A stretch of 38,648 nt of DNA from positions 1 through 38,648 of the forward strand of contig JAFTID010000086.1 of NCBI GenBank assembly GCA_017457085.1, given 5' to 3'. Source of the DNA: Phascolarctobacterium sp. (GTDB lineage Bacteria > Bacillota > Negativicutes > Acidaminococcales > Acidaminococcaceae). The translations under genes and the position numbers were made by a program. Below, one piece after another: positions 1-38,648 of this stretch; position 1 is the stretch's first letter; the number at the start of each line of letters is the position of its first letter. The notes beneath the pieces were generated by a model. That model was not told the origin of the DNA. It did no database searches and saw only the letters and a list, made by a program, of their open reading frames with translations.

Positions 1-39
1 TTGATCCAGTTCGTCTTGAGTAAGTATACCGCGAGCCAT
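1..39 (-). CDS. 5' end of an unidentified gene leaving the window
   Basis: Read on the minus strand, an ATG at 37-39 begins MARGILTQDELDQ and the frame is open to the window edge. It is preceded by a good Shine-Dalgarno (AGGAGGT, complement of 47-53) seven bases upstream. The motif ILTQDELD resembles the N-terminal segment of FliM/FliN-type proteins, but 13 residues are too few to name it. The gene is divergent from the polysaccharide operon. Confidence 0.6.
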   Translation of the reverse strand, partial: MARGILTQDELDQ

Positions 40-63
40 GTCTAAAACCTCCTGTATGAGTTA

Positions 64-92
64 ATGATAACAATGAATGAAAAGTTTTTCAA
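64..92 (-). promoter_or_regulatory. Promoter of the divergent partial gene
   Basis: On the minus strand TTGAAA (complement of 87-92) and TATCAT (complement of 64-69) are separated by exactly 17 bases. This is a good sigma-70-type promoter about 25 bases upstream of the start codon at 39. Confidence 0.5.
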
Positions 93-99
93 AATATTT

Positions 100-245
100 T
101 TGACAGGGGGTTGACGTGTCCAACCTTTAGGGTCCACCTCACATTGTGCCATTGCGAACAAGAGTAAGTCACTTCGGGTAGTTAGTAAAATTAAGGCAAT
201 CTCTGCTACGAAGTGTCTTTACGGGGGGGACAACAGTGCTATAAT
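100..245 (+). promoter_or_regulatory. Leader region of the polysaccharide operon with a stem-loop
   Basis: The 5' region contains TTGACA at 100-105 and TTGACG at 111-116 without a convincing -10 box. It also has a stem-loop: CACTTCG (170-176) pairs with CGAAGTG (209-215), and after a two-base GG bulge TAG (179-181) pairs with CTA (206-208). No T-run follows, so it is not a standard terminator. A second promoter-like pair, TTTACG (218-223) and TATAAT (240-245) with a 16-base spacer, follows it. A long unbroken operon downstream makes a processive-antitermination leader (RfaH/LoaP type) plausible, but this is inference. Confidence 0.45.
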
Positions 246-308
246 TATTTTAAATATAGCTTTAAAACTGAAAAAGTTTGTGAAATTAAATGGGGAGTTA
301 AAGAGGCG

Positions 309-935
309 ATGGGGAATAAACTTGATGCATTTCTAAAAATACTTTTTGATTACACCTTAACAGCGGTTGGTACGGTAGTTATTAGTCCGCTGTTATTTTA
401 TATAGCGTACAGGATTACCAAGGAAGACCATGGACCAATCTTTTTTGCTCACATCAGAATTGGTAAGGACGGTAAACCGTTCCCTTGTTACAAATTCAGA
501 AGTATGGTTGTGAATAACAAAGAGATGTTAGAAAAACATTTGGCAGAAAATCCAGAAGCACGTGCTGAATGGGAGCGTGAGTTTAAATTAAAAAATGACC
601 CAAGGATTACACCTATAGGTCAAGTTTTAAGAAAGTCCAGCTTGGACGAGCTTCCGCAAATTTTTAACGTGCTTAAAGGAGAGATGAGCCTTGTTGGTCC
701 GAGACCTGTTGTGCAGGAAGAGCTTGATAAATATTATGGCGAAGCAGTTAAAGAATACTGCTCTGTTAAACCTGGTATTACAGGACTTTGGCAAGTAAGT
801 GGTCGTAGTGATGTGGATTATCCTGAACGAGTGGCGATGGACGTGGAATATGTACGTACTCGTAACTTATGGAAGGATATCGTGATTTTGTACAAGACAT
901 TTGATGTAGTTTTGAATAAAAAGGGTGCGTATTGA
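309..935 (+). CDS. Initiating undecaprenyl-phosphate sugar-phosphate transferase (WbaP/WcaJ C-terminal type)
   Basis: This enzyme transfers a sugar-1-phosphate from a nucleotide sugar to undecaprenyl phosphate at the inner membrane face, starting repeat-unit assembly. The 208-residue protein has one N-terminal hydrophobic segment (about 12-37). The bacterial sugar-transferase domain follows with the expected motifs: YKFRSM, SLDELPQ, GEMSLVGPRPV and PGITGLWQVSGRS. The length matches short single-domain members, which lack the extra membrane domain of full-length WbaP. The open frame extends upstream to 213, but the ATG at 309 with GGGGAG at 292-297 fits the conserved start of the family. It is the first gene of the operon and overlaps the next start by one base (TGATG). 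The sugar transferred (galactose, glucose or an N-acetyl sugar) cannot be read from sequence. Confidence 0.88.
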   Translation: MGNKLDAFLKILFDYTLTAVGTVVISPLLFYIAYRITKEDHGPIFFAHIRIGKDGKPFPCYKFRSMVVNNKEMLEKHLAENPEARAEWEREFKLKNDPRITPIGQVLRKSSLDELPQIFNVLKGEMSLVGPRPVVQEELDKYYGEAVKEYCSVKPGITGLWQVSGRSDVDYPERVAMDVEYVRTRNLWKDIVILYKTFDVVLNKKGAY

Positions 936-1795
936 TGAAAATACCTGTGAGTATAATCGTTCCTACCTGCAATGCTGGTGAAAGTTTCTACCAATTTGCA
1001 GAGATGATAAAAAAGCAAACTGCAAATATTAAACAGGTATTGATTATTGATTCTTCATCTACTGATCAAACTGTTTCGATAGCCGAAGAATTTGGTTTTG
1101 ATGTTGAAGTCATTGTAAGAAAAAAATTTGGTCATGGTAAAACGCGCCAATACGCTTTAGAAAAAGTAAATACTGAAATAGTTGTATTTTTAACACAGGA
1201 TGCACTATTGGTAGATGAATTTGCTATTGAGAATCTCGTTAAGTATCTAAATGAAGATGAAAAGATATCTGCTGTTTATGGAAGACAGCTTCCGTATCCT
1301 AATACAGGAATTTTAGGAAGTTTTGCTAGGTTATATAACTATCCAGAAATTTCTAAGGTTAATTGTTATGAAGATAAGGATTTTAAAGGAATAAAAACTG
1401 CGTTCCTTTCTGATTCGTTTTCTGCATATAAGAAGTCTTTGCTTTTAGAAATAGGTGGCTTTCCAAAAAATATAAGTTTTGGAGAAGATACTTATGTAGC
1501 TGCTAAATTCTTGATGAAAGGATTTAAAACTGGTTATTGCGCAGATGCGATGGTGTATCACGCGCATGACTACTCATTAAATCAAGAATATGAGCGTAAT
1601 AAAGAGATAGGTAAGTTTCACAAGCAAGAGCATTGGCTTTTGGACACTTTTGGTAAAGCTGAAGGCGAAGGTTTGAAGTTTGTTATTAGTGAAGCAAAGT
1701 ATTTGTTGAAAAATGGTAAGTGGTATATGTTACCAGTTGCCTTTATGCATAATGTTGTTAAGTTTTTTGGGTATAAAGTGGGGTATTGTAAATAA
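935..1795 (+). CDS. Family 2 glycosyltransferase, probable rhamnosyltransferase
   Basis: A GT-A fold transferase of 286 residues opening with VSIIVPTCNAG, the nucleotide-binding strand of GT2 enzymes. Residues around FGHGKTRQYA and VVFLTQDALL are characteristic of rhamnosyltransferase-type GT2 proteins (RfbN/WbbL-like), where TQDA stands at the DxD position. Rhamnosyl transfer also fits the dTDP-rhamnose genes rmlA, rmlC and rmlD just downstream. A TTG three bases earlier is in frame, but the ATG at 935 overlapping the previous stop is the more natural start. It ends in TAATG, overlapping the next gene. It probably acts at the cytoplasmic membrane on the lipid-linked repeat unit. Acceptor and linkage are unknown. 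Confidence 0.82.
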   Translation: MKIPVSIIVPTCNAGESFYQFAEMIKKQTANIKQVLIIDSSSTDQTVSIAEEFGFDVEVIVRKKFGHGKTRQYALEKVNTEIVVFLTQDALLVDEFAIENLVKYLNEDEKISAVYGRQLPYPNTGILGSFARLYNYPEISKVNCYEDKDFKGIKTAFLSDSFSAYKKSLLLEIGGFPKNISFGEDTYVAAKFLMKGFKTGYCADAMVYHAHDYSLNQEYERNKEIGKFHKQEHWLLDTFGKAEGEGLKFVISEAKYLLKNGKWYMLPVAFMHNVVKFFGYKVGYCK

Positions 1796-2502
1796 TGATT
1801 TCTGTATGTATCGCTACATATAATGGAGAGAAATATATTAGAGAACAGATAGAAAGCATTTTGAAAAATATTACGAGTAGTGATGAAGTGATAGTTTCAG
1901 ATGATGGTTCTACAGATAAGACGCTAAAAATTCTTGAAGAATACTGTTTGAAAAATAACAATATTAAAATTTTGAATGGTCCTAAATTAGGTGTAGTAAG
2001 AAATTTCGAGAATGCTATAGAAAATGCTAGTGGTGACATCATATTTTTATCTGACCAAGACGATATATGGATGGAAAATAAAGTTAGTTTTATCAAAGAA
2101 GTTTTTGAAAAAAGTGATTGTTGGTTAGTTGTGCATGATGCAACTTTGATTGATAAAAGAGGAAAAGAAATAGATACTTCGTTCTTTTCGTTAAGAAATT
2201 CAGGTTCTGGATTAGTAAAAAATTTTTATAAAAATTCATATATTGGTTGTTGTATGGCGTTCAAAAAAGAGTTGGTAGGGTTAGTATGTCCATTCCCAGA
2301 AAAAATACCAATGCATGATTGGTGGATTGGTATAGTTTCCGATTTATATTCAAAAACTGTCTTTGTTAATAATAAATTGATTGGTTATAGAAGACATGGC
2401 AGCAATGTTACTGGTCTTAAACATCTATCGTTAAAAAAGATGTTAAAAAATAGAGCATTATTATTTTTTGCTTTAATTCGATACGTATTAAAAATTAGAT
2501 GA
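1795..2502 (+). CDS. Family 2 glycosyltransferase (rhamnosyltransferase-like)
   Basis: A 235-residue GT2 enzyme beginning ISVCIATYNGEKYI, with SDDGSTDKT near residue 40 and SDQDDIWM near residue 87 as the metal and nucleotide site. The SDQDDIW motif is frequent in alpha-L-rhamnosyltransferases of O-antigen and capsule loci. It is translationally coupled to the preceding transferase through a one-base overlap and lies directly before rmlA, which supports dTDP-rhamnose as donor. At 235 residues it is short for the family but has the full catalytic core. Donor assignment is by context only. Confidence 0.8.
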   Translation: MISVCIATYNGEKYIREQIESILKNITSSDEVIVSDDGSTDKTLKILEEYCLKNNNIKILNGPKLGVVRNFENAIENASGDIIFLSDQDDIWMENKVSFIKEVFEKSDCWLVVHDATLIDKRGKEIDTSFFSLRNSGSGLVKNFYKNSYIGCCMAFKKELVGLVCPFPEKIPMHDWWIGIVSDLYSKTVFVNNKLIGYRRHGSNVTGLKHLSLKKMLKNRALLFFALIRYVLKIR

Positions 2503-2524
2503 GTGATTGATATGGAGGTTTAAA

Positions 2525-3409
2525 ATGAAAGGCATTATTCTCGCAGGTGGTAGTGGTACTCGTTTATACCCGTTGACCATGGTAACAAGTAAACAGTTAT
2601 TACCAATTTATGATAAACCGATGATTTATTACCCGTTGTCTGTACTTATGCTGGCTGGTATTCGTGAGATTTTGATTATTTCTACACCACAAGACTTGCC
2701 AAATTTTGAACGACTTTTGGGTGATGGTAGTCGTTATGGTTTGAAGCTTAGTTATAAAATACAGCCGTCTCCAGATGGCTTGGCACAAGCTTTCATTTTG
2801 GGTGAAGAGTTCATCAATGGTGACAGCTGCGCAATGGTACTTGGTGACAACATCTTCTATGGTGCTGGTCTCACCAAACATTTACAACAAGCTGCACAAA
2901 ATGAAAATGGTGCAACTGTATTTGGTTATTATGTAGATGACCCTGAACGTTTTGGTGTTGTAGAGTTTGACGAAAAAGGCAAAGCAATTTCATTAGAAGA
3001 AAAACCTGCAGAACCTAAGAGTAATTATGCTGTGACTGGTTTGTACTTCTATGACAATTGTGTTTGTGAATATGCTAAAAGTTTGAAGCCTTCTGCTCGT
3101 GGTGAGCTTGAAATTACTGATTTGAATAAGATTTATCTTGAACAAGATGATTTAAGAGTAGTAACTCTTGGACGTGGTTACGCATGGCTTGATACCGGTA
3201 CTGTTGATAGTTTGAATGAAGCTGCCGAATTTGTGAAAGCAGTACAAAACAGAGCTGGTATTCCGGTTTCAGTGTTAGAAGAAATTGCCTTCAACAATGG
3301 TTGGATTAATAGAGAAGAACTTATAGAAAGTGCAAAAGCTTATGGCAAAGCACCTTATGGTCAATATCTGCAAAAGGTTGCAGATGGAAAGATTATGAAA
3401 GAATACTGA
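2525..3409 (+). CDS. rmlA: Glucose-1-phosphate thymidylyltransferase
   Basis: This enzyme makes dTDP-glucose from dTTP and glucose-1-phosphate, the first step to dTDP-rhamnose and dTDP-amino sugars. The protein (294 residues) starts [18 protein letters not shown], the signature loop of the family, followed by [17 protein letters not shown], and has [13 protein letters not shown] and GYAWLDTGT as expected. Family length is about 290. The frame is open from 2507 (TTG), but the ATG at 2525 has GGAGG at 2514-2518 and begins exactly at the conserved N-terminus. It is followed by rmlC and rmlD. The fourth gene of the pathway, rmlB, sits 13 kb downstream at the other end of the operon. Confidence 0.96.
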
Positions 3410-3423
3410 GAAGAGGTAATAAA

Positions 3424-3969
3424 ATGAAACTTACTAAGACAAAACTGGAAGGTGTTGTAATTTTAGAGCCACAAGTATTTGGAGACCATAGAGGCTTTTT
3501 TATGGAAAGCTGGAGTAAGCAAAAGTTAGAAGAGTTGGGCTTACATTATGATTTCGTACAAGACAACCATTCTAAAAGCACAGTAAAAGGAACTTTGCGT
3601 GGTATTCATTTTCAAAAAGGTGATGAAGCACAAGCAAAGCTTGTTCGTTGCGTAAAAGGTGCAGTGCTAGATGTTGCTGTAGATTTAAGGCATGATAGCC
3701 CTACCTATAAACAATGGGTAGCAGTGGAACTTAGTGAAGAAAATAAAAAGCAGCTATTAATTCCACGTGGATTTGGACATGGATTTGTAACCTTGACCGA
3801 TGATGTGGAGTTCCTATACAAAGCGGATAACTACTACGCTCCAGAAGCCGAAGGTGGCATTCGTTGGAACGACCCTGAAATTGGTGTTGAGTGGGGAGTA
3901 AAGAATCCTATACTTTCTCAAAAGGATGAGAAGAATCCATTGTTAGAGGAAGTTGAACCTATATATTAA
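3424..3969 (+). CDS. rmlC: dTDP-4-dehydrorhamnose 3,5-epimerase
   Basis: Epimerises dTDP-4-keto-6-deoxyglucose at C3 and C5, the third step of dTDP-L-rhamnose synthesis. The 181-residue cupin has the family hallmarks FGDHRGFFMESW, QDNHSKSTVKGTLRGIHFQ (His of the HFQ motif is the catalytic base) and PRGFGHGFVTL. Length matches characterised RmlC. The ATG at 3424 follows AGAGG, 14 bases after rmlA. The rmlD frame is open from the final base of this gene, but its start is better placed at 4053. Confidence 0.96.
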   Translation: MKLTKTKLEGVVILEPQVFGDHRGFFMESWSKQKLEELGLHYDFVQDNHSKSTVKGTLRGIHFQKGDEAQAKLVRCVKGAVLDVAVDLRHDSPTYKQWVAVELSEENKKQLLIPRGFGHGFVTLTDDVEFLYKADNYYAPEAEGGIRWNDPEIGVEWGVKNPILSQKDEKNPLLEEVEPIY

Positions 3970-4052
3970 TGAAGAAAAAATTAAGTCGCAGTATTGTAAA
4001 GGTTTCAAGTGGAACAATTTACAGACTGTGGTTTGTGGTATTGAGGTTATAT

Positions 4053-4898
4053 ATGAAAGTTTTAGTTACCGGTGTTGGTGGTCAACTGGGTTATGACGTA
4101 ATTAAAGAACTTGAAAAACGAAACATAGATTATATTGGCGCTGATAGGGCAGAATTTGATATTACAGATTTTGATGCAGCACATAAATTTATAACTGATT
4201 ATATGCCTGATGCTGTTATACACTGCAGTGCTTATACGGCAGTAGATAAAGCAGAGGACGAACCAGAACTTTGTCATTTAGTAAACGCAGTTGGTACTGA
4301 AAACATTGCCAAAGTTTGTAAAGAGATAGACTCTAAAATGATTTATATCAGTACTGACTATGTGTTTGATGGTACTAAAGATGGTTATTATGAAGTTTAT
4401 GATATCCCTAATCCTATAAATGTTTATGGTAAAACAAAACTTGAAGGCGAGAAAGCTGTACAAGAAATTTTAGAAAAGTATTTTATTGTACGTATTTCTT
4501 GGGTATTTGGGTTTAACGGTAATAATTTTGTTAAGACAATGCTTCGTTTAGGTAAGGAACGAAGCGAATTAAATGTTGTAGCTGATCAAATTGGTAGTCC
4601 TACTTATACTGCTGACCTTGCTCTTCTTTTAGTAGATATGATTCAAACTGAAAAGTATGGTATTTATCATGCTACTAATGAAGGTGAATGTTCATGGGCG
4701 GAGTTTGCTGAAGAGATTTTTAGAGTTGCTGGTATGAAAGTTAAGGTTAATCATATTAAAGCTGCGGAATATCCTTCGAAGGCAAAGAGGCCGATGAATA
4801 GTAGAATGAGTAAGATAATGTTAGATAAAAAACATTTTAAGAGATTGCCTGATTGGGATTTTTCGATATTTAAATATATATGGGATAAGGATAAGTGA
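4053..4898 (+). CDS. rmlD: dTDP-4-dehydrorhamnose reductase
   Basis: An NAD(P)H-dependent short-chain reductase for the last step of dTDP-L-rhamnose synthesis. The 281-residue protein starts MKVLVTGVGGQLGYDVI, giving the Rossmann GxxGxxG motif, and has the STDYVFDG block and the YGKTKLEGE catalytic Tyr/Lys motif. The frame is open upstream to 3969, adding 28 residues that do not fit the family. The ATG at 4053 with TTGAGGT at 4041-4047 is the better start and leaves an 83-base gap after rmlC. A GT2 gene follows with almost no gap. Confidence 0.94.
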   Translation: MKVLVTGVGGQLGYDVIKELEKRNIDYIGADRAEFDITDFDAAHKFITDYMPDAVIHCSAYTAVDKAEDEPELCHLVNAVGTENIAKVCKEIDSKMIYISTDYVFDGTKDGYYEVYDIPNPINVYGKTKLEGEKAVQEILEKYFIVRISWVFGFNGNNFVKTMLRLGKERSELNVVADQIGSPTYTADLALLLVDMIQTEKYGIYHATNEGECSWAEFAEEIFRVAGMKVKVNHIKAAEYPSKAKRPMNSRMSKIMLDKKHFKRLPDWDFSIFKYIWDKDK

Positions 4899-4900
4899 AT

Positions 4901-5746
4901 ATGAAAAGCAAGGATGTATTGGTAAGTATTGTAGTACCGATTTTTAATGATGAAAAATACATAAAAGAGTGTGTTGAGTCAATTTTAAGACAGTCATATA
5001 AAAATATTGAAGTATTATTAATTAATGATGGGAGTACTGATTCAAGTGGTGAAGTTTGTGAAAGGTTATCCAAAATAGATAATAGAATTGTAGTTTATCA
5101 TAACGATAATAAAGGATTAAGTTATTCAAGAAATTTTGGAATAAATAATTGTAGAGGAAAGTATATCTTGCCCGTAGATAGTGATGATTATATTTATAAC
5201 ACATATGTAGAGAAAGCGGTTGAGGTACTTGAAGCTAATGATAATATCGGAATTGTTTATTGTAAGGCAGAATATTTTGGGGAACGAAAAGGGTTATGGG
5301 AACTTCCAGATTTCACAATTGGTGAAATGTTGGTTCGTAATGTTATATTTGCTACAGCAATGTTTAGAAAAGATGATTGGGAAAGAGTTGGTGGTTATTC
5401 TTTAGAAATGAATAAAGGTTTAGAAGATTATGATTTTTGGTTGTCTATAATTGAATTATCAAGAGAAGTGTTTAGAATACCTGAAGTTCTGTTTAAGTAT
5501 CGTATAAAAAAACAGTCTATGATTAAACGTTTAGCAAGCAAAAAAGATGACTTATATGAAATGTATACTATATTGTATGGCAGACATAAAAAATTGTATT
5601 CAGATAACCAAGAAATATTTTTTAAGACAGTAATTAAAAAGTATATAGATAGGGAACATCTTTTAAATAGTATAAAAAATAGAATCCCATTTTATAATAA
5701 AATTACTAGTTTTTCCAAGGTTAGGTTATTTCTAAAAAAGTTATAA
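4901..5746 (+). CDS. Family 2 glycosyltransferase
   Basis: A 281-residue GT2 enzyme with LVSIVVPIFNDEKYI at the N-terminus, NDGSTDSSGE near residue 42, and VDSDDYIYN as the DxD-type metal site. Around residue 160-175 comes GLEDYDFWL, the ED motif that carries the catalytic base in GT2 enzymes. It probably adds one sugar to the lipid-linked repeat unit on the cytoplasmic side. A GTG at 4895 is in frame, but the ATG at 4901 preceded by AAGG at 4887-4890 is preferred. Donor sugar cannot be deduced. It lies between the rhamnose genes and the polymerase. Confidence 0.85.
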   Translation: MKSKDVLVSIVVPIFNDEKYIKECVESILRQSYKNIEVLLINDGSTDSSGEVCERLSKIDNRIVVYHNDNKGLSYSRNFGINNCRGKYILPVDSDDYIYNTYVEKAVEVLEANDNIGIVYCKAEYFGERKGLWELPDFTIGEMLVRNVIFATAMFRKDDWERVGGYSLEMNKGLEDYDFWLSIIELSREVFRIPEVLFKYRIKKQSMIKRLASKKDDLYEMYTILYGRHKKLYSDNQEIFFKTVIKKYIDREHLLNSIKNRIPFYNKITSFSKVRLFLKKL

Positions 5747-5758
5747 AAGGAAATTTTT

Positions 5759-7327
5759 ATGAGTATGTTAAAGATTGAAATAAAAAATATTATATTCTTT
5801 TTTATGAGTCTGTCATTAATATTTAATATGACTCCTTTTGATTTTGGGCCTATTTCTGGATTGATGCATCGGCAACTGTTGTTTTTTTGGTTTATTATCG
5901 GTTTAGTTTATACATGCTTTATTTATAAAAATGAACCTTGTTTTTTTAGATATAAAAAGTATTTAAGAATCTATTTATTAATTTTTGCTGTTTGTTTAAT
6001 AGTTTCTTCGTTTTTAGGATTTGTAAAATTTCCTTACTATAGTTGTGTTTTTACTGGGGAGTCATCTTATGTTAATAAGATGGTTAGTGCTTTTAGTTTT
6101 TTGGGGATATCAATAGATTCTACTGATAGTAAAGTTTTATATATGATTTTAAGACAAGTGAAAATAATTTTCTCTGATGTGCTATATGCTTTTGGTTTTT
6201 CATATATAATTTTTTGTTGGTATAAAGACGATTGGTACTTAGGATATAAAGTTTTTTTATATGGTGTAATAGCATCTAGTATTTTGGTAGGTGTTTATAG
6301 TAGTGTAGAAATATTATTTTTAGCAGGAAATAATGATGCTAAAAATATTCTAGTTAATATTAATCCTTATATACATACTATTAATAATGTTACACCTGTG
6401 TTATGGTTCAATCAATTGCGTTCCGTATTTAAAGAACCATCTAATTTTGGAAATTATATTGCATATTCATTACCAATGTTATGGTATCTATATTATAAGG
6501 GAAAAAATATCAAGCTTTCTATTTTAACAATATTATATATTACTTATTTTACAGTATTAGTTTTTTTGACTAGAGCACGTACTGCAAACGCAATCTTTTA
6601 CTTTATGGTTATATTATTAGTATTTGGTACGTTATTTTATTTTAGAGATTTAAATAGCTTTAAAAAAGTGGGAGTTGTTATTCTCGCCAGTCTAATTGCT
6701 TTTTCATTAGCAGTTAGTTTTGTCGATGAGCATATGAGTGCATCTAGATTTAATACCTTAAAAACTCAAATAAGCAAAACTCAAATAAGCAATGATACAA
6801 ATACCATAGAATCTACTTCAGTGTCTGAAAGATATATAGAGGATAATTTGTTATCATTAACTTCAGCAAATAAAAGAAGTAATATTCCTAGATATGCTTA
6901 TTTGACATCTAGTTTTCAAGTAGGACTGGATAATTTTTGGTTTGGTACTGGTCGTGGATTACAAACAATGTATGTTCTGGATAAAATGACTCAATCTGAA
7001 CGTGATTTTCATGAGATTAAAAGAATTGAAAATAGCATTAAAAAGTATGGTATTTTTGCAGCTAATATTGACGCAATGAATGAATATGTATCTAGATTTT
7101 GCCAAACAGGTTTTATTGGTTTAATAATTTTTTTGTTGCCTTTTATATATGTGATTCATCAGCTTTTGAAGTTGATTAATATAAGAGATGAATATGCCTA
7201 TGAGTATTCATTTATTTTATTGATGTTATTGTCAGCAATGGTTGCAGGAATGAATGGTAGTGTGTTTTTAAATTATAGTTTGTGGTTAATTTTAGGAATT
7301 GCTTATGCTGCTATAAAATCTGTTTAG
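5759..7327 (+). CDS. O-antigen/exopolysaccharide polymerase, Wzy-like membrane protein
   Basis: A 522-residue polytopic membrane protein with roughly 10-12 hydrophobic segments and a long hydrophilic loop between about residues 325 and 400. It matches the O-antigen polymerase/ligase superfamily in layout. FKEPSNFGNYIAYSLPMLW and WFGTGRGLQ are the type of motif seen in the Wzy_C/PST_Wzy group. Its position among glycosyltransferases and just before a flippase supports a role as polymerase of the repeat unit at the periplasmic face. A 15-bp direct repeat (6761-6790) gives the residues KTQIS twice in the soluble loop. Sequence conservation in Wzy is weak, so topology and context carry the call. 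A capsule-specific ligase is the alternative. Confidence 0.75.
   Translation: MSMLKIEIKNIIFFFMSLSLIFNMTPFDFGPISGLMHRQLLFFWFIIGLVYTCFIYKNEPCFFRYKKYLRIYLLIFAVCLIVSSFLGFVKFPYYSCVFTGESSYVNKMVSAFSFLGISIDSTDSKVLYMILRQVKIIFSDVLYAFGFSYIIFCWYKDDWYLGYKVFLYGVIASSILVGVYSSVEILFLAGNNDAKNILVNINPYIHTINNVTPVLWFNQLRSVFKEPSNFGNYIAYSLPMLWYLYYKGKNIKLSILTILYITYFTVLVFLTRARTANAIFYFMVILLVFGTLFYFRDLNSFKKVGVVILASLIAFSLAVSFVDEHMSASRFNTLKTQISKTQISNDTNTIESTSVSERYIEDNLLSLTSANKRSNIPRYAYLTSSFQVGLDNFWFGTGRGLQTMYVLDKMTQSERDFHEIKRIENSIKKYGIFAANIDAMNEYVSRFCQTGFIGLIIFLLPFIYVIHQLLKLINIRDEYAYEYSFILLMLLSAMVAGMNGSVFLNYSLWLILGIAYAAIKSV
6761..6790 (+). repeat. 15-bp tandem direct repeat inside the polymerase gene
   Basis: Two perfect copies of AAAACTCAAATAAGC stand head to tail at 6761-6775 and 6776-6790. 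They keep the frame and duplicate five residues (KTQIS) in a predicted hydrophilic loop. Confidence 0.9.
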
Positions 7328-7341
7328 TAAAGAGGTGTGCT

Positions 7342-8331
7342 TTGAGTAAAATGGGAAATATATTAGTTAGCATAGTATGTATAACATATAATCATGCGAG
7401 TTATATAAGAAAAACATTAGATAGTTTTTTAGCACAAAAGACTAGTTTTGATTATGAGATAATAATTCATGATGACGCATCAACAGATGGAACAACAGAT
7501 ATTATAGAAGAGTACGTTCAAAAGTATCCCGAAATAATTATTCCTATATTTCAAACAGAAAATCAGTATAGCAAAGGAATTCCGATTACTAGTAATGTTG
7601 TCATTAGACATACAAGAGGGAAATACATAGCATTTTGTGAAGGTGATGATTTTTGGATTGATGAAAATAAACTTGAGAAACAGGTACAATTTTTAGAATG
7701 CAATTTAGAATATATTGCTTGTGTACATAGGTACATAGTTGTTGACGAACATGATACTGAGATTGATTTAGTGACATTCGGGTATTATGAAAAATGTGGT
7801 AGATATACATTAAGTGATTTTAAAAGTGTAGAACTACCTAGTCAATTGGCAAGTTTAGTATTTAGAAATGTAGTAGAGAATAATGAAAAATTTTTATTGA
7901 AGAGATTGTTTGATAATACTTGTATTCAAGGAGATATGAAGTGGTTTTTATATCTTTTGAGATTGGGAGATATTTATAGAATGGAAGACGTTATGTCTGC
8001 ATATCGATTTGTAGAAAAGTTAGGGAGTAATTCATATACAAGTAGACAATTAGGTAGAAAGCTAGGATGGAAAAAGTTTAAAGATTTGTGTGTATTAGAA
8101 AAAGTGTATAACGAGTTGTTTAAGTATGACTTAGATTTAAAGATTAGGAAGAGATTAATGGGAACAGAAGTTGTGATTGATTTTTTGAAACAACCAAGTT
8201 GCAAGGGTTTAGGAAGAGTTTTATATGTTTGTTTTACTAATAATGTTGACTACCTAAATTTAACTAAAAGAATTTTAAAAAAGATATTACCATCTTGTAA
8301 TATTAAAATTGGATTAAAACATGAAATATAG
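7342..8331 (+). CDS. Family 2 glycosyltransferase
   Basis: A GT2 enzyme of about 329 residues: LVSIVCITYNHASYIRKTL, HDDASTDGTTDI and CEGDDFWIDENKLEKQ are the nucleotide and metal-binding motifs. The open frame starts at 7282 inside the polymerase gene, but AGAGGTG (7331-7337) points to a TTG start at 7342, with an in-frame ATG at 7351 as alternative. The start choice changes the protein by only three residues. It overlaps the flippase gene by 11 bases. Substrate unknown. Confidence 0.82.
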   Translation: MSKMGNILVSIVCITYNHASYIRKTLDSFLAQKTSFDYEIIIHDDASTDGTTDIIEEYVQKYPEIIIPIFQTENQYSKGIPITSNVVIRHTRGKYIAFCEGDDFWIDENKLEKQVQFLECNLEYIACVHRYIVVDEHDTEIDLVTFGYYEKCGRYTLSDFKSVELPSQLASLVFRNVVENNEKFLLKRLFDNTCIQGDMKWFLYLLRLGDIYRMEDVMSAYRFVEKLGSNSYTSRQLGRKLGWKKFKDLCVLEKVYNELFKYDLDLKIRKRLMGTEVVIDFLKQPSCKGLGRVLYVCFTNNVDYLNLTKRILKKILPSCNIKIGLKHEI

Positions 8332-9760
8332 CCTAATTATAACTAGTTTATTATGGCGTTTTGCTGAACGTTCAGGTTCGCAGTTAACTCAGTTTCTTTT
8401 AACTATTATTTTAGCACGCATACTTGAACCTGAGGTCTTTGGTACAGTTGCTTTGGTTACGGTTTTGATAACAATATTGAATGTGTTTGTAGATAGTGGT
8501 TTGGGAACTGCCCTAATACAAAAAAAAGATGCTGATAATTTAGATTTTTCTACTGTATTCTATTTCAATATTTTCTTTAGTGGGATTATCTATGTTATCG
8601 TATATATATTTGCTCCCTACATTGCAAAGTTTTATGGAAACAATCAATTAGTAGATATTATTAGGGTGCTAAGCATTACTATTGTTATTGCAGCACTTCG
8701 AAATGTTCAACAAGCATATGTTTCTAAAAGATTACAGTTTAAAGTATTTTTTTATGCGACTTTAGGTGGAGTAGTTGCTTCTGCGGTAATTGGGATAACA
8801 TTGGCATATTTGGATTACGGTATTTGGGCTTTAGTTATTCAACAATTAGCAAATGTTTTGATTGGGACTATCATCTTATGGTTAGCAGTTGAGTGGCGAC
8901 CTTTATTTTCTTTTTCTTTTATTAGACTAAAAAGTTTATTTTCCTATGGTTGGAAATTGTTGTGTGCTGCATTGTTAGATGTGAGTTACCAAAATTTAAC
9001 ACAATTAATCATAGGTAAAATTTATGCACCTATTGATTTAGCTTATTACAATCGGGGTTATCAGTTCCCTAATACAATAATTGGGAATATAAATGCTTCA
9101 ATAGATAGTGTATTGTTACCAACATTGTCTAATGAACAAAATGATATAGTAAAAGTTAAGCAGATGACGCGCAAGGCTGTAAGTATAAGCAGTTTCATAA
9201 TTTGGCCTTTGGTTATGGGATTGGCAGGGGCAGCTAATCAAGTGGTCTCTATCGTTCTAACAGATAAGTGGCTACCTTGCGTTCCATATTTGCAATGTTT
9301 TTGTTTTAGTTTGGGATTTATGCCTGTTCATACTGCAAATCTAAATGCTATCAAAGCTCTTGGTAAAAGTGATATTTTTTTGAAACTTGAAATTGTTAAG
9401 AAGTTTATTGGATTTTTCGCCATTGTGTTATCAATGAGATATGGACCATTATCAATGGCATTCTCAACATGCATTACTAGTGTGATATGTGCGTTTGTAA
9501 ATGCTAATCCAAATAAAAAATTATTGAGTTATTCGATAAGTGAGCAACTTAGTGATATGGTTTATTCAATGATATTGTCAATTATTATGGGGTGTATAGT
9601 TTATTCTTGTAAATATTTAGGGTTTAATAACTATTTAACTTTATTTTTGCAAATTATCATAGGTGTAATTTTTTATTTAATGATTTCAATGATTTTCAAA
9701 ATGAGAAGTTTTGAATGGCTAATATGTAATTTATCAAAAAGTTTTAAATCTGGAGTTTGA
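8321..9760 (+). CDS. Repeat-unit flippase, WzxC-like (MOP superfamily)
   Basis: A 479-residue polytopic protein with about 12-14 predicted membrane helices. The N-terminus (LLWRFAERSGSQLTQFLLTIILARILEPEVFG) and the segment DSGLGTALIQKKDADNLDFSTVFYFN are typical of the PST/WzxC branch of polysaccharide transporters, which move undecaprenyl-linked repeat units across the inner membrane. The ATG at 8321 lies 11 bases before the upstream stop, so translation is probably coupled. It sits with the polymerase as the assembly pair of this operon; a second flippase of another subfamily lies at 22035. Confidence 0.87.
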   Translation: MKYSLIITSLLWRFAERSGSQLTQFLLTIILARILEPEVFGTVALVTVLITILNVFVDSGLGTALIQKKDADNLDFSTVFYFNIFFSGIIYVIVYIFAPYIAKFYGNNQLVDIIRVLSITIVIAALRNVQQAYVSKRLQFKVFFYATLGGVVASAVIGITLAYLDYGIWALVIQQLANVLIGTIILWLAVEWRPLFSFSFIRLKSLFSYGWKLLCAALLDVSYQNLTQLIIGKIYAPIDLAYYNRGYQFPNTIIGNINASIDSVLLPTLSNEQNDIVKVKQMTRKAVSISSFIIWPLVMGLAGAANQVVSIVLTDKWLPCVPYLQCFCFSLGFMPVHTANLNAIKALGKSDIFLKLEIVKKFIGFFAIVLSMRYGPLSMAFSTCITSVICAFVNANPNKKLLSYSISEQLSDMVYSMILSIIMGCIVYSCKYLGFNNYLTLFLQIIIGVIFYLMISMIFKMRSFEWLICNLSKSFKSGV

Positions 9761-9763
9761 ATT

Positions 9764-10963
9764 ATGAAAAAATTATTGATACTTGGTGGTTCACGTTATG
9801 TGATTCCGGCGATTGAGGTAGCTCACAAATTGGGGGTGTATGTCATCACTTGTGATTATTTACCTGACAATATAGGTCATAGATACTCAGATGAATATCA
9901 TAATGTGAGTATTATTGACAAAGAAGCAGTATTAGATTTAGCAAAAAAACTAGATGTTGATGGGATTATTTCTTTTGCTACTGATCCTGGTGTGGTTATA
10001 GCTGCTTATGTTGCAGAAAAATTAGGATTACCTACACCTCCATATGAATCTGTTAAAATTCTTCAAAATAAAGATTTGTTTAGGAATTTTTTGAGAGAAA
10101 ATAATTTTAATGTTCCATTGGCAATTGGCTTTTCCAAGAAAGAAGATGCTTTTAGCTCTTTGGATAAATTTAAATTTCCCGTTATTGTTAAACCTGTTGA
10201 TTCTGCTGGTAGTAAAGGTGTTACAAGAGTTGGTGATATTAAAAATTTAGATAACGCAATTGATTTTGCATTGCTTTATTCTCGTAGTAATAGATTTATT
10301 ATTGAAGAGTTTATTGAAAAGTTAGGATGTTCTTCTGATACTGATTGTTTTTCAATTAACAATAAATTAGTTTTTGCAAGTTTTTGTTGCCAATATTTTG
10401 ATGAAGATGCTCAAAATCCTTATACTCCATCCGGTTATACCTGGCCTTCTGATATGGCAGATGATAAACAAGCAGAGTTGAGAAATGAATTACAACGATT
10501 AATAGAATTGTTGAATTTAGGAACTAGTATCTACAATATTGAAACTAGAGTTGGTATAGATGGCAAAGCATATATTATGGAAGTTTCTCCTCGTGCTGGC
10601 GGGAATAGACTTTCTGAGATGTTGAGATATGCAAGTGGTCAAGACTTGATTGAAAATAATATTAGAGCAGCACTTGCTATGCCTTTGTTGGAAATGTCTG
10701 ATCCAGTTTATAACGGAGCATGGGCTGAATATATTTTACATAGCGATAGGGATGGAATTTTTAATAGAGTTAAAATCGCTGAAGATGTAGGAACTAAGTT
10801 TTTAGTTGAAGAAGATGTTTGGGTGTCGAAAGGTGATGAAGTGAAATCTTTTACCGGTGCAAACGAAACATTGGGGACATTAGTTCTTAAATTTAATTCA
10901 TTTGAAGAAGCAATGGAAATGTTGAAAAATCACAAACAATGGTTAAAAGTTATTGTTGATTAA
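9764..10963 (+). CDS. ATP-grasp ligase, first of two
   Basis: ATP-grasp enzymes activate a carboxylate as acyl phosphate and join it to an amine or other nucleophile. This 399-residue protein has an N-terminal Rossmann-like preATP-grasp domain (MKKLLILGGSRYVIPAIEVA). The ATP-grasp fold follows, with Lys143 in FPVIVKPVD, the glycine-rich loop SAGSKG at 147-152 and IIEEFIE near 179. The metal-binding strand has Glu260 and Glu273 in EVSPRAGG. The usual Asn of the E-x-N pair is Ser275, a mild deviation. It is three bases behind the flippase gene, starts at ATG 9764 with GGAG at 9752, and is followed by a PLP-fold gene and a second ATP-grasp gene. Presence in a polysaccharide operon suggests amide-linking an amino acid or similar group to a sugar. 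The substrate is not identifiable. Confidence 0.82.
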   Translation: MKKLLILGGSRYVIPAIEVAHKLGVYVITCDYLPDNIGHRYSDEYHNVSIIDKEAVLDLAKKLDVDGIISFATDPGVVIAAYVAEKLGLPTPPYESVKILQNKDLFRNFLRENNFNVPLAIGFSKKEDAFSSLDKFKFPVIVKPVDSAGSKGVTRVGDIKNLDNAIDFALLYSRSNRFIIEEFIEKLGCSSDTDCFSINNKLVFASFCCQYFDEDAQNPYTPSGYTWPSDMADDKQAELRNELQRLIELLNLGTSIYNIETRVGIDGKAYIMEVSPRAGGNRLSEMLRYASGQDLIENNIRAALAMPLLEMSDPVYNGAWAEYILHSDRDGIFNRVKIAEDVGTKFLVEEDVWVSKGDEVKSFTGANETLGTLVLKFNSFEEAMEMLKNHKQWLKVIVD

Positions 10964-10976
10964 ATAGGAAGAATTT

Positions 10977-11927
10977 ATGTATGAAATTGGTGGATACATC
11001 GAATTAGATAAATATCACAATGAATTACTGCATAAGGAAGCTATTGCTCTTAATTGTGGGAGAAATTGCCTTGCATATCTTATTGAAGCAAGAAATATAA
11101 AAACGATATGGTTGCCGTATTTTTTGTGTGATTCTATAAGCAATGTATGTAATAAGTACAATGTAAAAATTAAATATTATCATTTTAATTATGATTGGAC
11201 TATTGAATCTATTACTATTGATAAAGATGAATATTTATATATAGTTAATTTTTATGGACAACTTGATATAGAGTATGTTTCTAGTTTAGTTAAGAAGTAT
11301 CAAAGAGTTATAGTGGATAATGCACAAGCATATTTTGATAATCCTGTTAGTGGTGTTGATACCATATATACTTGTAGAAAGTTCTTTGGGGTTTCAGATG
11401 GTGCACTGTTGTTTACCGATTTAGAACTGGATAGAATTTTGCCAGTTGATGAATCATTTGACCGTATACGGTATGTGCTTGGAAGATTTGAAAAAACTGC
11501 TAGTGAATTTTACAAAGAAGCCTCAGATAATAATGAGTTTTTTGATAATGAACCTATAAAGCTTATGTCAAAGCTTACTCACAATTTGTTGAGTGGTGTT
11601 GATTATGAGAGAGTCAAGAAAGTACGTACCGATAATTTTTATTACTTGAATAATAAGCTTGCACATATAAATGAGCTTGCTATTAAAAATGTTGAAGGTG
11701 CTTATATGTATCCTTTAATGATTGATAATGCAAAGTCAATAAAGAAGAGATTATTAAATAATCAAATTTATATTCCAACTCTGTGGCCTAATGTGTTGAA
11801 TGATGTGCCGAGGGATTGGTGGGAGTATAGACTGGCCAATGATGTGCTTCCACTTCCTGTTGACCAAAGATATGGCGAGAAGGAGATGGATAGAGTAATT
11901 GATTTTATTTTAAGATACAGAGGATGA
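10977..11927 (+). CDS. Small DegT-like PLP-fold enzyme, function unknown
   Basis: A 316-residue protein that looks like a compact fold-type I PLP enzyme related to the DegT/DnrJ/EryC1/StrS sugar aminotransferases. A CGRNCLAYL segment (27-35) fits the cofactor-phosphate region, and WLPYFLCDSI lies near 45-54. VDNAQ follows, with Asp114 at the pyridine-nitrogen position and Gln117 next to it, and then CRKFFGVSDGALL, where Lys135 would form the Schiff base. It is about 50 residues shorter than ordinary DegT enzymes. It lies between two ATP-grasp genes with gaps of 13 and 7 bases. It may process an amino acid or sugar that the ligases then use. I know no characterised close relative, so the reaction is open. 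Confidence 0.65.
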   Translation: MYEIGGYIELDKYHNELLHKEAIALNCGRNCLAYLIEARNIKTIWLPYFLCDSISNVCNKYNVKIKYYHFNYDWTIESITIDKDEYLYIVNFYGQLDIEYVSSLVKKYQRVIVDNAQAYFDNPVSGVDTIYTCRKFFGVSDGALLFTDLELDRILPVDESFDRIRYVLGRFEKTASEFYKEASDNNEFFDNEPIKLMSKLTHNLLSGVDYERVKKVRTDNFYYLNNKLAHINELAIKNVEGAYMYPLMIDNAKSIKKRLLNNQIYIPTLWPNVLNDVPRDWWEYRLANDVLPLPVDQRYGEKEMDRVIDFILRYRG

Positions 11928-11934
11928 GAGCATA

Positions 11935-13230
11935 ATGTATAAGTTGTTGAAAGGTAAAAAATTATTATATTTGGGCGGAATCAAAAGAGCAGAGTATGTT
12001 GTTAAGCGAGCTAAGCAGTTAGGTATTTATGTTATTGTTGCTGATTATAACGAGGATAGTCCTGCTAAAAAAGTTGCTGACGAAGGTCTTTTGGTTGATG
12101 CAATGAATGTAGATGATATTGTAAATGTATGTGTTGAGAAGAACGTAGATGGCATAATGACCGGGTATGCAGATATCTTGATGCCTGTTTGCTATGAAGT
12201 ATGTAAACGAACTGGGTTGAATTGCTATTTTACAGAAAGTATGTTAAAGGCTTCTACGGATAAAGAGTATTTTAAAAAAATATGCTTTGAAAATAATGTG
12301 CCAGTACCAAAAACTTATCAAGTGTTTAAAGACAATATTGATGAATTTAAGGGAACAATTGATTATCCAGTCTTTATAAAGCCCATAGATGCTAGTGGGT
12401 CTCGTGGGGCAGATGTATGTTGGAATGCAACAGAATTGAAAAGCAAATATGAACTGGCAAGTAGTTTCTCTAAAAAAGGTAATGTTACTGTTGAAGATTT
12501 TTTGAGTGGAACTGAATTTATTCTTGATTATCTTATTATAGATGGTATCCCGTATTTATTGTCTATGGCAGATAGATATACTCAAGATAATTCTCGAGTT
12601 GCAATTAATAGTCCTAATCTTATGATTTTACCGTCAAAAAATCTCTCTTCTTATTTAAAATATGTAAATGAAAATGTGTGCCATATGTTTAAAAAATGTA
12701 ATTTTAAAAATGGACTTATTTTTTTGCAAGGATATGCAAAAGGAGAAAAGATTACGTTTTATGAAATGGGTTGTAGATTAGGCGGTACTTGGCCTTATAT
12801 TGATGAGTATTTTACAGGCTTTAATCCTTTAGATTTGTTGTTTAGACATGCTTTAGATGGAACTATGATTGAATCTGACATTGATGTTAGTCATAGTTTA
12901 AATCCGTGTTTTAAAGGTTACGCTGGAATAATATATTTTTTGTCTAATTGTGAGAATGGGAGAATAAATAAGATAAGAGGAATTAGAGAACTAAATGATA
13001 TTGATGGCGTGGTGGATGTGATGCAGTTTTATGATGAAGGAGAAACATTTGAGTTAGGTTCTCAAACTGATATTAGATTTTTGTCTGTTCATTTAGTTGC
13101 TTGTAATTTTATTGAATTAGAACAGCGTATAAATCAAGTGTATGATGTTGTCGATTTTTTAGATGATGAAAATAATAGTTTAGTTGCAACACATTATGAT
13201 TTCAAATTATTAAATGGTTATAAGGAGTAA
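11935..13230 (+). CDS. ATP-grasp protein, second of two, with altered metal-site residues
   Basis: A 431-residue ATP-grasp protein with a preATP-grasp domain (KKLLYLGGIKRAEYVVKRA), Lys149 in YPVFIKPID, and the loop DASGSRG at 152-158. Thr-Val-Glu-Asp stands at 185-188, and Glu277 lies in YEMGCRLGG. Two usual metal ligands look replaced: the first Glu aligns with Gln265 (FLQGY) and the Asn with Cys280. The alignment is by eye. It is 13% or less like the first ATP-grasp gene by inspection, so this is not a recent duplication. It could ligate a different substrate or act as a partner subunit. ATG 11935 is preferred, seven bases after the preceding stop. Confidence 0.75.
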   Translation: MYKLLKGKKLLYLGGIKRAEYVVKRAKQLGIYVIVADYNEDSPAKKVADEGLLVDAMNVDDIVNVCVEKNVDGIMTGYADILMPVCYEVCKRTGLNCYFTESMLKASTDKEYFKKICFENNVPVPKTYQVFKDNIDEFKGTIDYPVFIKPIDASGSRGADVCWNATELKSKYELASSFSKKGNVTVEDFLSGTEFILDYLIIDGIPYLLSMADRYTQDNSRVAINSPNLMILPSKNLSSYLKYVNENVCHMFKKCNFKNGLIFLQGYAKGEKITFYEMGCRLGGTWPYIDEYFTGFNPLDLLFRHALDGTMIESDIDVSHSLNPCFKGYAGIIYFLSNCENGRINKIRGIRELNDIDGVVDVMQFYDEGETFELGSQTDIRFLSVHLVACNFIELEQRINQVYDVVDFLDDENNSLVATHYDFKLLNGYKE

Positions 13231-13234
13231 TCAT

Positions 13235-14362
13235 ATGAAAATCACCAAAATTATATTAAGAAATTTGAGAGTTCCATTAAAGCATCCATATTCTTTAAGT
13301 AGAGCATATGGTGTACAAGAGATAACTTCTAATATAATAGCTGAAATACATACTGATGAAGGAATTGTCGGTTGGGGAGAAAGTGATCCCTGGCCTGCTT
13401 TTACGGGCGATACTGATTTGTCTGTTATGGCAATTCTGGAACATTTAATATGTCCATCTTTGATTGGGATGGATCCTACAAATATAAATAGTATTCATAA
13501 CCATATGGATACTATTTTAAAAGGTAATAATACGATTAAGGCGTGTATAGATGTTGCTTGTCATGATATTTTGGGTAAAAAATTAAATGTTTCAGTAAGT
13601 GAACTTTTAGGTGGACGTGTACGTGAATCTATAAAGTGTTTTTGGGCTGTAGGTGGCAACACTCCCCATGAAACTGCCGAAGAAATTTTAAAAATAAAAG
13701 AGCAAGGGTTTTGGGGGTGTATGATTAAAATAGGAACAGACTATAAAAACGATATAAATAGAACAATAGCTGCACGTGACGCTGTTGGTGATGAATTCCC
13801 TTTGATTGCAGACGCCAACCAAGGATGGGATGTTGATACTGCAATAGCATATGGTAGGGGTGTTGAAAAAGCAAATCTGCTTTTTTATGAACAGCCAGTT
13901 AAATATTATGATGTTATTGGATTAGCAAAGGTGAAAAATAATGTACCAATGGCGGTTTCAGCGGATGAAGGGATTACAACAATACAAGATGCAAAAAGTC
14001 TGATTGAAGCTAGAGCATGTGACTATTTTAGTATAAAAATTTCTAAAATGGGAGGTATTAAACCTGCTGTTAGGATTTGTGAGTATGCTGAACATTATGG
14101 TATTAAATTATTTTTTAATTCTATGTTAGAGCAAGGTATTACACAAGCAGCTAGTTTTCATGTTGCGTTAACGGTGAATAATATTTTGTTATCTACAGGA
14201 CATTCTTTCTTCTCAACATTAAGATTGAAAGGAGATGTTACTGATTTTTGTGATTGGACAGAAAATGGTAACACCAAATTTTCAGGTAAGACAGGTCTAG
14301 GATTGGAAATCAATTTTAGAAATTTAGAAGAATTTACTATTAATAGAACTGAGATAAAATAA
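13235..14362 (+). CDS. Enolase-superfamily racemase/epimerase (muconate-lactonizing-enzyme subgroup)
   Basis: Enzymes of this subgroup abstract the alpha proton of a carboxylate (dipeptide epimerases, N-acylamino-acid racemases, cycloisomerases). The 375-residue protein has the capping domain with GWGESDPWPAFTG (46-58) and a barrel with the expected set. The metal ligands are Asp193 (ADANQ), Glu219 (YEQP) and Asp244 (SADEG); the acid/base lysines are Lys165 (MIKIG) and Lys268 (SIKIS). The first Lys of the usual KxK motif is Met163. The start at ATG 13235 is supported by TAAGGAG, four bases past the preceding stop. It is directly followed by an opine dehydrogenase, so inversion of the alpha carbon of an amino acid or small peptide is the likely job, but this is an inference. 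Confidence 0.85.
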   Translation: MKITKIILRNLRVPLKHPYSLSRAYGVQEITSNIIAEIHTDEGIVGWGESDPWPAFTGDTDLSVMAILEHLICPSLIGMDPTNINSIHNHMDTILKGNNTIKACIDVACHDILGKKLNVSVSELLGGRVRESIKCFWAVGGNTPHETAEEILKIKEQGFWGCMIKIGTDYKNDINRTIAARDAVGDEFPLIADANQGWDVDTAIAYGRGVEKANLLFYEQPVKYYDVIGLAKVKNNVPMAVSADEGITTIQDAKSLIEARACDYFSIKISKMGGIKPAVRICEYAEHYGIKLFFNSMLEQGITQAASFHVALTVNNILLSTGHSFFSTLRLKGDVTDFCDWTENGNTKFSGKTGLGLEINFRNLEEFTINRTEIK

Positions 14363-14373
14363 TGGAGAATATT

Positions 14374-15465
14374 ATGAGTGAAAACATTGTATGGGCTATT
14401 ATTGGTGGAGGACATGGTGGTCAGACATTTGCTGGGCATTTGGCCATTTTAGGAGAGCGTGTAAGATTATATAGTAAATCTTTGGAAAAAGTTAATGCTA
14501 TTAATTTAAGTAAGGAAATTATACTTTCTAATGCTGTTGATGGTATTGGGGAAATAGAGTTTGCAACTGATGATATGGAAACAGCTATTACAGGTGCAAC
14601 AAATATTGTGATAGTGCTACCTTCAAATTGGCATGAAAGTACAGCGAAAAAAATGATACCATTCTTGCAGGATGGACAGAATGTTTTGATATTGCCAGAA
14701 GCATCTTGTGGAGCTATCGCATTTAGAAAGTTGATGCAAGAAATGAACTGTAACGCTAAAGTGGTCGTTGGTGCTGGTTCTACTTTACCTTATGCAACAA
14801 GATCAATAAGTCCTGGCGTGTGTAATGTGTATGGACTTAAGGAAGAAGTAAAAATAGCAGCGTTACCAGCTACTGATAATAAAGCGTTGGAAGAAGCTTT
14901 TTGTAGAAGGTTTCCTTGGTTTAAAATTTGTCAGAGTGTAATAGAAACAAGTTTAGATAATATAAATGCACTAATGCATCCTGCTCCTGTACTATTGAAT
15001 ACGTCAAGGGTTGAAGCAATACCAGTACAGTCTTATCAGTATTATATTGAAGGTATAACTCCAAGTATTAGTGCTTTATTGGAGAAAATGGACGCTGAAA
15101 GAATTGAAATAGCAAACGCTTTTGGTTATCAGCAAAGAACTTTGAAACAATCATATATTGATATGTATCAATGTGGTAATGAAGATATGGAATTATGGGA
15201 AATAATACAGAATAATGAAGGCTATAAGGGAATTATGAATGTAAAATCTTTAAAAGAACGCTATGTATTAGAAGATGTTCCATACTCTTTAGTAGCCATG
15301 AGTTCTCTTGGTGCTATTACTGGTATAAAAACTCCTTGTATTGATTCGGTAGTTACAATTTTGAGGGCTATCTTAGGAGAAGATTTAGACGAAGGTAGAA
15401 CTGTAAAAAGATTAGGTATCGATAATATGACAAAAGAAGAGTTTTATAATTGGGTTATGGGATAA
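14374..15465 (+). CDS. Opine dehydrogenase (octopine/nopaline dehydrogenase family)
   Basis: Opine dehydrogenases join the amino group of an amino acid to a 2-oxo acid by NAD(P)H-dependent reductive condensation, giving N-(carboxyalkyl) amino acids. The 363-residue protein shows GGGHGG at 11-16 as dinucleotide loop. The C-terminal domain has His202 in NALMHPAPVLLN, the family's catalytic histidine, then SRVE, the long helix with MDAERIEIANAFG, and RYVLEDVPYSL with Asp301 in the conserved EDVP. Length is normal. An ATG at 14362 is in frame, but GGAG at 14364-14367 favours the ATG at 14374. It sits inside a polysaccharide operon between the epimerase and the sugar aminotransferase. N-(1-carboxyethyl)lysine is a known amide substituent of Providencia O-antigens, the best precedent for such a gene here. 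Substrates are unknown. Confidence 0.88.
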   Translation: MSENIVWAIIGGGHGGQTFAGHLAILGERVRLYSKSLEKVNAINLSKEIILSNAVDGIGEIEFATDDMETAITGATNIVIVLPSNWHESTAKKMIPFLQDGQNVLILPEASCGAIAFRKLMQEMNCNAKVVVGAGSTLPYATRSISPGVCNVYGLKEEVKIAALPATDNKALEEAFCRRFPWFKICQSVIETSLDNINALMHPAPVLLNTSRVEAIPVQSYQYYIEGITPSISALLEKMDAERIEIANAFGYQQRTLKQSYIDMYQCGNEDMELWEIIQNNEGYKGIMNVKSLKERYVLEDVPYSLVAMSSLGAITGIKTPCIDSVVTILRAILGEDLDEGRTVKRLGIDNMTKEEFYNWVMG

Positions 15466-15493
15466 TATCAATTGGATTGTAGAAGGATTGAAT

Positions 15494-16603
15494 ATGAAAA
15501 ATAATATTTTAGTTACTCAATCTTCAATGCCTTCTTTTGAAGAGTATTGTGAGGAAGTAAAAGATATTTGGGAATCACATTGGTTGACCAATATGGGAAC
15601 CAAGCATCAAGAACTTCAAAATGGTTTGATAAAATATCTTGATGTTGAAAATATGGAAATGTTTACTAATGGGCATATGGCATTGGAATTGTCGTTGCAA
15701 GCAATGAATTTGAAAGGCGAAGTTATTACTACGCCATTTACTTTTGCTTCAACAACACATGCTATTGTGAGAAATGGGTTGGAACCTGTTTTTTGTGATA
15801 TTAATCCTATTGATTTTACAATGGATGTTCCCAAAATAGAAGAGCTTGTTACTGATAGAACCTGTGCGATTATGCCAGTACATGTTTATGGCAATGTGTG
15901 TAATGTAGAAGAAATCCAGCGTATCGCTGACAAGTATGGGTTAAAAGTGATTTACGATGCCGCGCATACCTTTGGCGTTAAGTATAAAGGCAAGGGTATT
16001 GGTAGTTTTGGTGATGTTTCTTGCTTTAGCTTCCATGCAACAAAGGTGTTTAATACTATCGAAGGTGGTTCTGCTTGCTTTAAAGATAAAGAATTTGGTA
16101 AAGCGCTTTACCGTTTAAAAAACTTCGGTATTCGTGGTCCTGAAGTAGTTGATGGCGTTGGTGCTAATGCCAAAATGAATGAGTTTTGTGCGGCAATGGG
16201 AATTTGCAACCTTCGTCATATTGAAGGTGAAATTGCCAAAAGAAAACTTGTGGTAGAAAAATATATGGAATATTTGAATGGTGTTGAAGGTATTCAACTT
16301 AATCCTGTTCAGGATGATGTTGAACCTAACTACGCATATTTTCCTGTAGTTTTTAATGAGAAAGTTTTTGGTGCAACACGTAACGAAGTAATGGCGAAGT
16401 TAGCAGAACAGGGTATAGGTGCAAGAAAATATTTCTATCCCTTGACTAATACTTTTGATGCGTTCCATGGTAAATACGATGTTAATAAAACTCCTGTAGC
16501 GTTGTATGTTAGTAAGAGGGTATTAACCTTGCCTTTGTACGCAGATTTACCTTTAGATATTGTAGAAAAGATTTGCAAGATAATTTTAAGTTGTAAGGGA
16601 TGA
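15494..16603 (+). CDS. dTDP-4-keto-6-deoxyhexose aminotransferase, VioA/DegT family
   Basis: A PLP-dependent sugar aminotransferase of 369 residues. It opens with ILVTQSSMPSFEEY and IWESHWLTNMG (25-35), the pattern of VioA-type enzymes that turn dTDP-4-keto-6-deoxyglucose into dTDP-4-amino-4,6-dideoxyglucose. Asp155 in YDAAH binds the PLP nitrogen, and Lys184 in SFHATKVFNTIEGG is the Schiff-base lysine. With rmlA and the adjacent rmlB it has the substrate at hand. WecE-like (galacto) and 3-amino enzymes are the alternatives. The start at ATG 15494 has AGAAGG at 15481-15486. The last half is less AT-rich than the first, resembling rmlB more than the cassette upstream. Confidence 0.85.
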   Translation: MKNNILVTQSSMPSFEEYCEEVKDIWESHWLTNMGTKHQELQNGLIKYLDVENMEMFTNGHMALELSLQAMNLKGEVITTPFTFASTTHAIVRNGLEPVFCDINPIDFTMDVPKIEELVTDRTCAIMPVHVYGNVCNVEEIQRIADKYGLKVIYDAAHTFGVKYKGKGIGSFGDVSCFSFHATKVFNTIEGGSACFKDKEFGKALYRLKNFGIRGPEVVDGVGANAKMNEFCAAMGICNLRHIEGEIAKRKLVVEKYMEYLNGVEGIQLNPVQDDVEPNYAYFPVVFNEKVFGATRNEVMAKLAEQGIGARKYFYPLTNTFDAFHGKYDVNKTPVALYVSKRVLTLPLYADLPLDIVEKICKIILSCKG

Positions 16604-16608
16604 TTTAG

Positions 16609-17628
16609 ATGAACATTATTGTAACCGGCGGTGCCGGATTTATTGGTTCTAATTTTATATTTCATATGCTTGCTAAGTATCCTGATTATCGTATCATTTG
16701 CTTGGATAAGCTGACTTACGCAGGTAACTTATCTACTTTAGCGGGTGTGATGGATAATCCTAACTTCCGTTTTGTAAAAGCGGATATTTGTGATCGTGAA
16801 GCAGTTGAACAACTTTTTGAAGAGGAATATCCGGAGATTGTAGTTAACTTTGCTGCGGAAAGCCATGTTGATCGCTCCATTGAAGACCCTGGCATTTTTT
16901 TGCAGACCAACGTAATGGGGACTGCTGTACTTATGGATGCTTGTCGTAAATTGGGTATTAAACGTTATCATCAAGTATCTACTGATGAAGTTTACGGTGA
17001 CCTTCCTTTGGATAGACCTGATTTGTTCTTTACGGAAGAAACTCCAATTCATACAAGCTCCCCTTATAGCAGTTCCAAAGCAGGTGCAGATTTATTAGTA
17101 CTTGCTTATCATCGTACTTATGGCTTGCCTGTGACTATCTCTCGTTGTAGCAATAACTATGGCCCGTATCATTTCCCTGAAAAACTTATTCCTTTGATGA
17201 TTGCCAATGCCTTGAATGACAAGCCATTGCCCGTTTATGGTGAAGGTATTAACGTGCGTGATTGGCTTTATGTTGAAGACCACTGCAAGGCAATTGATTT
17301 GATTCTTCATAATGGAAGGGTAGGAGAAGTTTATAATATCGGCGGACATAATGAAATGCGCAATATTGATATCGTTAAACTTATTTGCAAAGAACTTGGC
17401 AAGCCTGAAAGTTTGATTACTTATGTAACTGACCGTAAAGGTCATGATATGCGTTATGCAATTGATCCTACCAAGATTCATAATGAATTAGGCTGGTTAC
17501 CGGAAACTAAGTTTGCTGATGGCATTAAGAAAACTATTCAGTGGTATTTGGATAATCGTGAATGGTGGGAAAACATCATCAGCGGTGAGTATCAAAATTA
17601 TTATGAAAAGATGTATGGGAATAGATAA
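16609..17628 (+). CDS. rmlB: dTDP-glucose 4,6-dehydratase
   Basis: Converts dTDP-glucose to dTDP-4-keto-6-deoxyglucose, the branch point feeding both rhamnose (rmlC, rmlD) and the neighbouring aminotransferase. The 339-residue NAD-dependent SDR protein has GGAGFIGSNF, ESHVDRSIEDP, STDEVYGDL (Thr/Asp/Glu catalytic residues), YSSSKAGADLL with the Tyr/Lys pair, and GPYHFPEKLIP. Start ATG 16609 follows AAGGGATGA. It is the last gene of the operon and its 3' end overlaps, antisense, the tail of the toxin frame. It lies 13 kb from rmlA, rmlC and rmlD, so the pathway genes bracket the strain-variable middle part. Confidence 0.97.
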   Translation: MNIIVTGGAGFIGSNFIFHMLAKYPDYRIICLDKLTYAGNLSTLAGVMDNPNFRFVKADICDREAVEQLFEEEYPEIVVNFAAESHVDRSIEDPGIFLQTNVMGTAVLMDACRKLGIKRYHQVSTDEVYGDLPLDRPDLFFTEETPIHTSSPYSSSKAGADLLVLAYHRTYGLPVTISRCSNNYGPYHFPEKLIPLMIANALNDKPLPVYGEGINVRDWLYVEDHCKAIDLILHNGRVGEVYNIGGHNEMRNIDIVKLICKELGKPESLITYVTDRKGHDMRYAIDPTKIHNELGWLPETKFADGIKKTIQWYLDNREWWENIISGEYQNYYEKMYGNR

Positions 17629-18048
17629 AAGAAAAACTCCCCAACCGTCGAGGGTGGGGAGTCCATATTCTTCTTGGTTTTCATGAACGTAGTAAGCAGT
17701 GTTTTTAGAAAGATATTCGTCGTATTGCACATAACTTTTTAGGATACGTTGCCAATTTCTGCGGGAATAAAGGAAACGGACGATATAAATGGTTTTTATT
17801 TCTTCGGTTACTGTATAGAAAAGAAGGTAATTTTTTATTTGTACAAACCTTATTTTGTACGAAGTAAGAAGTAGGTCAGTAATAATAGGGTGCTTATAAG
17901 GATATTCTTTTAAGTTTCTTACAGTAGCTTGAACTTCAATGCGTAGTCTATTTCCTGCAAAAGGATTTTGAAGGATATTATTTATGTAAGTTATTGATGT
18001 TTTAATATCAATTTTAGAACTAGTAGAATATTTAATGGTGTATGTCAT
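17497..18048 (-). CDS. RelE/ParE-type toxin with an abnormal C-terminal read-through tail
   Basis: Type II toxin by fold and context. The first ~105 residues (KYSTSSKIDIKTSITYI, NPFAGNRL, YKIRFVQIKNYLLFYTV, IYIVRFLYSRRNWQRIL) match the compact RelE/ParE pattern of the RelE/ParE superfamily. The family ends near residue 100-130, but this frame stays open to residue 183 and its stop at 17497 lies inside rmlB. The last ~55 residues are encoded across the terminator hairpin at 17636-17662 and the antisense of rmlB and are unlikely to be native. Start ATG (18046-18048) overlaps the antitoxin stop by ATGA. Whether it is functional depends on where translation ends. Confidence 0.72.
   Translation of the reverse strand: MTYTIKYSTSSKIDIKTSITYINNILQNPFAGNRLRIEVQATVRNLKEYPYKHPIITDLLLTSYKIRFVQIKNYLLFYTVTEEIKTIYIVRFLYSRRNWQRILKSYVQYDEYLSKNTAYYVHENQEEYGLPTLDGWGVFLLSIPIHLFIIILILTADDVFPPFTIIQIPLNSFLNAISKLSFR
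17624..17662 (-). terminator. Rho-independent terminator of the toxin-antitoxin transcript
   Basis: On the minus strand ACTCCCCA(CC) pairs with (GG)TTGGGGAGT around a short loop (17636-17662), followed by TTTTTCTTTT. The plus strand lacks a T-run here, so it acts on the minus strand. It lies inside the open toxin frame. Confidence 0.75.
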
Positions 18049-18224
18049 TTTAAATTATATCCTTCGAAAATAGTGTCTAACATTGCGTTTACTTCTTCTT
18101 CTGAATGAACTCTTCCAGCTGCGATGTCATCTAGACCCTTTTGAAGTTCATTGCAAAGTTCTAATCTTGCGGTAAGGTCATCGTAGTTATAGATTTGTTC
18201 TGATTGATAGATATTTTTAGACAT
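18045..18224 (-). CDS. Antitoxin of the RelE/ParE-type pair
   Basis: A 59-residue acidic protein that starts MSKNIYQSEQIYNYDDLTAR and ends FEGYNLK, encoded directly upstream of the toxin and overlapping it by four bases (ATGA). AAAGGAGG is present eight bases before its ATG. Small size, order antitoxin-then-toxin and overlap are typical of type II systems. No DNA-binding motif can be recognised with confidence, so the antitoxin family is not named. It likely neutralises the toxin and represses the operon. Confidence 0.78.
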   Translation of the reverse strand: MSKNIYQSEQIYNYDDLTARLELCNELQKGLDDIAAGRVHSEEEVNAMLDTIFEGYNLK

Positions 18225-18343
18225 ATGTAAAGCCTCCTTTGGTTCTTAGTTGTGTATTAATTTTAGGATGGGTATATGTTCTATTGGAAGTAACATTTTC
18301 CTTATGTTTATTTTATTCTATTAGCATTCATAAATCAAAATTT

Positions 18344-18355
18344 ATTTCGCGAAAT
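18344..18355. promoter_or_regulatory. 12-bp perfect palindrome between the toxin-antitoxin and ligase genes
   Basis: ATTTCGCGAAAT is self-complementary. It lies about 120 bases upstream of the antitoxin start and 44 bases upstream of the ligase-like gene. It may be an operator for either unit. Confidence 0.35.
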
Positions 18356-18398
18356 TGTAAAATCTACGTGAAATGAAAAAGTTTTATCGGAGTTATAT

Positions 18399-19775
18399 AT
18401 GAAACTTTCTCTCAAAAATGCTTTGCTAATTTCATTATGTATGTTTGCTGTAGCTTCTTTTATCTCGATAGCTGCTGCTAATGTGTTTTTAGGCATAAGC
18501 ATTTTACTTTTCCTTATAATTACATATAAAAATAAAGGTGTACATATTGCTGCTGATAAGCTCGTTTATTTTAAAGTCATTTCTGCTTTTGCTAGTGCTT
18601 TATTTGTTACTGCACTTTTCAGTGGTGATATTGCCTATGGTTTAAAAACTTGGGCAGACTTTTTCATATGGCGCTTTATGCCTTTTATAATGCTGCTTTT
18701 AGTTTTAGATGATGAGCACTTTGCTAAGAAAGTTCTTGCTGCCGTCACGTGTGGCTTTGCAATAGATTGTCTTTATGCAATTTACTGGAGTTTCTTTGTC
18801 TTTAAAGGTAAGTTTGATTGGATACGTGCCGCTGGTTTTGTAGGTCATCCTATGACTTTGGCAGGTTGGGCTTGTATTTTATTACCTGTTTTGTTGGTGT
18901 TCATATTTAGAAAAGATGTTTTTCAAAAGTATCATTGGTTAGCTGTTGTACTTTTTGTAATTGGTAGTGTTGCCTTACTGTTTAATGCCACCCGTGGGGC
19001 ATGGCTATCGTTGGCGGTTGTGTTACCTTTAGTGAGTTCGTTTTTCATTTTCCAAAATAAAAAGCTTTTTTTAATCTGTTTGGCACTTGTTTTGGGGGTA
19101 GGAGCTATATTGGCAAATAATGCTTTTTTTATGAAGCGTGTAGATTCTATAGATGATTTTAAAAATACTTCTAATCGTTCTCGCCTAATTATTTGGGAAA
19201 CATCTATTGAAATGTTTAAGGAGCATCCAGTTTTAGGTGTAGGGTTAGGCAATTATAAAAATGTTTATCAAAATGAACATATAGCGCCTAGGGTGGAGGT
19301 AGAAAGAAAATCTATCAAAGGTTTGCCTAGCTTCCGGAAGCTTAATAAATCTGAGCAAGCAGTAGTTTTGAAAGAGCCTGTTAATTTGTGGAAGGTACAA
19401 GGCTATAAAAAACTTAAAAAGCAGGAGAGAAATGAATTTAACAAAGCATATAGCAAATTTAGATTTGAATATAGTCTTTCCAAACTAAACCATGCACATA
19501 ATAATATTCTACAAATGCTTGCGGAAAATGGCTTGATTGGTTTTATTGGTTATATTTTTGCCTTTGGCTTTATTCTTTGGAAAAATTTCAAGAACTTCTT
19601 GTTGAATAAAAATCCTTACGCTTTGATGATAGTTGGTTCTACAAGTGCTTTATTCTTGCAGGGATTGACGGAATATAATTTTGGTAATTCTTCTGTGATG
19701 AAGATTTACTGGTTAGTATTGGCTTGCTTGATTATTTTAGCAAACAAGTATAATGATGGGATGAAGAATGAATAG
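18399..19775 (+). CDS. O-antigen ligase-like membrane protein (WaaL/Wzy_C)
   Basis: A 458-residue polytopic protein with about 10-12 hydrophobic segments. It carries the O-antigen ligase core: FNATRGAWLSL near 200, RSRLIIWETSIEMFKEHPVLGVGLGNY near 265-290, and LNHAHNNILQMLAENGLIGFIGY near 365-387, with the His and Arg used by WaaL-type enzymes. A hydrophilic periplasmic loop of roughly 80 residues lies before that last segment. It would ligate finished glycan from undecaprenyl carrier to lipid A-core or another acceptor. The start at 18399 is preceded by CGGAG. The stop overlaps the next ATG by eight bases. The polymerase role is the main alternative. Confidence 0.82.
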   Translation: MKLSLKNALLISLCMFAVASFISIAAANVFLGISILLFLIITYKNKGVHIAADKLVYFKVISAFASALFVTALFSGDIAYGLKTWADFFIWRFMPFIMLLLVLDDEHFAKKVLAAVTCGFAIDCLYAIYWSFFVFKGKFDWIRAAGFVGHPMTLAGWACILLPVLLVFIFRKDVFQKYHWLAVVLFVIGSVALLFNATRGAWLSLAVVLPLVSSFFIFQNKKLFLICLALVLGVGAILANNAFFMKRVDSIDDFKNTSNRSRLIIWETSIEMFKEHPVLGVGLGNYKNVYQNEHIAPRVEVERKSIKGLPSFRKLNKSEQAVVLKEPVNLWKVQGYKKLKKQERNEFNKAYSKFRFEYSLSKLNHAHNNILQMLAENGLIGFIGYIFAFGFILWKNFKNFLLNKNPYALMIVGSTSALFLQGLTEYNFGNSSVMKIYWLVLACLIILANKYNDGMKNE

Positions 19776-20949
19776 TACACGTAACCTTCAACAAAAAATT
19801 AAATATCTTTTGAAGCACCATAAGGTTGTCGTTTTGCGAACCTGCTCTAGCGATTGGCAAAATTCTTTTGTGGAAGGTTTGGCTGCGGAACGCAAGGTTG
19901 TGGATGTTTCTGACCCAATGCTGCGTGAGCGTGCCATGTGGAACTCGGAAGAGTTCGCTAGCAATTTGCCTAAGCCTGTTCTGCTTTATAACGTGCAGTA
20001 CGTTCCCAAGTTGCTTGTATGTTTAGCGAATAGTGATGTGCCTGTTGGTAGCTACCTGTGTGTTGTTGGGCAAAGCTACTATATAAAGGAAGAAAGTTGT
20101 AATTTGCAGGGTGTTGCTTTCCTAGATTTGCCCTTGTGCGTTGAGGAGAAAGAGCCTTTTTACCCTTGTACTGATTTTCTCCAAAAGCTGCAAGAAAAGG
20201 ATGCTTCCCAAGGAATTCTTAACAATATTTTGCAGGGTAAGCTTTCTAAAAATGTATTTGCGGACGAAGAGACAAGGGATAGATTTTTAGGTGCGTACCT
20301 TAGAAATATTTTGCAGCGTGGCATTAAAGATTTGACTACTGTAAGTGATGATATGCGTTTTTACCGCTTCCTTTGTGCAGTGGCAATGAGTACTGGCAGT
20401 GCGGTGAACTATGCAAATTTAGGAAATGCTGCGGATATTTCTTCACCAACTGCCAAGCAGTGGATGGCATTTTTAGAGGGAACAGGTATTGTGTATTTGC
20501 TTTGGCCTGTAGAGCATGCTTCTTTGAAACGTGTGGCGAAGGGACCGAAGGTTTACTTTACTGATACTGGTTTAGCTGCTTATTTGTTGCGTATTAATAA
20601 TGAAGAAGATTTGCTTAAGAGCAGCTTTTTTACGGCGCTTTTTCAGACCTACGTTGTCAATACCATTCGTGAAAGCTATTTGGAAAATGGCTTGGTGGCG
20701 CAGTTAAGTTATTTCCGTGACAGCAATGCCAAGGAGATTGATTTGTTACTCCGTTTTGGTGATGCGCTGTATCCGATTGATGTTAAGAAGGAACAAACGA
20801 GTATCACAAAGCTACGGAAAAAGATTAAGCTTCTTTCTGCTGTTGAGGAAGATGGTTTGAAAATTGGTAATACTTGTATTATTTCTTTAGGAACCAATAT
20901 TGAAAAGCTTGCAGACGATATGTGGCAAATCGGGGCAAGGTGTTTGTGA
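19768..20949 (+). CDS. DUF4143 protein with degenerate N-terminal ATPase domain
   Basis: The C-terminal half (about 180-375) matches the DUF4143 region of AAA_14/DUF4143 ATPases: LGAYLRNILQRGIKDLT, DISSPTAKQWMAFLEGTG, GPKVYFTDTGLAAYLLRI, IDLLLRFGDALYPIDVKKE. The expected P-loop (GxxxxGKT) is absent; residues 22-32 read VLRTCSSDWQN instead. The usual Walker B IDE is YN (VLLYNVQYVPKLL, 71-83). It is therefore unlikely to hydrolyse ATP. The frame is intact across 393 residues, so it is not simply a decaying pseudogene. It overlaps the ligase gene by eight bases and is followed by a terminator. Its role in glycan work is unknown. Confidence 0.78.
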   Translation: MNSTRNLQQKIKYLLKHHKVVVLRTCSSDWQNSFVEGLAAERKVVDVSDPMLRERAMWNSEEFASNLPKPVLLYNVQYVPKLLVCLANSDVPVGSYLCVVGQSYYIKEESCNLQGVAFLDLPLCVEEKEPFYPCTDFLQKLQEKDASQGILNNILQGKLSKNVFADEETRDRFLGAYLRNILQRGIKDLTTVSDDMRFYRFLCAVAMSTGSAVNYANLGNAADISSPTAKQWMAFLEGTGIVYLLWPVEHASLKRVAKGPKVYFTDTGLAAYLLRINNEEDLLKSSFFTALFQTYVVNTIRESYLENGLVAQLSYFRDSNAKEIDLLLRFGDALYPIDVKKEQTSITKLRKKIKLLSAVEEDGLKIGNTCIISLGTNIEKLADDMWQIGARCL

Positions 20950-20952
20950 AAT

Positions 20953-20996
20953 AAAAACTGTTTAGTATGGAGATGATCCGTCCTAAACAGTTTTTG
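20953..20996 (+). terminator. Rho-independent terminator after the DUF4143 gene
   Basis: AAAACTGTTTAG (20954-20965) pairs with CTAAACAGTTTT (20983-20994), followed by a T-run. It closes the ligase-DUF4143 unit. Confidence 0.85.
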
Positions 20997-21023
20997 TCTT
21001 TCTTTGGCTATAAGTGGTATAAT
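20994..21023 (+). promoter_or_regulatory. Promoter of the second glycosyltransferase-flippase pair
   Basis: TATAAT at 21018-21023 with an extended -10 (TGG before it) and a weak -35 TTGTCT at 20994-20999 at 18 bases. Confidence 0.55.
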
Positions 21024-21051
21024 TAGTTAACGTTACAAGGTGGGTGATATT

Positions 21052-22050
21052 ATGACCTTAGTTTCCGTTATCGTACCAGTTTATAAGATAGAAGATTATT
21101 TACGCAAGTGCGTGGACAGTATTTTAGCTCAGACATATAAAAATTTAGAGATTATCCTTATTGATGATGGTAGTCCTGATAATTGTGGTAATATTTGTGA
21201 TGAATATGCTTTGCTAGACAAACGTATTAAAGTTATTCATAAAGAGAATGGTGGCTTAAGTGATGCTCGCAATGCAGGTTTAGATATTTGCACCGGCGAA
21301 TACATTGCTTTTGTAGATAGTGATGATTGGGTTGATAAAGATTATATTGCAACCTTTATGGAGTATGCCCAGCCAGATACTATCGTTTGTTGTGGTTATA
21401 AGAGGATTTATTTTAATAAGAGTATTCATCATAGGATGTATGAAATACAAGAATTTACCTCAGTAGAAACGATTAAGATTCAACAGGAGCAAGAGATTGC
21501 AGTTTCTACTGGTGCTAGCAACATAAATCCAATTACAAATGCTGCTTGGAACAAGTTATATCCTAAGAAACTTTTTGATGATATTAGGTTTCCTGTTGGA
21601 AAAGTTTATGAGGATATATATGTATGTTTTGAACTGTTCTTGAAGAGTCAGAGAGTAGTTGTATTGCCAAATACTACTTATAATTATTTATGTCGAGAAA
21701 GTTCTATTTGTGGAAGCCCTTCTGTAAAAAGCATAAAAGATTCTATTGATGCTAGGCTAAAACAGGAAAAAGATGTGCGTGTTTATCCTGAACTATTAAA
21801 AAATGCACATAAACTTACTTTTAATAGCCGTATCGGTTTCTACTCTGGTTATGTGAGAGGATTTTATAATATCGAAAAAGATGAACGCGAGCAATTAAAG
21901 GAATATTTTAGAGAAAACAGTAATATGGTTTCAATAAGAGAGTGGAAATTATTTACCAAATATCATTTAATCTTGAGAAGTAATATTGCTCTAAAATATT
22001 TATTTAAGATTTGGGATTGTTATAAAAGGGTAAGATGTACAGTATTCTAA
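21052..22050 (+). CDS. Family 2 glycosyltransferase
   Basis: A GT2 enzyme of about 332 residues: LVSVIVPVYKIEDYLRKCV, DDGSPDNCGN, HKENGGLSDARNAGL, and VDSDDWVDKDY as metal site; VYEDIYVCFEL carries the ED motif. It resembles the large group of capsule and EPS transferases of Firmicutes. A GTG at 21040 is in frame; AAGGTGG (21037-21043) eight bases upstream supports the ATG at 21052. It overlaps the flippase gene by 16 bases. Donor and acceptor are unknown. Confidence 0.85.
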   Translation: MTLVSVIVPVYKIEDYLRKCVDSILAQTYKNLEIILIDDGSPDNCGNICDEYALLDKRIKVIHKENGGLSDARNAGLDICTGEYIAFVDSDDWVDKDYIATFMEYAQPDTIVCCGYKRIYFNKSIHHRMYEIQEFTSVETIKIQQEQEIAVSTGASNINPITNAAWNKLYPKKLFDDIRFPVGKVYEDIYVCFELFLKSQRVVVLPNTTYNYLCRESSICGSPSVKSIKDSIDARLKQEKDVRVYPELLKNAHKLTFNSRIGFYSGYVRGFYNIEKDEREQLKEYFRENSNMVSIREWKLFTKYHLILRSNIALKYLFKIWDCYKRVRCTVF

Positions 22051-23531
22051 AAAATCTTAAGTTTTCAGTTTTAAATTACATAGTGGTTAACCTGCTGAAG
22101 TTTATTGTCAGGATAGTTTTTGTAAGGCATTTATCCCTTGAGTATTTAGGTATCAATGGTTTGTTTAGTAATATTTTAGCGGTGCTTTCTTTGGCGGAGC
22201 TTGGTGTTGGTCCTGCAATTGTCTATAGCTTGTACAAGCCTTTGGCATTGGGGGATAAGGAAGCAGTTAAATCCATCATGAAGCTTTTTAAAAAGCTTTA
22301 TATTAGCATTGGTTTTGTGATTGGTTCTTTGGGGTTATGCTTGTATCCTTTTTTGGATAGTTTTATTAAAGATAAGCCTGATATTGCAGATTTAAATTAT
22401 TTTTACCTTTTGTTCCTATTAAATACAGTGGTGAGTTATTTTTGGTCTTATCAACGCAATCTGTTGATAGCAGATAAAAAATTATATTTTGTTAATGCTT
22501 ATCAAGCAATTGTACAGGTTGCGGTGGCTGTTGCGCAAATTATTGGTTTGGTTTTATTAGAAAGCTATTGGTGCTTTATAGTTTTAATGCTTTTGGGTAC
22601 TGTGGTTGAAAATTTTGTTATAGCAAGAAAGGCTTATGCAGAATATCCATATATAAAGGAAGAAAGCTGTGAGCTGGATGAATCAGTGCTAGGTGAAATT
22701 GTGAAGAACACCAAGGCTATGGTCATTCATAAACTGGCAGGTATTATTGTTTTTTCAAGCTCCAATATAATTTTATCCAAGTTTGTTGGTTTGGTGGCTG
22801 TTGGCTTGTACAGCAACTATTATATGGTTATCACAGTGATGAATACTCTGGCGGGTAAACTTTTTGAAGCGATTACAGCCAATGTTGGACACATCCTAGT
22901 TGTGAATGACGATGAAAAGAAGGTACAGTCCTTTAAGATTATGGAATTTGTGACTGCTTTACAGGTTTCCGTTATGAGCGTGGGGATGTATGTGTTGTTT
23001 AATCCGTTTATTACTTTATGGCTTGGCAAAGAATTTTTATTTGATAAAGCTACGGTGGTTTGTTTAGTAGTTCTGTTTTACTTAATGTTTATGCGTAAGG
23101 CAGTACTGCTCTACAGGGATGCAAGTGGTTTGTTTTGGCAGGACAGGTACAAGGCTATCTCTGAGATGATTATTAATTTGGTGGCTACAATTTACTTGGT
23201 ACAGCATTACGGAGTACTTGGTGTTGTTTGCGGTGGTATCATTAGCACAATGTTGACTTGCTTTTGGCTGGAACCTTTTATTTTATTTAAATACAGCTTG
23301 CCAATGTCCTTAAACAATTATTTTATGGATTATTTTAAATATACGACTGTAACTATTTTGTGTGCCTTGGGTTTAGAATATGTGAGTGAGGTTTTCATCA
23401 ATGGTTATTCCCTGATTAGCTTTATTTTATTTGGAAGCTTTATCGTAATTTTCGTAAGCCTAGTTTGGTTTGGTTTATTTAGAAATAGGGAAGAGGTTGT
23501 GTTTTTAAAAAAGAAGTTGTTGAAATTTTAA
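22035..23531 (+). CDS. Second polysaccharide flippase/sugar translocase, Wzx-like
   Basis: A 498-residue membrane protein with about 12-14 helices. The segment FVRHLSLEYLGINGLFSNILAVLSLAELGVG is typical of the lipopolysaccharide-biosynthesis sugar translocases of Gram-positive capsule loci. This subfamily differs from the WzxC-like protein at 8321, so the two are not recent duplicates. Starting at ATG 22035 inside the preceding GT2 gene, it is probably translationally coupled. It may export a second glycan, and no polymerase accompanies this pair. Confidence 0.85.
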   Translation: MYSILKNLKFSVLNYIVVNLLKFIVRIVFVRHLSLEYLGINGLFSNILAVLSLAELGVGPAIVYSLYKPLALGDKEAVKSIMKLFKKLYISIGFVIGSLGLCLYPFLDSFIKDKPDIADLNYFYLLFLLNTVVSYFWSYQRNLLIADKKLYFVNAYQAIVQVAVAVAQIIGLVLLESYWCFIVLMLLGTVVENFVIARKAYAEYPYIKEESCELDESVLGEIVKNTKAMVIHKLAGIIVFSSSNIILSKFVGLVAVGLYSNYYMVITVMNTLAGKLFEAITANVGHILVVNDDEKKVQSFKIMEFVTALQVSVMSVGMYVLFNPFITLWLGKEFLFDKATVVCLVVLFYLMFMRKAVLLYRDASGLFWQDRYKAISEMIINLVATIYLVQHYGVLGVVCGGIISTMLTCFWLEPFILFKYSLPMSLNNYFMDYFKYTTVTILCALGLEYVSEVFINGYSLISFILFGSFIVIFVSLVWFGLFRNREEVVFLKKKLLKF

Positions 23532-23550
23532 GGCTTTCTTTCTGTAACAA

Positions 23551-23575
23551 AAGTTTCACAAAACTTAACTTTTTT
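23551..23575 (+). terminator. Weak AT-rich terminator after the flippase
   Basis: AAGTTT (23551-23556) and AAACTT (23561-23566) form a 6-bp stem with a four-base loop, followed after AAC by six T. Low stability. Confidence 0.4.
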
Positions 23576-23576
23576 C

Positions 23577-23605
23577 TTGCTCAGCAACAATTTTTGTGAT
23601 ATAAT
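23577..23605 (+). promoter_or_regulatory. Promoter of rpsB-tsf
   Basis: TTGCTC (23577-23582), 17-base spacer, TATAAT (23600-23605). A strong match for a housekeeping sigma promoter, about 110 bases before rpsB. Confidence 0.75.
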
Positions 23606-23611
23606 ACCACA

Positions 23612-23695
23612 CGGTGTAAAAATACACACGCAGGAAAATTCATCTGTTGAATGCGTTTAGCCACGCAAAAAGTGAAAATACCATTCCTGCGGAGG
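23612..23695 (+). promoter_or_regulatory. Structured 5' leader of rpsB, possible S2 autoregulatory site
   Basis: Three nested or adjacent helices can be drawn: GTGTA/TACAC (23614-23618 with 23623-23627), a long-range CGCAGGAA/TTCCTGCG (23629-23636 with 23684-23691), and inside it TGCGT/ACGCA (23652-23656 with 23663-23667). The outer helix ends next to the first of two SD-like stretches (GGAGG at 23691-23695). This is the place where bacterial S2 leaders usually bind S2 to repress translation. Confidence 0.5.
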
Positions 23696-23716
23696 TAAAA
23701 ACAGGAGGAATAAAAA

Positions 23717-24451
23717 ATGGCTATTATCTCTATGAAACAATTACTTGAAGCTGGTGTTCATTTTGGTCACCAAACCCGTCGTTGGAACCCGAAAATGGCT
23801 CCGTACATCTTCACCGAACGTAACGGTATCTACATCATCGACTTGCAAAAAACCGTTAAAAAAGTTGACGAAGCTTACAACTTCATCCGTGAAGTAGCAG
23901 CTGCTGGCGAAAACATTCTGTTCGTTGGTACCAAAAAACAAGCTCAAGAAGCTATGAAAGACGAAGCAATCCGTTGCAACATGTTCTTCGTTAACGAACG
24001 TTGGTTGGGCGGTATGCTGACCAACTTCAAAACTATCCAAACCCGTATCGCTCGTCTGCGTAAATTGGAAGCAATGGAAGCTGACGGCACCTTTGACCTG
24101 CTCCCGAAAAAAGAAGTTATCGGTCTGCGCCATGAAATGGAAAAACTGACCAAATACTTGGGCGGTATCAAAGACATGAAAAAATTGCCGGGCGCTCTCT
24201 TCATCGTTGACCCCCGCAAAGAACACATCGCTGTTCTCGAAGCTCGTAAATTAAACATCCCCATCGTTGCAACCGTTGACACCAACTGCGATCCGGACGA
24301 AATCGATCATGTAATTCCTGCAAACGACGATGCAATCCGCGCTGTAAAACTGTTGACTGCTAAAATGGCTGACGCTGTTTTGGAAGGCCGTCAAGGTATG
24401 CAAACCGAAGAAGCTGCAACTGAAGAAGTTGTTGCTGAAGACGCTGAATAA
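23717..24451 (+). CDS. rpsB: 30S ribosomal protein S2
   Basis: A component of the small subunit. The 244-residue protein starts [32 protein letters not shown], with [22 protein letters not shown] and [19 protein letters not shown], all hallmarks of S2. AGGAGGAATAAAAAATG gives a strong start. The gene uses the codon set of highly expressed genes (CGT, AAA, GAA, CTG), unlike the AT-rich loci around it. A short gap separates it from tsf, the usual partner. Confidence 0.99.
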
Positions 24452-24474
24452 TATATATTTAGGAGGAACTAACA

Positions 24475-25356
24475 ATGGCACAAATTACTGCTGGTTTAGT
24501 TAAAGAACTGCGTGAACGTACTGGCGCAGGTATGATGGACTGCAAAAAAGCTTTGGCTGCTTGCGATGGCGATATGGACAAAGCTATTGACTTCCTGCGT
24601 GAAAAAGGCTTGGCTGCTGCTGCAAAGAAAGCTGGCCGTATCGCTGCAGAAGGTCTCGTTGTATCCTATGTTTCCGAAGATGCTAAAGTTGGCGTTATCG
24701 TAGAAGTTAACTGCGAAACTGACTTCGTTGCTAAAACCGAAAACTTCCAAGAATTGGTAGCTGGTATTGCTGCTCACGTTGCAAAATCCAATCCTGCTGA
24801 CATGGAAGCTTTGAATGCTTCTGAAATCGAAGAAGGCAAAACCGTTGCTGCTTTGATTACCGAAAGCATCGCTAAAATCGGCGAAAACATCTCCCTCCGT
24901 CGCTTCGCTCGTTACGAAGTAGCTGAAGGTTTGGTAGCTGCTTACATTCATGGTGGCGGCAAAATTGGCGTTTTGGTTTCCATGAACGGTGGCACCGCAG
25001 AACTGGGCAAAGACGTTGCTATGCACGTTGCTGCTGCTAACCCTGGTTACCTGACTCGTGAACAAGTTCCGACTGCTGAACTGGAACACGAAAAAGCTGT
25101 TTTGACCGAACAAGCTCGTAACGAAGGCAAACCGGAAAAAATCATTGAAAAAATGGTTATGGGTCGCATCCAAAAATACTACAAAGAAGTATGCTTGATT
25201 GACCAAGAATTCGTAAAAGATCCGGACGTTACCGTTGGCAAATTGGTAGCTGCTGCAAACGCTTCTGTAAACGAATTCACCCGTTTCCAATTGGGCGAAG
25301 GCATCGAAAAGAAACAGGAAGACTTCGCTGCTGAAGTAATGGCTCAAATTAAATAA
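24475..25356 (+). CDS. tsf: Elongation factor Ts
   Basis: The nucleotide exchange factor for EF-Tu. The 293-residue protein has the N-terminal UBA-like domain ([19 protein letters not shown]) and the core with [14 protein letters not shown] and the [18 protein letters not shown] segment. Length is as expected for bacterial EF-Ts. AGGAGG precedes the ATG, and codon use is like rpsB. A terminator follows. Confidence 0.99.
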
Positions 25357-25375
25357 TTTAGCTTTACGCTTTAGA

Positions 25376-25410
25376 AAAATCCTGCAAGTAACATTGCAGG
25401 ATTTTTTTAT
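25376..25410 (+). terminator. Rho-independent terminator after tsf
   Basis: AATCCTGCAA and TTGCAGGATT (about 25379-25387 with 25394-25403) form a stem around GTAACA, then T7. Confidence 0.92.
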
Positions 25411-25431
25411 TTTATCTAGAATATATTAGAT

Positions 25432-25605
25432 TGGAAAACACTTGATGGGTGCGCTAGCTGCGGTTAGTGCTTAAAAGGGAATGCCGGTGTGAATCCGGAG
25501 CAGTTTCCCGCTACTGTAAGTGGAGCCTACGCAATTATGTCACTGGTGCAAACTGGGAAGGCGCGTTAGGCGATGAAGCTAAGCCAGGAGACCTGCCTGT
25601 CACTA
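25432..25605 (+). ncRNA. Cobalamin riboswitch aptamer
   Basis: The sequence has the conserved cobalamin (B12-box) elements: AAAAGGGAATGCCGGTGTGAATCCGGAGC (receptor core), CCCGCTACTGTAA, and further down GAAGCTAAGCCAGGAGACCTGCC (the B12 box). It senses adenosylcobalamin and would reduce expression of the cob operon when the cofactor is plentiful. It lies between the tsf terminator and cobU. Confidence 0.93.
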
Positions 25606-25650
25606 AACCGTAAAGCCTGCGGGAGAGACAGGTTGGTTTTTTATTTTGAT
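25596..25650 (+). terminator. First expression-platform hairpin after the riboswitch
   Basis: CCTGTC (25596-25601) pairs with GACAGG (25627-25632), followed by TTGGTTTTTTATTTT. Its left arm belongs to the aptamer end, so the hairpin is linked to ligand binding. Confidence 0.6.
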
Positions 25651-25656
25651 ATTATT

Positions 25657-25687
25657 CCTCCCGCTAGTAGTGGGAGGTTTTTCTTTT
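25657..25687 (+). terminator. Second hairpin terminator ahead of cobU
   Basis: CCTCCC (25657-25662) pairs with GGGAGG (25672-25677), extended by C-G and G-T pairs around TAGTA, followed by TTTTTCTTTT. It can be blocked by GCGGGAG (25619-25625) pairing with CTCCCGC (25658-25664). Confidence 0.75.
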
Positions 25688-25704
25688 AGAAGGGAGGTTT
25701 AAAA

Positions 25705-26283
25705 ATGAGTAACAATTTAGTTTTAGTTACAGGTGGTGCCCGTAGTGGCAAGAGTAACTTTGCTGAAAAATATGTATTGCACTTCTCTCCCAAGTGCGAT
25801 TACATTGCTACTGCAGAAATTTTAGACGAAGAGATGGCGGAGCGTGTGCGTTTGCACAGAGCGCGTCGTAATGACGGGCGGTGGGTGAACCACGAAGCAC
25901 CTTACCACGCAGAAGAAGAGTTTGCCAATTTAGGTGCAGATACTGGTGCGGTGCTGTTCGATTGCATGACACTTTATATGACGAACCAAATGTACGGCAA
26001 GACTGCCATTGAAGGAACCTTTGAAGAAAGGGTTAGCTATGTTTTGGGTGAAGTGGACAAGGTCTTAGGGGCAGCACGTGCTTGCGGTAAGCTTGTTGTG
26101 TTTGTGAGCAACGAAGTTGGTAGTGGTATTGTTCCTGACAATGTAATGGCTCGTGAATATCGTGACCTTGCTGGTTGGGTAAACCAAAAGGTTGCTGATG
26201 CCTGCGATAAAGTTTTTTACTGCGTGGCAGGACAGGCAATTGATTTGAAAAAATATGCTTTTAAATTTGAGGATGAAAAATAA
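25705..26283 (+). CDS. cobU: Adenosylcobinamide kinase / adenosylcobinamide-phosphate guanylyltransferase
   Basis: CobU phosphorylates adenosylcobinamide and attaches GMP, starting nucleotide-loop assembly of cobalamin. The 192-residue protein opens with LVTGGARSGKSNFAE, the P-loop, and has CDYIATAE, HRARRNDGRW (His region that takes part in guanylylation) and LFDCMTLYMTNQ. AGGGAGG precedes the ATG. It lies two bases from cobT, under riboswitch control. Confidence 0.96.
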   Translation: MSNNLVLVTGGARSGKSNFAEKYVLHFSPKCDYIATAEILDEEMAERVRLHRARRNDGRWVNHEAPYHAEEEFANLGADTGAVLFDCMTLYMTNQMYGKTAIEGTFEERVSYVLGEVDKVLGAARACGKLVVFVSNEVGSGIVPDNVMAREYRDLAGWVNQKVADACDKVFYCVAGQAIDLKKYAFKFEDEK

Positions 26284-26284
26284 T

Positions 26285-27295
26285 ATGGAAAAAATAATTA
26301 TACCGCCTCTTGATTTGGCAAGGGCGGAAGAAATTAGAGCAGGCTGGGCAAAAATGGACAAGCCTGCTGGAAGCTTGGGCAGGCTAGAAGAAATGGTAGT
26401 GGATTACGCTGCCATGACAGGCAAGCCTTTGCCAGAAAAGATTAAAACTGCGATGGTGTTAGTGTGTGGTGACCATGCTATTGCTAAATATGGAATTAGT
26501 GCTTATCCCCAAGAGGTTACCCTACAAATGATTAATGGTTACATGCGTGGCACTGCAGGTGCAAATGTAATGGCTCGCCATGCTGGAGCAGATGTGTTTG
26601 TTGTGGACGTAGGTACTAATTTTGATTTAAGTCATTTGGAAAAGGTTCGTCAATGCAAAGTGGCTTGGGGTACGGAAGATTTTACCCAAGGTCCTGCGAT
26701 GACTCAGGAACAAGCGGAGCAAGCCATTCGTGTTGGGATGGAAGTTGCCAACGATTGCATTGATAAAGGCTATAACCTTTTAGAAACAGCGGAGATGGGG
26801 ATTGGTAATACTACTTCTACTTCGGCAATAGTGTCTGGCTTTTTAGGTATTGACCCTGAACTGACGGTGGGGCGTGGTAGCGGAATCAATGACGAACGTA
26901 TGAAAATTAAACGCCAAGTTGTAATTGATGGCTTGACAAAAAATAAACCTAAGTTGGGTGATGCCATGGATGTTTTGTGCAAGGTGGGTGGTTACGACCA
27001 TGCAAGTCTTGCGGGTGTAATTATTGGTGGCGCTATGCGCCGCGTTCCCACTATGGTAGATGGTGTGAATGCTACGGCCGCGGCACTTCTTGCTTACGGC
27101 TTGTGCCCTGAATGTGCGAAATATATGCTGGTATCCCATTTGAGCAGCGACATCTCTCACAAAAAAATGCTGGAAGTTTTGCAACTGAAACCTATTGTTG
27201 ATGCAGGTATGCGTTTGGGTGAAGGTACTGGTGCTAATCTTGCAGTGGTAGTTTTACAAAGCGCTATTGACGTTTACAATAAACTTAGCAGGTGA
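26285..27295 (+). CDS. cobT: Nicotinate-nucleotide-dimethylbenzimidazole phosphoribosyltransferase
   Basis: CobT forms alpha-ribazole phosphate from nicotinate mononucleotide and the lower-ligand base. The 336-residue protein has KPAGSLGRLE (26-35), CGDHAIAKYGISAYPQEVT (61-79), EMGIGNTTS (170-178, Glu170) and LGEGTGAN (311-318, Glu313), so both acidic catalytic positions are present. A longer frame starts at 26255 inside cobU; the ATG at 26285, one base after its stop, fits the family. The lower ligand could be benzimidazole or a phenolic base. Confidence 0.96.
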   Translation: MEKIIIPPLDLARAEEIRAGWAKMDKPAGSLGRLEEMVVDYAAMTGKPLPEKIKTAMVLVCGDHAIAKYGISAYPQEVTLQMINGYMRGTAGANVMARHAGADVFVVDVGTNFDLSHLEKVRQCKVAWGTEDFTQGPAMTQEQAEQAIRVGMEVANDCIDKGYNLLETAEMGIGNTTSTSAIVSGFLGIDPELTVGRGSGINDERMKIKRQVVIDGLTKNKPKLGDAMDVLCKVGGYDHASLAGVIIGGAMRRVPTMVDGVNATAAALLAYGLCPECAKYMLVSHLSSDISHKKMLEVLQLKPIVDAGMRLGEGTGANLAVVVLQSAIDVYNKLSR

Positions 27296-27299
27296 AATA

Positions 27300-28037
27300 A
27301 TGCGTGATTTTATAACATGCTTGGAATTTTTAACTAGAATAAGGTTTTCTAATCGAACTGATTGGCGTGACGATGACTTTGCCAAAAGCGTGCCATACTT
27401 TCCTTTGGTGGGACTGGTAATGGGCGTGTTTATGGGCGCGGTCAATTACGGCTTGCTTTATGCTAACACACCTCTCTTTATGAGGGCAGTGCTTTTAATC
27501 TTGGCAGAGCTGCTCATAATTGGGGCGCTGATGTACGACGGCTTCATGGATACTTCTGATGGTGTGTTTAGTGCCCGCAGTCGTGAACGGATGCTGGAAA
27601 TTATGAAGGATAGTCACGTTGGCAGTAATGCAGTAATTGCTTTGGTGTGCTTGGTGCTTTTGAAAATTTCCGCTTACGTTTCTATTGACGGTATGAAGCT
27701 GTGCTACGCATTGGTAGCAATGTACGTTGCAACACGCACATTTATGGTAAACTACATCGTGAATTTTAAATACGCTCGTGAAACTGGCATTGGTCATATG
27801 TTTACCCAGTATTCCAAGCAAAGCTACGTTTTTATCGCCTTTGTAATTTGCTTGGCGTTGATTTACGCTTGCGGTTTGCCGTATCTGTACACTGCCTTTG
27901 TAGCCTTCTTCATCAGTTTGGGCATCGCTCATTTCTTGAGTGGACAGCTTGGCGGTTTGACAGGCGATACTTACGGCTTCTTAACTGAATGCGGACACGT
28001 TATTTATATGCTGGCAGCAGTTTATTTGTTGCGTTAA
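27300..28037 (+). CDS. cobS: Adenosylcobinamide-GDP ribazoletransferase
   Basis: CobS joins adenosylcobinamide-GDP and alpha-ribazole at the membrane. The 245-residue protein has several hydrophobic segments and the CDP-alcohol-like motif GALMYDGFMDTSDGVFSARSRERMLEIMKDS (about residues 80-110), the active site of the family, plus GGLTGDTYGFLTE near the end. The ATG at 27300 follows AGGTGA; the frame opens earlier at 27267. Confidence 0.94.
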   Translation: MRDFITCLEFLTRIRFSNRTDWRDDDFAKSVPYFPLVGLVMGVFMGAVNYGLLYANTPLFMRAVLLILAELLIIGALMYDGFMDTSDGVFSARSRERMLEIMKDSHVGSNAVIALVCLVLLKISAYVSIDGMKLCYALVAMYVATRTFMVNYIVNFKYARETGIGHMFTQYSKQSYVFIAFVICLALIYACGLPYLYTAFVAFFISLGIAHFLSGQLGGLTGDTYGFLTECGHVIYMLAAVYLLR

Positions 28038-28090
28038 GAGGTACGTAGCTAATAAAAAGCAATAGTCTTTAATGAAAGTTGGAATTATAA

Positions 28091-28876
28091 ATGAATATAA
28101 ACGAAATTGTGGAGCAGATTACTCCCATTGATAAAGAGTGCGTTGCCATTGCGCAAAAACGCTTTGATGATTTGATAAAGCCAGTAGGCTCCTTGGCAAA
28201 GCTGGAAGAAATGACCTCCCGTTACGCAGGCATCATTGGCAAAACCGATAAGAACCATATTGACTATCCCAAACGTAAAATGTTAATATGGGGGAGTATT
28301 GAAAATACAAACGAAGCTGAGAAAATAATGACAGGCTCTTGGCCTATCAACGTGCTTGCGGCACAGACTGGTGCGGAAGCTATTCCCTTGCTTGCAATGG
28401 CAGAGGACGAAGCTGAAGCCATGGTTGAAGGTGCCATGCTGGTAAATGAGTACGTTAAAAAAGAAGAACTTGGTCTTTTAGGCTATGGTGCTTTATGTGA
28501 TGATAAGCTCGTTATCGCCGCTATGGCTGGTGGAATTTTGCAGGCTGTTGCCTTGAAGGTGTCTGTAATGTTAGATGGCGTTGCTACCTGTAAGGCTGCT
28601 GCCAAAGCTGTAGAGCTTGCACCCTGCGTAAAAGATTACTGCTTTGCAGGGCATGTTTCTGACGAAGAGGGAGCAGAAGAAGCTTTAAATGCTTTAGGTC
28701 TTTCTGCACCGTTACGTCTGAACATTACTGGTTGTGCAGGAGAAGGTGCTGCTGTTGCCTTTACTTTGTTCAACGCAGGCATCAAGGCGTACAAGGAAAT
28801 GGAAACCTTTGCTGAAGCAGGCGTGCACGTTGAAGTTAAGGAATTTTCTCTAGCTGAACAAAATAAAAGGAAGTAG
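28091..28876 (+). CDS. CobT-like paralogue, short and lacking key active-site motifs
   Basis: A 261-residue protein recognisably related to CobT through KPVGSLAKLEEM (30-41) and CAGEGAAVAF (215-224, Glu218 at the catalytic position). It is about 75 residues shorter. The DHAI...YPQEVT base-binding block is replaced by LIWGSIENTNEAEKI, and the EMGIGNTTS block by LLGYGALCDDKL. It sits in the cob operon between cobS and a cobC-like gene. Sporomusa ovata ArsA/ArsB shows that two CobT homologues can act as a heterodimer on phenolic bases. Whether this is such a partner, a regulator or a decaying copy cannot be told from sequence. Confidence 0.75.
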   Translation: MNINEIVEQITPIDKECVAIAQKRFDDLIKPVGSLAKLEEMTSRYAGIIGKTDKNHIDYPKRKMLIWGSIENTNEAEKIMTGSWPINVLAAQTGAEAIPLLAMAEDEAEAMVEGAMLVNEYVKKEELGLLGYGALCDDKLVIAAMAGGILQAVALKVSVMLDGVATCKAAAKAVELAPCVKDYCFAGHVSDEEGAEEALNALGLSAPLRLNITGCAGEGAAVAFTLFNAGIKAYKEMETFAEAGVHVEVKEFSLAEQNKRK

Positions 28877-28885
28877 GGAAAATAA

Positions 28886-29521
28886 ATGGCAAGAATTTAT
28901 CTGATTCGTCACGGCGAAACTGATGGAAATAAATTTAAAAGCATTCAAGGCTGTATTGACTTACCCTTGAACGCAAAGGGCATTGAGCAAGCTGAAAAGA
29001 TGGCCAATTATTTTAAAGACATTCAAATTGATGCCATCTATTGCAGTTCCATGCAACGTGCCTGCCGTACTGCCGAAGAATTGGCAAAAGTAAAAGGCTT
29101 GGAAATTCATCCCATGGATGAACTGCGCGAAATTACCTTTGGTGAATGGGAAGGCGTACCGTTTCCGGAACTGGAACGTCGCTGGCCCGAAGGCTTCAAA
29201 ACTTATTTTGCTAATCCTATGCAATGGACTCCGCCCGGTGGCGAAACCTTACCTCACGTTCAACAACGTACCTTTGGTGCCATCAAAGCTGTTCTTGAAA
29301 AGGAAGGTCACGATAAAAATATTGCCTTTGTTTGTCATGGTGGTGTTATCCGCGTACTGCTCTGCACTTTGCTGGGCTTGGACCTTGATTACATTTGGCG
29401 TTTAAGTGTTGCTAATGTATCAGTAAGTAGCTTTAACGAATGGAACGGCAAGTTCATTTCTGATACTATTAACGATTATCACTTCTTAAACGAGAAGAAA
29501 GAATTTTCTCCTGTACTTTAA
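28886..29521 (+). CDS. cobC: Histidine phosphatase, probable alpha-ribazole phosphatase
   Basis: A 211-residue phosphoglycerate-mutase-fold phosphatase: YLIRHGETDGNKF carries the phosphohistidine motif, with DLPLNAKG, CSSMQRACRTAE and FVCHGGVIRVLL, which supplies the second histidine. In the cob operon, nine bases after the CobT-like gene, it most likely removes the phosphate from alpha-ribazole phosphate or from cobalamin phosphate. The fold is shared with many unrelated phosphatases, so the name rests on context. Confidence 0.8.
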   Translation: MARIYLIRHGETDGNKFKSIQGCIDLPLNAKGIEQAEKMANYFKDIQIDAIYCSSMQRACRTAEELAKVKGLEIHPMDELREITFGEWEGVPFPELERRWPEGFKTYFANPMQWTPPGGETLPHVQQRTFGAIKAVLEKEGHDKNIAFVCHGGVIRVLLCTLLGLDLDYIWRLSVANVSVSSFNEWNGKFISDTINDYHFLNEKKEFSPVL

Positions 29522-29523
29522 AA

Positions 29524-29541
29524 TAGAAAAGTAATTTTCTA
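29524..29541 (+). terminator. Weak AT-rich hairpin after the cobC-like gene
   Basis: TAGAAAA and TTTTCTA pair around GTAA, with a poor T-run (ACTTTTATT). It may end the cob transcript. Confidence 0.35.
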
Positions 29542-29548
29542 ACTTTTA

Positions 29549-29577
29549 TTGACTTTTGTAATGGGGTTATATATACT
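29549..29577 (+). promoter_or_regulatory. Promoter of the zinc-ribbon gene
   Basis: TTGACT (29549-29554), 17-base spacer, TATACT (29572-29577). It leaves a leader of about 125 bases before the gene. Confidence 0.75.
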
Positions 29578-29676
29578 TGTAGTAGTGTATCTCAGTTGGT
29601 CCGTTTAGGGTTCCGTCTTCTTCTGTATCATAGTACATAGGAGCGATGTAACATCTTTAAGTTCCTCTTTGGGGTA

Positions 29677-29700
29677 TCCTATAGCTATGATTAGGAGTGA
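29677..29700 (+). promoter_or_regulatory. Hairpin that could mask the ribosome binding site
   Basis: TCCTA (29677-29681) can pair with TAGGA (29692-29696), which is part of the SD AGGAGTGA of the following gene. This is only a 5-bp stem with a 10-base loop. Confidence 0.3.
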
Positions 29701-29707
29701 TCAAACA

Positions 29708-29995
29708 ATGAAAGAAGACAAAATTTTAACTTGCTGCGAATGCGGCGCTGAATTCGTATTCACTGCTTCTGAACAAGAATTCTACGAAGAAAAAGGTTTC
29801 ACTAACGAACCGCGTCGTTGCCCGACTTGCCGTCAAGCTCGTAAACAACGTATGGGCATTGCAACCGAACGTCCGCAACGCGAAATGTTCCCCGCAACCT
29901 GCGCTGAATGTGGTCAAGAAACTATGGTACCGTTCCGTCCTTCCATGGATCGTCCGGTATATTGCCGTGAATGCTTCAACGCTCGTAAAGGCTAA
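29708..29995 (+). CDS. Small two-zinc-ribbon protein
   Basis: A 95-residue protein with four CxxC pairs: Cys9/Cys12, Cys38/Cys41, Cys65/Cys68 and Cys86/Cys89. This gives two zinc ribbons of the zf-trcl and CxxC-x17-CxxC types known from Firmicutes proteins of unknown function. Start ATG 29708 is placed by AGGAGTGA seven bases upstream; the open frame begins earlier at 29669. Codon use (CGT, GAA, AAA) is like rpsB and tsf, which suggests high expression. It is monocistronic, between its own promoter and terminator. A nucleic-acid-binding role is possible, but the function is unknown. Confidence 0.82.
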   Translation: MKEDKILTCCECGAEFVFTASEQEFYEEKGFTNEPRRCPTCRQARKQRMGIATERPQREMFPATCAECGQETMVPFRPSMDRPVYCRECFNARKG

Positions 29996-30012
29996 TCAAA
30001 TATAATAACGCT

Positions 30013-30042
30013 AAGGCGTGACCTAAAGGTCACGCCTTTTTT
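30013..30042 (+). terminator. Rho-independent terminator after the zinc-ribbon gene
   Basis: AAGGCGTGACC and GGTCACGCCTT pair (30013-30023 with 30028-30038) around TAAA, then a T-run. Confidence 0.95.
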
Positions 30043-30094
30043 GTATACTCTGTTACAAAATGCAAGGTGTCCACTATGCGTGATACATTTTAAT

Positions 30095-30123
30095 TTGACA
30101 AAGTCCTTTTATGTTGGCATAAT
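30095..30123 (+). promoter_or_regulatory. Promoter of ilvN-ilvB
   Basis: TTGACA (30095-30100), 17-base spacer, CATAAT (30118-30123) with TGG before it. A strong match. Confidence 0.8.
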
Positions 30124-30148
30124 GTAAACAATGTTATGCTATTTTGTG

Positions 30149-30178
30149 TTCGTCATTTCTCGTGACGAAAATCTTTTT
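30149..30178 (+). promoter_or_regulatory. Hairpin with T-run in the ilv leader, possible attenuator
   Basis: TTCGTCA (30149-30155) pairs with TGACGAA (30163-30169), followed by AATCTTTTT just before the SD of ilvN. An open frame of 28 codons (30131-30217) starts near the expected transcription start, crosses this hairpin and contains a few Leu, Val and Ile codons. A leader-peptide role is speculative. Confidence 0.45.
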
Positions 30179-30192
30179 GAGGAGGAAGAAAC

Positions 30193-30735
30193 GTGGAACA
30201 GATTTTATCTATTTTAGTACGTAACCAACCAGGTGTATTGATGCGCGTGTCCGGTATGTTCTCTCGCCGTGGCTTTAACATTGACAGCCTTGCCGTTGGT
30301 ATTACGCAAAACCCTGAATTTTCCAGAATGACTGTAACTATGAAGGCTGATGAGCTAACCATAGTCCAAGTGTGCAAGCAACTGGAAAAATTGGTGGAGG
30401 TAGAATCCGTGAAGGTCCTTCCGCCTAAAGCTAGTGCAAAACGTAGTATGGTTATGGTTAAAGTTCACGCTGGTGAAAAACGTTTGGAACTGCTTCGCTT
30501 GGCAGACGTTTTCCGTGCTCACGCAGTAGACGTTACCGGTGAGTCCTTAACTTTCCTTGCAACTGGTGTAGACGATAAGCTGAATGCTTTTGTAGAAGTA
30601 ATGCGCCCTTATGGAATTTTAGAAATGGTGCAAACTGGTTTGGTGGCGCTGGAACGTGGCGACACCCATATGAGTGTAGAAAAATCTCGTTACGAATGGC
30701 CTAATGCTAGCGGAACGAAGAGTGTGGGGGTGTAG
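30193..30735 (+). CDS. ilvN: Acetolactate synthase small (regulatory) subunit
   Basis: Binds branched-chain amino acids and controls the large subunit. The 180-residue protein has the ACT domain motif ILVRNQPGVLMRVSGMFSRRGFNIDSLAVG near the N-terminus. It starts at GTG 30193 with GAGGAGGA (30179-30186) upstream, and its C-terminal extension makes it a little longer than 160-residue enteric IlvH. It precedes ilvB by three bases, so the operon order is small subunit first. Confidence 0.93.
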   Translation: MEQILSILVRNQPGVLMRVSGMFSRRGFNIDSLAVGITQNPEFSRMTVTMKADELTIVQVCKQLEKLVEVESVKVLPPKASAKRSMVMVKVHAGEKRLELLRLADVFRAHAVDVTGESLTFLATGVDDKLNAFVEVMRPYGILEMVQTGLVALERGDTHMSVEKSRYEWPNASGTKSVGV

Positions 30736-30738
30736 TGT

Positions 30739-32388
30739 ATGCAGATGACTGGTGCAGAGGTAATGGTACGTTGCCTTGCTGAAGAAGGAGTTTCTACAGT
30801 TTTTGGTTATCCCGGCGGCGCTATCCTTCCTTTTTACGATGCGTTAAGAGAATCTGAAATTCAACATATCTTAGTAGCTCACGAACAAGGTGCGGCTCAC
30901 GCTGCTGATGGCTTTGCTCGTGCGTCAGGTAAAGTGGGCGTTTGTATTGCAACTTCCGGACCGGGGGCAACCAATTTGATTACGGGCCTAGCAACTGCTT
31001 TCCTTGATTCTATTCCCGTAGTTGCCATTACTGGACAGGTTCCTACTGTAATGATTGGTCGCGATGCCTTCCAAGAAGTTGACATCACTGGTATTGCCAT
31101 GCCTATTACTAAACACAACTTCCTTGTCAAAGACCCTGCTCATTTAGCGCAAACCTTACGTCTTGCTTTCCAAATGGCTAAAACTGGACGCCCTGGTCCC
31201 GTACTTGTTGACGTTCCCCGTGACGTACAAACTGCGTTGGTTGATTACCAAGAAGCAGTGCTTCCTCCTGTTGTGGAAGACGAACCTACTTCCGAAGAAA
31301 TTGCTGCTGCTATTGAAGCAATCAGCAAAGCTGAACGTCCTGTAATGCTTATTGGTGGTGGCGTTATCAGCGCTGATGCTGAATATGATGCAATGCATCT
31401 GTGTGAAAAGCTCCATATTCCTGTTGTAAGTACCTTGATGGGCTTGGGTGCTATTAGTGCGTATCGCAGTTTGTTCCTTGGTATGACTGGTCTCCATGGT
31501 CACGAACGTGCTAACAATGCTGTTAAAGAAGCAGATTTAATTTTGGCTGTAGGTACTCGTTTTAATGACCGTGTTACCGGCGAACGCAAAACTTATAATG
31601 AAAACAAGGTTATTATCCATCTTGACATAGACCCTGCAGAACTTGATAAAAATATTTTCTCCACCCTTGGTATCTCTGCTAATATGAATAAAACTTTACA
31701 GCTCATCGAAGCTGGCAGTGAACCTCACGATTTAAGTGGTTGGTGGGAACGTATTGAAAGCTGGCCCAGCATGGACGAAGACTTCGGTGATGAAGAAGCG
31801 CCTGAATTCTTTAAAGCCTTGAACCCTGTAATTAAAGATAAGGACTATATTATTACTACTGACGTTGGCCAACATCAAATGTGGGCAGCACAACATTTGC
31901 GTATCCAATTTGCCCGCCAATGGATTACTTCCGGTGGCTTGGGCACGATGGGATTTGGCTTGCCTGCGGCAATGGGCGCACAACTTGCACGTCCTAAGAG
32001 CAGGGTAATTAGCCTTAGTGGTGATGGTGGTTTTAAAATGACAGGCTCTGAACTGTTCACCATTGCTAGCTACAAGCTTCCTGTAACTGCAATCGTATTT
32101 AATAATAGTGGCTTGGGTATGATTCGTCAGCTGCAAACAGTTCAATTTGCCAAACGTTTTACCGCCTGCGAATTCCCTGGTTACGTAGACTTCGTTAAAT
32201 ATGGTGAAGCCTTCGGTGTAAAAGGGGAGCACGTTACTACACCGGAAGAACTTGCCAAAGCAGTGGAAAAGGCTATGGAATTAGACGAGCCTTATATTAT
32301 TGAAGTAACTGTTAATCCTAAGAACATGGTACTGCCGATGGTTATGCCGGGGGCGGGTATCGGAGACTACGTTAAGTTTAAAGAATAG
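30739..32388 (+). CDS. ilvB: Acetolactate synthase large (catalytic) subunit
   Basis: A thiamine-diphosphate enzyme that makes 2-acetolactate or 2-aceto-2-hydroxybutyrate for Val, Leu and Ile synthesis. The 549-residue protein has GYPGGAILPFYDAL, the catalytic Glu in VAHEQGAAHAADGFAR, and the ThDP-binding segment from GDGGFKMTG to NNSGLGMIR. AHAS large-subunit length is usual. It ends in a rho-independent terminator. Confidence 0.97.
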   Translation: MQMTGAEVMVRCLAEEGVSTVFGYPGGAILPFYDALRESEIQHILVAHEQGAAHAADGFARASGKVGVCIATSGPGATNLITGLATAFLDSIPVVAITGQVPTVMIGRDAFQEVDITGIAMPITKHNFLVKDPAHLAQTLRLAFQMAKTGRPGPVLVDVPRDVQTALVDYQEAVLPPVVEDEPTSEEIAAAIEAISKAERPVMLIGGGVISADAEYDAMHLCEKLHIPVVSTLMGLGAISAYRSLFLGMTGLHGHERANNAVKEADLILAVGTRFNDRVTGERKTYNENKVIIHLDIDPAELDKNIFSTLGISANMNKTLQLIEAGSEPHDLSGWWERIESWPSMDEDFGDEEAPEFFKALNPVIKDKDYIITTDVGQHQMWAAQHLRIQFARQWITSGGLGTMGFGLPAAMGAQLARPKSRVISLSGDGGFKMTGSELFTIASYKLPVTAIVFNNSGLGMIRQLQTVQFAKRFTACEFPGYVDFVKYGEAFGVKGEHVTTPEELAKAVEKAMELDEPYIIEVTVNPKNMVLPMVMPGAGIGDYVKFKE

Positions 32389-32437
32389 CGAAATGCACCA
32401 TAAGCACCATCTAACGCATTTCTGATAACGATAATTT

Positions 32438-32471
32438 CACCTTCTGTCAAATTTGTCAGAAGGTGTTTTTA
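32438..32471 (+). terminator. Rho-independent terminator after ilvB
   Basis: CACCTTCTG (32438-32446) pairs with CAGAAGGTG (32457-32465), followed by T5. Confidence 0.92.
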
Positions 32472-32481
32472 TTACAAATTG

Positions 32482-32510
32482 TTGACTGAAAATTTTTATA
32501 GTAGTATAAT
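32482..32510 (+). promoter_or_regulatory. Promoter of exbB-exbD-tonB
   Basis: TTGACT (32482-32487), 17-base spacer, TATAAT (32505-32510). Confidence 0.85.
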
Positions 32511-32525
32511 AGTTATGTATTTTAT

Positions 32526-32540
32526 TCGGAATTATTCTCA
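32526..32540 (+). promoter_or_regulatory. Possible Fur-type site at exbB
   Basis: TCGGAATTATTCTCA matches the 7-1-7 Fur consensus (TGATAATnATTATCA) at about 10 of 14 positions. It lies just downstream of the -10 box, where a repressor would block. Confidence 0.35.
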
Positions 32541-32576
32541 ATAAAAATAATAGTCTAAAATGAAAGAGGGATAATA

Positions 32577-33212
32577 ATGGGAATCTTTGGTGGTGCTCTT
32601 GATTATTTTATTAAAGGCGGTCCGTGTATGTGGCCTTTGCTGATGTGCTCTATTGGAGCCATCGCTGTTGGTGTAGAGCGTTACTTGTATTATAAAAAAG
32701 CTGTTTCTGGCGTAGAGTTCGTGCATAACTTCGCACGTCTGATGAATGATTTTAACCTTGTTGGTGCAAGAGAATACGCTGAACAAAGTAAAGGTGAAGC
32801 TGCTTCCATGGCAGTAGAAATTCTCGACATCAAAGAAGATTTGGGACCTCGTCTTGAATCCATCGTTTATGCAAAAGCTGATCGCATCATTGACGGCTTT
32901 GAAAAGAACATCAACTATTTGGGTGTAATCATCGGTTTGGCTCCGATGCTTGGCTTGCTTGGCACCATTACTGGTATGATTTCTTCTTTTAACGCTTTGA
33001 ACGAACGTGCTCAAAATCCTATGGCTGTTACTGCTGGTATCGGTGAAGCATTGATTACTACTGTATTCGGTCTGTGCATTGCAATTCTGGGTATGTGCAT
33101 TCACGCATGGCTGTCTAACAAAATTAAGACTGAAACCTTGAACATCTACGAAGTTTCCAGCATTTTGTCCGACATTATTCTGGCTAAAAACGACAACAAT
33201 AAATGCTGTTGA
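32577..33212 (+). CDS. exbB: ExbB/MotA/TolQ proton channel protein
   Basis: The inner-membrane stator unit of the TonB energy-transducing complex. The 211-residue protein has three membrane segments (about 17-37, 117-140 and 160-182) with LGTITGMISSF between the second and third, the usual conserved stretch. The ATG at 32577 has AGAGGGAT upstream. exbD follows after 15 bases and tonB after that, so the operon is a complete TonB module. Confidence 0.93.
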   Translation: MGIFGGALDYFIKGGPCMWPLLMCSIGAIAVGVERYLYYKKAVSGVEFVHNFARLMNDFNLVGAREYAEQSKGEAASMAVEILDIKEDLGPRLESIVYAKADRIIDGFEKNINYLGVIIGLAPMLGLLGTITGMISSFNALNERAQNPMAVTAGIGEALITTVFGLCIAILGMCIHAWLSNKIKTETLNIYEVSSILSDIILAKNDNNKCC

Positions 33213-33227
33213 GAGGCGGTGCGATAA

Positions 33228-33644
33228 ATGCGTAGTAGAAGACGTAAGAGAGTTATAACTCCGCCTGAGATTATGCTCAGTCCTATGATTGACATGATTT
33301 TCCTGCTGCTGGTATTTTTCATTGTCAGCACAATGTATATGAGCGAAATTAAAACTATTCCTATTCGCTTGCCGGTAGCACAAAATTCTGAGACTGTTAG
33401 CAAAAGTAATTTCTCTGTTACCATTAAAAAAGATGGTAGCGTATATTTAGATGAAGACCAAATCGACATTGACCTGTTGGTTACCAATGCTGCCATGGAA
33501 AGTAAGCGTGATTCTTCTTTCTCTGTTATTATTCGTGCAGATGGAGATGCTAATTATAAGCTTGTTATTGAGCTGATGGATAAGCTGAAAGGTGCAGGCG
33601 TAACTCGTTTTGGTTTGGCAACTGACATAGGTGGTAAAAAATGA
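33228..33644 (+). CDS. exbD: ExbD/TolR biopolymer transport protein
   Basis: A 138-residue protein with a single N-terminal membrane segment (about 16-37). It has PMIDMIFLLLVFFIV, where the Asp in MIDM is the conserved proton-carrying residue, and a periplasmic domain. It pairs with ExbB and energises TonB. The stop overlaps the start of tonB by four bases. Confidence 0.93.
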   Translation: MRSRRRKRVITPPEIMLSPMIDMIFLLLVFFIVSTMYMSEIKTIPIRLPVAQNSETVSKSNFSVTIKKDGSVYLDEDQIDIDLLVTNAAMESKRDSSFSVIIRADGDANYKLVIELMDKLKGAGVTRFGLATDIGGKK

Positions 33645-34285
33645 ATGACGAACGCAATAGATTAGGCAAAGGCTTCGCTGTTGCAATTGTTGCTCATGTT
33701 ATTTTTGCACTGTTGTTAGGAGTGTTTGGTTTTACCTTTAATAGCAATCGTCCGCCGGAAATTTTAGAAGTTTCTTTGGTGGCTGGTGGTGGTGCTCCTG
33801 AAGAACCGCAAGAAGAAATTGTGGAAGAAGCAGAGCCTGTTGTTGAGGAAGAAGACCAAATTGTCGAAAGCAAAGAGAAGCCTAAAGAAGAACCTAAAAA
33901 GCCCGTAGCTGAAAAGAAGCCTAATAAAAATCCAAATCCTAGTCCTAAAAAGGGAGACAATAAAACTGTAGGTAAAGGCGATGGTATTGGTGACGGACAG
34001 GGTGTACCTGTAACACCGCCACGTCCCATTCGTACTGTAGAGCCTAAGTATCCTGCATCTGCCCGTAATGCTTCCATTGAAGGCTTAGTTAAGATTAAAA
34101 TGCTCATTACTTACGAGGGCAAGGTAACGGAAGCAAGCATCGTAGAATCTTCTGGCCATGAAGAGATGGATGCTAACGCATTAGAAGCAGTTTACAAATG
34201 GCGCTTTACTCCCGCTAAGAACAAGCTCAAACAAAAAATTGACTGCTATATTACGATGCCCATTAAATTCAAATTACGTAGATAA
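33641..34285 (+). CDS. tonB: TonB energy-transducing protein
   Basis: A 214-residue protein with one membrane anchor (about 11-29), a proline/glutamate/lysine-rich linker (about 50-115, EEPQEE, KPKEEPKKP, NPNPSPKKG) and the C-terminal TonB domain with YPASARNASIEGLVKIKMLI and YKWRFTPAKNK. It transduces proton-motive force to outer-membrane receptors. It completes the exbB-exbD-tonB operon and is followed by a terminator. Confidence 0.95.
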   Translation: MNDERNRLGKGFAVAIVAHVIFALLLGVFGFTFNSNRPPEILEVSLVAGGGAPEEPQEEIVEEAEPVVEEEDQIVESKEKPKEEPKKPVAEKKPNKNPNPSPKKGDNKTVGKGDGIGDGQGVPVTPPRPIRTVEPKYPASARNASIEGLVKIKMLITYEGKVTEASIVESSGHEEMDANALEAVYKWRFTPAKNKLKQKIDCYITMPIKFKLRR

Positions 34286-34292
34286 AATTAAA

Positions 34293-34326
34293 ACGACCTT
34301 TCCAGTTTTGGAGAGGTCGTTATTTT
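34293..34326 (+). terminator. Rho-independent terminator after tonB
   Basis: ACGACCTTTCC (34293-34303) pairs with GGAGAGGTCGT (34310-34320) including one G-T pair, followed by TATTTT. Confidence 0.88.
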
Positions 34327-34420
34327 ATGTCTATCAAACATTTTCTAATTACATCCAAAAAGAAAGTTGAAATATTAGAAAGATAAATAAAAGTTCAGAA
34401 AATTCAACATATAAAAATTT

Positions 34421-34435
34421 GGTTAATAATTAACA
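34421..34435 (+). promoter_or_regulatory. Possible Fur-type site ahead of the TonB-dependent receptor
   Basis: GGTTAATAATTAACA is a perfect inverted repeat at its core (GTTAAT-A-ATTAAC) and matches the 7-1-7 Fur consensus at about 11 of 14 positions. It lies 20 bases upstream of the -35 box at 34456. Confidence 0.4.
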
Positions 34436-34455
34436 GTATACTATCTCAATTAGCA

Positions 34456-34485
34456 TTGTTATTACTTGCTTTTTAAGTGTATAAT
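34456..34485 (+). promoter_or_regulatory. Promoter of the TonB-dependent receptor
   Basis: TTGTTA (34456-34461), 18-base spacer, TATAAT (34480-34485). Confidence 0.6.
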
Positions 34486-34551
34486 AGTTACTAATAAGAA
34501 AAGTTTTAGAAACTATTCCGTGAAAGATATTTTATAAAATGAGGTGTAATT

Positions 34552-36528
34552 ATGAAAAAAATGTCTAAAGGCATGCTCATGGTAGCTCTTATCTGCGGTA
34601 GTCTTTCTGTTTTGAACGTAGCAAGCGCAGAAGAAATGCAAAACTTTGAAATGGATGAGTTCGTTGTAACTGCTAGTCGCGTTGCTACTAGCAAAGTAGA
34701 TACTCCTGCTAATATTAGTGTTATTAATGCAGAAGAAATTGCTGATAAAAACTATTCCAACGTTCAAGAAGTTTTAGCTGATACTGAAGGCGTAAACATT
34801 CTTGGCGGTGGTTCTAAAGGTTCTATCAATGGTGAAGACCAAATTATGATTAATGGTGATACTCGTGTATTGGTATTGGTTGACGGTCGTCGTATGAATG
34901 TTGGTAGTACTGGTAAAACTAGTGCCAACTGGTTGCCTCCTGCAAATGCTATTGAACGTGTAGAAGTACTTAAAGGTGGCGGCTCTGCACTTTATGGCTC
35001 CGACGCTGTTGGTGGTGTAGTTAATATCATTACAAAAAAAGGAAGTGATATGGAGCCGCAAGTAACTATGCGTGCGGTTACTGGTAGTTTTGGTACAGAA
35101 GAATATGGTTTAACTGCTGGTGGTGCAACAGATAGTGGTTTGGGTGTGTTCATTGCTGCTAATAAAGAACGCCGAGGAAATTATGATTATAAAAATCAAC
35201 ATGGTGATGTAGTCGAAATGATGAATTCTGGTTACAATACCGAAGGTGTTAACATTAAATTAGACCAAGCTATTGGCGATGATGATAGAGTGACTTTTGT
35301 ATTTGAACATAATAATAGTGAAGGTGGAGCACCGTTAACTTCTGAATGGACTAGATTTACTGACCATTTTAAAAGATTGAATAACAATGTTGCGTTGAGA
35401 TACGATTGGAATGAAACTGCATCAAATAGTGGCTATGTACAATTGTACAGAAATCATCAAAATTCTCAATTTTTTAGTCTAGATGTTGTAGATAAATCTA
35501 ATTTTACTGATGAAACAACAGGATTTGAAGCTCAACAAAATTTTGTTCTAGATGATAAAAATGAGTTGACTGCTGGCGTATCTTATTATGAAACTGATGT
35601 AGAAAATAGTTTTTATGGTAGTGGTTCTCGTTCTGTTGACAATAAAGCCGTTTTCTTTGAAGAAAGATGGCAAATTTCTGATACCTGGAAACTAAATACT
35701 GGTCTTCGTTATGATGAGCATAATATGTATGGGGAAGAGTTCACTCCTAAAATTGCATTAAATAAAAAAATTAATGATGAGAGCAATGTATATTTATCAT
35801 GGGGTAAAGTATTTAATGCACCGACTACTGATCAGTTATATTACATAGGTATAAATGGTATGCCTGAAGGTAATCCTAGTTTGAAGCCAGAAACTGGTGA
35901 GGTATGGACTTTGGGAAGTAATACTAAAATCAGTGAGAATACTACTTTATCAGCTAGCTTGTTCTATAATGAAATTGACGATGCAATAGATGATTATTAT
36001 AACAATGATACTGGTGTGTATAAGTTTATTAATGTTAATAAGGAAAAACGCAGAGGTTTAGAAATTAGTTTAAATCATGAATTTGATGAACATCTTTCTG
36101 GTTATGTAAACTATACATATATGCAAATTAAACAAGATATGGGTAAAGGTTATAATGATAATCCTAATTCAAAACCGAATACATATAAAGCTGGTTTGAA
36201 GTATAAAAATAATGATTGGTCATATAATGTAGATGTTACGGCTGTCAGTGGACAAGTTGTTAGAACTGGTGGAGGATATAACGGATACACTGATAGAAAT
36301 TATTTAACTCTTGATTTAGGAGTTCAATATAAAATTAATAAGAATGCTAAAGCATTTATTAATTGTTACAATTTAACTGATACTAGATATCAAGAAGTCG
36401 GTGGTATTCATGGTGAGCAAAATATGGATCCTACAACTGGTTATATGACTCCTTCTTATTTAGTGGGAGAAGCTATGTTCCCGATGCCTTCTCGTACTAT
36501 CTTGGTTGGCGTAGAATACACTTTCTAA
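34552..36528 (+). CDS. TonB-dependent outer-membrane receptor
   Basis: A 658-residue receptor with a signal peptide (cleavage after VASA at about 26) and a TonB box DEFVVTA at 35-41. The plug follows (INAEEIADKNYSNVQEVLADTEGVNI, VLVLVDGRRMN, ERVEVLKGGGSALYGSDAVGGVVNIITK), then a beta-barrel ending in VGVEYTF with a C-terminal Phe for BAM recognition. It resembles the BtuB/CirA/FepA group. No cobalamin riboswitch precedes it, so iron or siderophore uptake seems likelier than B12, with a Fur-like site upstream. It is monocistronic. Confidence 0.9.
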   Translation: MKKMSKGMLMVALICGSLSVLNVASAEEMQNFEMDEFVVTASRVATSKVDTPANISVINAEEIADKNYSNVQEVLADTEGVNILGGGSKGSINGEDQIMINGDTRVLVLVDGRRMNVGSTGKTSANWLPPANAIERVEVLKGGGSALYGSDAVGGVVNIITKKGSDMEPQVTMRAVTGSFGTEEYGLTAGGATDSGLGVFIAANKERRGNYDYKNQHGDVVEMMNSGYNTEGVNIKLDQAIGDDDRVTFVFEHNNSEGGAPLTSEWTRFTDHFKRLNNNVALRYDWNETASNSGYVQLYRNHQNSQFFSLDVVDKSNFTDETTGFEAQQNFVLDDKNELTAGVSYYETDVENSFYGSGSRSVDNKAVFFEERWQISDTWKLNTGLRYDEHNMYGEEFTPKIALNKKINDESNVYLSWGKVFNAPTTDQLYYIGINGMPEGNPSLKPETGEVWTLGSNTKISENTTLSASLFYNEIDDAIDDYYNNDTGVYKFINVNKEKRRGLEISLNHEFDEHLSGYVNYTYMQIKQDMGKGYNDNPNSKPNTYKAGLKYKNNDWSYNVDVTAVSGQVVRTGGGYNGYTDRNYLTLDLGVQYKINKNAKAFINCYNLTDTRYQEVGGIHGEQNMDPTTGYMTPSYLVGEAMFPMPSRTILVGVEYTF

Positions 36529-36583
36529 CCATCGCACAACTACGAGCAAAGAAGCTCACACAACCTCCCACACAATCAAAATC

Positions 36584-36612
36584 GGCGCAGAGCAAATGCT
36601 CTGCGCCTTTTC
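36584..36612 (+). terminator. Rho-independent terminator after the receptor gene
   Basis: GGCGCAGAGC and GCTCTGCGCC pair around AAAT, followed by TTTTCT. It may also stop minus-strand transcripts, though the T-run on that side is weaker. Confidence 0.88.
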
Positions 36613-36698
36613 TGCTATTTACTTAGATATGAGGTTTAAAGGGGAAGGATGATGATTGTCCTAAATATATCATAAAAGTTACTGCTTGCTGCTCCAAG

Positions 36699-37466
36699 TC
36701 AATCAGCAACTTCAATGCCTGCTGTGGTAAAGTTTACTACTGTTTTGGGTGGCAGGGTAGAACTGCTGCCATTGGTGTTAAACCAAAGAGTATTTTCATT
36801 TAAGGTTCCGCTTATTACAAATCCATCTTGGGAGAAGGAAATTTGCGTACCACCCTTAAATTCTACGAAGCCTGCGCTGGCATCAAGCGCATTACTTTGC
36901 CAACCAAGAGGTCTCAAACTGGTGTCATTTGCTAAAGTGGCAGTTTGTACAGCACCATTAGGATAGAAAACTAGTTGATTACCACCTTTGAAATTTACAA
37001 AACCATATTTTCCTTTTTGGATGCTCAAGGTTACGTCTTGGTCTATGGTTCCGCTAATAACCGTGCCGTCTGATGCGAAGGTGACAGGTGTTTCGCTTTT
37101 GTAACGAACATGTCCATAAGTAGGAATAAGCATTGCGGGTGCAGGACCAGGTCCCCAATCGTCAAAGGGTTGCCAGTAGAAGGGAGGGTAAAAGGCTGGC
37201 GCCGCTGCTGAATAATAAAAATCGTTTATCATATTTTGCCAGCCTGTTGGACGTAAATAGGTTGTGGAGTCCAGAACGCCAGTAATAACTTGACCGTCAG
37301 AAGTCAGTTCAACGTCCGTACCTTTTTGAAATTTAATGTCTTCGGCAACGCTCCAACCTACCGGAACGAGCTTGGTGGTTTTGTCTAGAGTCAGGGTTTG
37401 CGCTGAACAGATGTTAGCGTAGAGCATTGTTGCCAAAGCACAAGCTATGAGAGTATATTTTTTCAA
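36699..37466 (-). CDS. Secreted or envelope protein with internal repeats, function unknown
   Basis: A 255-residue protein with a signal peptide (MKKYTLIACALATMLYANICSA) and four similar modules. Each is a short GW or GxV strand pair: VPVGW, RPTGW, RPLGW, and DGQVITGVL, DGTVISGTI, DGFVISGTL. A Tyr/Pro/Phe-rich stretch (about 84-112) interrupts them. The repeat pattern is like MORN-type beta-hairpins. The start is a TTG at 37464-37466 with GAGGTGAT five bases upstream; a GTG at 37475 overlaps that SD. Location suggests the periplasm or cell surface. No family could be named. Confidence 0.72.
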   Translation of the reverse strand: MKKYTLIACALATMLYANICSAQTLTLDKTTKLVPVGWSVAEDIKFQKGTDVELTSDGQVITGVLDSTTYLRPTGWQNMINDFYYSAAAPAFYPPFYWQPFDDWGPGPAPAMLIPTYGHVRYKSETPVTFASDGTVISGTIDQDVTLSIQKGKYGFVNFKGGNQLVFYPNGAVQTATLANDTSLRPLGWQSNALDASAGFVEFKGGTQISFSQDGFVISGTLNENTLWFNTNGSSSTLPPKTVVNFTTAGIEVAD

Positions 37467-37527
37467 AGTAATCACCTCGAAATGATGTCCTAAATTTTGG
37501 GGATTTGTTTTGCTTGCCTTTGTCTAA

Positions 37528-37533
37528 ATTATA
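37528..37533 (-). promoter_or_regulatory. Possible -10 box of the repeat-protein gene
   Basis: TATAAT on the minus strand (complement of ATTATA at 37528-37533), 62 bases upstream of the TTG start. No convincing -35 box was seen. Confidence 0.3.
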
Positions 37534-37608
37534 AATGTTTGGAGTTTGATTTATGTGTCGTATCTTTTAAAAGAAAAAGAAGCTTTTATGATTGAAGGCA
37601 ATCTTTCC

Positions 37609-37637
37609 TTGACTAAGGTATAGGGAAATTTTACAAT
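37609..37637 (+). promoter_or_regulatory. Promoter of the ZIP transporter gene
   Basis: TTGACT (37609-37614), 17-base spacer, TACAAT (37632-37637). Confidence 0.7.
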
Positions 37638-37677
37638 ATAAATAACTAAGTAATTAGAAAGTTAAAGGAATGATGTT

Positions 37678-38436
37678 ATGGAATTAGTTTTTCTTACTGC
37701 TCTTGGCATTGGTGGCGCCACTGTCGCTGGTGCACTTTTAGGTTTTGTATTTAAGAATATTTCTCATAGATTCAGCGATTTAGTTTTATCTTTTGCGGCT
37801 GGCGTAATGTTATGCGCTGCTATCATTGGTTTAATACTTCCTTCTATTGAATATGGGGGAGGCAAGGACGGAATATGGATGTCCATCGTCGGAATTTTCT
37901 GTGGTGCGTTGAGCTTAAACCTTTTGGATAAGATTACTCCTCATTTACATAGCATGGCTGGTGTGGAACATGAAGCGCATCCTGAAAATACTAAGCGTTT
38001 AAATAAAGTACTGCTCTTCGTAATGGCAATTGGTATCCATAATTTACCGGAAGGTATTGCGGCAGGCGTAGGCTTTGGTACAGAAAATATTGGACAAGCC
38101 ATGAGCATTGCTGTCGGTATCGCCTTGCAAAATGTTCCGGAAGGCATGGTAATTATCGCGCCTATGTTGGCTGCAGGGATGAGTCCTTGGCGAACTTTTT
38201 GGTGTGCCTTGGCAACAGGCTTGATAGAAGTTGTAGGTACCTTGCTTGGTTATTTTGCTGTAACCATTTCCACTGCTATTCTACCTTTCGTTTTGGCTTT
38301 TGCTGGTGGTACCATGATGTATATTATCAGTGACGAGATTATTCCTGAAACTCACCACGGTGATGAAGATTGGGCAACCTATGCTTTGCTCGTAGGTTTC
38401 TGCACCATGTTAGTGATGGCTTATTACATGGAATAA
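37678..38436 (+). CDS. ZIP-family metal transporter
   Basis: An inner-membrane divalent metal transporter (Zn/Fe/Mn) of the ZupT/ZIP type. The 252-residue protein has about eight hydrophobic segments. The metal site motifs are GIHNLPEGIAAG (HNLPEG at 121-126) and QNVPEGMVI (151-156), both with the Pro-Glu-Gly of the family. A His-rich loop (HLHSMAGVEHEAHPE, about 89-103) precedes them and may bind metal. It starts at ATG 37678 with AAAGGAATG upstream. Metal specificity is unknown. Confidence 0.92.
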   Translation: MELVFLTALGIGGATVAGALLGFVFKNISHRFSDLVLSFAAGVMLCAAIIGLILPSIEYGGGKDGIWMSIVGIFCGALSLNLLDKITPHLHSMAGVEHEAHPENTKRLNKVLLFVMAIGIHNLPEGIAAGVGFGTENIGQAMSIAVGIALQNVPEGMVIIAPMLAAGMSPWRTFWCALATGLIEVVGTLLGYFAVTISTAILPFVLAFAGGTMMYIISDEIIPETHHGDEDWATYALLVGFCTMLVMAYYME

Positions 38437-38474
38437 GCGCAAAAAACTTTTTTAAAAATTTTTGAAAAAAGGTG

Positions 38475-38503
38475 TTGACATTTTAATACCTTGTCTGTAT
38501 AAT
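38475..38503 (+). promoter_or_regulatory. Consensus promoter of the tRNA gene
   Basis: TTGACA (38475-38480) and TATAAT (38498-38503) separated by 17 bases. Confidence 0.92.
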
Positions 38504-38539
38504 AATCATTGTTCCGAGTTACTTGGAACCACGAGAAAT

Positions 38540-38626
38540 GCCGAAGTGGCGGAATTGGCAGACGCACTTGACTCAAAATCAAGCGGGTTTACGCTCGTGC
38601 CGGTTCGAGTCCGGCCTTCGGCACCA
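38540..38626 (+). tRNA. tRNA-Leu (anticodon CAA)
   Basis: An 87-base class II tRNA with encoded CCA (38624-38626). Acceptor arms are GCCGAAG and CTTCGGC; the anticodon stem CTTGA/TCAAG holds the loop CTCAAAA, giving CAA. A long variable arm (GCGGGTTTACGCTCGT) and GGTTCGAGTCC complete the leucine type. Confidence 0.97.
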
Positions 38627-38648
38627 GCAAATATGCGGTTCATCGAAA

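Follow-up and report, generated by a model that had tools for sequence, protein, structure and literature searches.

The closest described relative of the system examined here is ArsAB of Sporomusa ovata (PDB 4hdk and others), a NaMN:phenol/p-cresol phosphoribosyltransferase for which two CobT homologues are likewise encoded together. In the S. ovata ArsAB papers (Chan 2011, Newmister 2012) ArsA was reportedly the sole active subunit, and the structure paper is said to describe ArsB as a non-catalytic partner; the small-domain pocket of CobT is said to have been described in Cheong 1999.

Bacterial CobT, as presented in the accessible part of PMC9561151, is a tight dimer in which the base pocket is formed from both chains, E317 acts as the general base and E174 is located at the ribose. 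Since both chains make the base pocket, the homodimer has two composite sites. For archaeal CobT, the same part of that source (PMC9561151) describes a site in one chain, which the last residues, 333-348, help to close; the Methanocaldococcus jannaschii enzyme differs further in its dimer and in the use of Asp52 as the base. The reported share of phenolyl cobamides is 16% for human faeces and 20-34% for the bovine rumen, with S. ovata and V. parvula as the only known producers, according to the accessible text of PMC8123684. An arsAB census (PMC6461909), in its accessible part, required adjacent cobT genes and removed genes shorter than 300 aa as annotation errors.

The short gene and its operon

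The window, i.e. the whole stretch of 38,648 nucleotides of Phascolarctobacterium sp. that was analysed, carries a cobalamin riboswitch followed by an operon in the order cobU-cobT-cobS-short gene-cobC. The product of the upstream cobT is referred to as A and that of the short gene as B.

25430..25614, + strand: cobalamin riboswitch RF00174, head of the operon (cmscan 100.2 bits, gathering threshold 31.5)
25705..26283, + strand: cobU, AdoCbi kinase/guanylyltransferase (PF02283 176.5 bits; NF004469 above cut-off)
26255..27295, + strand: cobT, member of the ArsA clade and predicted catalytic subunit A (PF02277 385 bits; TIGR03160 above cut-off; best PDB match 4hdk_A, ArsA, 282 bits)
27303..28037, + strand: cobS, cobamide synthase (PF02654 165.9 bits; TIGR00317 above cut-off; frame open from TTG 27267, ATG at 27303)
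28091..28876, + strand: short ArsB-like subunit B, 261 aa, predicted to have no catalytic Glu (profile, alignment, model, selection)
28163..28207, + strand: N-terminal motif (K, P), residues 25-39 of B, FDDLIKPVGSLAKLE (kept in 60/60 B and 17/60 A)
28796..28825, + strand: C-terminal tail, residues 236-245 of B, EMETFAEAGV (not present in Acidaminococcaceae A subunits)
28886..29521, + strand: cobC-like alpha-ribazole phosphatase, a histidine phosphatase (PF00300 199 bits; TIGR03162 160.2 bits, cut-off 162.9)

The complete CobT that the first-pass annotation had placed two genes upstream of the short gene was found there, with cobS in between; its translation may start at a later Met, at 26285 instead of 26255. 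The cobC-like phosphatase lies just under the curated line of TIGR03162, and its operon context leaves little doubt about it. The order cobU-cobT-cobS-short gene-cobC was identical in the intact Acidaminococcaceae loci that were read. The split arrangement cobT-cobS-B, earlier taken to favour a non-catalytic subunit, is ordinary in this family, and G042 and G058, which are other Negativicutes, have it with a B of full length.

The open reading frame of the short gene is intact. Its product matched PF02277 (DBI_PRT) in two stretches with 122.5 bits, against a cut-off of 22.6 (E 3e-35), and its best sequence match in the PDB was ArsB of S. ovata (E 4e-19); judged from these comparisons, its match to Pfam DBI_PRT and S. 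ovata ArsB is far beyond chance. In the CobT equivalog model TIGR03160 it scored 110.4 bits, below the cut-off of 319.3, as compared with 365.2 bits for the upstream CobT. The stretches of B that could be aligned to the upstream CobT were residues 2-51 and 143-238. The PVGSL motif at the N-terminus was kept as previously described (IKPVGSL), and the DHAI...YPQEVT and EMGIGNTT blocks, already noticed as replaced, had no counterpart in the alignment. Their loss is not a peculiarity of the short gene, however, as S. ovata ArsB is likewise already without the SAYPQEVT and NTT blocks.

The GEG motif, which had been taken as retained, turned out to be out of register: the Glu of GEG in B lies two residues downstream of the catalytic one, and in the ungapped alignment to PDB 4kqh (titled CobT E317A) it is Ala216 that faces position 317. 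In the family alignment, just two of the 28 Acidaminococcaceae short proteins had Glu at the E317 column, and at the E174 column of the 28 family B proteins Glu was outside the five commonest residues. As aligned, B of the window is missing both catalytic glutamates (E174 and E317). ArsB of S. ovata, in contrast, has 350 aa and keeps the Glu at E317. The two systems differ also in that B of the window is separated from A by cobS and in that A lacks the C-terminal tail.

Predicted fold, trees and natural fusions

The fold of B was predicted with a pLDDT of 92.8 and a pTM of 0.88, and the top fold matches of the model were the ArsB chains 4hdr_B, 4hdk_B and 4hdm_B (Z 30.3-30.1, rmsd 2.0-2.8 Å, 240-243 residues), as compared with Z 28.6 for ArsA. 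Homodimeric CobT of Salmonella enterica (PDB 1d0s series) has the same fold over 235-240 residues (Z about 27.7), and the fold of CobT from M. jannaschii is related (Z 13.6, 2.9 Å, 177 residues).

Trees were calculated after removal of near copies, leaving 118 rows in a quick tree and 45 in a careful one. All 17 A proteins of the 45-protein tree grouped with S. ovata ArsA in a single clade (support 98/90), and in the quick tree 48 A rows formed one clade as well (SH-aLRT 100). In the careful tree, the Acidaminococcaceae A proteins fell into a separate subclade together with G037 and G042, to which the wider quick tree added G047 and G048; to our knowledge this subclade has no characterised member. 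All eight short B proteins in the careful tree likewise made up a single clade (100/99), whose branch is long. In the best tree this clade stood beside A (93/84, not starred), and its placement differed between the quick and the careful tree. None of the four alternative groupings was rejected: p-AU was 0.29-0.35 when short B was joined with ArsB, a grouping that took in ArsB and the remaining full-length B proteins cost 1.4 log units (p-AU 0.35), and p-AU was 0.10 with outside CobTs. The phylogeny with ArsA, ArsB and CobT that the first-pass annotation had proposed as a check is thus in favour of its view for A, which joins the ArsA clade; for B, the best position is beside A, and a union with ArsB was not rejected.

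In other Negativicutes, ArsA and ArsB occur as natural fusions of about 630-715 aa (e.g. L133 and L131), in several of which the B half is short; these contain the same two halves, but in one chain instead of two genes. The fusion L133 (ArsA plus short B, 626 aa) was modelled as a single compact unit (pLDDT 90.2, pTM 0.92), which is suggestive of a physical A-B heterodimer. Archaeal CobTs could be aligned to this model from residue 38 in A up to residues 601-607 in the tail of B, whereas Salmonella CobT aligned within A only, up to residue 339. The model suggests that the tail of B may occupy the place of the archaeal lid; as the aligned ranges give end residues only, this likeness is a hint and not a contact map. 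One fusion, L132:2282-4810 (G129), has about 180 or more extra N-terminal residues, in which no other Pfam family was found at E 0.01 (L132 being the one searched). Open frames of 826-1195 aa in G089, G108 and G156 are likewise N-terminally extended ArsA-ArsB fusions; all frames were read from stop to stop, and the N-terminal lengths are thus upper limits.

Reciprocal loss in the two proteins

Conserved positions were counted in 60 A proteins, 60 B proteins and 22 single CobTs, and changes were counted on the tree with 48 A and 48 B rows. Two sequences were left out of the counts, L060 (the broken B of G033) and L123 (which ends at a contig end); one family A and one family B come from two contigs of G028, and the single CobTs include five that the tree groups with B or close to it, namely the orphan L125 and four full-length proteins that are either solitary or linked to cobS. 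Both glutamates, E174 and E317, were kept in 60/60 A and in 8/60 B. The opposite was seen for the other elements: K and P of the N-terminal motif were both kept in all 60 B but in 17 A, TF of the C-terminal tail in 59 B and 4 A, and V245 in 60 B and 5 A. Among the 22 single CobTs, E317 was present in 21, KP in 20, and TF and V in 12 each. The rows counted, 60 A and 60 B, share ancestry, so that the plain counts do not represent independent events and the tree counts are preferable. On the tree, KP changed nine times in A and never in B, and E317 changed nine times in B and never in A, indicating that the reciprocal loss was repeated and is not a single inherited event.

A similar division was observed within Acidaminococcaceae. 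Among the columns that single CobTs conserve, the family A retains 35 that the family B has lost, nearly all of them in the catalytic domain. Another six are retained by B but lost from A, and the N-terminal KP-S loop together with the end of the last helix accounts for four of the six. T239 and F240 of B had a match in none of the 28 Acidaminococcaceae A proteins, and the K of the N-terminal motif was retained in 12 of the 28. A of the window holds E180 and E323 (equivalent to E174 and E317) and retains K and P, but its tail is missing. Outside Acidaminococcaceae, 17 of 32 B proteins have Glu at position 317, which shows that B is not fully eroded everywhere. The extreme is found in G018 and G028, where A (L054:1002-1901 and L062:1421-2326) is without most of the N-terminal part and starts near the catalytic domain, and B has 215-218 aa; read from their sequences, these pairs are probably the furthest case of one enzyme divided between two shrunken proteins. 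We also noted an orphan B-like protein in G043 (L125:1101-2147), with QGMG in place of GEG and without a partner from the A clade. The sole other homologue found in that genome is a distant single CobT (L124:2116-3180), with which it may pair.

We propose, with a probability of about 0.82, that the product of the short gene is the non-catalytic subunit, B, in a NaMN:base phosphoribosyltransferase that is a heterodimer of the ArsAB type and in which A carries the sole working site. The proposal is based on homology, fold, conservation, co-occurrence, selection and reciprocal loss, from which we infer the physical dimer and the closure of the pocket by B. The core of the earlier suggestion, a subunit without catalysis of its own that partners CobT in the manner of ArsAB, is in this way well supported by computation, namely by ArsB as the best fold match of B, the ArsA clade of A, co-occurrence, purifying selection and reciprocal motif loss. 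In the proposed enzyme, A would bind NaMN and the base, supply both glutamates and transfer the phosphoribose from NaMN to the lower-ligand base, and only A is predicted to be catalytic. B, without its own active-site loops (~85 residues) but with the fold, would complete and close the base pocket of A by means of its LIKPVGSL (KP) loop, last helix and MxTFxEAxV tail, and A would have dropped the matching elements that would serve the dead site of B. With one of the two sites in use, each protein would be free to lose the parts that serve the dead one. The reciprocal pattern would fit an obligate heterodimer whose two chains share a single composite active site: the glutamates and the partner elements, which in S. 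enterica CobT are on one chain, are divided between two proteins in the A/B pair. As a sequence rule, the pattern could distinguish a base-activating enzyme that needs both of its subunits from a pair of independent CobTs, and it names the residues to test.

Distribution, alternative readings and the lower ligand

Among 59 Acidaminococcaceae genomes (Phascolarctobacterium, Succiniclasticum), cobT was present in 47, and 46 of these had the short gene; the sole exception is a genome that is 60% complete. None of the 12 genomes without cobT had the short gene. Two of the 46 copies are damaged or incomplete, the one in G033 being broken and the one in G023 split between contig ends. The carriers span 15 genera; the nearest named relatives are Phascolarctobacterium genomes (84% identical), and P. 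faecium DSM 14760 (a B of 281 aa, separated from A by cobS) and Succiniclasticum ruminis DSM 9236 (287 aa) are among the carriers with a name. The first-pass annotation had considered that full-length CobTs as closest relatives would mean decay by recent deletion; the relatives over the 15 genera are also short. The short gene is real and conserved and is not a decaying CobT.

A decaying remnant of a duplicated CobT could be imagined from the visibly broken copy in G033 and from the stepwise shrinkage down to 215 aa. We ruled it out and consider it very improbable, given purifying selection (pairwise dN/dS 0.06-0.16 in comparisons without synonymous saturation, 0.04-0.08 for the CobT partner), the co-occurrence with cobT in 46 of 47 genomes and 19 invariant columns over 25 short sequences whose identity to that of the window goes down to 33%. 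Another reading is that B no longer binds A and works as an independent short enzyme or regulator, e.g. acting on CobS or on alpha-ribazole phosphate, as might be expected from its strong divergence and from the place of its gene, which follows cobS and precedes cobC in those intact family loci that were read. However, much of what is conserved in B consists of N- and C-terminal elements of single CobTs, the very parts lost by A, and relatives have natural A-B fusions; we therefore find this reading unlikely.

The base on which the A/B pair would act, phenol or p-cresol, is the least certain part of the explanation. The pair may be a heterodimer acting on nitrogenous bases (adenine, benzimidazoles) instead of phenols, with short B kept only as the partner in the composite site. 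This would agree with the position of the Acidaminococcaceae A proteins in a subclade of their own, with G037 and G042, in which no member is known to us as characterised, and with the occurrence of the Y/F-M-M triad of the base pocket in 11 of 22 single CobTs as well as in 60/60 A; the triad is thus compatible with phenols and not diagnostic of them. On the other hand, A of the window has Tyr, Met and Met (Y84/M92/M181) at positions 80, 88 and 175, the same residues at all three positions as the CobT variant S80Y/Q88M/L175M that was crystallised with p-cresol, and the exact Tyr-Met-Met triad was found in 48/60 A versus 1/22 single CobTs. The paired enzymes studied, from S. ovata and V. parvula, also favour phenolics according to the accessible parts of the reports. 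In a profile search of the window's own genome neither BluB nor BzaA was over the cut-off, and thus no benzimidazole synthesis was recognised there. Taking these points together, we regard action on nitrogenous bases as rather doubtful.

Matches to the BzaA model below the cut-off were seen in 50/59 genomes; as these included genomes without cobT, they are probably ThiC. ThiH is a possible source of p-cresol. Only 14 of the 59 genomes had it over the cut-off, and its occurrence did not follow that of the A/B pair.

To return to the heterodimer with its sole working site in A, gut and rumen Acidaminococcaceae seem to prepare the lower ligand of B12 with a mismatched pair in which one partner is shrunk to the parts that complete the site of the other. 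Whether the enzyme is a minimal ArsAB, with B cut to the fold, the pocket loop and the lid, and members of the family are unrecognised producers of phenolyl cobamides, we can put forward only tentatively, at somewhat short of an even chance. If true, Phascolarctobacterium (gut) and Succiniclasticum (rumen) would be unrecognised sources of phenolyl cobamides, and Acidaminococcaceae, overlooked by surveys based on gene size and order, may be producers of uncommon B12 forms, perhaps ones that carry a phenol. The gene of the window fails both the size and the adjacency filter, so the census, as far as described in the accessible part of PMC6461909, would exclude such genes; the copies in cultured P. 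faecium DSM 14760 and S. ruminis DSM 9236 would fail the same filters. No paper on the short B gene was found among the matches listed for Phascolarctobacterium cobamides, the ArsAB heterodimer and Acidaminococcaceae cobT/lower ligand, a scope mostly without subscription papers. As far as the literature found shows, the extreme reduction of B, its conservation throughout the family and the reciprocal pattern are new.

Several layouts of the pair were seen in other Negativicutes: adjacent full-length genes, A-cobS-B with a full-length B, A with a short B, and fusions. Within the genus of the window, G001 (98% complete) has neither A nor B, and base activation therefore seems to have been lost within Phascolarctobacterium. 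The Acidaminococcaceae genome G017, in turn, has two complete A/B pairs, L152:709-2655 (G017:C43) and L046 (G017:C22). In the quick tree its second A falls among those of the S. ovata type, and a second arsAB with adjacent genes was thus probably acquired.
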